NCBI GenBank assembly: GCA_016946835.1
Contig: JACVTC010000074.1
Coordinates: forward strand, 122,501-186,500
DNA length: 64,000 bases
From: Neocallimastix lanati (nom. inval.)
Taxonomy: Eukaryota > Neocallimastigomycota > Neocallimastigomycetes > Neocallimastigales > Neocallimastigaceae
Direction: 5' to 3'
The notes under the pieces were generated by a model. That model had not been told where the DNA came from, ran no database searches, and was given only the letters and a program-made list of their open reading frames with translations. Position numbers and translations under genes: made by a program. Positions 1 to 64,000 of this stretch are shown piece by piece (position 1 is the stretch's first letter; every line of letters starts with the position of its first letter).

Positions 1-55
1 AACTTATGTTACAGAATTAAATTGTTTTTACACTACTTCCATATCAATATTAAAA

Positions 56-828
56 AACAAAGAACAAACAACTTATGAAATATTATTTAATGAAATAAAA
101 AAAATATAATAAAATATAATTCAAATATTAATTTCTCAGAAAAAATTTTTCATTGTGATTTTGAAAAAGGTATGTCTAATGCAGTGGAAAATATTTTTCC
201 CGATATAAATATTAAATATTGTATTTGGCATTATAAACGATTATTAATAACGAAAAAAAATAAATTATGTTATAAGGAAGTGAAAGATCATAATATTTTA
301 AATACTTATTATAAAGCCATTTCTAATTTATGTTTTATTAATATTGAATACATACCTGATATTTTTAATAAAATTAAAAATACATTCAAGAGATATGAAT
401 CTACCTATTCCCAATTTTTGAATTTTTTAGATTATTTTGAGAAAACATTTCTAAATATCTATAATATAAAATATTGGAATTATTACAATAATATAGACCA
501 CATAACAAATAATTCTTCAGAATCTTATAACAGTTATTTAAAAAATTTATTTGTAAAAAAGCCTTCATTTTATAAATTAATATATACAATACAATTTGAA
601 GAATCCATATCTTACTATGATTACCAAATGAGAATTAAAGGAATTTGGAGAAAAAAGAGCAGAATATCAGAAAGGATTGATGAAATTAATATTTTAGTTG
701 AATATTATAAAAATATAGAAGCCGAATTAAAAAATATTGGATGTAGTAAAAATGATGTCATCGAAAATTGGTTTAATTGTTTAATTAGATTGAATAATGT
801 AATCATTAATTTTAATAAATCCAAATAA
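56..828 (+). pseudogene. MULE-type transposase fragment (C-terminal part)
   Basis: Degraded DDE transposase of the Mutator-like (MULE) class. The window opens inside it. Positions 56-106 encode a short in-frame stretch (about NKEQTTYEILFNEIKKI) ending in a stop; after a frameshift in the A-rich tract near 100-110 the next frame is open to 828. In that frame the motif HCDFEKGMSNAVENIFP holds the second catalytic Asp, CIWHYKRLL is the family's C-x2-H motif, and NNSSESYNSYLK is the usual late transposase motif. The ATG at 172 is inside the domain, so it is not a real start. The N-terminal part lies outside the window or is lost. Assignment to MULE is by motif; the break is seen directly. Confidence 0.75.
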
Positions 829-1218
829 AAATAATTATTAAAATCCTTTCAAAATCATAATTATAATTAATTGATAATTAAATTTTTTTATTTAATAAGA
901 AATTCAATATTGAAATTTATTTAATATTTATTGATAGGTTAGCTTAAAAAATTTTTAAAAAAAATTTTTTTATAAATTTATTTTAAATATTTTTTACTTT
1001 ATTAAATATTATTAAATAAAAATATATTAAAAGATGTCTTTATTATTATATATTAGTATTATAAAATATTAAAAATATTGCATTTCGCCTTATTTTATTT
1101 TATATAATAGTGAATAAATAAATATTGATTTTAAAACAAAATTATTTTTATTGTAATTTTATTATTTGTGTTAAAATTATTACTAAATTTCCCAAAACTA
1201 TATGAACCATACCAGCTC
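829..1218. other. AT-rich spacer
   Basis: No coding potential. The only non-AT word is TTGCATTTCGCC near 1079-1090, identical to part of the terminal repeat of the MITE at 13936-14243, so a scrap of that family may lie here. Confidence 0.5.
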
Positions 1219-2059
1219 TGGTAAAGAATGAACATATAATGGATTATTAATTAGAATTTCAACTTACTTTAGAATCCATTATATTGTTCTTTACTTAATA
1301 TTACTTTACTATATTTTCTATACTAAAATATTTTATAAATACAATTTTTTTTCTATATTTTTATTAAAAAGTTACTAAAGTATTATCAATAATTCTATAC
1401 TTTTATTTTTAATATCAATATCTATAATATAACCTTAAATTTTATTATTTTATTGAAGTGTTTATTATCAATATTAATATTTTATTTTTATTTTCAAATA
1501 TATTATTATATTATTATTATATTGTATCAATATTAAAATTGTATTCTTTTTAGTATTTTATTTTATTTTTAAATTGTTTATTTAATATTTTTATTCCCAA
1601 CAAATAAAATCAAATCTTAATTAATATATAATAAATATTAAATATATTATAATTTTTAAATTTATTTTATATAAAATATAAGAATATTATATTAATATAT
1701 TCTTGATTAAAATAACTTTATTTTCTGTAAAATATTTTTAAATTTTGTTTGTTTCCTTTTGTATATATTAAATAATTTAGTTTTAGTATATAAAAAATAA
1801 TATAAAATTATATAAACAAAATTTATTAAAATAAAAATACTTATGAATTAGTTAATTTAAATTAATATAAAATTTGAAGAATTAGTAATAGTAAATTATT
1901 TTTTTTAAATATGATGATAAAATGTAGAAAGGCTTTACATATTTATTTTTTATCAAAAAGTATAAATAAGTGAAGTTTTTCAATAATTAAAATGTACAGA
2001 CAAAAACTAAAAAATAAATAATTAAATAAAAATATTTCTACTAAACCCGAACCATAACA
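1219..2059 (+). repeat. Solo LTR-like element (family Q)
   Basis: Begins TGGTAAAGAATGAAC with a foldback closed by TTGTTCTTTAC about 70 bp later, the same kind of terminal hairpin as family G. Ends CCCGAACCATAACA, which resembles the end of the copia LTR at 14797. No matching target duplication was found, and the next element is inserted at its right end, so the boundaries are provisional. Confidence 0.4.
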
Positions 2060-2060
2060 T

Positions 2061-2634
2061 TGTAAAAGATAAGTTTATTATTAACTAAAATAACGAATAA
2101 TAAGTAAGTTTAAAGGCTAAGATAATTTAACACCTCTCTATTCGAGTTGTTAATAATAAACACTAAAATTAATTATAATTATAATTATTTCTCTTTAATA
2201 CTCTAGAATATAGCGCAGCAACTTATAACTCTATTTGTTATTAGTTACTGGGCTTACACAGGATAAATTTATTTATTTAATAATTATATTTTTATTTATT
2301 AATATTAATATTTATTTTAACAATTTACGTTAATAGTAACGCTAGTGCGTTACAGTTACAAGTTCAGTTAATATTTATACAAGTTAATAATTTTATAATT
2401 GGTAAATAATTTAATTTAACTTAGTTTACTAATCAACTAAATAAAAATATATTTAACTAAATATTTAACTATATAATTAACAATAAAAATAAACTATAAA
2501 ATAATAAAATTTAATGTTCAAAATTTAAGAAAAGATTTTATTTGATTAGCTGAAATTGCTAACTGTTTAATGATACGTTACATAACCAAAGAACTATCAT
2601 TAGATAGGCTTGAAGTTACCATGAATCTGTTACA
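2061..2634 (+). repeat. Solo LTR, family I, copy 1
   Basis: 574 bp, TGTAAAAG to TGTTACA, flanked by AACAT (2056-2060) and AATAT (2635-2639), a near-perfect 5-bp duplication. Internal marks shared with the other I copies are TATTCGAGTTGTTAA, ATAGCGCAGC, the hairpin GTAACGCTAGTGCGTTAC and GATAGGCTTGAAGTTACC near the end. It sits on the right end of element Q. Confidence 0.75.
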
Positions 2635-2642
2635 AATATTTT

Positions 2643-3688
2643 TGATACGGGATGTCACTAAATACCTTGTATTTCCTATTAAATACTCTTAATAATAATA
2701 CAATAAAAATTATTATTAAAACTTATTATTAAAATCTTTTATTAATATTAATATAATAAAAATTATTATTAAATATTCTTATTAAAATCTTTTAATAATA
2801 TCAAATATAATGAAAATTATTATTAAATATTTTAATAAAAATCTTTTATTAATATCAAATATAATAAAAATTATTATTAAATATTCTTTTATTAATATCA
2901 ATTATAATAAAAATTATTATTAAATATTCTTTTATTAATATCAAATATAATAAAAATTATAATTAAATATTCTAATAAAAATTTTTTATTAATATTAAAT
3001 ATAATAAAAATTATTACTAAATATTCTTATTAAAAATTATTTATAATTTAAATCATTATTAATTCTTATTTTTATATTAAGTATAATAAAAACCTATTTC
3101 AATAAATATTTGATATAAAATACAGAATTATAAGTTTCTGTATAATATTTTCTAAACCTTTGAAATAAACTAGAAATAAAACAAAAATCAAAAATAAATA
3201 AATCTTTTTTAAAATAAAAATGAACTAAAATAAAGAAGAATTTCAATAATAAAAATGATCTAAAATACAGAAAATATCAATTCTGTATAATTCTCTCTCT
3301 GAAAACAATATCAAGAAGAAGCTACCGCCCGTGTAATGCCCTTCGTGATACAATCTCTAAATTAATTTTTATTTAATAAGTGTTATTTTTTTTTTTTAAA
3401 AAATCAATTTAAAATAATAGTTAAAAATTGAAATAAAATAATTATAATAGTTTTTTTTTATAAAGAATATATTAATTATAAATAAAATGTATTAAAATAA
3501 AAGTATAAAAAGAAGAATAAATTTCTTTCTTTTTAATACTTGGAACAAATAATTTTAATTTTAAATTTAAATAAAGAATATTTTGAAAATTATTTTTTTT
3601 TGTTTCCAAATTTATTTTTATCATTATGTGTTAATATTTATTTTTTTTTGTTTTGAATATCTTAGTATTTCAATCCTAGCCCGTATCA
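2643..3688 (+). repeat. Solo LTR, family B, copy 1
   Basis: 1046 bp with inverted ends TGATACGGG and CCCGTATCA and a 4-bp duplication TTTT (2639-2642 and 3689-3692). The middle is made of repeats like TATCAAATATAATAAAAATT. Near the 3' half is the conserved GC-rich block GAAGAAGCTACCGCCC followed by TGCCCTTCGTGATACAA, shared with all B copies. Confidence 0.8.
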
Positions 3689-3696
3689 TTTTTGAT

Positions 3697-3925
3697 TGTA
3701 AGAATCTATAATTATTTTTAACAAAATAATAATATTTTCTTAGTTAAGTTATAATAATAAAAGCTTTATTTAAATCATATTACTTTCGTACACTTAATTA
3801 TAATTAATAATTTATTTAATATTAGTTAAATATTTATTTAATTTAGTATTAGAAAATTATTTAGATAAATAGTTTTTATACATTTAAATAATAATAATAA
3901 TTTATTTAATTATTATATTATACAT
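3697..3925 (+). repeat. LTR family A, 5' fragment
   Basis: Starts TGTAAGAATCTATAATTATT and follows the A consensus (compare 27560-27660) until about 3925, where similarity stops. The promoter half is missing. Confidence 0.6.
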
Positions 3926-4731
3926 ATTTAACTGAAAAGTAAAATTTTTCATAAACAATTTATAATAAATATTTTTAAAATATTTTTTTTTTGAAATAAT
4001 TTAAAACATAAAAATTATAATATAAAGTAGTCTATACGTAAAATATTATAATATTTCCATTTAGAACCAATAATTATAATTTAAATTTTAAATATTATAA
4101 TAAATAATTATAATATAATATATAGCAAGTCTATATGTAGAATATTATAAAAATTATAAAAAAAAAAAAAAAAGTAAAAATCTAAAAATAAAATATACCA
4201 AAGAAAGTTATCTTTATAACAGAAATTAAAGGATTTTAATGAATTTTCTACTAAGAAATGATTCTTACTTATAATAATCTTTTCGAAAGTGGAATAAAAA
4301 TATCCTTTATTACGGAAAATTAAAGCAACTTTAAATTATAATAAAAAGGAATTCTATTATGAACCATGGATAATCTTTAACCTTTAAAGCTGATTTAAAT
4401 ATTAATGGAATATAAAAATATATACCAAAATAGTGTAAATAATACTGTGGATATTTTTGTGGATAAATCTTATAGAATAATAAATATTATAAAAAATATG
4501 ACGTAATATTAAATTAAAATCTATATTAATGGAGGACAAATCTAAAGCAACATTTGAATAAGAAGATAATTAATTAAAAGTAAAACAAAAGAAAATCAAT
4601 TACAAGAAGATAAATAATGAACCTATAAAAGACCTTTAGATATGGTAAAAATATATTTCATTTTTTATAAACTATTTTCTTTATCCATAATAACTTCAGG
4701 GGACGAAGTTATATCTTAAGGGGTGAGAAAT
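3926..4731 (+). other. Unresolved remnant ending in a polypurine tract
   Basis: No readable frame. The segment ends in AAGGGGTGAGAAA (4718-4730) directly before TGATAAAGGATG. That is how the 3' end of a retrotransposon internal region meets its LTR, so this may be a worn-out internal region belonging to family E. Confidence 0.35.
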
Positions 4732-5444
4732 TGATAAAGGATGAAAATTAAAAATTAAAAATAATTATAAAACGAAATTTAAAAATAATAAATAATTAAA
4801 TAATAATAAAGTAATTAATTTTTAGATTATAAACGTTTAAATTATAAAAATATTAAATATTTAAATAATAAATAATTAATAATAATTAGATTAAAATAAT
4901 ATAAAATAAATAATAATTGTTTATTTAATTGTTTATTATTAATAGTTTAATTTATTATTTATAAACAGAGTATTAATATAAAAATTAATATGAATAGAAA
5001 TAAAAAATAATAGTTTTAAAAATTGTTCCTGTTAAAAACAAGAATCTTTTATTATGTAAAAATGAAATAAAAAAACATTAACTAATTTCATATTATACAT
5101 TTTTATGATATTTATAATTATTATGAAATATCATTAAATTATATATTATATAACTGAATGATATGAATTTATTATAATTCTTTTATCTTTTATATTTTTA
5201 TATAAATTTTTTATTATTTAAGTTTTTTTTTATTTTATGTATATTTTTTTTTTATATTTCTATTAATTTCAAAATATCATTGTTTTTATAATTCATTTTA
5301 TAATTATTAAATATAAAAGTAATAATTATAATAGAGTTTTATAATATTTAAAGTATATAAAGATAATTATTGAATACTTTCAATGAGAATAAATGTAAAT
5401 ATTTATTTAGTTGAACTCAAATTTTTAATTTATTTTGTATCAAC
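4732..5444 (+). repeat. LTR family E, 5' part, and AT-rich tail
   Basis: TGATAAAGGATGAAAATTAA matches the starts at 31120 and 58439. Similarity fades after a few hundred bases and no end was found. The rest is AT-only sequence. Confidence 0.4.
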
Positions 5445-5471
5445 TTTTTTTTTTTTTTTTTTTTTTTTTTT
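5445..5471. repeat. Poly(T) tract, 27 bp
   Basis: Uninterrupted run of T immediately downstream (on the minus strand) of the VWA pseudogene. It could be a poly(dT) spacer; a retrocopy poly(A) tail would read as poly(T) on this strand on this side of a minus-strand gene, so that origin is possible but unproven. Confidence 0.8.
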
Positions 5472-5502
5472 GCAATTTCAAATATAGTTGGATACGAATA
5501 CA

Positions 5503-6455
5503 TTATACTATATTAATTTGTTTAATAGTGGCACTTGAAATATTAACAGAGGCAGGACCAGTACTATCAACAAAGGTTTGATAGTAATTTATATAATATG
5601 ACATAATTTTCCTTGGAACTGACATATTTGGATCATATGAATAATTAACCATAAATTGATACTGAAAATGTTTGTATTTGTTGTTGATAATGACCTTCAG
5701 ATTCATGTTGAAGTTATTATATATTTAATAATAATACTAAGAAATTATATCAGCTGCAAATATTTGTATAGCCGAATATGCAACATCTGAGAAATTACTA
5801 TAAACTTGAAAGGTTCCATTTCCCATTACAAATGGGTTTAATTTATTGAAAGTTTACTTATTGCCAAATCCAAGAATATGAATTGAGAAACCATTACGTG
5901 AAATTTGATTATATAGCGATGAAAGTCTATCAACAGCGCATTCACCATCTGTTAAAAATAATAATCTTTTATTGTTATAAATACTACATGGTCTAATATA
6001 TTCAGTTGCTTTTTTGAAAGTTTTATAAAATTTAGTTCCATTACCAACATTAGTATTATGAATATCATTAATAGTTATAATTTCCATTTACTACTATTTT
6101 CGCGTAGTCACCAAATAATATAATGGTTCCTTTATATCTTAAATTTTTCTTTTGATTATTAATTATTTTATTAGTCATATTAATCAGTGATCTATAATAA
6201 TATCTCTTATAACCAGAAACATCTAAAACCAAAATAGAGTATATTGTAGATGAAAAATTAGATTTTATCTATTTTGAAAAAGTTTCACCATTATAATAAG
6301 GAAGAGAAATAGAAGGTATATCTTTAACCATTTTAGTTTTCATGACAAAACTGAATTTGTTCATATTATCTATCTTCATATTTAACAAGCCAGTATGCAA
6401 TAGTAGTGATAAGTCTACTTGTACCATCAAAAGAAAAATCATAAAATATAGACTT
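5503..6455 (-). pseudogene. VWA-domain protein pseudogene
   Basis: The only host-type protein gene seen. Read on the minus strand, an open stretch at about 6455-6370 leads, after a frameshift, into a segment with ILVLDVSGY (first metal-site loop; normally D-x-S-x-S, here Tyr replaces the last Ser) and GTIILFGDYAKIVV. A further frameshift near 6088 joins the frame 6087-5854, with GNGTKF (conserved Thr), RLLFLTDGE (second Asp) and FSIHILGFG, the classic VWA core. More frames run on to 5503. At least one internal TAG (near 6285) and several frameshifts make it inactive. VWA domains bind ligands through a metal site; the specific role is unknown. Confidence 0.75.
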
Positions 6456-6915
6456 TTATATTAATGTTTATATAAAATATAATAAATATAATTTAATATA
6501 GAGATAATAATTATTAAAAATATATAAATATATTGTAACAAAAAAAAAAAAAAAAAGGTTGTTAATAAATTATTGATATATGTTAATTAGTAATAGTTGA
6601 TTTAATATAATGAAAATGTTTTAATTAGTTAGAATAATAGTTTAGTTATTAGTTTTAATAAAATTAGTTTTTTAAGTAATTAATTATAAAATATAATTAT
6701 AATTAAATTATAATTATTAATAGTTAATTAGTATAATAATAGAAATAAAATTAAAATAAATAAAATATTACAAAACAAATATAATAAAATAAAAATTTTT
6801 AAATAACTAAATAACATAAATAATATTATTATTAGAATATAATTTAATACAATTCCCTAGTGTAGCGCCCAAAAACTATTGTAAATACTAATATTTTAAA
6901 ATATACCGTATCAAT
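6456..6915. other. AT-rich spacer
   Basis: Contains an A run of about 17 bases near 6540 and the word TGTAGCGCCCAAAA (about 6862). CCGTATCA at 6906-6913 looks like the last bases of an otherwise lost LTR-B. Nothing else recognisable. Confidence 0.4.
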
Positions 6916-7467
6916 TTCAAAAGGTAATTTATTTTAACTAATATAACGGATAATAATTATTTTAAAGGCTAAGATAATTTAACACCTCTCTATTCGAGTT
7001 GTTAAAATAAACACTAAAATTAACTATAATTACTTATTCTAAACACTTAAGAATATAGCGCAGCACTTTATTACTCTATTCGTTATTAGTTACTGGGCTT
7101 ACACCAAGATATTTTTATTTATTTTTAATAATTAATTTTTATTTATTAGCATTAATATTTATTTATAACTATTTACGTTAATAGTAACGCTACTACGTTA
7201 CAGTTACAAGTGTAATTATTTTTATATATATAGATAATTTAATGATTGGTAAATAATTTAATTTATCATGAATTAGTAATTATTTAATAAAACTATATAT
7301 AACTAAATAGCTATTAATAAAATAAACTAAAAAATAATAAAATTTTATGTACGAAAATTAAGAAAAAATTTTATTTAATTAGCTAAAATTGCTAACTATT
7401 TATAGATACATAACTTAACCAAAGAACTATCATTGGATAGGCTCAATGTCACCATGTATCTGTTACA
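6916..7467 (+). repeat. Solo LTR, family I, copy 2
   Basis: About 552 bp. The start is mutated (TTCAAAAGG for TGTAAAAGG) and it ends CTGTTACA. The I-family blocks are in the same order as in copy 1, including the hairpin as GTAACGCTACTACGTTAC. No clean target duplication remains. Confidence 0.65.
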
Positions 7468-7474
7468 AATTATG

Positions 7475-8550
7475 TGATAAGGAGTGTCACTAAATACCCT
7501 GTATTTCCTATTAAATACTCTTATTAATATTATAATAAAAATTATTATTAAATCTTATTATTAAAATCTTTTATAAATATTAATTATAATAAAATTATTA
7601 TTAAATATTCATATTAAAATTTTTTATTAATATCAAATATAATAAAAATTATTATTTCATATTCTAATTAAAATCTTTTATTAATATCAAATATAATGAA
7701 AATTATTATCAAATATTCTTAAAAAAAACTTTTATTAATATCATATATAATAAAATTATTAAATATTCTTATTAATTTCTTTTATTAATTTCAAACATAA
7801 TAAGAATTATTATCAAATATTTTAATAAAAATCTTTTATTATTATCAAATAAAAAAAAAATTATTATTAAATATTCTTATTAAAAATTAAATATAATTTA
7901 AATCATTATTAAATCTTATTTTTTTTATATTAAGTATAATAAAAACCTATTTCAATAAATATTTGATATAAAATACAAGATTAGGTTTTTGTATAATATT
8001 TTCTAAACCTTTAAAATAAACTAAAAATTAAACAAAAACCAAAATTATATTAAATCTTTATTAAAATAAAAATGTACTAATATACAGAAATTCTTCAATA
8101 ACAAAAATGATATAAAATAAAGAAAATATTAATTCTGTATAATTCTCTCTATAAAAACAATATCAGAAAGAAGCTACCACCGGGAATGCCCTTCGTGATA
8201 CAATCTCCAAATTTAATTTCATTAGTTTAATTTAATAAATGTTATTTTTTTTAACAATATAGATTATATTAAAAATAATTTAAAATAATAGTAAAAAGTT
8301 AAAAATAAAATAGCTAGAATATTTTTTTTAAAGAATATAATAACAATAAATAAAATGTATTTAAATAAAAGTATAAAAAGAAGAATAAATTTCTTTCTTT
8401 TTAATACTTGGAGCAAATAATTTTAGTTTTAAATTTAAATAAAGAATATTTTAAAAATTAATTTTTTTGTTTCCAAATTTAATTTTATCATTTTGTATTA
8501 ATATTTATTTTTATTTTGAATATCTTAGTGTTTCAATCCGAGTCGTATCA
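7475..8550 (+). repeat. Solo LTR, family B, copy 2
   Basis: 1076 bp, TGATAAGGAG to AGTCGTATCA, with a perfect 4-bp duplication TATG at 7471-7474 and 8551-8554. It directly follows an I element, the same I-B-A order as at 2061-3925. Confidence 0.8.
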
Positions 8551-8556
8551 TATGTC

Positions 8557-9412
8557 TGTGAAAAGAATTATAATTATTTTCTAGAATAAATATTATTCTT
8601 TATTAAAAATTAATATTTAAAGTTTATTATTTTATAAAATTTTTTGAATAATTTTATTAATTATGTCAAATAGTAATTATTAATTAATGTTATTGTTTTA
8701 AAATTTATTTGCATTAAATTGAATTATCAATAATTAATATATTAAATTTTAATAATGTATTATTGTATTAAAATAATAATAATTCTATTTAATTAAGGAA
8801 AATTAAATTATATTAGAATGATAATTTTATTTAATCAAGAAATAATTAAATTATATTATTTCTTGGATATTTAATTAAGAAAATTAAAAGAAATAATTAT
8901 TTAAATTATACTTGCGATTGAGTATTGATAAAATTAATATATAATTAATTGATAGTTAATAAGTTTTCTCCCTTATTTGGGTTTTCTTATTAACTAAAGA
9001 TTAATGTAATTAAACACCAATCGAAATCTATCTAGTTTTTTCTTCTAATCTTTTTCTAGATAGAAATAATTTTCCAAGATTAGAAATCAAATTAATATAA
9101 ATAGGACTCTTGATTCTTCTAAAAATAATCAAGAGTTATTATTATAAGAAATTATAATAATTAATACAAAATTATTTTTAAATTCTTTAAATAAAAATTT
9201 TTATTATAAAACAAATTATTAATATATTTAACTTGTCTTTTAGTGTTGTTTATTATAATCTTATAATAAACTCTATAAGTTTTAAATAAAAAATTTTCGT
9301 TTTTCTATTTTATTTTATTTTTCCTTTTATCTCGATTAATAATATTTTTATTTTTAATTAAAGAAAGAATTAATTACTGATATAATTAAATAATTTTAAT
9401 TAATTCTGTACA
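8557..9412 (+). repeat. Solo LTR, family A
   Basis: About 856 bp, TGTGAAAAGAATTATAATTA to TTCTGTACA, flanked by ATGTC and ATGTG. Carries the A-family hairpin chain with its own arm sequences (TAGTTAATAAG with CTTATTAACTA; TCTATCTAG with CTAGATAGA), the pseudoknot pair TTCTAATCTT and AAGATTAGAA, then a TATA-like ATATAAATAGG and the downstream hairpin CTCTTGATT with AATCAAGAG. Confidence 0.75.
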
Positions 9413-9946
9413 ATGTGGAACGTTACGTTCAAAAAAATATGAAACTCTTAAACTTAAGAAATAACCTGATTAAAAAAAAAAATAAATTATTTAAATTTAT
9501 ATTAAATTAGTTTATATTAATAAGTAATTAAATAAAGATAATTATTTAACAAACAATTAAATTATTATATTAAAGTATATTTTTAATTAAAAATTAGTAT
9601 TTCTATTTATATAAATAATAAATTAAATATTTAAATAATTCTAAATTACTAATATTTCTAAATAATATGTATTTAAAATAAATATTTTTAATTATTTTTA
9701 AAGTATATTTAGTTAAAATATATTAAATATTCAATTTATATTATTAATTAAATCGTGTAAAAAATTATAAAATAAAATTAGGAAAATAATTTAATAATAT
9801 AAAAATATTAAAGTAAAATGTTAAAAGCATATATAAATAGGAAAATTTACAAAAAAAAATAAATTTTTAGAAAATATAATAATAATAAAAAAATAAAATA
9901 AGTAAAATGTTATAAAAATATTAAGTATAGAGCATTACCTCCCATA
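9413..9946. other. AT-rich segment, possible unclassified LTR
   Basis: Opens with the palindrome-like GAACGTTACGTTC (9418-9430) after a TG and closes with ATTACCTCCCATA before an I-type start. Such ends suggest another LTR-like insertion, but only one copy is present, so this is a guess. Confidence 0.3.
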
Positions 9947-10016
9947 TGTAAAAGGTGAGTTTAATATTAACTCAAATAACGAATAACAAATAATACAAAT
10001 GTTAAGATATGATATA
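9947..10016 (+). repeat. LTR family I, 5' fragment
   Basis: TGTAAAAGGTGAGTTTAAT continues to about 10016 with the I-family pattern (AACTCAAATAACGAATAACA), then is cut off. Confidence 0.55.
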
Positions 10017-11010
10017 TTTTATGTTTTAAATTTAAATAAAATAATATGTTTTATTAAAAATTTACTAAGTCAATTTGTATATATAGTAATATGCTATATA
10101 GATATATATTAATAATAATAAATATATTTAAACGATTTAGTTTAATAAAAATTTATTTATAATAAACTTTAATAATTAAAATTATTAAAGTTTATTATAT
10201 TCGAAGTTATTCATTTAGCTTGAATTCTTCAAGAGATCATTATGGTTAAGGCTTAATGATCATATAATAGAAATATTAAATTAAAATATTAAATAAAATA
10301 TGATATTTATACTTACTAAATATTCCGACCTAATCTTTTCAAAATAAATGAAGTCCTTGACAACAATTGTTAAATTTTTTAGTGGTTTAGTTTTATGATA
10401 AAGATTACGAGTTGCGTAAAGATTCTCGAGTTTGGGTTAAATTGGTCAGGTCAAGATGTTTGTATTAATTATAACAATTTAATTAAATTTGAATAATAAA
10501 TGATACACACAAAGTTTTATAATTAAGAATTCAACCTTTTAAGATTTATGTCTTATTAGAACTTTATTTAATATATATTTTAATAATAAAATTTACTAAG
10601 ATTAATATTAAAAATTATTAATATTATAATTAATATATTAACGTTATGTTAATTTACATATTTAAGATTAATTAGTTAATAATCTTTCAAAGAATTCAAA
10701 GGATGGAATTTCAATTCCTTTTTATACTAAACTAAAATAATAATTAACAATATAATTAAATAATACATTTTAATATTAATATATTCATACATGTATCATA
10801 TAGATTAAACTATATAAAATATAATAATAAAATAATATTTATAAGAATCTTTTAATAAAATAACTATATAATTATTCATAAAACAATTTAATACTAAAAC
10901 TATCTTATAATAAAATATTATAAAATAAAATAATATATTAACTAATTAAAAGTCTCTTTTGGAAATCTTTAGAATGATAAAGAATTCCTTAGATATTTTT
11001 AGGAAATAAA
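10017..11010. other. Unresolved AT-rich repeat remnants
   Basis: No frame worth calling. Words such as TTGGTCAGGTCAAGATG (about 10446) resemble GATTAGGTCAAGATGCC of the element at 28418-30130. The segment is probably several broken LTRs. Confidence 0.35.
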
Positions 11011-11611
11011 TGAATAAAATTATATAATAATAAAATATAAAACTTATAAACTTATTTAAAATATTATAAGAATATAACTAATTGCTAATTCTGTATTTTT
11101 AAATTATTAATATTTGTTTATAAAATTAATAATATAAATTTCAAGTTAAGAGATTTTATCTACATAAATTCCTAATTAATAATTTATGTTCTTTAAAATA
11201 ATTAAATTATTTTTTATAGTTAAAAATTTTTGAAGTCCAATATCTCGTCTCCTAGTTGTCCAATAGGGTTGAAATTAACATATATTGTAGTTCTCAGCCA
11301 TAGCATTCTAATGAATATAATTTTAGAGGGAATGTCACAATGTTATATTTCCATTCTTTGTCGAGTTATCATTTTTTGTCGAGTTATCGTTATTTTTCTT
11401 CAAGTTATTTTTGACAATTTCTTAAGGGTTAAATTAAATTAAACTATCTTTAATAAATGAGTCCAAACCCTTTGGTTTCTAATTATTTAATGTTTCTAAT
11501 ATCTATTTTTTATAATTAAAATCGAATTAATATAATTTTTGTTAATAACAAAATTAAATTTCAATTAATCTATTAGTGAATTTAATTATAAATCCACTCG
11601 TATTCGTGACA
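11011..11611 (-). repeat. Solo LTR, family L, minus strand
   Basis: 601 bp, TGAATAAAATTATATAAT to CGTATTCGTGACA on the plus strand, the reverse complement of the copy at 26989-27557. Internal marks shared with that copy include CCAATATCTCG, GTCCAATAGGG and CCAAACCCTTTGG. Flanks ATAAA and ACAAT do not match. The 70-codon open frame at 11230-11442 lies wholly inside it and is not a gene. Confidence 0.65.
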
Positions 11612-12446
11612 ACAATTTTATATTAATAATTTTATTATTAACTAAACTTGAGAATTTTTAAATATGTATTATTAAAAAAAATCGTGTTTATTATAAGAAA
11701 ATTTAAATGAATTTAATTTATTTATTTTTTTAAAAAAAAAATAAAAATTAATTTAAAATTAAAAAAATTAATTTATTATTATTATTATTTTAATTTTAAA
11801 ATTTTATTGTTATTATTATTTTTATAATAATAATAACTTTTAATTTCTTAAAAAGAACTTGAGAGTCTCTATTTATAGTTTTTCATAATTTTAAATTAAA
11901 ATTGTCTAATCTTAACAAATTTCTTATTTAGGAAAAATTTAGAAGAAAAACCTAAATAAGTTTCAATTAATATTCTAAACATATTAATTATGGTTCATTT
12001 AAGTAAAACCGATACCAATCAGTATTCGGGAAAACTTTTAAGATCGATTTTCTAATTGTTTCTTTAATAAATAATTTAATTATATGTCCAAAATAATAAA
12101 TAAAAAATTAAAAATGGAATAAATTTGTCCAAATTTAGAAATAAAAATTTTGTTATGAAAAATTTTAAATAATTTTTGATTACATCTAAAATGTCCAAAA
12201 ATTTAAATAATAATTTTAAAGAATAAAATATTAAATAATATTAATAAATTATTAATTATTAAGTTTAACTAATAATTGATTAACTAATTCTTTTAAATAA
12301 TTTTACATGTAATAGTTATTGTACATTGTTTCAAAACAAATAATTATTATGTAAAAATAATGTATTTCTAATTATTAATATTTAATATATTAATAAATAA
12401 TAAGAAATAATAATTATAATTTAAAAATTTATTATTATTTCTTACA
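11612..12446 (-). repeat. LTR family A, minus strand
   Basis: Ends TTATTATTTCTTACA. Carries the A-family promoter and hairpin block reversed: AAGAACTTGAGAG, TTTATAG, TCTAATCTTAAC, then TTATTTAGG paired with CCTAAATAA, another version of the covarying stem. The left end abuts LTR-L, so its true start is uncertain. Confidence 0.65.
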
Positions 12447-12447
12447 T

Positions 12448-12954
12448 TGATACGTGACCACTATAAATAAGGTACTTAGGTAGATTCTTTATGTTAAAGA
12501 AATACTAAAATATTATTGGTTAGTAATAATTTTAAAATAGTATATATAATTTTAGAATAATAATTATTAAGCGGAGGATTCTTTTATTTATAAGCTTATT
12601 CTTATGGCAAATTAATCCATATAAATAGCTATTTTTTACATTTTAATTTAGTATAGTTAAAGAGAGATATTAATGTTTTATTATATTTATCGATCTATAA
12701 ATTAGATGAATATATATATTTTAAATAATTAATTATAATATTTATATAAGAAAGTAATAATAATAATTGATGTAATAATTAATAATTAATAATAAATAAA
12801 GAGAACATTAAAAAGATATATTTATTACTTTATTTTGTATTATTGTATGTGCTATTTCTATTTAATATTAGATTATATTATTTTGTAGTAATTTCTTATT
12901 GTCATTGCCCATAAATAAATATAAATTTAAATACATAAATAAAATATCGTATCA
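12448..12954 (+). repeat. Solo LTR, family T, copy 1
   Basis: 507 bp with inverted ends TGATACGTGACC and ATCGTATCA. A second copy lies at 55564-56029. Contains GGTACTTAGGTAGATTCTTT near the start and GTCATTGCCCATAAAT near the end. An A-type LTR is joined to its left edge, so the target duplication cannot be read. Confidence 0.7.
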
Positions 12955-12960
12955 CCTTTG

Positions 12961-13712
12961 TGTTACGGAACAAATAAATAATTAAAATTAGAATTAATTA
13001 TCAAACATTAAAAAATTATTAATATCAATTAAATTAAATAATAAATATTAAAACATTAAAATAATTATAAAATTAGTTATAATAAATTCGATAAATGTAT
13101 TAATTATTATTTTTATTTAATAATGTAATATTTAATAATATTTTAATAGTTTATTATATTTTTATTATTATATTTTTATTATTAAAATTTTATAATTAAA
13201 TCTAATCCAATCAAATAACTATTTTAATTATATAAAAAGAACAAAGTAGTACAATATTTTAGTTCTCTCTCTATTTTTCTCTCAACTTTATTATTATATT
13301 ATTCTTTTGTTATTTTGGAGTTTAAATAATAAATTTTTGATAGTTAAAGTAAAATAAAATTAGTTTAAATAATTAAATTAGATTAGTTTAAATAATGAAT
13401 TTAGAAGAGTTTAAATAATAAAAATAAAATAGTTTATATTAAATAAAGTTAAATTAAAAATAATTTAAGTGTTGTTTTAATTGTTTTAAGATTTTAGTGT
13501 TTAATATTTAAGTGTTAATAATTATAGTTGATTAATTAAATTATTTAGATTAGGTTAGAATTTATTTCTAGTTATTTTAATTTAGTTTAAATTATTTAAT
13601 ATTTAGATTTTTAAATTAGAATAATAGATTATAATAATAGAATAATATTTAAAATTTTCTTTAGTTATAAGAATATATAATTATATTTTAAAAAATCTTC
13701 AATACTGTACCA
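12961..13712 (+). repeat. Solo LTR, family K, copy 1
   Basis: 752 bp, TGTTACGGAACAAAT to ATACTGTACCA, flanked by TTTG and CTTG. A promoter-like block ATATAAAAAGAACAAAGTAG is followed by AGTTCTCTCTCTA, also present in the copy at 61508. Confidence 0.65.
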
Positions 13713-13718
13713 CTTGTG

Positions 13719-13767
13719 TGTAAGAATCTATAATTATTTTTAAAATATTAATTATATTTTCTTAGAT
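13719..13767 (+). repeat. LTR family A, first 49 bp
   Basis: TGTAAGAATCTATAATTATT up to CTTAGAT, then interrupted by LTR-L. The remainder of this A copy was not found on the other side. Confidence 0.55.
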
Positions 13768-14320
13768 TGTCACGAATACTAGTGGATTTTGAATTAAAAT
13801 TCACTAATAGATCAATTGAAATTTAATTTCATTATTGACAAAAATTATTTTAATTCTATTTTAATTATAAAAAATAAATATTAGAAACATTAAATAATTA
13901 GAAACCGAAAGGTTTGGACTCATTTATTAAAGATAGGGTGTGGGGCATTTCACCAAATTGCATTTCGCCAGGTTGCGTTTCGCCAATTTTTTTGAAAGCA
14001 TGTGGCGTATTAAAAAAATGTGGCAATTCGCCATGTTGCATTTTGCCAAATTAAAAATTATTAAATAAATAAATAAATCAATAAATAAAATTAAATATTA
14101 TTAATATCAAATAAAAACAATTTTAAAAAAATTATTTTGAATTAATATTTATTTATTTATTCATTTATTTATAGCAATATTCCACTTGTCGAAATGCAAC
14201 TTGGGGAAATGCAACATGGAAAATGCAATTTGGGGAAATAGTCTAATTTAATTTAACCCTTAAGAAATTGTCAAAAATAACTTGAAGAAAAATAACGATA
14301 ACTCGACAAAGAATGAAAAT
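13768..14320 (+). repeat. LTR family L, interrupted copy
   Basis: Starts TGTCACGAATACTAGTGG and follows the L consensus (GGTTTGGACTCATTTATTAA, TTTAACCCTTAAG) except for the MITE inside it. Similarity stops near 14320, where the copia tail begins. Confidence 0.65.
13936..14243. mobile_element. MITE with TA target duplication
   Basis: 308-bp insertion inside LTR-L, relatively rich in G and C at its ends. The left end (GGGTGTGGGGCATTTCACC, then AAATTGCATTTCGCC) and right end (GAAATGCAACTTGGGG, ATGCAATTTGGGGAAAT) are imperfect inverted repeats of about 40-50 bp. It is flanked by TA (13934-13935 and 14244-14245), and the uninterrupted L copies read straight across the site. TA duplication points to a Tc1/mariner or pogo mobiliser; there is no coding capacity. 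Confidence 0.75.
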
Positions 14321-14399
14321 AATACTATTATATTAAAATATCTATAAATAATTATTTAAATTTATATGTAAAAATAACTTTAGTTTACATTCTTATAAT

Positions 14400-14797
14400 A
14401 TATTCTATGCATAGTATTAAAAATGAAATCATTATTTTTATGTTGCAATATTAATATTATATTTCCATTCAACTCTAACTTTTATCCAAAGTTATATTTG
14501 AGGGGGAATGTTAGAAATAAAAATATAAAGTTGTATAAATATATTAATATAAGGAGTATAATTAAACATTTTAATATATCCGTGTAAAATATGTAACTAA
14601 TAATAACAAGCCACATAGCACATTAAATATAAATACAATAAAAATGTAATAATATTTTAGACTGATACCTTCTTAATTCTTACATAATAAAAACGAGATT
14701 CCTACTTTTCATATTTTAAAATTTTTTTTGTTTGTGTAAATTTTTTTTATTGTTCGTATTATTACTTATTTTTATTTTCTTTCTCCGAACCTTGACA
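14400..14797 (+). mobile_element. Copia 3' tail with LTR (family J)
   Basis: Noncoding 3' tail with the polypurine tract GAGGGGGAA (14500-14508) immediately followed by an LTR 14509-14797 (TGTTAGAAATAAAAATA to CCGAACCTTGACA, 289 bp). This is the 3' end of a Ty1/copia element different from the one at 15114; the body is lost. Confidence 0.65.
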
Positions 14798-14801
14798 CTT
14801 G

Positions 14802-15113
14802 TGATACGAGGTGTCACAAAATACCTTGAATTTCTTATTAAATACTTTTATTAATATAAAATTATAATAAAAATTATTATTAAATCTTATTATTAAAATC
14901 TTTTATTAATATCAAATATAATAAAAATTATTATTAAATATTCTTATTAAAATTTAAATATAATTTAAATTATTATTAAATCATATTTTTTTATATTAAG
15001 TACAATAAAAACCTATTACGATAAATATTTGATATGAAAAACAGAATTATAAATATCTGTATAATATTCTCTAAACATTTGAAATAAAGTATAATTATAA
15101 TAAAAATTAAAAC
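14802..15113 (+). repeat. LTR family B, copy 3, left part
   Basis: TGATACGAGGTGTCAC start, 4-bp duplication CTTG at 14798-14801. Continues at 20976 after the copia insertion. The internal repeat block is shorter than in copy 1. Confidence 0.75.
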
Positions 15114-15354
15114 TGTTGGAAATAAAAATAACATTCATTTTAATTATTAATTTAAATACATCCAATTATTTGTTATGAATAAATTAATGTATTGTTTCAT
15201 GAATGATATAAATTGTTCTAAAATCCCTAAAAATAAAATATTCTCTTTTTTAATCTTTTTTATTGATAATTATAAAAATAAACTAATAAAAGGTTATTTT
15301 ACAGATTACATAATTTAAAACTTTTATATTTAGTTTTTAAAATTGTTCTTAAAT
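15114..15354 (+). repeat. Copia 5' LTR
   Basis: TGTTGGAAATAAAAATAAC to GTTCTTAAAT, 241 bp. The end was set by comparison with the 3' LTR and by the duplicated AAAAC; the terminal bases are not the usual CA. No obvious tRNA primer site follows (GATTAAGAGTCTCAACTC). Confidence 0.8.
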
Positions 15355-16549
15355 GATTAAGAGTCTCAACTCAACCAGTTTAGCAATATATCAAAGCTAA
15401 GTTGAAATATTTAATAATATACATAAATTTATGACTATAAATTTCATATATCTAACTTTTTTTTAAATTATAAGTAGAAAACTAATTTTTTTTGAACCAG
15501 TATACAATAATATATAACAAAATTTTGAGGACATAATAATAAATAAATTTACATATAAAGATAGTAACATATATAATTATGAAATGAAAAAAAAATAGAT
15601 TATTTCAGATAAACACTCCCTAAAATAATTAATTAAGATGAAAATAATTGATAGTTATCTAATTAAGTTAGATGTTTAAGACATAGAGTCAACTAATAAA
15701 CACTAATTTTAAAATATAAATTGAATGATAGTCAAATAGTGGTTGTTAAGTTGAAAATAATAATAAATAAATAAATAAATAAATAAAAAAACGAAAAACG
15801 AATAAATTTAAATTAAAATTATTTCATCTAATTTAAAAAGGAAGGAAATTATAGTCAACTAAATCTAAGTTGAAAATTATAACTTTAATGTTAATCATAC
15901 ATAATAAAAATAATAATAATAAAAGGGGTGTATTATAAATATAAATATTTCATATAAACATAATAATTCATAATTTAAAATAAAGCAATGAAATAACAAT
16001 TAATATATAAATTATAAAATATTTATAAATTTTACATGAAATAATCTAAAAATAAGAATAATAACCACAAACAAAAAAAAATAATAAATATAAAATTTAA
16101 ATTTAATATATTATTAATATCTATCATCTCGTTTGATAAATTATATACTATTCATAGAAACCAATAAAAGTTATGATTAATTAATTTCAATATAAATAAT
16201 CAATAAATGATAAACTAACTTTAAATCTAAAGTAGAATAATTAATAATATAAACTAAATCATTTAAAAATATCAAAATAAGTCATTAACCAAACATTTGA
16301 TTGAATAAAATAAATTATTTTTTTTACAAATAGAAATTTAACCCAATCTCTAATCAATATAATATATTTAATATATAAAGTTCCACCTATAAACAGACAG
16401 GTTTCCTTACAAATTTTTCGAATAATAATAACAACCTATAATATATATATATATAAAAAAAGTGAAAAACCAATTCAAATAGTGAATTGCAAACTATTAA
16501 CAATTTCAATAAATACAATATAAAATATTAACAAATATTATCCGTTAAA
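15355..16549 (+). other. Copia leader region, no gene seen
   Basis: About 1.2 kb of AT-rich noncoding sequence between the 5' LTR and gag. Includes (AAAT)n near 15766-15786 and a TATATATATATA run near 16442. Confidence 0.5.
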
Positions 16550-17575
16550 ATGACAGCTAGAAGAGGAAGACCACAATTAATCAGCGTCGAAGACTCAAAC
16601 GTCCCAAGCAAGATTAACTTCAATTATTCCAAAAATTTTAATAGAATAATTGAATTAAACACTGAAAATTATGTAGGATGGCGTAATAATATTCTATTTC
16701 TTCTAACTATATATGATTAGTAAGTTATGCAACACAAGAAAAAGTAAAGAAACTGGGTAAAAGAGACATAAAAGAAAATCTTTCCAATTATGTTATAGAC
16801 CAATTTGATCACTCGTTAGTCTATGACAAGTGAACTAATGAAAACGATATAAACACTGATATTACGGCCAAATGGATGATTTTAAACAGCCTTGGAGAGA
16901 AGACTCAAGAAATTGTACAAGGGTATGGTAAAACAGCCCATCAAGTATGGAAAATTCTTAAAGCCTCAATTACTAAAGGTGAAAAAACAAGAAAGATGGA
17001 ACTAAAAAATAAATTAGAAGAAATCAAATATTACGAAGATAAAGATATAAATATTTTTATGGCCGAACTTCAGAATACAATTGATGAATTTGATAAGATA
17101 GATACCGACCTCACCAGTAGTACAAAAATTGGTATTTTGATCAGAGCACTTCCCGAAAACCTTTGCTGGATAAATATCTTCCAATATAAAGATGATAGGC
17201 TTAAGTGTTCTTCTTATATAAGAGACACAATTCCAGAAATATTATCATCAAACCAAATGGAATCTTTTAACATGAAAATAAATGAAACTAAAAATATTTT
17301 TTATTCACAAAACAAAAATCCAAAAGAACTAAATAACAAAAGAAACGCAGAAACATTAAATATAAATAATAAAAAGAAAAATAGAACAAGAAGAAATGGT
17401 AGATGCTATTATAGTAAGAAAATGGGTCACTATTTTTTTGAATGTAATAAAAGAAATCAAAGCAAATTAAAACGAAAGAATTTTAAGAAAAATAATTATA
17501 AAAAATATTATTATAGAAATAATAAAAGAAATTATCAAAAAAAACAAGAGATATACGTATTTCATACAAAAAGAT
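16550..17575 (+). pseudogene. Copia Gag
   Basis: Capsid/nucleocapsid protein that would package the element RNA in cytoplasmic particles. Start chosen at ATG 16550 (MTARRGRPQ), before the conserved NYVGWRNNILF motif. A frameshift lies near 16715 and a TGA near 16831; the frame from 16876 is then open to 17575. The C-terminal zinc knuckle reads CYYSKKMGHYFFEC, so the second Cys of C-x2-C-x4-H-x4-C is Ser. A basic tail follows. Confidence 0.8.
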
Positions 17576-17579
17576 AATT

Positions 17580-17915
17580 ATAACACTTCTTATGCGGAAT
17601 CTTTTAGTAAAGATTATAATACTGAAAATACATTAGACATCAATCTTATTGAAGAAGATGACCAAATCAACAACATCATTACTCCTAAAAAAATTTAATT
17701 TGTTGGATACTTGATTCAGGAGCTTCTATAAACATTACTAACTGTTTAGATAAACTAATTAACATTAGAAAATGTCATGAAATGATATACTTTGCAAATA
17801 ATAAATTTTTAATTGCAAAAATATATTGGTACATTTATTGGGTATATTAATAATTATAAATTTATAATTGAAGAAGTACATTGCTCATCTGAAATAAATA
17901 AAAATTTATTATCTA
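17580..17915 (+). pseudogene. Copia aspartic protease
   Basis: The catalytic motif CWILDSGASINIT is at 17701-17739 (Asp codon at 17713). It follows Gag and precedes integrase, as expected. A TAA just upstream of the motif and later frame shifts break the frame. Confidence 0.7.
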
Positions 17916-18215
17916 TTGAACAACTCACTAAACAATTACTATATAATAATCTTTATCTATAATAATAATCAATCATGCGCAACTATTTATGATAAATACA
18001 ACAACAAAATTCAAAATGTACTCTCAAAAAGATCAAATACATTTAAAATATGGATCTTTACTCAATCACTTAATCTTAATAACAAATACGAATTAAAAAT
18101 TAATGAAGAAATTAATTATGCAAGTATGAAAATAACAGACAAAATCAATCTATGGCATAGGTGCTTTGTTCACTTTGACATTAAATCATTAAGACATAAA
18201 CTCTTAAAAAACTGA
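17916..18215 (+). pseudogene. Copia GAG-pre-integrase region
   Basis: The segment contains LWHRCFVHFDIKSL near its C-terminus, the His part of the integrase HHCC zinc module. The frame breaks at about 18213; the two Cys (RCPLCIHSKLR) follow in the next frame. Confidence 0.7.
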
Positions 18216-19539
18216 TATTAATTTAAGATGTCCATTATGTATACATTCAAAACTTAGAAACAAACCATTTCACCCATCAACAAAAACAAATTCAAATCAT
18301 ATTTTTGAATTAATACATATGGATTTGGTTGGACCTATCACAGAATCCATTTATGGTAACAAATATTTTTTTTCAATTCTTGATGATTATTCTAGATTCG
18401 GATGGGTCCTATTCCTCAAAAATAAATCAGAAACATTCTCAGCATTCTCAATTTGGTTCACTAAGATGAAAAATCAATACAAAACAAGAATAAAATTATT
18501 ACGCACTGACAACAGTAAAGAATTTACTAAATCAAAATTCAAAGAATTTTGCACCAATTCCGATATTAACCATCAATTCACTATTCCGTACAATCCTCAA
18601 CAAAATGATAAAATAGAACGACTAAATCAAACTCTCATTTATTCACCAAAAGCAATGTTACACGATTCATTGTTAAATCACCAATTCTGGGAAGATGCAA
18701 TAAATACTTCCAACTATATTTATAATCATCTACTACATAGAGGCATTAAAAATAGAATTCCATTTCCATTTGAAATTCTAAATAAGTCCAAAGTTAATTA
18801 CTCAAATATTAGAATCTTCGGTTGTAAAGTCTTTTTCTTCATACCTAGAGCATTTAGATCAAAATTCGACAATAATGCTGCTCCTGGAATATTTATAGGA
18901 TATTCTGAAAACCCCAGCGGATACAAAATTTTTGATGTAACAAATAACAAAATCATTTTATCAAGAAATGTCGAATTTTTCGAATCAAATCCTGGTAATT
19001 CTTATTCTACATTATGCCATCCCGATATTTCGAATTTTATTCCAAATAATGAAATTTGGGGAAGCAATAGTTATTGCAATAATAACACTTATACAAGTCT
19101 AATCAATAATAATCTTGTCAATCCAAACTCCAATAATTTAATAAAAACAATCAACAATAACCAAAGAAAACAAAGTAAACTAAACATAAATCAAATTAAT
19201 GGCTCAAATAATTCTATTATGAACAACACAAATACAATTAATGACAATAATAACGATAAAGACAATAATATAACTTACAATAAAAACACTAATGACAATA
19301 ATAATAAAAACATTAATTCGACAGAAATAATCCAAAGTGTAAATAATACTTCCAATATAAGCCAGAATACTTATCATGACAAAAATATCGCATCACCCAA
19401 AAATTATAATCAAAAAAGAAAATTTATAAATAATGTCTCAGAAAATGAAAAATACAAAAAACAAAAATTAAGTAATGATTACGAGAAACCTTCAACTGTG
19501 ACGATATTTATAACCTTAAAGATAAAGAAGAATGGTTAA
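18197..19539 (+). pseudogene. Copia integrase core
   Basis: Inserts the cDNA into chromosomes. The core is intact: MDLVGPI (first Asp), LLRTDNSKEF (second Asp, codon 18508) and NDKIERLNQTL (Glu, codon 18616), giving D-x35-E spacing. Later GYKIFDVTNNKI matches the copia integrase C-terminal region. After about 19080 comes a long Asn-rich linker, then a frameshift near 19505 into reverse transcriptase. Confidence 0.85.
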
Positions 19540-20170
19540 TATCTATCAACAAAGAATTAGAAAACATGAAAATGTTGAAAGTATTTAAACCCATTGAAAA
19601 AGTTCCCGAAGGTGCAAATATAATCACTATAAGATAGGTATTCAAATATAAAAAGAATTCTAAAGGAGAAATTACTAAGAGGAAATCAAGACTGGTAACA
19701 AGAGGCTATACTCAACAAGAAGGAATTGATTATCATGAAACATTTTCGCATACATTAAAATTAGACTCCATTAGAATCTTCACGCTCTTGCTGTAAAAAA
19801 TAATTTTGAAATACAACAAATAGATATTAATGCCGCTTATTTAAATGCTAAATTAAATGAAGAAGTTTATATTAAACTCCCAAAAGGACATCCTGACTAT
19901 ATAAAATGTTACTGGAAACTAAATAAAGCCATTTATAGCTTAAAACAAAGTGGAAAGGAGTGGAATGAAGAGCTCAATCAATACCTTCTTAACATTGGAT
20001 TTAAAAGATTAATAAACGAACCTTGTTTATATTTTAAAGTTGATAAAAAAAGAAAAATTTATTATGTATTCTTGCTATTTATGTTGATGATATACTACTT
20101 GCAGGTAATAGAATAATTGTAGAACGAACTAAATGATTAATTAAAAATAGATCTAAAATAAAAGATATAG
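19500..20170 (+). pseudogene. Copia reverse transcriptase, internally deleted
   Basis: Motifs in order: EWLISINKELENM, RLVTRGYTQQEGIDY, QQIDINAAYLNAKLNE (first catalytic Asp), AIYSLKQSGKEW and the active-site Tyr-Val-Asp-Asp (20080-20091). Several stops and frameshifts. Shortly after YVDD the sequence jumps straight to the RNase H start, so the thumb/connection part (roughly 100 residues or more) is missing. Confidence 0.8.
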
Positions 20171-20644
20171 GATATATTTACCGATGCAGATTATGCAGGT
20201 GATATAGAAACTAGAAGATCCACTACTAGGATTGTTATATTAATTGGAAATTCCCCAACTAGTTGGTGTTCCAAACTCCAACGTTGTATTTCAACTTCAA
20301 CAGCTGAATCGGAATATTACAGCCTAAGCGAATATTGTAAACATTATATGTGGTATATGAATCTCCTTAATAAATTGAAATTCAAAATAAAAAATATCGA
20401 AATCAATATCGACAATAAAGCTGCTATTTATAATGCCAAAAACCAATCAACCAACCCCAAGACAAAGCATATGGATATTAGAGTACATTATATAAGAGAA
20501 TTAATTAAAAATGAAAAAATAAAATTAAAATTTGTTAAGTCACAATACAATCTTTCGGATGAATTTACAAAATATTTAAACAATACTACAATGGATAAGT
20601 TTAGAAACTCTTTTTTAGTTAAAATAGACTACGTAAATTATTAA
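20171..20644 (+). pseudogene. Copia RNase H
   Basis: FTDADYAGDIETRRST (first Asp), STAESEYYSLSE (Glu) and EINIDNKAAIYNA (Asp) are all visible, and the C-terminal frame 20348-20644 is open. It joins the reverse transcriptase across the internal deletion. Confidence 0.8.
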
Positions 20645-20719
20645 TTATTTATATACTCTATAGATTTAATGCATTCAATTATAACTTTAAAAAAAAATTT
20701 AAATTTATAAAGTTATACT

Positions 20720-20729
20720 TTAAGGGGAA
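20720..20729 (+). promoter_or_regulatory. Copia polypurine tract
   Basis: TTAAGGGGAA immediately before the 3' LTR start TGTTGGAAC; primes plus-strand DNA synthesis in LTR elements. Confidence 0.75.
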
Positions 20730-20975
20730 TGTTGGAACTAAAAATAACATTCATTTTAATTATTAATTTAAATACATCCAATTATTTGTTATGAATAAAT
20801 TAATTTATTGTTTCATGATTAATATAAATTGTTCGAAGATCCCTAACAATAAAATATTCTCATTTTTAATCTTTTTTATTGATAATTATAAAAATAAATA
20901 AAACTAATAAAAGGTTATTTTACAGATTACCTAATTTAAAACTTTTATATTTAGTTTTTAAAATTTTTCTTAAAT
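20730..20975 (+). repeat. Copia 3' LTR
   Basis: 246 bp, TGTTGGAACTAAAAATAAC to TTTCTTAAAT, aligned along its length with the 5' LTR; includes a 4-bp insertion (AAATAAATAAAAC against AAATAAAC). Confidence 0.85.
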
Positions 20976-21449
20976 AAAACTAAATTAAATCTTTATTAAA
21001 ATAAAAATGAACTAAAATACAGTAAACATCAATTCTATATAATTTTCTCTCTAAAGACAATATTAAGAAGAAAATACCACAGGGAATGCTATTCCTGATA
21101 AGACCTTAATATTTAATTTTTATAGTTTAATTTAATATTAATTTTTTTTAGCAATATAAATTATATTAAAAATATTATAAAATAATAGTTAAAAGTTAAA
21201 ATAAAATAGTTAGAATAGTTTTTTTTAATAACATAATAATGATAATTAAAATGTAATAAAGACGAAAGTATAAATAAAATAATAAATTTTTTCTTTTTAA
21301 TATGGAGAACAATAATTTTAATTTTAAATTAAAAAAAGAATATTTTAAAAATTAATTTTTTTTTGTTTCCAGATTTATTTTTTATCTTTGTGTTTTAATA
21401 TTTTTTTTTTGCTTCGGATATCTTAGTGTTTCAATTCCAGCCTCTATCA
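20976..21449 (+). repeat. LTR family B, copy 3, right part
   Basis: Completes the B element cut by the copia insertion; ends TTCCAGCCTCTATCA. Right duplication CTTG is at 21450-21453, overlapping the TG of the next element, so B was inserted exactly at the edge of an older LTR-I. Confidence 0.75.
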
Positions 21450-21451
21450 CT

Positions 21452-21815
21452 TGTAAAAGGTGGGTTTAATATTTAACAACACTTAAAAGAATATAACACA
21501 ACCCTAATTAACTTTATTCGTTAACAATTACTGGGCTTATGCTAAATGCTTATTTATTTTTAATAATTGATTTTTTATTTATTTATTTAATATTAAATAA
21601 ATTAATACAACAATTTACGTTAATAGTAACGCTAGTGTGTTATTGTTACAAGTATAATTACTTTTATACATGTAAATAAATGAATGATTGGTAAATTATT
21701 TAATTTAACGTGATTTACTAATCATTTAATAAAACTATATATAACTAAATAACTAATAATAATATAAACTATAACATAATAGTAAAGTATTTCATATAAT
21801 GCGAAAAAAAAAACA
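21452..21815 (+). repeat. LTR family I, 5' part
   Basis: TGTAAAAGGTGGGTTTAAT start; retains ACTGGGCTTATGC and GTAACGCTAGTGTGTTA. The 3' half is lost about 110 bp before the tRNA. Confidence 0.6.
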
Positions 21816-21908
21816 TTTTAATACATATAAAGAGAAAATAATTTAAATAAAAAAAATTCTAATAATTCTGTGTATTTGTCATTATTAAGTGAAATTTATA
21901 AATAAAAT

Positions 21909-21913
21909 AAAAA
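21909..21913 (-). terminator. Pol III terminator of tRNA-Val
   Basis: Five A on the plus strand, i.e. TTTTT 10 nt downstream of the tRNA 3' end on the minus strand. Confidence 0.7.
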
Positions 21914-21922
21914 TTACATTTA

Positions 21923-21995
21923 TACCCGAACCCGGGTTCGAACCGGAGACCTTTTGCGTGTAAAGCAAACGTGATAACCACTACACTATTCGGAT
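21923..21995 (-). tRNA. tRNA-Val (anticodon UAC)
   Basis: 73 nt, intronless. Acceptor ATCCGAA pairs with TTCGGGT (one wobble), discriminator A. A box TAGTGTAGTGG and B box GGTTCGAACCC are intact. Anticodon stem TTTGC/GCAAA encloses loop TTTACAC, anticodon TAC, reading GUA. The body (GTGTAGTGGTTATCACGTT) is typical of eukaryotic tRNA-Val. No CCA is encoded. The upstream side (right of 21995) is a repeated LTR insertion site, yet promoter and structure look intact, so the gene is probably functional. Confidence 0.95.
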
Positions 21996-22011
21996 AATTA
22001 ATTAATCGTTG

Positions 22012-22799
22012 TGTAAGAAATTGATATAAATTTTTATAATTTATTTCTATTTCTTATTAATTAATAATTATTTCATAATTATTATTCTTTAAAAAAATTT
22101 ATTTCATTTAAAAACAATTATACCAATTAATGTATTAATTGTTATATGAAAAAATGTATTTAATATAACTTCTGTATTATTTCATAGAAAAAATGTATTT
22201 AATAAAATTTCTGCATTATTTTATCCTTCTCTTTTTTATCCTTTTTCTTTTTAATTCTTTTAGTTATTAAAATCGGTTATTAAAGTTTTTCCGATTAATT
22301 ATAATTGGTTTTATTTAATAACACGATGATCAATAAGTATAGATTATTGATCAAAAATCTTTCCAGTTTTTTCTTCTAATCTTTTTCTGGAAAGAATCAT
22401 TGTTAAGATTAGAAAAATACATTTATTTTTGTAAAAATATAAATAGCTGTTGATTTTCGTCTTTAGAAAATCAAGAGTTATTATTTTAAGAAAAATATAA
22501 TAACAATAAAAGACATTAATATTTCAATTAATATAAAATAGTTATTTTAAAATTTGTCAAAAAAAATAATAAAATATTTAATAATAAAATAGATTAATAA
22601 AGTTCTTTTGATAAAAACATATTTTATTTCTCATTCATTTAAGGTCTATTATATTTTCTTATAATAAACTCTAATTTTAAAGATAAGTATTAAATTCTTA
22701 TTTTTATTTTAATTTTTATTTTAATTTTTATTTAATCTTAATAGTTTAGTTAATATTAATTATAAATAATAATTTCTATAATTTATAGAAATTATTACA
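22012..22799 (+). repeat. Solo LTR, family D, copy 1 (youngest of the tRNA-Val stack)
   Basis: 788 bp, TGTAAGAAATTGATATAAAT to AATTATTACA. Starts 17 nt (16 intervening) upstream of tRNA-Val. Duplication CGTTG (22007-22011) against AGTTG (22800-22804); the second copy includes the first TG of the next element, so D was inserted into the edge of C. Contains the hairpin chain, stem CTTTCCAG/CTGGAAAG, pseudoknot pair TTCTAATCTT/AAGATTAGAA and TATA box ATATAAATAG. Confidence 0.85.
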
Positions 22800-22802
22800 A
22801 GT

Positions 22803-23772
22803 TGATAAATAACAAAATTATTAAATTAAAATAAATAATAAAAAACAAATTCTGTCTAACTTAACCCAAAAATTAATCCATTCTAAAAAAAATTAAATCC
22901 ATATTTAATAAAAATTAATTAAATAAAAATAATTAAAATAAAATAATAATAAATTAATTAATCATTAATAATTTTAATTAAAAACTAAAATAAATTAATA
23001 AATAATATTTTTCTAAGACTACAAATAAACAAAATAATAAACAAATTTAATAAATTATAAATAACAAATAAACAAACTTATAAACATCTCAAAATTAAAA
23101 TTAACTAGTTAAATAATTTTTAAGTTACTTTTATTTAAAATAATGATTATTTTATTTATTTTATAACTCAACTTTTATAAACAAATTGTAATTAAAATAA
23201 CATTTTAAAACTCATCTTTATTAATATTTTAATTGTAAATATTGTTTAATTTAATAATAAATTATTTTTTATTTCTCTTTTATTAATTTTATTATTTTTA
23301 ATGTAAATAGTTTAAAATCAAAGAAAAATATAAAAACATGTAAATATTTCTTATAAATTATTCTTTATTATTAATTATTTAATAAATTATTATAGATATT
23401 TTATTAGTTTTTAATAATCAATTTTTATGATTATTAATTATTTTGATAAATTATTATATATTTTATTAGTTATTAATAATCAATTTTATTATTAAAATTT
23501 AAAATAAATTAGTATAAATAATAAATATTTCATTTTATTATTTTATTAGTTTTAACAATTATTTTATTAATTTAAACAAAATTAATTATTAAATAAATAA
23601 AGATTAATATTAAAATAAAAATAAATTTTTTTTAATAAAACATTTTTGTGTTTAATAATAAAACATATTTATTTTTTTTAAATTTCTTAAATCAATTTTA
23701 TTCAGTATTTATCCTTTTATTCACTTCTACAAAATTTAATTTTTGTAGATTAAGAATATTAGGTATAAATCA
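22803..23772 (+). repeat. Solo LTR, family C, copy 1
   Basis: 970 bp, TGATAAATAACAAAATT to GGTATAAATCA. Removing the later D insertion places its left flank at TCGT (22006-22009), equal to the right flank TCGT (23773-23776). The small open frame at 23648-23830 spans its end and is not a gene. Confidence 0.8.
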
Positions 23773-23777
23773 TCGTT

Positions 23778-24746
23778 TGGTAAAGAATGAATTAATAACC
23801 TTTATTTTATTATTAATAATTCTTTACTAAATTGTACTTTCCTATATTCTTCATAACCTAAACCTCATTGTAAATTTAATTTATTTTGATATAAATTAAT
23901 TTTAACTTGTAAATAATGTAAGTAAATTTTAATTAATTACTTTATTGTTATATTATTAAATATATGTATATATTAAAATACAATTGTAAATATTAAAATT
24001 ATACTTTTAAGATACTAAATTATTAAAATTATTAATTAAATATTATTATAAAAATTATTATAAACTATTAATATTATAAAATTATTAAAATTATTAAATA
24101 TTATTATAAAAATTTATTTATTATAACTATTAAATATTATTATAAAATTATTAAGATTATTAATTATATTTATTATTAAAAATTATTATTAAAAATTATT
24201 ACTTATTATAAAAATTATTATTTAAATATTATCAAATTTATTAATTAAATATTATAAAAATTTTATTTTATTTTTGAAAATAATTACAAGTATTATTTAA
24301 AATAATTAAAGATTATTAAATTTATTATATTAATCTTTAAAAACAATTTATTTAACTTAAAAATATCAAAGAAAATAGTAAAAACTATTTTCTATATATT
24401 TATTTTATAATTATTTTTAATTAAATTATATTTGAATATTATATTATTATATTTATAAAAATTAAAACAAAAATGAATTATTGATATAAAATTAATTCAA
24501 TAATTCTATAAAATTACTTAAATTATAAACAACTAATTATACTTTAAATTCATAAAAAAATATAAATATTGTAAATATTTCTTAAAAATTAAATATGTGT
24601 ACTTCAAAAAATAATATAAAATTTTATATTAATAAATAATAAATACTTTTTAATAAAAAAATTTTTTCTTTGTTAAAATCAAAGCAGGGTAATACCCGTC
24701 CCCCCTGCTTGATTTTAAATCAATAAGAATCACCCCGAGTCTACCA
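23778..24746 (+). repeat. Solo LTR, family G, copy 1
   Basis: 969 bp, TGGTAAAGAATGAATT to CCCCGAGTCTACCA, perfect 4-bp duplication CGTT (23774-23777, 24747-24750). Opens with a foldback (TAAAGAAT with ATTCTTTA). Near its end is a GC-rich hairpin at 24675-24716, AAATCAAAGCAGGG against CCCTGCTTGATTT, conserved in all three copies. Confidence 0.85.
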
Positions 24747-24751
24747 CGTTT

Positions 24752-25225
24752 TGTAAGAAATTACTTATAAAATTAATTATAAATAATTTCTTAACTACAA
24801 ATTAACATTAATTATTATTAATTAACATTAATTTGAGAAAATAAAATTAAATATAATTAAATAAATATATAATAATATTAATAAATAATTATACTTAACT
24901 TAAATATAAGATAGAGTTTATTATAGAAAGTTTATAATAAACAATAACACAAAAGGAATAAAAGACACAAATATTTATAAAATATGTTTTATTAAAAAGG
25001 GTTTTGTTTATTAATTAATTATTTTATTTGAATTATTATTTATTATAAAAATTCTAAAATAATAACTCTTGATTTCTCGAAGAGAACTCAAGAGAATCAA
25101 ATATATATAAATTAATAAATAAATATTATTGGTTTAAATAAATACAATAATTTAATGTATTAAATTAATGTATTAAATAAGAAAGATAGATAAATTTTAT
25201 AATAAATTTATCTAAATTTCTTACA
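24752..25225 (-). repeat. Solo LTR, family H, copy 1
   Basis: 474 bp, inverted ends TGTAAGAAAT and TTTCTTACA, perfect 5-bp duplication CGTTT (24747-24751, 25226-25230). Orientation is minus from the reversed TATA-like ATATATAAATT and hairpin CTCTTGATTTCTC/GAGAACTCAAGAG, shared in plan with family A. Two near-identical copies lie at 51925 and 55087. Confidence 0.85.
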
Positions 25226-25231
25226 CGTTTA

Positions 25232-26189
25232 TATAAGAAATAATAATTATTTATTAATAAATAATTACTATTTCTTAGTCTTTATAATTATTGATAATAA
25301 TTATAAATTTATTTAAATTATAATTAATTCATACATTGAAATATTATTATCAAATTTATTAAAAATATAATTATTCATACACTAAAATAATATTAAAAAT
25401 TTATTTAAATAACTATTATATATTCTTTTATTAATATTATTAATTTTATTTAGTTATTCATTTAATTATTAAGTTAATGTAAACATTAGTTTTATTTATT
25501 TTGTACATTGTACATTTAAAAGAACAATTAATAAATTTCTGTATTTTTTAAATATAGTTTTATGTTAATAAGTTTAGATTAGATTTTAAAAATAATATTT
25601 AGAAAAATAGAATAATTTAGATCATTCCGGTTATTATTTATTTTTCCTTTTATTTGATGATCTAAATTAAAATTTAGAAAATCGATATATTAAGGTTTTA
25701 TCCAAATATAAAATAATATATTTGGTTTTACTTAATATATACGATGATTGATATGAATAGAATATCGATCAAAACTTATCTAGTTTTTTCTTCTAATATT
25801 TTTCTAGATAAGATAATTTTTAAGATTAGAAAAACTTTTTATTTAACCTTAATTTAATAAAAAAAATATAAAAAGAGCTCTTGATTTCTCTTTAAGAAAT
25901 CAAGAGTTATTATTATAAAAAAGATAGTTATAATAATAACAATATTACATTATAAACTTTAATAAATTAATAAAACATTTTATTCAAAAACATATTTTTT
26001 TAAAACCAAATTTAACTTTATACAAATATTTCTTCCTTTGGTTTTTGTGTTGTTATTATAATTAATTTTATAATATACTCTTTTTTAGGTAAAATTTTTA
26101 TTTTTATTGTATTTCTCAACTTAATGAATTAGTCATTAAATTGAAGTTAATAATCATATTTAGTAATAGAACTTAGTATGATTATTACA
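25232..26189 (+). repeat. Solo LTR, family A, in the tRNA-Val stack
   Basis: About 958 bp; first bases mutated to TATAAGAAATAATAATT, end GATTATTACA. Flanks GTTTA and GTTAA. Carries the hairpin chain (ATATATTAAG/CTTAATATAT, CCAAATAT/ATATTTGG, CTTATCTAG/CTAGATAAG), TATA box and start hairpin. Confidence 0.75.
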
Positions 26190-26191
26190 GT

Positions 26192-26933
26192 TAATACAGA
26201 TTGGAATTCTTAAGTATAAAATTATTAGAAAGCTTGAATAATATCTAACCTATTCAACAACAAATTAATAAATTAAAATATGAAATTAAAATCATAATAA
26301 AAAAAATTTATTTTAATTAAATTCTAAAACTCGAAATTATACTTTAATTCTATTTTAATTTTTAAAATAATGAAATACTAATGTTAATTAATTTCTCTTT
26401 TTAATTAAAAGTAAATAGTTTGTAAACAATTTTCTCTTTTATTATTATTTTGAATTCTTTGTTTATAATAATTCTTGTATTAATTGTTTATTTGTTTATT
26501 TTATTGTTTATTTTTATAAATATAATTATTCTTAATTGTTTTATTATTAAAAATTGTAAATACTTTAAATTATTGTAAAAATATAAATACTTGTAAATAT
26601 TTTATAAAATTAATTTCTCGTTGTTATTAGAAATGTAATAAAAAAATAATAACTAAATATTATATTAATAAATAATAATAAAAATTAATAAATAATAATA
26701 AAAATTAATAAAAATTAATAAATAATAATAAAAATTAATACTAAACACAAAGAAATGTATAATTTTGAAAAATTAATAACAATTCAGTGTTAAGCTAGAA
26801 TAATAATAACTTAATTATTAATAATAATAAAACAAATTCATTTATATTAAATTTTATATTAAATCAAACTTGATACATCTATTATCACTTTTGAAGTAAT
26901 AACTTCAAATTAAGATAATAGAATCGTTTGTCG
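26192..26933 (+). repeat. Solo LTR, family F, copy 1 (oldest of the stack)
   Basis: 742 bp, TAATACAGATTGGAATTC (TGATACAG in the better copy at 59181) to GAATCGTTTGTCG. The right flank is TCGT (26934-26937); its left flank, after removing five later insertions, is the TCGT beside the tRNA at 22006-22009. Confidence 0.7.
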
Positions 26934-26938
26934 TCGTT

Positions 26939-28412
26939 TGTTTAAAGAATAATAATTAATTTTTATTAAAATAAAAAATAATTATTAATGTCACGAATAC
27001 TAGTGGATTTGAAGTTAAAATTCACTATTAGATCAATTGAAATTTAATTTAGTTATTGACAAAAAATTATTTTAATTATAAAAATAAATATTAGTAACAT
27101 TAAAGAATTAGAAACCAAAGGGTTTGGACTTATTTATTAAAGATAATTTAATTTAATTTAACCCTTAAGAATTTGATAAAAATAGCATGAAGAAAAACAA
27201 CGTTAACTCAACAAATAATGGAGATATTATATTGTGATTTCCCGCTAAAATTATATCCATTGGAAAGCTACGGTCGAGAACTACAACATATGTTAAAATC
27301 AACCTTATTGGACAACTAGATAACGAGATATTGGACTTTAAAGATATTTAAATATAAAAATATAATTTGATTATTTAATTAAGACCCTAAATTATTAATT
27401 AAGAAATTTATACTAGATAAATCTCTTACCTTGGAAATTATATTATTAATTTTTATTATTAATTAAAAATACAGAATTAGTTATTAGTAATAGTTTTATA
27501 ATATTTTAAATAAGTTTTATAAGTTTTATATATTTTATTATTATATATTTTTATTCAATTATTTAATGTTATATTAAATATTTATTTAATTTAGTATTAG
27601 AAAATTATTTAGATAAATAGTTTTTATACATTTAAATAATAATAATAATTTATTTAATCATTCATTTAGATAATAAATATTTTAGTTTAGTAATTTAGTT
27701 TAATTAAACTATGTAACTAAAACATTACTCTATATTGTATAATGTATTCTGTATTTTATAATGTATCTTATATTTTGTTTAATACATAATTTAATATTAT
27801 TTATATATTGTTTTCCTTATATGTAAATTCATATTTATATGATCGAAATATCTTTTATTCTTATTCTTTTATTTCGATCATTATATTAGATTAAGTAATC
27901 GGTTAATTAAGGTTTTTCCAATTACTTCTTAAAAGTAATCGGTTTTACTTAATTAACGCGATGATCGATATTGATAGAATATCGATCAAAAACTTATCTA
28001 GGTTTTTCTTCTAGTCTTTTCCTAGATAAGAGATTTGTTAAGATTAGAACCCCTTTTGATTTTAACCTTATTTTGACAAAATAGTATAAATAAGACTCTT
28101 GAGTTCTCTTTGAGAAATCAAGAGTTATTATTAAAACAATTATAATATAATAATAATAATAATAATAATAGTTTTAACATTTAAAGTTACTTATAATTAA
28201 TAAAACAAATTATTTTAATAAAACAAATTTTATAATAAAAACTTATCTTTATCAATTTTAATGTTTCGTCTATTATAATTCGTTATAATAAACCCGATAT
28301 TTAGAGAGAACCATAGGTAAGTATGATTCTTTTCTAAACCTTTAATATTAGCAGTTAGTGCTAATATTAATGATTAATAATTTAATTAAAATTTTTTAAT
28401 TAAATTATTACA
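26939..28412 (+). repeat. LTR family A, interrupted by LTR-L
   Basis: Start TGTTTAAAGAATAATAATT (degenerate), L inserted at 26989-27557, then A consensus to AAATTATTACA. Contains the hairpin/pseudoknot block at about 27900-28060, TATA box ATAGTATAAATAAG near 28083 and hairpin CTCTTGAGTTCTC/GAGAAATCAAGAG. Confidence 0.7.
26989..27557 (+). repeat. Solo LTR, family L, copy within LTR-A
   Basis: 569 bp, TGTCACGAATACTAGTGG to TTTTTATTCA, flanks ATTAA and ATTAT. It entered LTR-A 50 bp from its start; the L copy at 13768 entered another A copy 49 bp from its start. Confidence 0.7.
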
Positions 28413-29003
28413 GTTATTGTAAAGAATTAAATTTAAACTTAATTAAATTTAATCCTTTTCTACAATTGTTAAGATAATAACTGAATTTCAGTTCAATTTC
28501 AATTTCGATAATTCAGTTATTTGAATTTCAATATTAATAAATAATAATATATAATAAATATTATTAAATTAACTTTATTAAAATATTTAGGAATTAGTCT
28601 AGGCTAACTAATTACTAAATATTATTAACATATTGAAATTAATATATATTAAATAATGTAAATACGTGATTGTCATATTAAATTAATTTTTATATTAATT
28701 TATTATATTATATTTTAATTATAAAATATAATATTTAGCTATATTAGATTCTTATATTTTATTTATATTAAATATTTATATTACTATCTTACTTTATATT
28801 ATCAATATCAAACTTATATTAATACTATTACATATTCATATTAATAATTAATATTTTAATAATTAGTTATTTTATATAAATACATGTTTAAATCTTTTGA
28901 TTAATCCTTGGTAGGATTATAGTCAATATTTTGTGATAATTTGGTCTTAACGATTAGGTCAAGATGCCAAATTATAGTAATTAATTAATAATTTAGTTTT
29001 AGT

Positions 29004-29145
29004 CTTATTTAAAAGATATTGTTATTAGTAAATTTTATAATTAAGTTTTTATTTAAAATAAAATATTATTAATATTAAATAAATATTATATTTTAAATAA
29101 AAACTTAATTATAAAATTTACTAATAACAATATCTTTTAAATAAG
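29004..29145. repeat. 57-bp perfect inverted repeat
   Basis: Arms 29004-29060 and 29089-29145 are exact reverse complements separated by 28 bp; a few more paired bases extend outward with mismatches. Such a palindrome can arise by strand switching during reverse transcription or repair. Confidence 0.9.
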
Positions 29146-29599
29146 AGTAAAATTATTATAAGAGACTTAGTTAGGCAAATATTTCATATAACTTTTATTA
29201 AAATATTTTTTATTAAAAATAATTTTTATTAAGATTTTTGTTATTTTTAAAATAATTAAAAATTTATTTTGTTTATTATTATAATTATATTCTTATAATA
29301 ATAAAGAAAATCAAGAATTATTTATAGTAAAGTTCCAAATCTTAATGAATAACTTTTTAGGAAAAGATTTGGGAGAAAAACCCAAAAAGTCTAATTATCA
29401 ATTATTAATAAAATTAATCATATGTTAATTGAATAAAAACCGATATTTTCCAATCGGAAAACTTCAATTAACGTTTGTTTTATTTAAACAATGTCAATTA
29501 TACATGACATTGTTTTATTTTAATTAATTTTTTATATATTAATTATTCTTTTTTCATTTGATTTGTTACATTATGATTTTTAATATAATTTTATAATTA

Positions 29600-29990
29600 T
29601 TTTTAAATTATAATTCTATAATTCATATTAGATTTGTTTAAAATTATATTAATGTAACAATTATTTAAATTAAAACTTAACATTTAATTATCAAATGAAT
29701 TTTAACAAATATAAAAAATATTAATGTTTAATTATTTTAATATTATTAATTAATACAATGATAACGAATAATAATTTTACAATATTAATTTTAAATTATT
29801 AATTATAATTCTATAATTCATATTAGATTTGTTTAAAATTATATTAATGTAACAATTATTTAAATTAAAACTTAACATTTAATTATCATATGAATTTTAA
29901 CAAATATAAAAAATATTAATGTTTAATTATTTTAATATTATTAATTAATACAATGATAACGAATAATAATTTTACAATATTAATTTTAAA
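29600..29990 (+). repeat. 195-bp tandem duplication
   Basis: Two nearly identical units, offset 195 bp (for example TAATTCTATAATTCATATTA at 29611 and 29806). The units appear to differ by about one base (ATTATCAAATG against ATTATCATATG), so the duplication is recent. Confidence 0.85.
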
Positions 29991-30135
29991 TTATTAATAA
30001 TAATTTTATATTAAAAATATTTTATATTTTATAATAAAGTTAATAAATTTTATCAAATAATTATTATTTTATTTAATAAAGATTAATAATTATTTTTTAT
30101 TTTAATAAAAATTAATTATTATTCTTTACAGTTAT

Positions 30136-31108
30136 TGTAAGAACTACTTTATGAAGTTATTCATAAATTAGTTCTGTTCTACAATTTATTAATGAAGAAC
30201 ACTAATAGATTGAGAGGTGTAATGTAAGATATACTTACCTTGGTCGAGTTTATTATAAGGGTTAACAACTAATAATACCGATTAAAATATTTGAACACGG
30301 TATTTGTTTATTATTTAAGATAATTATGTTTTAAGATACTTTATTAATTAATAATGTTATTTTTTAAAAATTAAAATTTAAAATAATACGAATAATTTTT
30401 TTATTTTATTTGGTTATTATTATTGTTCGTTCTTATAATAATAACTCATGATTTCTCAAAGAAAATTCAAGAGTCTTATTTATACTTTTTTGAAAAATAA
30501 GGTTAAATTAAAAAAAATGCTTTCTAATCTTAACAAATCTCTTATCTAGGAAAAGATTAGACGGAAAAACCTAGATAAGATTTTTGATCGATATTCTATC
30601 CATATCGATCATCGTATCAATTAGGTAAAACCAATTACTTTTAGAAGTGATTGGAAAAAACCCTAATTAACCGATTCGCTAATCTAATCTAATTGATCGA
30701 AAATAAAAGAATAAAATAATATAAGATATTTCGATCATAAAATCATAAATTTACAAATAAGGAAAATAAATAATAATGATATTAATAAACAAAATACAGA
30801 ATACATTATTAAATACATATTAGAATACATAATATATTTGTTTACAATTTAATTAAATAAATAAATTAAACCTAATAAATTTAATAATTAAATATATAAT
30901 TAAATAAACTATAATTATTTATAAATGTATAAATAATAATTAATTAAATAAATTTTGTTGTTTAAATTAATGGATATTTAATATTGAGTTTAATAAATTA
31001 TAAATAATATTTAAATGAATAAATATTATTTAATTAAATAAAGTTATAATTAAAACTTAACTAAGAAAATATAATTATTTTATTTAAAAATAATTATAAA
31101 TTCTTACA
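30136..31108 (-). repeat. Solo LTR, family A, minus strand
   Basis: 973 bp, TGTAAGAACTACTTTATG to TTCTTACA, flanks GTTAT and GTGAT. Reversed hairpin/pseudoknot block at about 30530-30660: CTTATCTAGG/CCTAGATAAG, TCTAATCTT/AAGATTAGA. Confidence 0.75.
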
Positions 31109-31119
31109 GTGATAAATAA

Positions 31120-32532
31120 TGATAAAGGATGAAATTTATAATTTAAAATTAATTAATAAACTAAAATTAACATTTTATAATAATAATTTAATTATAAAAT
31201 CATAAGTAATTATTATAAAAAGTTAGTATTTTCAAATAAAATTTTAAGATTAATAAAAGAACAATATAAATTTAAATAATTAATATAGAAATTAAATTTA
31301 AATAATTTTATTATGTAAAATATATTTTATTATATAAATATTTGTTATTATTTGATATAATTAGTAAATAGTTATTTTATTTTAAAGACTTAAAACTAAT
31401 TCTTTTTAAAAATAGAAAATAAGACTTTAAATAGAATTAAAATAGTGATACTTTTTATTTTTAGTATTTCTAAAAGATATAAATAGTAATTAAATTAGAT
31501 AGTTAATTATATAGTTTAATCTTAACGAAAATTATAAAATCATGTAATAATTCTTATTTAAAAGAACAACATTTTTGTTAACATTTTTATTTATCAAAAC
31601 TTGTTCAATAAATACTTATTTTATTTTATCTTTATTTAAATTTAAAAGTATTTATTTAATATTATAAATTTAAAACTTAATAAAAATTAATATTTAAAAA
31701 TTAAATAAAATTTATGTGTTAAAATAAGTTTAGTGTTTCTAATAAATCAATTTTAAAAAGTTTCATAATAAAACATATTTTAATTATTTTAAAATTTATC
31801 TCTTTGATAAAGAGTTATTAATAAATAAAAATAAGTTAATAATTTCTTATCAATAACCAAATTATAAATTAAGAAAAATCAATAAAATGAAATAATAACC
31901 CTATTCATTAGTTATTGATTATTATAAAATAATATTATAATAAAAATAAATTTAAAGATTTAAAATTATTAAATAAATATTATTTTAATTTATAGAACAA
32001 TGTATTTTATATTAAATTATTCATTTATTTTACTTTAACGATTTTAAATTAAATCTCAGTTTAAATTGATATTAATATTAATTAAAAAGAAACTTATTAA
32101 TAATAACAAAATTGTTTATTTTATCTTAAAAGTGTTTACTTAAAATAATTATTAAAATAATTATATAGTTTTATTTTAAATAATTTAAACTTAAATAAAA
32201 AATATAAAAACTTGTAAATATTTCTTTAAAAATAGAAAAATCAGAATTCAAGAATTAAAAATTTAAAATTTAAGTTTTAATAAATTATTTTCTTATAATT
32301 TCATTTATTTTAAATACTTTTTATTAAGAATATAAATATTCTAAATAATAAAAAGTTCAATTTTATATTAATAAATAAAGTTTTATCATAAAAAAAATAA
32401 ATATTCTTTTCTTACCTTAAACTTTAGTGTTTTAATTAACATTTTTGTGTTAATAACTACTTTTTTTAATTGACACATTATTATCACTTATAGAAGTAAA
32501 TTCTAAATTAAGATAATAATCAACCTTTGTCA
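31120..32532 (+). repeat. LTR family E, copy 2
   Basis: About 1.4 kb, TGATAAAGGATGAAATTT to CAACCTTTGTCA. The copy at 58439 matches its first 740 bp closely. The last part resembles the end of family F. Boundaries by comparison only; no clear duplication. Confidence 0.6.
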
Positions 32533-32537
32533 TTTAT

Positions 32538-33200
32538 TGTTACGGAACTAGCTAAAATACAAAAATTAAATAAACTAATAATTTATATTATACTATTGGA
32601 AATTATAATTAAGTTTAATAACTTTATGTATTAAATATTTTAAACTATTTTGGAAGTTATAATTAAGTTTAATAACTTTATGTATTAAATATTTTAAACT
32701 ATTTTTATATTTCCATAATTTTATTTTAAATTTAAAATAATTATATAAAATTATCAATTTAAATTGATTAATGACTAATTATTAAATAATTATTATTTTA
32801 TATTAATTAAATTGTTTAATTATTATATTTAATTATTATTAATATTAAATTGTTTTAAGAATTATATTATCAAAAATATTACCAATAATTTTATTGTTAA
32901 ATTTATTAATTTTATCATTATTAATATTTTGTCATTAAAGATAATGTTAATTATATTAGTATTAATATTTTTATTATTAAAATATCTTTTAAAATATATT
33001 ATTAAAATCACATGTAATAATTATTCTAATAAGAATTAAAATAATTTAAATTATTGTAAAATTCATGTTGTAAAAAAAAGTATAAAAGAAAAAAAAAATA
33101 CTTAATAAAAAATTAAGAGTTAATAAAGATAAAAAATTTAATTATTAAGAATATATTATTTTCGAGAATAAAAATTAAAATTATAAAAATTCCTGCACCA
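32538..33200 (+). repeat. LTR family K-like, copy 3
   Basis: TGTTACGGAACTAGC to TCCTGCACCA, 663 bp. Includes a 54-bp tandem duplication (about 32599-32706). End words match family K loosely. Confidence 0.5.
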
Positions 33201-33201
33201 T

Positions 33202-33776
33202 TGTAAAAGGCAAGTTTATTATTAACTAAAATAACGAATAATAATTAATTTTAAAGGCTAAAATAATTTAGCACCTCTTTATTCGAGTTGTTAATAATAA
33301 ACACCAGAATTAATTATAATTATAATTATTTATCTTTATTACTCTAGAATATAGCACAGCAACTTATAACTCTATTTGTTATTAGTTACTGGACTTACAC
33401 AGGATAAATTTATATTTATTTAATAATTATATTTTTATTTATCAATATTAATATTTATTTTAACTATTTATGTTAATAGTAACGCTAGTGCGTTACAGTT
33501 ACAAGTTCAGTTATTTTTATACATGTTAATAATTTTATGATTGGTAAATAATTTAATTTAACTTAGTTTACTAATCAACTAAATAAAAATAAATTTAACT
33601 AAATATTTAACTATATAATTAACTATAAAAATAAGCTATAAAGTAATAAAATTTAATGTACGAAATTTAAGAAAAGATTTTATTTGATAAGCCGAAATTG
33701 CTAATTGTTTAAAGATACGTTACGTAACCAAAGAACTATCATTGAACAGGCTTGAAGTTACCATGTATCTGTTAAA
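33202..33776 (+). repeat. Solo LTR, family I, copy
   Basis: TGTAAAAGGCAAGTTTAT to CTGTTAAA (mutated TGTTACA). All I blocks present, including GTAACGCTAGTGCGTTAC. Inserted at the right edge of the K-like element. Confidence 0.7.
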
Positions 33777-33784
33777 TTGATACT

Positions 33785-34311
33785 TGATAAAGAATAGAAT
33801 AATAATGATATTTTTAATTAAATTCTTGATAATTTATTATATAAAAATATATTATTATATTCTTTACTATTAATATTTTTTTTATATTCTATATTAATAA
33901 TTTTTTTTATATTAATTATATTTTACAATTTTAAATATTAAATTTATGTAATTAATTAATTTATATGATTGGATTTACTAATGTAATTAAATACTATAAA
34001 AATATGTATAATCCATATTTTTTTTATGAGGGGGTCTTTCTGACGAAAGAATTAGGAGATATAGTAGTGAAAATGAAATAGGAATAATAATTGAAAGGTT
34101 TCCCATATTGTTATTAAAATAAATTTTAATATTAATAAAGTTATTTTTAACAATAAAATAGTTATATAATTTATAAATAATAAATATTTTAAATAATAGT
34201 TCTTCAAATAAAATTTATAATGTGTAGTAATAATTTCTTTTAGTGTAATTTAGTTAGTTAATTTATTTATTATTAAGGTTCACACTCCTTTTACAATATG
34301 AACCTCAACAT
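33785..34311 (+). repeat. LTR-like element (family O)
   Basis: TGATAAAGAATAGAAT with a foldback closed by ATTCTTTACTA, ending TATGAACCTCAACA. Holds GAGGGGGTCTTTCTGACG, rare GC in this region. Single copy; no duplication seen. Confidence 0.4.
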
Positions 34312-34317
34312 ATTGTT

Positions 34318-35308
34318 GTTATAATTTAATTATAAAATTAAATATAATTAAATTATTAGATGCAACTTAATAATAACTTTATAAAAATTATTATTAAATT
34401 GAGAAAAATAAAATAGGAAATTTATACTTATCTAAATATTGAAGAGTTTATTATAACTAATTATAATAAACTAAATACCAAAGGTTACACGGATTTGTTA
34501 CGAGGAAAAATTTTTATTTATTTTATTTTTATTTTAAAATTTATTTTATTATTAAACTATCTTTATTAAATAATATAAATATTTAATCTTGTTATTATTA
34601 TATAATAATTGTTATATTATAATCGTTATAATAATAACTCTTGATTTCTCAAAGAGAATTCAGGAGCATTATTTATATTTTTTTGAAAAATATGGTTAAA
34701 TTAAAAAAGTGTTTTCTAATCTTAACAAAACTCTTATCTAGGAAAAGATTAGAGAGAAAAACCTTGATAAGATTTTTGATCGATATTCCATCCATATCAA
34801 TCATCGTATCAATTAGGTAAAACCAATTAGAAGTGATTGGGAAAAACCTTAATTAACCGATTTGCTAATCTAATCTAATTGATCGAAAATAAAAGAATAA
34901 AATAATAAAAGATGTTTCGATCATAAAATCATAAATTTACAAATAAGGAAAATAACATATTAATAATATTAATAAACAAAATACAGAATACATTATTAAA
35001 TACATAATAAAATACATAATAGGATAGATAATGTCTTTGTATACAATTTAATTAAATAAATAAGCTAAGACTAATAAATTTAATGATTAAATGTATAATC
35101 AAATACAATATAATTATTTATAAATGTATATATAATAATTAATTAAATAAATTTTATTATATTAAATTAATGAATGTCTAAAATTGAATTAAATAAATTA
35201 TTAATAATATTTAAATGAATAAATATAATATAATTAAATAAAGTTATAATTATAACTTAACTAAGAAAATATAATTATTTTATTTAAAAATAATTATAGA
35301 TTCTTACA
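34318..35308 (-). repeat. Solo LTR, family A, minus strand
   Basis: 991 bp, TGTTATAATTTAATTAT to GATTCTTACA, perfect 5-bp duplication ATTGT (34313-34317, 35309-35313) that includes the first TGT of the next LTR-I. It was thus inserted on that element's edge. Reversed hairpin block at about 34620-34870. Confidence 0.8.
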
Positions 35309-35310
35309 AT

Positions 35311-35861
35311 TGTTTAAAAGGTCGGTTTATTATTAACTAAAATAACGAATAACAATTAATTTAAAGTCTAAGATAATTTAACATCTCTATTCGAGTTGTT
35401 AAAATAAACATTAAAAATAATTATAATTATCCTTTTAAACACTTAAGAATATAGCGCAGCACTTTATAATTCTATCCGTTATTAGTTACTGGGCTTACAC
35501 TAAGATATTTTATTTATTTTAATAATTAATTTATATTTATTAATATTAATGTTTATTTATAACAATTTACGTTAATAGTAACGCTAGTGCGTTACAGTTA
35601 CAAGTACAGTTATTTTTATACATGCAATTAACTTAATGATTGGTAAAATAATTTAATTTAACATAATTTACTAATCAATTAATTAAACTATTTATAACTA
35701 AATAACTATTAATATAATAACTATAAAATAATAAAATTTAATGTACGAAATTAAAGTAAAGATTTTATTTGATTAGCTGTAATTACTAATTTTTTATAGA
35801 TACATTACGTAACCAGAGAACTATCATTGGATAGGCTTAATGTTATCATGTATCTGTTACA
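35311..35861 (+). repeat. Solo LTR, family I, copy
   Basis: TGTTTAAAAGGTCGGTTT to CTGTTACA, about 551 bp, all I blocks present. Confidence 0.7.
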
Positions 35862-35868
35862 TATTGTG

Positions 35869-36817
35869 TGTAAGAAATTATAATTATTTCCTTTAAAATA
35901 ATTATTATTTCTTAGTTCATAATAAATTATCTAATTATTATATATTACATTCATTAAATAAATATTAGATAATTTATTTAAATTATTTTATATATATTCA
36001 TTAAATATAATTATAAAAATTTATTTAATATTAATTATTACATCTATTGATTATATAAGTAATTTATTTATTTATTCATTTAATTTTAATATATATATTG
36101 TCATTTTATTAATATTAATTTAAAATTAATCCTGTTTTAGTAATTTTTGTAAATGATTGACTTTATTTTTATGAATTCGTTATTTTATTTAATTAGTAAC
36201 CAATAATATTTAAATAATTCATTTTTAATCATTTTTATTATATTTTCTTTTATTTTATCAATTTCTAGTGTACTTAATATTAGACAATCGGTATTTTAAG
36301 GTTTTTCCCGATTTTAGCAATCGGTTTTACTTAAAATATTCGATGACCGATATGTATAGATTATCAGTTGAATTCTTGTTTAGGTTTTTCTTCTAATCTT
36401 TTCCTAAACAATTGATTTGTTAAGATTAGAAGCAAATTTATTAAAATTTAATGTATAAATAGAAACTCTTAAGTTCTCTTTGAGAAATCAAGAGTTATTA
36501 TTATAACAAACTGTAGTAATAATAATTCAAAATTATAAAATAAAACACTTTATAACTTTTTCTTTACTAAATTATATTTTATCTTTTAAAATTATAAAAT
36601 AAAGTATTTTTAATTATTAATAAAACGTATTATAAATTTATAACAAAACAGTTTTAATTGAATGAACTTTACGTGTACTGCCTTACTACTTTGTTGTAAT
36701 AAACTCTTTTAGATAAGAATATTTAAATTTTCAATTTAATAATATTATTTAATTATTAAATTGTAGTTAGTAATTCTATCATTTAAATTTATTAATTTAT
36801 TTAATATAATTATTACA
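35869..36817 (+). repeat. Solo LTR, family A
   Basis: 949 bp, TGTAAGAAATTATAATTATT to AATTATTACA, flanks TTGTG and TTGGG. Hairpin block with stem TTGTTTAGG/CCTAAACAA, pseudoknot pair TTCTAATCTT/AAGATTAGAA, TATA-like GTATAAATAG, start hairpin CTCTTAAGTTCTC/GAGAAATCAAGAG. Confidence 0.8.
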
Positions 36818-37344
36818 TTGGGGTACAACCCACAATAGAAATACGTATTATTGTATTATGATATAGCAATAATAATTATTTACTATAAATATCTAAATAT
36901 ATATTATATAATTTAATATTACTTGATTGGAAATAATTACTTATAAAAATATAATATGTATCATACCTAATTAGAAATTATCTCTGATTGGATAATAAAA
37001 TAAGATTTGAATAAAAACAATTAGAAATAAAAAGAGAGAAATAAGAATTATGAAGGAGAGAGAATTAATTAAAAATAAGGAATTTTATTAAGTTTAGTTA
37101 ATAAAAGAATTTTAATAGTGTTGTAGGAACTAATTATAAATAATAGAGAGAAATTATTTATAATAGGGTTATAAATACATGTAATTAATAATTGTAATAA
37201 AATAAATTAAATATTATTAATAAAGACAAAATAAAATAAATTTACTTTAAAGAGATAAATAATTTATTTATTTAAAATATTATTTAGTATAAAATTCCCT
37301 GTCTTCAAAGCCCTTTACTGGTACAATTAACATCCATCGTACCA
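36818..37344 (+). repeat. Solo LTR-like element (family P)
   Basis: About 527 bp with inverted ends around GGGTACAACC and CATCGTACCA. Right flank ATTG matches ATTG left of the neighbouring A insertion if one base was lost there. Purine-rich, somewhat richer in G than its neighbours. Confidence 0.45.
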
Positions 37345-37346
37345 AT

Positions 37347-38239
37347 TGATAAATAATGAAATCATAAAATTAAAATAAATAATAAATAATAAATAATAAA
37401 TTCTTATTTAACTTAACCCAAAAACTAATTCATTCTAAAAATGAAATCTATTTTAAAAAAAATTTAATTAAATAAAAATAAATTAAAATAAAAATAATAA
37501 CAATATAATTAATCATTAACAATTATAATTAAAACTAAAATAAATTAATAATTAATATTCTTCTAAAATTACAAATAAACAAAATAATAAACAAATTTAA
37601 TAAATTGTAAATAATAAATAAACAAACTTATAAACATTTCAAAATTAAAATTAAATAGTTAAATAATCCTCAAATTACTTTTATTTAAAAATAATTAATA
37701 TTTTATTTATTTTATAACTCAACTTTTATAAAAAAAATTATAATTAAAACTTGTTTAATTTAATACTTTATTTGTAAATATTTAAAACTATAATTTATTA
37801 TATTTATTTCATTGTTTATAAAAATTAATAGTTTAAAATTATTGAAGAATATAAAAACATGTAGATATTTCTTATAAATTATTCCTCATTATTAATAATT
37901 TCAATAAATTATTTTATATAGTCTATTAGTTGTTAATAATCAAATTTTTGTTATTAAAATTTAAATAAATTATGATAAATAATAAATAATTTTATTTTAT
38001 TATTTTATTAATTTTAATAATCAGTTTTCTGTTATTAATTTAAATAAAATTAATAATTAAATAAATAAATATTATTATTAAGATAAAAACAATCTTATTA
38101 ATAAAACAATTTGTGTTTAATAATAAATCATATTTATTTTAAATTTCTTAAATTTTTCTTATTTTGTTTTAGTATTTATACATTTATTCACTTCTACAAA
38201 ATTTTGTTTTTGTAGATTAAGAATATTAGGTATAAATCA
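37347..38239 (+). repeat. Solo LTR, family C, copy 2
   Basis: 893 bp, TGATAAATAATGAAATC to GGTATAAATCA. Right flank ATAT (38240-38243); removal of elements P and A puts ATAT at the left as well. Confidence 0.7.
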
Positions 38240-38244
38240 ATATA

Positions 38245-38646
38245 TGTAAAAGGTAAGTTTATTGTAACTAGAAATAACGAATAATAGCTAATTTAAAGGC
38301 TAAGATATTTTAACACCTCTCTATTCGAGTTGTTAAAAATAAACATTAAAACAAATTATAATTATTTTCTATAATACTTAAGAGTATAGCGCATCACTTT
38401 ATAACTTTATTCGTTATTAGTTACTTAGCTTACACTAGGTATTTTATTTATTTAATAATTATTTTTATTTAGTTATATTAATATTTATTTATAACAATTT
38501 ACATTAATAATAACGCTAGTGCGTTACAGTTACAAGTTCAGTTATTTTATACATGCAATTAATTTAATGATTGGTAAAATAATTTAACATAATTTACTAA
38601 TCAATTAATAAAACTATTTATAACTAAATAACTATTAATATAATAA
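38245..38646 (+). repeat. LTR family I, truncated
   Basis: TGTAAAAGGTAAGTTTAT start, lost after about 400 bp, before the conserved end. Confidence 0.6.
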
Positions 38647-38649
38647 CTT

Positions 38650-39083
38650 TTATCTACTGTTAAAGTTTTGAGATAATTTGGTCTTAACGATTAGGTCAAG
38701 ATGCCAAATTATAATAATTAATTAATAATTTAATTTTACTCTTATTTAAAACATATTGTTATTAGTAAATTTTATAATTAAGTTTTTATTTAAAATATAA
38801 ATTTTATTTAATCTTAATAATATTTTATTACATTATTGTTTTATATATTTATTACTATAATTTAAATTGTAATAATCCTACAAAGGATTAATCAAAAGAT
38901 TTAAACATTTATTTATATAAAATAATTAATTATTAAAATATTAATTATTAATATGAATATGTAATAATATTAATATAAATTTGATATTGATAATATAAAA
39001 TAAGATAATAAATATTTAATATAAATAAAATATAAGAATCTAATAACTAAATATTATATTTTATAATTAAAATATAATATACA
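38650..39083 (-). repeat. Rearranged copy of the family M module
   Basis: TTAACGATTAGGTCAAGATG is in the same orientation as in 28418-30130, but the part beyond (GGATTAATCAAAAG onward) is inverted relative to it. Continues at 40797-40842 beyond the copia insertion. Confidence 0.6.
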
Positions 39084-39454
39084 ATGTTATTTTTTATTAA
39101 AAGTTTATTTATAAATTTTATAAATAGGTAATTACAATGTTTTAAAATACATAAATTTATGAGTATTTATAATAAAAACAAAAATGTGGCGTTTATTATA
39201 TGTGATATTTTTAATAATCACGTGTTATAAATGTGGCGCTTGCGCCCCGTGCCGTGATACTACTATATTATTTATTTACAATATTTCATTATGACCATGT
39301 GATATATTTAATTATTTCGTAATTTCTAACATTCCACCCTAAACTTAGATTATTTAATAATATAAGTTTAAAAGTTAAAAATTAAGAAATATATACTAAA
39401 AAAAAATTTTTTTTTTTTTTATTTTTCTTTTTTTAAATGATCTATTTATTTGAT

Positions 39455-39826
39455 TTAATTATTTGATTTAAATAATACAATATCCGTAAAATTCTTTATG
39501 GCTGGTCCATTTGAGCATTTTGTTAAGACATCGGCTAACATTTCTTTAGTGTTTTTATATTCAAGTTTGATTTTATTTTTAGTTATATTGTCTTTATTGA
39601 TATAATATTTAATTTCCATGTGTTTTAATTTTGTATTAATCTGTCCATTTTCAATGCATACTTTGCTTGCATTGTTATCAGTGTATATTGTGATTGGTTT
39701 GTTATAGTTAAATATTTCAATTAAAATATTTCTAATCCATAGAACTTTTTTTACGCATTCGGAGGTGCTAACATATTCGGCCTCTGCGATGTAGCAACAG
39801 TGCTTTGTTTCTTTGAGTTCCAGCAA
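39455..39826 (-). pseudogene. Copia-2 RNase H
   Basis: AEAEYVSTSECVKKVLW (catalytic Glu region), ITIYTDNNASKVCIEN (Asp) and NTKLKHMEIKYYI are classic copia RNase H motifs. The first part of the domain (TDADFAGDLNDRKS) is in another frame upstream, so the gene is broken. The plus-strand open frame at 39800-40180 is a shadow. Confidence 0.8.
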
Positions 39827-40790
39827 ATTGGTGAATTTCTCATAAGTATTATATATCCGGAGGTAGACTTTCTATCGTTGAGGTCCCCTGCGAAATCTGC
39901 GTCTGTATATGCGTGTATTTTTCCGTTACCGTCATATTTAATTTTAAAATTTTTGGTACTGTTTAAATATTTTAATATATTGAGAATTCTTTTCCAATCT
40001 GAGACTGTTGGATTTTCACAATATCTGGCTGCTTTATGGGTAGCAAATGCGATATCAGGTCGAGTGTTTTTAGATATATATATTAATGAACCAATGGCGC
40101 TTTTGTATGTTGTGGGATCGAATGGTTCACTGTTGTTAGATAATTTGTTGTCTCCTGTGCATGGAGTGTTTGCCTTTTAAATGTTTGTGATATGAAAATG
40201 TTTTAAAAGATTTTCAATTATGTTTTGTTGTGAAATATAATAGCATTGATTTATTCTTTCAATTGTTATTCCGAGAATGTATTTTGCTTTTTGACAATTT
40301 GAGATCTTATATTTATTTTTAATTTTATTGATGATTTCCATAATTTCAGAGTTGTTTCCTGTAATTAGCATATCGTCAACATAGATTCCGATAATACATA
40401 TTACTTTGTTTTCGTTGTTTCTTTTGATAAATATGCATTAGTCTGATTTAAGTTGAATAAAATTTTGTATAACAAGGAAATTCGATAAAGTTTCATACCA
40501 TTGTCTTCCTGATTGTCGTAATCCATATAAAGCCTTCTTAAGCTTCCAGTATCCTTTGTTGTAATTACTGTCCCCTTCTGGAATAGTTGTATATATTGTT
40601 TTATCTAATTTAGCGTTTAGATATGCTGATTTGATATCTAATTGATACATTGTCCATTTAAATTTAGAAGCTATGGATATTATTAATTTTATACTATCTC
40701 TATTTGTGTTGGGGAATAGGTTAAGTCGTAATCCATTCCATGAATTTGATTGAATCCCCTTGCTACCAGTCTTGCCTTGAATTTAGATAT
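39827..40790 (-). pseudogene. Copia-2 reverse transcriptase
   Basis: Motifs in order on the minus strand: RLVARGFNQIHGMDY, MYQLDIKSAYLNAKLD (first Asp), KALYGLRQSGRQWYE, YVDDMLITGNN (active site, near 40380) and AKYILGITIER. Split over at least three frames (frames 40438-40650 and 40177-40371 are open) with stops between. The 5' end is cut near 40790. Confidence 0.8.
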
Positions 40791-40796
40791 ATTATT

Positions 40797-41351
40797 GAAA
40801 TTGAAATTGAATTAATTTGAAATTCAGTTATTATCTTAACATTATTAATATTACAATAAAATTTATTATTAAATCTTATTATTAAAACCTTTTATTAATA
40901 TCAAATATAATGAAAATTATTATTAAATATTCTTATAAATTTCTTTTATTAATATCAAATATAATAAATATTATTACTAAATATTCTTATTAAAAATTAA
41001 ATATAATTTAAATCATTATTAATTCTTATTTTTTTATATTAAGTATAATAAAAATTATTTCAACAAATATTAGATATAAAATACAGAATTATTTACATTA
41101 TTAATATTACAATAAAATTTATTATTAAATCTTATTATTAAAACCTTTTATTAATATCAAATATAATGAAAATTATTATTAAATATTCTTATAAATTTCT
41201 TTTATTAATATCAAATATAATAAATATTATTACTAAATATTCTTATTAAAAATTAAATATAATTTAAATCATTATTAATTCTTATTTTTTTATATTAAGT
41301 ATAATAAAAATTATTTCAACAAATATTAGATATAAAATACAGAATTATAAG
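40797..41351 (+). repeat. M fragment and 256-bp tandem duplication of LTR-B
   Basis: 40797-40842 is a reversed piece of the element at 28418. Then two nearly identical 256-bp units (40840-41095, 41096-41351), each an internal part of LTR-B including ATTTCAACAAATATTAGATA and AAAATACAGAATTAT. No LTR ends are present. Confidence 0.75.
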
Positions 41352-41690
41352 TTCCTGTATAATAATTTTATTTTATTCTCAAATAATTTTATTTTATTAT
41401 TAAATTAATTTGTTTTATTCTTAAATTATTTTATTCTTAAATTGTTTTAATAATAATTATATAGTTATTTTATTAAATGATTCTTATTAATATTATTATT
41501 ATATATTTATATAGTTTATATGAATATATATATTTTAAGATTAATTATATTAATTAAATTATAAATTATTATTTTTAGATTAAAATATAAAAAGGAATTG
41601 AATTTCCAACAATTTAAAACCTTCGTAAGATTATTATATAAATTAGTATAATAATCTTTACCAAATTATTTAATATTAGCGATTTCAAAT
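41352..41690. other. AT-rich spacer downstream of tRNA-Gly
   Basis: Nothing coding. GGAATTGAATTTCC (41594-41607) is a short palindrome. The rest is T/A runs. Confidence 0.4.
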
Positions 41691-41694
41691 AAAA
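41691..41694 (-). terminator. Pol III terminator of tRNA-Gly
   Basis: AAAA on the plus strand, TTTT 9 nt past the tRNA 3' end on the minus strand; a minimal terminator. Confidence 0.55.
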
Positions 41695-41702
41695 CTATAT
41701 GA

Positions 41703-41773
41703 TGCGTTAACCGGGAATCGAACCCGGGCCATTTGCTTGGAAGGCAAATATTCTACCTCTATACTATTAACGC
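41703..41773 (-). tRNA. tRNA-Gly (anticodon UCC)
   Basis: 71 nt, intronless. Acceptor GCGTTAA/TTAACGC is perfect, discriminator A. Anticodon stem TTTGC/GCAAA with loop CTTCCAA, anticodon TCC, reading GGA. T arm CCGGGTTCGATTCCCGG is perfect and forms the B box; GTATAGAGGTAGAA gives the D arm/A box. No CCA encoded. The upstream (right) side carries an LTR 16 nt away. Confidence 0.95.
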
Positions 41774-41789
41774 TTTTCTATAATCATTG

Positions 41790-42668
41790 TGTAATAATTC
41801 CATTAAGAACTAACTCAAAATAGAATTATTAACTACAACTTAACGACTAATTCATTAAGTTGAGAAAATAAAATAAAATAAATTTTTTTTTACCTTTAGA
41901 GTAGAGTTTATTATAAAATTAATTATAATAATAACACAAAAAGTAAGAGAAGAATTGTTTGTATAAATTGATTTTAAAAATATGTTTTTGAATAAAATAT
42001 TTTTATTAATTTATTAAAGTTAAAAATATAAAATTGTTACTATTATAACTATGTTTTTTATAATAATAACTCTTGATTTCTCAAAGAGAACTCAAGAGCC
42101 TTATTTATATTTTTTTATTAAAATAAGGTTAAATAAGAAAGGGTTTTCTAATCTTAACAAATCTCTTATCTAGGAAAAGATTAGATAGAAAAACCTAGAT
42201 AAGTTTTCGATCGATATTCTATCCATATCGATCATCGCATTAATTAAGTAAAACCGATTACTTCTAAAAAGTAATTGGAAAAAATCTTAATTAACCGATT
42301 TTCCAATCTAATGATCGAAAATAAAAGAATAAAATAATAAAAGATATTTCGATCATATAATTTATCCTTATATTAAAAATATAAAATTAAATAGTTAATA
42401 AAATACAGAATACATTATAAAATACAGAATACATTATAAAATACAGAATAAAATACAATACAAAATACATTAGTTACAGTAGAGAATTTAACATATTGTA
42501 AATATATTATTTAAAATTAATTAAATAAATTTTGTTAAATTAATGAATATTTAAAATTAAATTAAATAAATTTAATAAATATTATATGTAATTAAATAAA
42601 GTTATAGTTATAATAACTTAACTAAGAAAATATAATTATTTGTTAGCAAATAATTATAGATTCTTACA
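41790..42668 (-). repeat. Solo LTR, family A, minus strand, at tRNA-Gly
   Basis: 879 bp, TGTAATAATTCCATTAAG to GATTCTTACA. Exactly 16 nt separate it from the tRNA 5' end. Duplication CATTG (41785-41789) against TATTG (42669-42673), the latter sharing TG with the next element. Full reversed hairpin/pseudoknot block at about 42060-42310. Confidence 0.85.
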
Positions 42669-42671
42669 TAT

Positions 42672-44193
42672 TGATACGGAGTATCACTAAATACCTTGTA
42701 TTTCCTATTAAATACTCTTAATAATAATAAAATAAAATTATTATTAAATATTCTTATTAAAATCTTTTATTAATATCAAATATAATAAAAATTATTATTA
42801 AATATTCTTATAAAATTCTTTTATTAATATTAAATATAATAAAAATTATTAAATATTCTTATAAAATTCTTTTATTAATATTAAATATAATAAAAATTAT
42901 TAAATATTCTTATAAAATTCTTTTATTAATATTAAATATAATAAAAATTATTAAATATTCTTATAAAAATCTTTTATTAATATCAAATATAATAAAAATT
43001 ATTATTAAATATTCTTATTAAAATCTTTTATTAATATCAAATATAATAAAAATTATTATTAAATATTCTTATAAATTTCTTTTATTAATATTAAATATAA
43101 TAAAAATTATTATTAAATATTCTTATTAAAATCTTTTATTAATATCAAATATAATAAAAATTATAATTAAATATTCTTATTAAAATCTTTTATAATAAAA
43201 ATTATTATTAAATATTCTTATAAAATTCTTTTATTAATATCAAATCTAATAAAAATTATTATTAAATATTATTATTAAAATCTTTTATTAATATCAAATA
43301 TAATAAAAATTATTATTAAATATTCTTATTAAAATCTTTTATAATAAAAATTATTATTAAATATTCTTATAAAATTCTTTTATTAATATTAAATATAATA
43401 AAAATTATTATTAAATATTCTTATTAAAATCTTTTATATTAATATCAAATCTAATAAAAATAATTATTAAATATTTTATTAATATTAAATATAATAAAAA
43501 TTATTACTAAATATTCTTATTAAAAATTATATAATATTTAAATCATTACTAATTCTTATTTTTATATTAAGAATAATAAAAACCTATTTCAATAAATATT
43601 TGATGTAAAATACAGAATTATAAGTTTCTGTATAATATTTTCTAAAACCTTTGAAATAAACTAAAAATAAAACAAAAATTAAAAATAAATTAAATCTTTA
43701 TTAAAATAAAAATGAACTAAAATACAGAAGAATTCCAATAATAAAAATGATCTAAAATACAGAAAATATCAATTCTGTATAATTCTCTCTCTGAATAACA
43801 ATATCAAGAAGAAGCTACCGCCCGGAATGCCCTTCGTGATACAAGCTCCAAATTAATTTTTTATATTTTAATTTAATAAATGTTATTTTTTTTTTTTTAA
43901 AAAATAATTTAAAATAATAGTTAAAAATTAAAATAAAATAGTTATAATAGTTTTTTTTTTTATAAAGAATATATTAATAATAAATAAAATGTATTAAAAT
44001 AAAAGTATAAAAAGAAGAATAAATTTCTTTCTTTTTAATACTTGGAACAAATAATTTTAATTTTAAATTTAAATAAAGAATATTTTAAAATTTAATTTTT
44101 TTTCTTGTTTCCAAATTTATTTTTATAGTTATGTGTTAATATTTATTTTTTTTTGTTTTGAATATCTTAGTGTTTCAACCCCAGCCCGTATCA
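42672..44193 (+). repeat. Solo LTR, family B, expanded copy
   Basis: 1522 bp against about 1050 in other copies; TGATACGGAGTATC to CAGCCCGTATCA. The surplus comes from tandem repeats of a roughly 50-60 bp unit (TCTTTTATTAATATYAAATA then TAATAAAAATTATTATTAAA) over 42720-43510. Right flank TTAT; left flank would also be TTAT if the C in TCAT at the tRNA side is a later change. Confidence 0.8.
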
Positions 44194-44340
44194 TTATTTT
44201 TTTAATTTTTTTTATTTTATATTGATAAACAAGTAAGTCGTTAATCCTTTGATTAACCTATGGCGCTTGTTTGATATATATATATAAAAAAAAAAAAATT
44301 TTTTTTAAATAAGTAAAATTAAGATTCTAAAAAAAACAAA

Positions 44341-44600
44341 TTTTGTAAAATTATAACAAGAAGCGGGTAGAGCTCATACACAGTGTATTCTCAGATAGCA
44401 ACAAATTAACTCTATTCATAGTAGGTTATTGAATAGTAGTTAATTTGGAGATTAATTGGAAAGTAGACGAAGGTATTTGGTTACCGACCCGGTAATAATA
44501 GTTCAGCCTTCAACGTTTCAACACACGAAGGTGCGGGTACTTTCCAAGCACTGGCGAATAAGGAGCTTACGTCACCGAAGGCGTAAGATTATTTTTTTTT
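44341..44600 (+). ncRNA. Highly structured, GC-richer leader segment
   Basis: Dense hairpins by hand folding: ATACA/TGTAT (44376-44388); a 16-bp stem with one bulge, AAATTAACTCTATTCA against TGAATAG, T, AGTTAATTT (44403-44446); a 10-bp closing stem TTGGAAAGTA/TACTTTCCAA (44456-44465, 44538-44547) enclosing TTACCG/CGGTAA (44481-44495) and CCTTC/GAAGG (44507-44531), a three-way junction; then CTTACG/CGTAAG (44566-44587) followed by a T-rich run. It does not match tRNA, 5S, U6 or hammerhead patterns known to me. It lies upstream of gypsy gag and may be part of its LTR or leader, or an independent RNA. The open frame at 44456-44653 over it is not convincing. Confidence 0.45.
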
Positions 44601-45172
44601 TATATTTTTTTTTATTTTTCTTTGTGCTAGTTATAAGGCACTTTATTATATAAAGTATCAGACTTTGGCTAACTTCGCCATTTAAATTTTTTTTTTATTT
44701 TTTCTTTATTACTGGTACTTTATTTGTTATATAATTCCTGTAATAGAATCTTAATTTACTTTGAAAATATTGTGTTTTTAGTTAATTTTTATTAGTTAAT
44801 AAAAATATTATTGAATACTTTTAAAATTTATTTTTATTCCGTACATAGATTATCGGATTAAGTTTATCCTACATAGTAATTGGGCTAGTGGGCTCTGAAC
44901 TGCTATATTTTATATTGAATATAGTAATCGTGGCACACGCTTGGCATGACACTATTAGGTAAGCTGCACGTCAGACAGTGTGTACTATCAGATTATACGA
45001 CAATAAAGATTATTTTTTTTTGTATTTAATAATTATAATTAATTAATAATTTTATTAGCTATAACAATACAATATTTATCGTTTAAAAAGAAAAATTTTT
45101 GAAAGGTGAAAATAATAAATAAAACTTTGCTTCTAAATTTATTACTACAAATATACTAAATTACAAAATTCA
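44601..45172 (+). other. Gypsy leader continuation
   Basis: Noncoding. Around 44840-45000 it again has hairpins (GGATTAAGTTTATCC; CTATATT/AATATAG near 44903-44924) and GC-richer words such as GTGGCACACGCTTGGCATG. CTATAACA at 45059-45066 is one possible 5' LTR end. No tRNA-complementary primer site was recognised. Confidence 0.4.
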
Positions 45173-45334
45173 AGTTGTCGATAAAGATTTCGAACTTAAA
45201 ATTATTCTATTGAGTTGTCGATAAAGATTTCGAACTTAAAAATTATTCTTAATAAAGTAGTCGAAAAGAACCTCGTGCTTTATAATTTCTACTAAGTTGT
45301 CGATAAGGATTTCGAGCTTATATCTACTAAAGAA
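45173..45334 (+). repeat. Four tandem hairpin repeats in the gypsy leader
   Basis: Units start at about 45173, 45213, 45256 and 45295 (39-43 bp). Core AAGTTGTCGATAAAGATTTC then GAACTT. Each folds as a short stem; copy 3 reads AAAGTA with TGCTTT where the others read AAGTT with AACTT or AGCTT, so paired bases changed together. The position just before gag suggests a packaging, priming or translation role; this is inference. Confidence 0.75.
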
Positions 45335-45477
45335 AGCAAATAAAATTATTATTTTCAAAAGTTACTAAAATATATTGTTTTAAAAATTGATTCGATATTA
45401 AATTACCTATTAAATTATATTTTGAAAGTTGGATTTCCCAAATTTATTCGTATTTAATCACCTCATATTTAGACAAA

Positions 45478-46389
45478 ATGTCCAAGGAAACAACTTTGAG
45501 CTTTAAAGAATTGAAAAAAGAATTGAGAGATATTGTGAAACTTAGCAAGGACAATTTGGATATTAAGTCCTGGGCTACTAAATTAAAACTATGGATCAAG
45601 ATACAAGGTATCACAGATCCAGAAACAATATTTAATGCTTGTTTACTTACCAGCTCTGGTGAAGTACAACGCGTTATTGAAGATTTGGGAGAAGATAGTG
45701 ATGATGAAAGTGATGATTCATCAGATGAAGAAGAAGAAGATGATGAAGAAGAAAATGTTGATGATGATATTAAATTTCCTTCCCTTGAAAAAATTATTTC
45801 AAGTCTTGAAAATTTTTACGGTATTAAAGAAGACCAAAATTTACTTCTTAAAGAACTTCGTGCAATGCGAATTAAAAGAAACGAAAAGATTAAAGACTTT
45901 AATGTAAGATATAGAACTTTGTACACTAAACTTGATAAAAAGAGAAGAAAGCGCATTGGTGTACTAGATTATATTGATTCTATTCAAAATAATTATGAAA
46001 CCTGGAAGAAATTATCCCTTAAAGATGATATAAGTATGGATAAAGCTTTCAAAATTGCCGAGAAAGAAGATAGACTTTCTGTAAGGAACAATAATATTAA
46101 TACCTATAATGTTAATAATTCCCAACATAATCAAAATAATCAAAACGGTAATACTTCAAGACTTTATCCTAAAAGAAGAAACGAAACTTTCCAAACAAGT
46201 CAAACAAATAATAAACCGAAACCTCAAGATATTATTGAAGAATCAACCCAGAAAATGAGAAACTTATCCGTTAAAACTTGCTTCTTCTGTAAGGAAGAAG
46301 GTCATTACTCATACTATTGCCCTCAATTAAATAAGATTATGGAAAAAAATAAAAAAGAAATATATTCCAAAAAGTCTTTAAACTTCTAA
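45478..46389 (+). CDS. gag: Gypsy Gag polyprotein
   Basis: 303 residues. Forms the particle and binds genomic RNA. N-terminal capsid-like part, a very acidic run (DDESDDSSDEEEEDDEEE, about residues 75-95), further helical capsid sequence (LLLKELRAMRIKRNEKIKDF), an Asn/Gln-rich linker and a zinc knuckle CFFCKEEGHYSYYC (residues 268-281, perfect C-x2-C-x4-H-x4-C). The ATG at 45478 is the first in frame after the leader and is preceded by AAA. The reading frame is intact. Its last codons overlap the frameshift signal that leads into pol. Confidence 0.9.
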   Translation: MSKETTLSFKELKKELRDIVKLSKDNLDIKSWATKLKLWIKIQGITDPETIFNACLLTSSGEVQRVIEDLGEDSDDESDDSSDEEEEDDEEENVDDDIKFPSLEKIISSLENFYGIKEDQNLLLKELRAMRIKRNEKIKDFNVRYRTLYTKLDKKRRKRIGVLDYIDSIQNNYETWKKLSLKDDISMDKAFKIAEKEDRLSVRNNNINTYNVNNSQHNQNNQNGNTSRLYPKRRNETFQTSQTNNKPKPQDIIEESTQKMRNLSVKTCFFCKEEGHYSYYCPQLNKIMEKNKKEIYSKKSLNF

Positions 46390-46409
46390 ACGGGAGCAGA
46401 AGCACTCCC
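46377..46409 (+). promoter_or_regulatory. -1 ribosomal frameshift signal between gag and pol
   Basis: Slippery heptamer T TTA AAC at 46377-46383, in the correct phase (gag codons TTA AAC), six bases before the gag stop ends. After an 8-nt spacer follows the stem GGGAG (46392-46396) / CTCCC (46405-46409) with loop CAGAAGCA. A slip of -1 enters exactly the frame of the downstream pol. Confidence 0.8.
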
Positions 46410-49400
46410 AATGATAAAAAAATAGCTTCATTAAATAATTTACAAAATAATACTTTTACTAAGAATACTCCAATTGATAATAATTCCTTTAATGAAGAAT
46501 CTGAAGAATCTGATTTTAGTGACACAACTGAAAGTTAGGATGATATCATTATAAATGCTATAAAAAGAAAAATGAATGATAATAACAGCGAAAAAGAAGA
46601 AAATAATTCCAAGAAAGTACATAAAAGTTTAAAAGATAATCCACGTCCTTTCGCAACTCCTGCTTTAAGAAAGAAGAAAGAAAATGAGCTACATAATAAA
46701 CCCAATAAAGTTTATAAAAATCAAATACTTCCTTCAATTTTAACTCAACCAAATATTAACAAAGAAAAACAAAAAGAAAAGGAATTAAGAAATATGACAA
46801 GAGTAAGAGAAAGTAAAGAAGAAAACAACAATTATTCATCAAAAGGAAAGGAAAAAGTTGAATCTGAAGATATACTTGTAATCGATAATGAAATAGAAGA
46901 TCTAGAAATGAATAAAGATAATCAACAAAATAAAACTAATACTTTGGAAAAATTAATTTCAACAAAAACTAAAGAAACTAATAATGGAAATACTCAGTTA
47001 GTAAAAAGGAATATCAAAATGATGAATAATAAAGAACTTTACAATATTATGGATGATTTAAATAATCTTAAATCCAGTATTACGATAGGTCAACTCTTGA
47101 ATGCATGTCCGAAAATTCGTTCACAATTAACTCAAGGTTTAAAGTTAGAAAAATCTAAAATAATTGGAACTGTAGACAATGTAATAGCACGAACTTTATT
47201 AGTAAATAACTATGATCATAGCTACATAAGTAAAAGTACTGAAGTAGCCGAAGAAGACTTAGCAATGGTGGATGCAAGTGTTGACGGAGTACTAGGAAAA
47301 CTTTTAATTGATTCTTGTAGTAACCTAAGCATCGTTACTAAGCAGTATTTTGATAAATTACCTGGTGAATATGAAACAGTTGGAAAAAGTCGTGGAAGAA
47401 TCCAACTAGCAACACAAGATGAAGAATACTCGGAAGGAATTATTGTTCGATTACCAGTAAAAATTAATAATTATGAATTTAATGCGGACTGTAGAATTAT
47501 TGAGAAAGAAGACTCTTTTTATGATATGTTAATAAACTTTAAAACTCAAATCGATCATTGTTTATTTATTCATCCGACCTTAAACAGTTTATGTAAACTT
47601 TTGTCAGAAAGTGAATACGAAGAAATAGCTAAAATAAATAATCAATATTATGATGAAGAAAGTATAATTTGCACTATTAGAAAAGTTAAAGAAACGAATA
47701 ATGAAAATGAAATTATAAAGGAATTAACTCCAATGGAATTTATTGAGAGTGATGAATTTTTAAGTACCTTAAATAAAGATTATAAAGAACAAATTATTAA
47801 AATTCTCAAAGAAATGATTGACATAGTTGTTACTTCAACAGAAGAACTAACTCCTTTTAAACTTTCACCACATAAGATCCGTTTAAAAGCTAATGCAAAG
47901 CCAGTAAAATTAAGAAGTTATAGGTTAACTAAATTAAAATCAGATATCTTAAAAGAAGAACTTACAAAGCTTATTAAGAAAGGATTGATAGAACCATCCT
48001 GTTCAGAATGGTCATCTCCAGTAGTACTTATTCTAAAACAAAATGGAAAGTGGCGCTTGTGCATTGACTACCGAAAAGTCAATGATATGACAGAAAAAGA
48101 TTCTTATTCAGTTCCATATATAGATGAAATTTTTGATAGTCTCGGAGGAGCTAAAATATTTACAACTCTTGATTTATTTTCTGGTTTTCACCAAATCTTA
48201 ATGGATGAAGAAAGCGTTGAAGTAACCACTTTCACTACTAAGTTTGGAAATTATCAATTTAAGGTTATGCCTTTTGGACTTACTGGAGCTCCCTCAACCT
48301 TCCAAAGAGAAATGAATAAAATTTTATTCCCTTTTATTGGTGAATTTGTTTACGTATTTATTGATGATGTTTTGATCTATTCAAAAAGTATCGAAGAACA
48401 TTTAATTCATATTAAACAAGTATTAGAAGTATTTAAAGAAAACAAGTTAAAAATTAATATTGAAAAGTGCCATTTTCTTCAATCTGAAGTTGATGTACTA
48501 GGTCACAAACTTACTACTAAAGGATTAAGTCCCATGGAAAGTAAAATAACAGCTATTAAGAAGTGGGAAGCCCCTTCATCAATTCATGAATTAAGATCAT
48601 TTCTAGGAGCAATAGGATATTATCGTGACTTTATTCCTAAATATGCTCAAATTACCTCACCTTTATGTAAATTATTGAAAAAGAATACTAAATATGAATG
48701 GAATAAAGAACAACAAGAAAGCTTTGAACTCCTAAAAGAAAAATTAATCAATGCACCTATTCTAAAATTTCCGTCATTTGACAAACCTTTTATCATTAGA
48801 ACTGATGCTTCGTATAATGGAATTGGTGGAGTTCTTTTACAAAAAGAAGAAGAAACCGGTAAGGAGCATCCAATACATTTTATAAGTAGAAGTTTGAAGA
48901 AAGCTGAAAAGAATTATGGTATCACAGATTTGGAAGGAACCGCTTTGTTTTACTGTATGACTAAATTTAAATCTTATATTGAAGGAAATCCATTACCTAC
49001 AACTATTTACACAGATCATAAACCATTAGTTGGTTTATTTAAGAATAAAGAACCTTTGAATGCAAGGCAAACAAGATGGTGTCTAACCGCTAGTATGCTT
49101 GGAATTAATATAAAATATGAATCAGGCAAAAAGATTGTGTTAGCTGATGCTCTTTCAAGAATGAAAAGTAAGGAAGAGAGAAAGATATTATTAACAAAAA
49201 TTACTAATGGAAATAATGAAGAATTATTATCTAAAGTTATAAAGGAATTTATTAATGAAAAGTTTACTGTTATTGATGGTGAAGATTACTTTATCGACAA
49301 TGGAAATTATAGAAAATTAATAACGGATGAAAATAAAAGGTTTAAATTAATTTTAGAAGCTCATAATATTGGCCACGAAGGATATTACAAAACATATCAA

Positions 49401-50387
49401 AGACTTAAGAAAAACTTTTATTGGAATCATATGATTAAAGATATCAAAAGAATTGTTAGTAATTGTGAAAAATGCCAGTTAAATCGTCCTCAACCATATC
49501 CAGAACCAACCGAAAACCATCCAACTAAAGTGGAGGGTCCCTTTGTGCATTTAGGATTAGATATTATAGGACCGTTACCAAAAACAAGAAATAATAATCA
49601 ATATATTATAGTAACTGTTGATTACTTTACCAAATGGGTTGAAGCCGAACCCACTGAAAACATAACTTCCTCTGATATAATTAAATTTTTAATAAATGTT
49701 TTTACAAGACATGGTGTGCCTCAAGTTATTACCACTGATAATGGAGCCCAATTCACCTCTGACATGACAAAAATCTTTCTTGACCTTTATGACGTTTATG
49801 TAAAATTCATAGCTATTTATCACCCTGAATCCAATGGTCTTACTGAAAATCGAAACAAAGAAATTGGAAAATTACTTCGTTTATTAGGAAGGAAAAATCA
49901 AGATTGGGATGAAGTTTTACCTTCTGCTTTATGGGCACTTCGAACTACCAAAAATACAGCTACTGGACATTCTAGTTTTGAATTAGTATATGGAAGAGAA
50001 GACCAACAGCCTTATGATATAGCCATAAGAACAATTGAAAATGCAGGTAAATCATATGATGAAATTTTAATGGAAAAATTTGTTCGTCATTATCAATGGA
50101 CTAGAGAAGCATGCGAAAATGTGAAGAATGCTAACAAGTATTGGGCAACAAGACGAGAAGAACAAATAAGTATGAAAAAAGGAAAAGAATTAAAGGCTGG
50201 TGATCTTGTTCTTGTTAGAAACTTTAGCCGCACTAAGCTAGAACCATATTACAATGGACCATTTAAAATTTTAAAAATTCAATTCAACACGGCAACCCTA
50301 ATCGATCAGAAGACTGGAAAGCAACTCGATAGGAATGTTCACTTTAAAAATTTAGTAAAGTTTAACTCCGCTTACAGAGAAGCTTGA
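46383..50387 (+). CDS. pol: Gypsy Pol polyprotein (PR-RT-RNase H-integrase)
   Basis: Copies element RNA to DNA and integrates it. Residues are numbered from ATG 46572 (1271 residues), but the frame is open back to the frameshift site except for one TAG at 46536-46538, so pol is probably made as a Gag-Pol fusion. Protease LLIDSCSNLSIV (Asp247; Cys replaces the usual Gly); RT TTLDLFSGF (Asp534) and FIDD (Asp598-Asp599); RNase H IIRTDASYNGIGG (Asp745); integrase zinc module (H-x-H, NCEKC), then Asp997, Asp1056, Glu1092 with 35-residue D-E spacing; C-terminal GPF/Y module (YYNGPFKILKI). No chromodomain. PR-RT-RH-IN order is diagnostic of Ty3/gypsy. Confidence 0.92.
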
Positions 50388-50405
50388 GTCTTCGTCGGGG
50401 CATCT

Positions 50406-51234
50406 TGATAAGAATGTACTAAATAATGCATTCTTAATTAAATCTACGATTTATTTCTAATACATTATGTGTACATTATTATTTTTGTACTTTAATAAAT
50501 TTTTAAATCCAAAGATCAAAAATTAAATCAAAAATTATATTAAACTTTATATTTTTATATTAAATCTTATATTAATAGTAATATTTTTATATATTTAAAA
50601 CTTATATTAGCAATATTAATAATAAATCTTATTTTTTTTTTTTATATTAATAAGGAAAATTTGTATTAATAATATTTTTATATATTGATAATTAAAAATT
50701 TATATATTATATTTTAACTTTTATTATAAAATTTTATATCGAAATGTTTTATTTTATATTGAAAAATGTTTTATTTTATTAAAAACCTTTATATTAGAAT
50801 AGTATTTTTATTTTTATTTGAATATTTTAACAGATTGTAATAAAAATTATAGCCAATTAAATAAATTCTTATTAGTAATATTTTAGATATTTTAAAAAAA
50901 AAAAAAAAAAAAAAATGTTTTATTAATATTATAAATGTATTTTATTTATATTGTTATAATTAAATTTTATATAATTGATTATAAAACTCAATTTAAATTT
51001 AATAGTTTTTATAAAAAAAAAAAAAAAATAAATAAAATGTAATTTAGTGGCAAGAACAACTTTTATGCCTTGAAAAAAAGTATAAATAGTTGTAAATTTT
51101 GCTACCAATTTTTAAAAATCATCAAATAAAATCAAGTAAAATTAATAAAATAAATAAATAAAAAAAATAATAAATAAATAAATAAAATTTGTGTTTCTTA
51201 CTTTATTTTTATTTAATTCTCTAAAACCTTAACA
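50406..51234 (+). repeat. Putative gypsy 3' LTR
   Basis: TGATAAGAATGTACTAAAT (foldback closed by GCATTCTTAATTA) to CTAAAACCTTAACA, 829 bp, starting 18 bp after the pol stop. The preceding GTCGGGGCATCT is a weak polypurine tract. TATA-like GTATAAATAG near 51080. Homopolymer A runs at 50896-50915 and 51015-51028. Confidence 0.55.
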
Positions 51235-51240
51235 TTATAT

Positions 51241-51918
51241 TGTAAGAATATAGATTTATTTCTTATAAAATAATCTATCTTCTTATTTAATTAATTTATA
51301 TTTCATTTATATTTCAATATTTATTAACATGTAAAAAATAAATTAATTTATCCAAATTAATATATTGAAAAATAATGTAAACAAATTTGTTGTAATGTAT
51401 TAATTACTTAAAAATATTATTTATATTTTATTATTTCAATTAGTTGATAATTAATAAGATTTTAGTAATCGGTTAATTAATTTTTTCCCCAATATTATTA
51501 TGATTGGGTTTTTATTAATTAATACGATTATTAATATATTAGAATATTAATCGAAGTTATTCAGGTTTTTCTACTAATCTTTTCCTGAATATCAATTTGT
51601 TAAGATTAGATACCTTTATTTGATTTGTTAACTTTATCTTATCTATTTTATTTATTTAATAATTACATCTATTTAATAATTTCATCTATTAAAATAATTA
51701 TAAATAAAAAAGTATAAAAGAACTCAAATTTCTTTGATTAAAGAAATTAGAGTTATTATTATATAATGCTATATAATAAATTAAAAGAAATAAAGTCTTT
51801 TATTTATATCAATATTTAGTGTTTATAATAAACTCTATATAAAGTTAAGTATAAATTTTTATATCTTAAAATATTAATAATCTAGTTATAGTTAGTATAT
51901 TATAAATAGATTATTACA
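51241..51918 (+). repeat. Solo LTR, family A, short copy
   Basis: 678 bp, TGTAAGAATATAGATTTATT to GATTATTACA, perfect 5-bp duplication TATAT (51236-51240, 51919-51923). Divergent but covarying stems: TATTCAGG/CCTGAATA, CTAATCTT/AAGATTAG, and start hairpin CTCAAATTTCTTT/AAAGAAATTAGAG. Confidence 0.8.
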
Positions 51919-51924
51919 TATATA

Positions 51925-52394
51925 TGTAAGAAATTACTTATAAAATTAATTATAAATAATTTCTTAACTACAAATTAACATTAATTATTACTAACATTAA
52001 TTTGAGAAAATAAAATTAAATATAATTAAATAAATATAAAATTATATAAATAAATAATTATACTTAACTTAAATATAAGATAGAGTTTATTATAGAAAGT
52101 TTATAATAAACAATAACACAAAAGGAATAAAATACACAAATATTTATAAAATATGTTTTATTAAAAATGGTTTTGTTTATTAATTAATTATTTTATTTGA
52201 ATTATTATTTATTATAAAAATTCTAAAATAATAACTCTTGATTTCTCGAAGAGAACTCAAGAGAATCAAATATATATAAATTAATAATTAAATATTATTG
52301 GTTAAAATAAATACAATAATTTAATGTATTAAATTAATGTATTAAATAAGAAAGATAGATAAATTTTATAATAAATTTATCTAAGTTTCTTACA
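51925..52394 (-). repeat. Solo LTR, family H, copy 2
   Basis: 470 bp, nearly identical to the copies at 24752 and 55087, indicating recent activity. Flanks ATATA and TTGCT do not match. Confidence 0.8.
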
Positions 52395-52395
52395 T

Positions 52396-52809
52396 TGCTC
52401 CCTTTACTTAATGAATTTGTATAAATTCATTATCATAAAAGAAGTAGTAAGTTTAAAATAAAAATTATAATTAACCAAAAAAAATATAAAATTATATAAT
52501 TTATTGAAAGTTTTGCTAACCTTAACTTTTTTACATCTAGAGAAAAGATTAGCGGAAAAATTCTAGATGAATCAATATTAAGTAAAACCAATTAACTTGG
52601 GAAAACCTTAATATTGTTTTCTAACTAATATAAGTGAGTAAATAATTATAAATTAAATAAAATAAATATAATTACTAAGTGTATAAATAAATATAAAGTT
52701 AAATAAAATGACTATATTATTAAATGAATAAATAAATATTAAATTAAATAAATTATAATAACTAAGAAATGTAAATGAATTATTAATAAATTTATTTGTA
52801 TTTCTTACA
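52396..52809 (-). repeat. Short A-like LTR (family V)
   Basis: TGCTCCCTTTACTTAATG to TATTTCTTACA. Retains the reversed A block: GCTAACCTT with AAGATTAGC and CATCTAG with CTAGATG. A second start, TGCTCCTTTTCATTTGAAT, begins at 52811. Confidence 0.55.
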
Positions 52810-52810
52810 T

Positions 52811-53960
52811 TGCTCCTTTTCATTTGAATTGTTCAATGAAAGAAGAACAATTTAAGAAATAATAAATTAAGAAATATTAAAAAGAAATAAAATTTAAATA
52901 AAATTAAAATAAATATTTAATTGCAATTTCAATTTAAAAAATTGAAATTTAAATTTTGAATTAAAATTTATTTTAAATAAATAATTAAATGAACAATAAT
53001 TTATAAATTTATATTATATATTATATATATTTTGTATTAATAAATAAATAAATAATAATAATAATTAATTTTACAATATATATATATTGTATATTATTCA
53101 TTAAATGAATAAAAATAATAATAATAATTTGAATTTTAAATATAATTTTTCATATATATTAAATAAATAAATATTAATAATAATTAAATGAACAATAATT
53201 TATAAATTTATATTATATATTATATATATTTTGTATTAATAAATAAATAAATAATAATAATAATTAATTTTACAATATATATATATTGTATATTATTCAT
53301 TAAATGAATAAAAATAATAATAATAATTTGAATTTTAAATATAATTTTTCATATATATTAAATAAATAAATATTAATAATAATTTATAATTTTATATTAT
53401 ATTTATCTTTATATTATTCATTAGATGAATAAGTAAGTAAAAATTTAAATTATACATATGTATTATTTATTAAATAAATAAATAATAATATTTTATAATT
53501 TTTTTTTTTTATATTATATTTTATATGTATAATTATACAACAAATAAATAAATATAATTTATAATTTAATTATTACACAGTAAATAAATAAAAGTTCATA
53601 TTTTTAGTTTATTTACTTTTTATGATATTTATTTTTATTATTCAATAAACAAATGAATAATATTAATTTATAATTTTATATTATAAATATTATGTATATC
53701 TACTTAAATAAATAAATAATAATTTAAAATTTTATAATTTTTATATTATATTTTATTTATAATTTTTTTTAGTGTATAAGTTTATACACAAATATGAGAA
53801 TTACTCTCATAATATTACATGTAGAAATTAAATATATAATTAATAAATAATTATTTTATTATTTTATAATTATATATTAGTAAATAAATTAAATAATTAA
53901 ATTTTATAATTTTGTCAACAAATAAACCATAATAAATGGTTTAACAGAAAGCATTATCAT
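52811..53960. repeat. AT-rich segment with 199-bp tandem duplication
   Basis: 52981-53378 holds two almost identical 199-bp units (ATAATTAAATGAACAATAAT at 52981 and 53180) rich in AATAAATAAATA and palindromic ATATATAT runs. Otherwise only (AAAT)n-type simple sequence. Confidence 0.75.
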
Positions 53961-54258
53961 TCAATCTAAATTGAACGGCTTCTGCTATTGGTGTTAGTGT
54001 TACACCTGTTGACTATTCTACATGTTAAATTATTATTTATTTATAATTATTTTATTTATTTATTTATTTATTTATTACTTACTATTTGTTATTTATTTAT
54101 TTATTTATTATTTATTTATATTATCATTATTATAATTATTATTATATTATTATTATTATTAAAATTATTTATTATTTGAAATTATTTAATTATTAAAAAT
54201 AAAAATTTCAAATACTTATCTTTTTTAAATTATTTATTTATTTATTTATTTTATTTTG
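53961..54258. repeat. TTTA/TTA simple repeats
   Basis: After a short GC-richer stretch (GCTTCTGCTATTGGTGTTAG near 53979), the segment is mostly (TTTA)n and (TTA)n. The 63-codon open frame here is a by-product. Confidence 0.7.
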
Positions 54259-54500
54259 TTTATTTTTGTTTTCTTGTTTTTTATTTTTGTTTTGTTTTTG
54301 TTTTTGTTTTTTGTTTTTGTTTTTGTTTTTGTTTTGTTTTTGTTTTTGTTTTTGTTTTTGTTTTTGTTTTTGTTTTTGTTTTTGTTTTTGTTTTTGTTTT
54401 TGTTTTTGTTTTTGTTTTTGTTTTTGTTTTTGTTTTTGTTTTTGTTTTTGTTTTTGTTTTTGTTTTTGTTTTTGTTTTTGTTTTTGTTTTGTTTGTTTGT
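54259..54500. repeat. (TTTTTG)n microsatellite
   Basis: About 240 bp of the hexamer GTTTTT, perfect over some 180 bp, with 1-2 base variants at the ends. It produces long Phe/Leu/Val and Phe/Cys frames that are not genes. Confidence 0.95.
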
Positions 54501-55086
54501 TTGTTGCTTATTTTATTTCATTTTATTTTATTTTATTTTTTATTTTTTTTTTTTTTTTTTTTTTTTAATAAGAAAATATATATATATAATGTATATAATG
54601 TATATAATGTTATATATAAAAACAATTATATTAAAATATAAATATAATATTATAATAGATAAATATGTTATATAAAATAAAATAAAGCAAAATAGTTAGT
54701 ATTTAATATTGTTAATTTTTATGAAATTTATAAAGACTTATTTTTAAAAGTAAATAGGCAAAGTAAACAGAATAAGTGTTGTCATATTATTATAAAGTTA
54801 TAATGTTTAATATATATAATAATAAAGAATTGTTAGTCAATGTAATAATAAATTAAACAAAATAAATAATATATATATGACATAAACAAACATAAACAAT
54901 GAAAAGAAAAATAAAAAATAAACAAAAAAAAATTTATAAATTTAAATTGAGAGAAAGAAAAAATTTCGTAAATAATATAAAATGAATTTATTTAATTATT
55001 CCATTATAATTATAATTATTATTTTTTGTTATATTCATATTAAATTATTTATAAAATATTTTCTTCCTAAAAAGAAGAGTTATTAT
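54501..55086. other. AT-rich spacer
   Basis: T run at about 54542-54566, TATATAATG triplication near 54582-54612. No gene or complete repeat recognised. Confidence 0.5.
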
Positions 55087-55560
55087 TGTAAGAAAATACT
55101 TATAAAATTAATTATAAATAATTTCTTAAATACGAATTAACATTAATTATTACTAATTAACATTAATTTGAGAAAATAAAATTAAATATAATTAAATAAA
55201 TATAAAATAATATAAATAAATAATTATACTTAACTTAAATATAAGATAGAGTTTATTATAGAAAGTTTATAATAAACAATAACACAAAAGGAATAAAATA
55301 CACAAATATTTATAAAATATGTTTTATTAAAAATGGTTTTGTTTATTAATTAATTATTTTATTTGAATTATTATTTATTATAAAAATTCTAAAATAATAA
55401 CTCTTGATTTCTCGAAGAGAACTCAAGAGAATCAAATATATATAAATTAATAATTAAATATTATTGGTTAAAATAAATACAATAATTTAATGTATTAAAT
55501 TAATGTATTAAATAAGAAAGATAGATAAATTTTATAATAAATTTATCTAAGTTTCTTACA
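55087..55560 (-). repeat. Solo LTR, family H, copy 3
   Basis: TGTAAGAAAATACTTATAA to AGTTTCTTACA, 474 bp, nearly identical to copy 2. Inserted at the left edge of LTR-T. Confidence 0.8.
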
Positions 55561-55563
55561 ATA

Positions 55564-56029
55564 TGATACGTGACCACTATAAAAATGGTATTTAGGTAGA
55601 TTCTTTAGGTTAAAGAAATACTTAAATATTATTGGTCAATAATAATTTTATAATAATATATATAATTTTAGAATAATAATTATTAAACGGAGAATTCTTT
55701 TATTTATAAGTTTATACTTATGATAAATTAATTCACATAAATAGCTATTTTTATATTTTATTTTAGTATAGTTAAAAAGAGATATTATATATATTTGAGA
55801 TAATTAATTATAATATTTATATAAGAGAGTAATAATAATAATTGATGTAATAATTAATAATTAATAATAAATAAAGAGTACATTAAAAAGATATATTTAT
55901 TACTTTATTTTGTATTATTGTATGTGTTATTTCTATTTAATATTAGAATATATTATCTTGTCATAATTCCTTATTGTCATTGCCCATAAATAAATATTAA
56001 TTTAGATACATAAGTAAAATATCGTATAA
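55564..56029 (+). repeat. Solo LTR, family T, copy 2
   Basis: TGATACGTGACCACTATAAA to ATCGTATAA (mutated ATCGTATCA), 466 bp. Confidence 0.7.
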
Positions 56030-56033
56030 TATA

Positions 56034-56980
56034 TGGTAAAGAATGAATTAATAACCTTTATTTTATTATTAATAATTCTTTACTAAATTGTACTTTCCTA
56101 TATTCTTGATAACCTAAACTTAATTATAAAATTTAATTTATTTTGATATAAATTAATTTTAACTTGTAAATAATGTAAATCAATTTTAATTAATTACTTT
56201 ATTGTTATATTATTAAATATATTTATATATTAAAATACAATTGTAAATATTAAAATTATACTTTTAAGATACTAAATTATTAAAATTATTAATTAAATAT
56301 TATTATAAAAATTATTATAAACTATTAATATTATGAAATTATTAAAATTATTAAATATTATTATAAAAATTTATTTATTATAACTATTAAATATTATTAA
56401 TTAAATTTATTATTAAAAAATTATTATTAAAAATTATTAATTATTATAAAAATTTATTATTTAAATATTATCAAATTTATTAATTAAATATTATAAAAAT
56501 TTTATTTTATTTTTGAAAATAATTACAAGTATTATTTAAAATAATTAAAGATTATTAAATTTATTATATTAATCTTTAAAAACAATTTATTTAACTTAAA
56601 AATATCAAAGAAAATAGTAAAACTATTTTCTATATATTTATTTTATAATTATTTTTAATTAAATTATATTTGAATATTATATTATTATATTTATAAAAAT
56701 TAAAACAAAAATGAATTATTGATATAAAATTAATTCAATAATTCTATAAAATTTCTTAAATTATAAACAAATAATTATACTTTAAATTTATAAAACAATA
56801 TAAATATTGTAAATATTGCTTAAAAATTAAATATATGTACTTTAAAAAATAAATTTTATATTAATAAATAATAAATAACTTTTAATAAAAAGAATTTTTT
56901 TTTATATAAAATCAAAGCAGGGTAATACCCGTCCCCCCTGCTTGATTTTAAATCTATACGTGTCAACCCCGAGTCCACTA
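56034..56980 (+). repeat. Solo LTR, family G, copy 2
   Basis: TGGTAAAGAATGAATT to CGAGTCCACTA, 947 bp, perfect 4-bp duplication TATA (56030-56033, 56981-56984). GC-rich hairpin at about 56911-56951. Confidence 0.85.
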
Positions 56981-56984
56981 TATA

Positions 56985-57962
56985 TGTTAAAGAATGAATT
57001 AATAACATTTATTTTGTTATAAAATATTATTAATTATTCTTTAATTAAGTGTTCTTTCTTATATTCTTCATAACCTAAACCTCATTGTAAAAATAATTTA
57101 ATTTAATATAAATTAAATTTAACTTGTAAATAATATTAAATAAATTTTAATTAATTAATTTGTTGTATATTATTAAACATATGTATATATTAAAGTATTA
57201 TTGTAAATATTAATTATATACTTTTAAGATATTTTGAATTACTAAATTTATTAATTAAATATTATTATAAAATTATTATAAAATTATTAAAACTATTAAA
57301 TAAATATTATTATAAAATTATTATAAAATTATTAAAACTATTAATTAAATATTATTATAAAATTATTAAAACTATTAATTAAATATTATTATTAAATTAT
57401 TAAAATTATTAATTAAATATTATTATTAAAATTATTATAAAATTTACTATTAAAATTATTAATTAAATATTATAAAATTTTTATTTTATTTTTGAAAATA
57501 ATTACAAGTATTATTTAAAATAATTAAAGATTATTAAGTTTATTATATTAATCCTTAAAAACAATTTATTTAACTTAAAAATATCAAAGAAAATAGTAAA
57601 AACTATTTTCTATATATTTACTTTATAATTATTTCTAATTAAATTATATTTAAATATTATATTATTATATTTATAAAAATTAAAACAAAAATGAATTATT
57701 GATATAAAATTAATTCAATAATTCTATAAAATTACTTAAATTATAAACAAATAATTATACTTTAAATTTATAAAAAAATATAAATATTGTAAAAATTCTT
57801 AAAAATTAAATATGTACTTCAAAAATAAATTTTAATATTAATAAATAATAAATAAATTTTAATAAAAAGAAATTTTTTTTTATAATTTAAAATCAAAGCA
57901 GAGTAATACCCGTCCCCCCCTGCTTGATTTTAAATCTATACGTGCTAACCCCGAGTCTACCA
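56985..57962 (+). repeat. Solo LTR, family G, copy 3
   Basis: TGTTAAAGAATGAATT to CGAGTCTACCA, 978 bp; flanks TATA and TATT. It stands head to tail with copy 2 with only the 4-bp target between them. Confidence 0.8.
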
Positions 57963-57966
57963 TATT

Positions 57967-58435
57967 TGGTACGGGACGCCCTGATAATTATGAAATAAGC
58001 AATAAATATGAGAATAAAGTTATAAGATTAAATATTTGAATTTTTAAGAAATAAACAATTATAACCTTAAATTAGATAAAAAAGAATATAAAAAGATGTA
58101 AATAAGAAAATAATTATAAAAGGGAAGAGAGAGATCAGAAAGAAAAGAAAAAAAAATATAAATAGGACAAAAATATAAAAAATGTAGTGTAGAATGGAAA
58201 TATAATAAGAAATAAAAATATATAGTTAGTTAGATTATAATAAAAACGTAGTAATTAAAATAATGTATAATTAAATAATATAATAAATAAAAAAAATATT
58301 AATAAAATAATAATAAAAAAATATTTTAATAATAAATAAATAAAAGTTATTAATTTTTATGTTTATTCAATTTAGAATAATTTATCTTAACTAGAGTAGT
58401 GTCAAAAAAAGCCCAAGGTACAATAACACGTACTA
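57967..58435 (+). repeat. Solo LTR, family W
   Basis: 469 bp, TGGTACGGGACGCCC to ACACGTACTA, perfect 4-bp duplication TATT (57963-57966, 58436-58439). The right TATT shares its last T with the next element's TGATAAAAG. Confidence 0.7.
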
Positions 58436-58438
58436 TAT

Positions 58439-59180
58439 TGATAAAAGATGAAATTTATAATTTAAAATTATTTAATAAACTAAAATTAATAATTTATAAT
58501 AATAATTTAATAATAAAATCATAAATAATTATTATAAAAAGTTAGTATTTTCAAATAAAATTTTAAGATTAATAAAAGAACAATGTAAATTCAAATAATT
58601 AATGTAGAAATTAAATTTAAATAATTTTATTATGTAAAATATATTTTATTATATAAATATTTGTTATTATTTGATATAATTAGTAAATAGTTATTATATT
58701 TTAAAGACTTAAAACTAATTCTTTTTAAAAATAGAAAATTAGACTTTAAATAGAATTAAAATAGTAATACTTTTTATTTTTAGTATTTCTAAAAGATATA
58801 AATAGTAATTAAATTAGATAGTTAATTATATAGTTTAATCTTAACGAAAATTATAAAATCATGTAATAATTTTTATTTAAAAGAACAACATTTTTGTTAA
58901 CATTTTTGTTTATCAAAACTTGTTCAATAAATACTTATTTTATTTTTATTTTTATTTAAAATTTAAAAGTATTTATTTAATATTATAAATTTAAAACTTA
59001 ATAAAAATTAATATTTAAAAATTAAATAAAATTTACGTGTTAAAATAACTTTAGTATTTCTAATAAATCAATTTTAAAAAGTTTTATAATAAAACATATT
59101 TTAATTATCTTAAAATCTATCTCTTTGATAAAGAGTTATTAATAAACAAAAGTAAGTTATTAATAATTTCTTATTATTAT
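58439..59180 (+). repeat. LTR family E, interrupted copy
   Basis: TGATAAAAGATGAAATTT, close to 31120 onward for about 740 bp, then cut by LTR-F. Confidence 0.7.
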
Positions 59181-59929
59181 TGATACAGATTGGAATTCTT
59201 AAACATAAAATTATTATAAAGCTTGAATAATATCTAACCTATTCAACAACAAATTAATAAATTAAAATTTGAAATTAAAATCATAATGAAAAAATTAATG
59301 TTAATTAAATACTAAAACTCGAAATTATACTTTAATTCTATTTTAATTTTTAAAATAATAAAGTACTAATGTTAATTAATTTCTCTTTTTAATTAAAAGT
59401 AAATAGTTTGTAAACAATTTTCTCTTTTTTTTTATTATTTTGAATTCTTTGTTTAAAATAATTCTTGTAATAATTGTTTATTTGTTTATTTTTATAAATA
59501 TAATTATTCTTAATTGTTTTATTATTAAAAAATGTAAATACTTTAAATTATTGTAAAAATATAAATACTTGTAAATATTTTATAAAATTAATTTTTGGTT
59601 GTTATTAGAAATGTAATAAAAAATAATAACCAAATATTATATTAATAAATAATAATAATTAAAATTAATAAATAATAATAATTAAAATTAATAAATAATA
59701 ATAAAAATTAATAAATAATAATAAAAATTAATACTAAAACACAAAAGAAATGTATAATTTTGGAAAATTAATAATAATTCAGTGTTAAACTAAAATAATA
59801 ATAACTTAATTATTAATAATAATAAAGCAAATTAATTTATATTAAATTTTATATTAAAATCAAACTTGATACATCTATTATCACTTTTGAAGTAATAACT
59901 TCAAATTAAGATAATAGAATCGTTTGTCA
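59181..59929 (+). repeat. Solo LTR, family F, copy 2
   Basis: TGATACAGATTGGAATTC to GAATCGTTTGTCA, 749 bp; flanks TTAT and TTAG. Close match to the copy at 26192. Confidence 0.75.
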
Positions 59930-59933
59930 TTAG

Positions 59934-60681
59934 TGATACGAGATATCACTAAATACCTTGTATTTCCTATTAAATACTCTTAATAATAATAAAATAAAAA
60001 ACTATTATTAAATTTTATTATTAAATATTCTTTTATTAATATCAAATATAATAAAAATTATTATTAAATATTCTTATTAATTCCTTTTATTAATATTAAA
60101 TAAAATAAAAATTATTACTAAATATTCTTATTAAAATCTTTTATTAATATCAAATATAATAAAAATTATTATTAAATATTCTTATAAAATTCTTTTATTA
60201 ATATAAATAGTTTAAAATAATTGAAAAATATAAAAGAATGTAAATATTTCTTATAAATTATTCTTTATTATTAATAATTTCAATAAATTATTTTATATAT
60301 TTTATTAGTTTATTAATAATCAAATTATGATTATTAATAATTTTAATAAATTATTTTATATAGTCTATTAGTTGTTAATAATCAAATTTTTATTATTAAA
60401 TTTTAAATAAATTATTATAAACAATAAATATTTTGTTTTATTATTTTATTAGTTTTAATAATTATTTTTCTTTTATTAATTTAAATAAAAATTAATAATT
60501 AAATAAATAAAGATTAATATTAAAATAAAAAACAATCTTTTTAATAAAACAATTTTGTGTTTCTAATAAAACATATTTATATTAAATTTCTTAAATACTT
60601 TTTTATTCTGTTTAGTATTTATACCTTTATTCACTTCTTCAGAATTTAATTTTGTAGATTAAGAATATCCGGTATAAATTA
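59934..60681 (+). repeat. Chimeric LTR: B start, C end
   Basis: Begins as LTR-B (TGATACGAGATATCACTAA) and switches near 60205 to LTR-C, ending CCGGTATAAATTA. The outer flanks match, TTAG at 59930-59933 and 60682-60685, as though it inserted as one unit. Confidence 0.7.
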
Positions 60682-60687
60682 TTAGTG

Positions 60688-61502
60688 TGTAAGAAATTGA
60701 TAAAAATTTTTATAATTTATTTCTATTTCTTATTAATTAATAATTATTTCATAATTATTATTCTTTAAAAATTTATTTCATTTAAAAACAATTATACCAA
60801 TTAATGTATTAATTATTATATGAAAAAATGTATTTAATATATAACTTCTGTATTATTTCATAGAAAAAATGTATTTAATAAAATTTCTGCATTATTTTAT
60901 CTTTCTCTTTTTTATCCTTTTTTCTTTTTAATTCTTTTAGTTATTAAAATCGGTTTTTAAAGTTTTTCCGATTAATTTAAAAACCGATTTTAATAACTAA
61001 GTTTTTCCGATTAATTATAATTAGTTTTATTTAATAACACGATAATCAATAAGTATAGATTATTGATCAAAAATCTTTCCAGTTTTTTCTTCTAATCTTT
61101 TTCTGGAAAGAATCATTGTTAAGATTAGAAAAATACATTACTTTTGTAAAAATATAAATAGCTGTTGATTTTCGTCTTTAGAAAATCAAGAGTTATTATT
61201 TTAAGAAAAATATAATAACAATAAAGACATTAAAATTTCAATTAATATAAAAAAAAATTAGTTTAAAATTTATCAAAAAAAATAATAAAATATTTAATAA
61301 TCAAATAGATTAATAAAGCTCTTATAAAAATATATTTTATTTCTCTTTTCATGTTTAAAGTCTATTATATTTTCTTATAATAAACTCTATTTTAAAGATA
61401 AGTATCAAATTCTTATTTTTATTTTAATCTTTTATTAAAATTAATAGTTTAATTAATATTAATTATAGATAATAATTTCTATAATTTATAGAAATTATTA
61501 CA
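60688..61502 (+). repeat. Solo LTR, family D, copy 2
   Basis: 815 bp, TGTAAGAAATTGATAAAAA to AATTATTACA, perfect 5-bp duplication TAGTG (60683-60687, 61503-61507). Hairpin/pseudoknot block as in copy 1, with an extra duplicated copy of the first stem region near 60950-61030. Confidence 0.85.
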
Positions 61503-61507
61503 TAGTG

Positions 61508-62358
61508 TGTTACAGTACGATTAAATAAAGAAAAATTAAACTATTTAAAGAAAATATTAAAGTAAAAAATATTATTAACAATTATAAATAAATATTAAAA
61601 AAAATTGAATATTAAAATATTAGTAATAGAATATTATAAAATTAAATAAAATATGAATAAATATATTAAAAAATCATGTATTAATTATTTATTTAATATT
61701 GTTAAACTTTTATATAATAGTTTAATAATTTAGAAAATTTAAGTTTATTATATTTTATTATTATATTTTTATATTTTTATTATTATATTTTTATTATTAT
61801 ATTTTTATTATTAAATAATTTATTTTTATTTTTAATCCAATCAAACAAATATTATATTAGTATAAAAAAGAACAAAGTAACACAATACTTTAGTTCTCTC
61901 TCTTTTTTCTTACGATTTTATTATTATATTATTTTTTTAATATTTTCTAAAAGATAAAATAATAAATTAAATAGTTTAAATAAATAAATATTTATTAAAT
62001 AGTTTTTCTTAATTTAGTGTTCTTAAAGTGTTTAATTAATAGTTTTTTGAGTTTAATGTATAGTAGTAAGGTAGTATAATATAAAATTAGCTTAGTAATA
62101 GATTAGTTAGATTAAACATTTTATAGAAATAGCAATAGGTTTAGTGAAATTATTTAGTTTAGATTAGTTTAGTTTATATTAGGATATTAGTATAAGTTAT
62201 TTTAATTTAGTTTAGATTATTTTAGATTAGGACAGTTTAGACTAAGATTAGAATAGTTTATTATTTAATTTAGATTTAGATTTAGAGAATATTATTAAAA
62301 GTTTTTCTTATTATTATAATATATTATTTTATTAATAAAATCTTCAGATCTTGTACTA
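61508..62358 (+). repeat. Solo LTR, family K, copy 2
   Basis: TGTTACAGTACGATT to ATCTTGTACTA, 851 bp. Shares the AGAACAAAGTAACACAATAC promoter-side block with copy 1. Confidence 0.65.
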
Positions 62359-62365
62359 TTTGATG

Positions 62366-63326
62366 TGTAAGAATCTATAATTATTTTTAAATAAAATAAT
62401 TATATTTTCTTAGTTAAGTTATAATTATAACTTTATTTAATTATATAATATTTATTCATTTAAATATTATTAATATTTTATTTAACTAAATATTAAATAT
62501 TCATTAATTTAATACAACAAAATTTATTTAATTAATTATTATTTATACATTTATAAATAATTATAGTTTATTTAATTATACATTTAATTATTAAATTTAT
62601 TAGTCTTAGTTTATTTATTTAATTAAATTGTAAACAAATATATTATGTATTCTAATATGTATTTAATAATGTATTCTGTATTTTGTTTATTAATATCATT
62701 ATTATGTTATTTTTCTTATTTCTAAATTTATGATTTTATGTTCGAAATATCTTTTATTATTTTATTCTTTATTTTCTATCAATTAGATTAGATTAGCGAA
62801 TGGGTTAATTAGGGTTTTTCCCAATCACTTCTTCAAAGTAATTGGTTTTCCTAATTGATACGATGATCGATATGGATAGAATATCGATCAAAAATCTTAT
62901 CTAGGTTTTTCTCTCTAATCTTTTCCTAGATAAGAGATTTGTTAAGATTAGAAAACATTTTTTAATTTAACCTTATTTTTCAAAAAAGTATAAATAAGGC
63001 TCTTGAATTCTCTTTGAGAAATCAAGAGTTATTATTATAACAATTATAATATAGTAATAACATTAATAAATATTTTATATTTCTATTTTAACAAAGTAAG
63101 TTTTAATAAAACAAATTTAAAAATAAAATAAAATAAAATAATCTTTTCTCTTTGACAATTCTGTTTTATTAGTTTATTATAATTAGTTTTAATAAATTCT
63201 TTCCTATAGAAGATAAGTATATTTATCTTTTTTTGCTTTCTCAATTTAATAATAATTATTATTTAGTTATTATTAAGTTGTAGTTAATAATTTAATTATA
63301 ATTAATTTTATAATTAAATTATTACA
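62366..63326 (+). repeat. Solo LTR, family A, reference-quality copy
   Basis: 961 bp, TGTAAGAATCTATAATTATT to AAATTATTACA, flanks TGATG and AGATG. Best copy for the U3 structure: stem TGATCGATAT/ATATCGATCA (62864-62890), stem CTTATCTAGG/CCTAGATAAG (62896-62905, 62925-62934), loop TCTAATCTT (62914-62922) complementary to AAGATTAGA (62944-62952), TATA box TATAAAT (62989-62995) and hairpin 63000-63028. Confidence 0.85.
62864..63028 (+). promoter_or_regulatory. LTR-A U3 pseudoknot, TATA box and start hairpin
   Basis: H-type pseudoknot geometry: stem 1 of 10 bp, 8-nt loop, stem 2 of 9 bp, 2-nt junction and 9-nt loop. TATAAAT follows about 37 bp later, then the hairpin CTCTTGAATTCTC/GAGAAATCAAGAG at the expected transcription start region. 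The arms vary between copies but remain paired. Confidence 0.65.
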
Positions 63327-64000
63327 AGATGATCCGGAACTAGCCTATTTACTTCAAATAAGCATATATAAAAATGATAAAAAGAAAAAAAATATAAAAT
63401 GTTTATAGTAATTAAATTATTTAAAATTAAAATAGTTATAATAAAAAAAAATTATTTATAATAAAATTATTTATAATAAAAATATTTATAATAAAAATAA
63501 TTATCTATAAATTGTTTTCAATAAAATAAATAAAGAAATATTTAATTCTCTATAAAATTAAATCGTTCGACAATACTAACTATTATTTTTATTGTTTTCT
63601 CTAAAAGAGATTATTATTTTCTCTATCCTTTTTACAATAATAAACTTTATGAGAATATGATATTAATAATTTGCAGGAATACTAAATTATATATTAATTG
63701 ATAAATTAAAATAATATTAAATTAGATAGTTAAAATTTTAAATATAAATAAATCATTAATTATTATACAACTATATTTTAAAAGAGATACTTTAGAATAG
63801 GTTAATTTTAAAATATATTAATATTAAAATAATATTCATAATAGAATAATATAAATAAATTTATATGTTAATGATCAATTCAAGATTCATGTAAAAAACT
63901 ATAAAAGGAAGAAATTTTCTTTCTTTCGAAAAGGGACGATAAAAAAAATAAATAAAAATTTATAAAATACTTTTATTTAAACTATTAAAAACTTATTTAT
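63327..64000. other. AT-rich window end
   Basis: Opens with GATCCGGAACTAGCC, perhaps the start of another K-like element (compare TGTTACGGAACTAGC at 32538). Short repeats of TTATAATAAAA follow. CTTTCGAAAAGGGACG near 63923 is unexplained. No gene. Confidence 0.4.

What the first reader, a model, noticed from the sequence alone, without database searches (positions are those of the whole stretch)
21923..26937. Six different LTRs stacked at one target 11-16 bp upstream of tRNA-Val, in order of age
Seen in sequence: going outward from the tRNA are D (duplication CGTTG, second copy AGTTG), C (TCGT), G (CGTT), H (CGTTT), A (GTTTA/GTTAA) and F (TCGT). Each duplication is explained only if every new element entered the same TCGTT target next to the tRNA and pushed the earlier ones away, so distance equals age (D youngest, F oldest). 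Known: Ty3 and some Dictyostelium elements target Pol III genes. A perfect multi-family stratigraphy of one site, with both 4-bp and 5-bp integrases converging on it, is unusual. Inference: several retroelement lineages here recognise Pol III initiation factors.
Basis: partly seen in the sequence, partly recalled or inferred. Interest (0 to 1): 0.95.

Follow-up and report, generated by a model that had tools for sequence, protein, structure and literature searches.

The report
Retrotransposons stacked in front of tRNA genes
In what looks like a gut-fungus genome, many kinds of retrotransposon land about 15 bases in front of tRNA genes, so that new arrivals seem to push older ones outward and leave a layered record of past invasions.

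Summary
The stack is real. Six LTRs (D, C, G, H, A, F) lie end to end upstream of tRNA-Val, separated only by 4- or 5-bp target duplications; each is a genome-wide repeat family. It is common here, not an oddity. In 50 tRNA genes fetched without regard to LTRs (30 Val, 10 Arg, 10 Asn-Arg pairs) I read an LTR-type end 11-21 nt upstream (mean 15.2, SD 1.7); a strict recurrence test supports 41 of 50, against 0 of 30 downstream flanks and 1 of 18 tRNA-headed SINE copies. Two deep Ty3/gypsy clades take part: one with 5-bp duplications and a self-priming site, one with 4-bp duplications; families V, C, G, F of the second type all point away from the gene (18 of 18). Best explanation: integrases guided by the Pol III initiation complex, Ty3-like, with a target that survives each insertion. 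Ages rise from D to C to the outer layers; the outer four are unresolved. The kind is known (Ty3, Tj1, DGLT-A). Apparently new: host lineage, near-saturation, many families, the 4-bp class and its outward orientation. Protein contacts are inferred, not tested.

The parts
21922..21996 (-). tRNA-Val(TAC), the anchor of the stack; Rfam limits 21923-21995
22012..22799 (+). LTR D (788 bp), innermost layer; full-length relatives are single-ORF Ty3/gypsy; 5-bp duplication CGTTG 22007-22011 / AGTTG 22800-22804
22803..23772 (+). LTR C (970 bp), second layer; 4-bp duplication TCGT 23773-23776; its first two bases lie in D's duplication
23778..24746 (+). LTR G (969 bp), third layer; 4-bp duplication CGTT 24747-24750
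24752..25225 (-). LTR H (474 bp), fourth layer; 5-bp duplication CGTTT 24747-24751 and 25226-25230; element strand taken as minus from the side on which the primer site lies in other copies
25232..26189 (+). LTR A (958 bp), fifth layer; 5-bp duplication GTTTA 25227-25231 / GTTAA 26190-26194 (one mismatch); starts TA
26192..26933 (+). LTR F (742 bp), outermost layer; 4-bp duplication TCGT 26934-26937; starts TA
41703..41773 (-). tRNA-Gly(TCC), anchor of a second stack in the window
41790..42668 (-). LTR B, 16 nt upstream of tRNA-Gly; duplication CATTG/TATTG (4 of 5) whose outer copy holds the TG of the next LTR
45391..50384 (+). Ty3/gypsy gag and pol ORFs of family V
50406..51234 (+). 3' LTR of family V, the LTR whose edge lies before 8 of the 50 tRNA genes
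51925..55560 (-). H element with both LTRs (51925-52394, 55087-55560); its only ORF of 150 aa or more is a 153-aa low-complexity one; part of the outer stack behind tRNA-Gly

Best explanation
Each layer is an LTR (here solo) left by a Ty3/gypsy retrotransposon that integrated at the Pol III initiation site of the tRNA gene. Shown: position, duplication lengths, family identities, two polymerase clades, part of the order. Inferred: the integrase is guided by the TFIIIB-type complex that TFIIIC sets at a fixed distance from the internal A and B boxes. Because those boxes lie inside the gene, an insertion does not destroy the target; the complex re-forms in front of the newcomer's LTR end, and the next element, of any of these families, cuts within a few bp of the same place. 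Older elements move outward, and LTR-LTR recombination turns many into solo LTRs. The 4-bp clade docks in one orientation (5' end to the gene); the 5-bp clade docks both ways.
For: Fixed offset: in 50 of 50 genes I read an LTR-type edge at 11-21 nt, mean 15.2, SD 1.7. Strict test, a TG word at 10-21 nt that recurs in another locus behind different flanks: 41 of 50 (24/30 Val, 8/10 solo Arg, 9/10 Asn-Arg), against 0 of 30 downstream flanks and 1 of 18 SINE copies. Allowing TA as well gives 45 of 50, but TA words also hit 9 of 30 downstream flanks and 6 of 18 SINE copies. In Asn-Arg pairs the edge lies before Asn, none between, 10 of 10. Duplications vary between sites. Offsets rebuilt for the stack (C 14, G 15, F 14; D 16, H 16, A 17, from the coordinates) match the class means elsewhere: 14.7 for 18 genes of V, C, G, F; 16.7 for 6 of D, H, B. 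Same tRNA flanks with different LTRs: L006/L007, L013/L014, L022/L023, L068/L069. Order by duplication overlap, inner younger: D/C, A/F, B/next at tRNA-Gly, L030, L035, L049, all with the tRNA in view and the outer edge known by recurrence or close family likeness; I saw none the other way in those stacks.
Against: Nothing here touches TFIIIB, TFIIIC or the transcription start. Full A and B boxes are not enough: 11 of 18 SINE copies keep the full head and only 1 has an LTR edge. Of 14 D insertions seen on both sides, 4 lie directly at a tRNA gene (window, L035, L046, L049); one more (L044) lies one layer out; the rest lie between LTRs or unassigned sequence with no tRNA in view (a tRNA beyond a 6-kb element would be outside my 10-kb stretches). 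At L034 LTR B went in beside D with no tRNA in view. Of those 14, L038 and L045 lack a matching duplication and L040 matches at 4 bp only. Nine of 50 edges fail the strict test, five of the 41 rest on one other locus, and the edge list was drawn from the same sequences.
Confidence: 0.85

Rival explanations
1. LTR elements insert at random and only those in the harmless gap before tRNA genes survive selection.
For: The gap before a tRNA gene is known to be a safe site; no insertion lies between Asn and Arg, where it would cut into the Asn gene.
Against: SD of 1.7 nt over 50 genes, an edge read at all 50, in a genome that is mostly AT-rich in the window; no TG edge on the downstream side (0 of 30) and 1 of 18 at SINE copies.
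Confidence: 0.05
2. The elements recognise a DNA sequence (TCGTT-like) rather than the transcription complex.
For: At this one site all six duplications overlap TCGTT.
Against: Duplications elsewhere are unrelated (CAGCT, TGTGG, TTATG, TAAT, TTAT, AATAA, GTAAA), and the outward flanks of the 50 genes show no evident shared motif by eye (not tested formally).
Confidence: 0.03
3. The layers were not added inside-out: some elements entered the outer copy of a neighbour's duplication, or the array grew by recombination between stacks.
For: Three of the five junctions are symmetric; the outer four ages are unresolved; by nearest genome copy G looks older than H (my arithmetic); D copies without matching duplications (L038, L045) suggest recombination between stacks.
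Against: Six overlaps in stacks with the tRNA in view give inner-younger and I saw none the reverse; a random hit into a 5-bp outer duplication three times over is unlikely.
Confidence: 0.1

Closest known systems
Ty3 (Saccharomyces cerevisiae)
   Same: Ty3/gypsy domain order; D and V pol both hit the Ty3 chain 7q5b best; insertion about 15 bp before the mature tRNA; 5-bp duplication as in the D class (Ty3 facts: passages of PMC5006619 and PMC8632968).
   Different: No chromodomain match in D or V pol, whereas the Ty3 integrase meets TFIIIB with one (PMC8632968, passages); the second clade makes 4-bp duplications; Ty3 inserts in both orientations (PMC5911963, passage).
Tj1 (Schizosaccharomyces japonicus)
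   Same: Ty3/gypsy, just upstream of tRNA genes, fixed orientation, 5-bp duplication (PMC4600332, passages).
   Different: Tj1 points the same way as the Pol III gene and was mapped in S. pombe; the 4-bp families here point away from the gene (18 of 18).
DGLT-A (dictyostelids)
   Same: Ty3/gypsy without chromodomain, 13-33 bp (average 15) upstream of tRNA genes (PMC5006619, passages).
   Different: Either orientation (PMC5911963, passage); 20 insertions in D. discoideum (PMC5006619, passage); here at least two clades and about 25 edge types share the site.
Tf1/sushi-type elements
   Same: D carries the SH3_Tf2-1 domain and a primer site that is the exact complement of 12 nt inside its own LTR, like self-priming Tf1 (Tf1 priming recalled, from no call).
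   Different: Tf1 goes to Pol II promoters (PMC7175516, passage); several D copies lie at tRNA genes.

Membership tests
Ty3/gypsy LTR retrotransposons | pol order RT-RNaseH-integrase, flanked by LTRs | tested here: met
   for D; for the pol of V and for the pol next to a G-family LTR (L036); C, F, A, B and H have no complete pol in the sequence held
Ty3-type Pol III-targeted elements | insertion in a window of a few bp about 15 bp upstream of the mature tRNA | tested here: met
   50 of 50 genes by reading, mean 15.2 nt, SD 1.7; 41 of 50 by the strict recurrence test
Ty3-type Pol III-targeted elements | 5-bp target duplication | tested here: inconclusive
   D exact in 9 of 14, H 3 of 4, B 3 of 4, A 0 of 2 (4 of 5 and 3 of 5 bases); not met for G (exact 4 bp in 4 of 5), nor for C and F at the stack (4 bp); V not seen
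Ty3-type Pol III-targeted elements | integrase chromodomain contacting TFIIIB | tested here: not met
   no chromodomain in the Pfam scan of D or V pol; a diverged one cannot be excluded by sequence
Ty3-type Pol III-targeted elements | dependence on TFIIIB | not testable with these tools
   needs biochemistry
Tf1-like self-priming elements | primer site complementary to the element's own LTR | tested here: met
   ATAATAACTCTT directly after the D LTR is the reverse complement of AAGAGTTATTAT inside it; ATAATAACTC also follows A in L045 and B in L028. Use as a primer not tested

The most novel reading that the evidence does not exclude
Two anciently separate Ty3/gypsy integrase clades have converged on the same Pol III initiation site with different cut spacing (4 and 5 bp) and different docking rules, one of them locked to point away from the gene.
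Probability: 0.55. Interest if true: 0.82.

Novelty: new variant of a known kind. Interest (0 to 1): 0.72.

Why it matters
Targeting of Pol III genes is known from some yeasts and social amoebae (PMC5911963, passages). Here about 25 edge types from at least two clades end within a few bases of one spot at the 50 genes examined. That allows direct tests: what in an integrase sets 4- against 5-bp cuts and the orientation at the same target, and whether stack order dates element families. Orientation-locked insertion was described as known only for Tj1 (PMC4600332, passages, 2015), in the opposite sense. The stacks may also mark which tRNA-like sequences are truly occupied by the Pol III machinery, since only 1 of 18 tRNA-headed SINE copies is hit.

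Tried and rejected
Tried: Rfam scan (gathering cut-off) of the window and the 20 D loci for other Pol III genes: only tRNA matches, none new at D sites without tRNA. B-box pattern to sample tRNA genes of all types: 18 of 20 sampled places were SINE copies, one a non-tRNA match (L089), one a tRNA pair (L090); the SINE copies served as a control. Dating layers by nearest genome copy: rough only, and G then looks older than H, against strict order (my arithmetic). C internal region (L031): gag-like and protease ORFs only, no polymerase. Copia-like element 16834-20641: not part of the stack, not followed. Considered and rejected: sequence-specific target; selection alone.

Dropped before counts: L024 (same place as the window) from the search bank; tRNA calls of unclear type in L040 and L043; D loci, picked by LTR, are not among the 50 genes; 8 of the 38 Val genes were not fetched; of the 63 tRNA matches listed I fetched the first 20 rows, all of one tRNA type; of 461 B-box matches 100 were listed and 20 of those taken.
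Full report
What is there. The window is C710:122501-186500 of an unnamed 199-Mb genome in 762 contigs, 11-26% G+C by 4-kb steps. Its Ty3 pol (residues 480-1200) is 99% identical to a protein on an unnamed ENA contig (P0001), and among the 120 hits listed of 3096 the only ones named after a fungus are from Orpsp1_1 (73%, 56%, 55%, 50%), which I take as Orpinomyces, a genus of Neocallimastigomycota. So the host is most likely an anaerobic gut fungus; the species is not shown.

The stack. Upstream of tRNA-Val six LTRs lie end to end. Each is a genome-wide repeat: among the 40 or so best candidates scored per search, full-family copies match at 98-100% for D, 91-97% for A, 97-99% for H and 93-97% for F; C and G copies are.

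What the families are. D has full-length copies with LTRs about 5.6 kb apart and 100% identical in the three pairs held (L037, L045, L049); intact ORFs of 1331 aa exist in two of them, with capsid, protease, RT, RNaseH, integrase and SH3_Tf2-1 domains. A primer site follows its LTR (ATAATAACTCTT) that is the complement of a stretch inside the LTR. The same site follows A in L045 and B in L028 and lies at the matching end of H copies. By my reading these families give 5-bp duplications: exact in D 9 of 14 (two more with one mismatch, L040 at 4 bp only, L038 and L045 none), B 3 of 4, H 3 of 4, A 0 of 2 (4 of 5 and 3 of 5 bases). Family V (window 45391-51234) and the pol beside a G-family LTR (L036) form a second clade; the RT tree of 33 rows, rooted at the midpoint, separates the two with full support and puts the animal and plant rows on the D side. 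C's protease ORF is nearest to this second clade. G, C and F give 4-bp duplications: G exact in 4 of 5, C and F at the stack; another F copy has one mismatch. V's duplication length was not seen.

The site is general. I read 30 of the 38 tRNA-Val genes and 20 tRNA-Arg(TCT) genes, taken without reference to LTRs. Ten of the Arg genes stand alone; ten lie 14-16 nt behind a tRNA-Asn. An LTR-type edge lies 11-21 nt upstream of the Val, the solo Arg or the Asn gene in 50 of 50, mean 15.2, SD 1.7, about 25 edge types. That edge list was drawn from these sequences. A separate test asks whether a 24-letter word that begins at the edge recurs in another locus behind different flanks. With words that begin TG at 10-21 nt it supports 41 of 50 (Val 24/30, Arg 8/10, Asn 9/10; five of the 41 by one other locus only) and 0 of 30 downstream flanks. 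With TA allowed too it gives 45 of 50 (L002, L014, L023, L025 and L054 fail), but TA words are noisy in this AT-rich DNA and hit 9 of 30 downstream flanks. No LTR lies between Asn and Arg in 10 of 10; an insertion there would cut into the Asn gene, so selection may explain that part. Other tRNA genes in view agree: Gln, Ala, Thr, Trp, Gly and two unassigned ones in L048; all but Gly came with D loci and none is in the 50.

Control with SINE copies. A B-box search (461 matches against 10 for the reversed pattern), sampled at every fifth of the 100 rows listed, hit a tRNA-headed SINE in 18 of 20. Eleven of the 18 keep the full head. One, L078, has a V LTR edge at 15 nt; the other 17 have no TG word that recurs at 8-26 nt (TA words hit 6 of 18). 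So promoter boxes alone do not attract insertion.

Order and age. D's outer duplication includes the first two bases of C, and A's includes the first three of F, so D came after C and A after F. C/G, G/H and H/A read the same in either order. In other stacks with the tRNA in view, overlaps at B/next (tRNA-Gly), L030, L035 and L049 also give inner-younger; L046 and L017 look alike but their outer edge is not independently known. L042 fits too, if V's 5' end marks the gene side. At L034 B is younger than D with no tRNA in view. Private changes rise from D (0) through C (0.5%) to the outer four (0.8-1.05%): trend p 0.015, heterogeneity p 0.096, outer four alone p 0.64; few other copies were at hand for F (2) and A (4). 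Distance as age is thus supported for the inner layers and unresolved among the outer four.

Orientation. V, C, G and F have their 5' end towards the gene in 18 of 18 genes (8, 6, 2, 2; 16 different flanks, orientation from primer and pol positions). The other type goes both ways: in the same 50 genes 6 D, H and B copies point away and 2 of the kind seen in L022 (duplication not measured) point towards; H in the stack and D at L035 also point towards. Tj1 was described as the only element known with fixed orientation, in the sense of the gene (PMC4600332, passages).

Mechanism. Shown: fixed site, two cut spacings, two clades, repeated use of one site. From established knowledge: Ty3 is guided by TFIIIB (PMC5911963 and PMC8632968, passages). 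Inferred: the same kind of tether here; the target re-forms after each hit because the promoter is inside the gene.

Known or new. A search of the held library for Neocallimastix with retrotransposon and tRNA genes found 0 papers. Related searches listed, by title, none on tRNA-gene targeting in gut fungi; I saw those as listings only, and the library lacks most subscription journals.

Noticed in passing
L071-L088; L043 near 2300; genome-wide: A tRNA-headed SINE family with tail ACCAAATAATCGGAT, in 7 of 18 copies cut short at its 5' end; it makes up 18 of 20 sampled B-box matches (461 in all).
   Followed up: partly
L051-L054, L056-L058, L065, L068, L069: tRNA-Asn and tRNA-Arg(TCT) occur as close pairs with a 14-16 nt spacer in 10 of 20 Arg genes read.
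   Followed up: partly
G000 contig C555, 170-400 kb: 34 of the 63 tRNA matches listed lie here, some about 540 bp apart: probably a local amplification of tRNA-Arg(TCT) (no copy of this contig was fetched).
   Followed up: no
L006/L007, L013/L014, L022/L023, L068/L069: tRNA genes with the same flanks carry different LTRs at the same place.
   Followed up: partly
window 41703-63250: A second and larger stack behind tRNA-Gly with B, a further LTR, the V element, a D-like LTR, an H element, two G, F, C, D and A-like copies.
   Followed up: partly
window 16834-20641: Copia-like ORFs on the other side of tRNA-Val, about 1.3 kb downstream of the gene.
   Followed up: no
L090 (contig C94): tRNA-Arg(ACG) and tRNA-Val(AAC) two bases apart, with no evident LTR edge in front.
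   Followed up: no
L034 3700-6800: LTRs facing each other with D and B between them and no tRNA in view; perhaps a lost tRNA gene or a joint between two stacks.
   Followed up: partly
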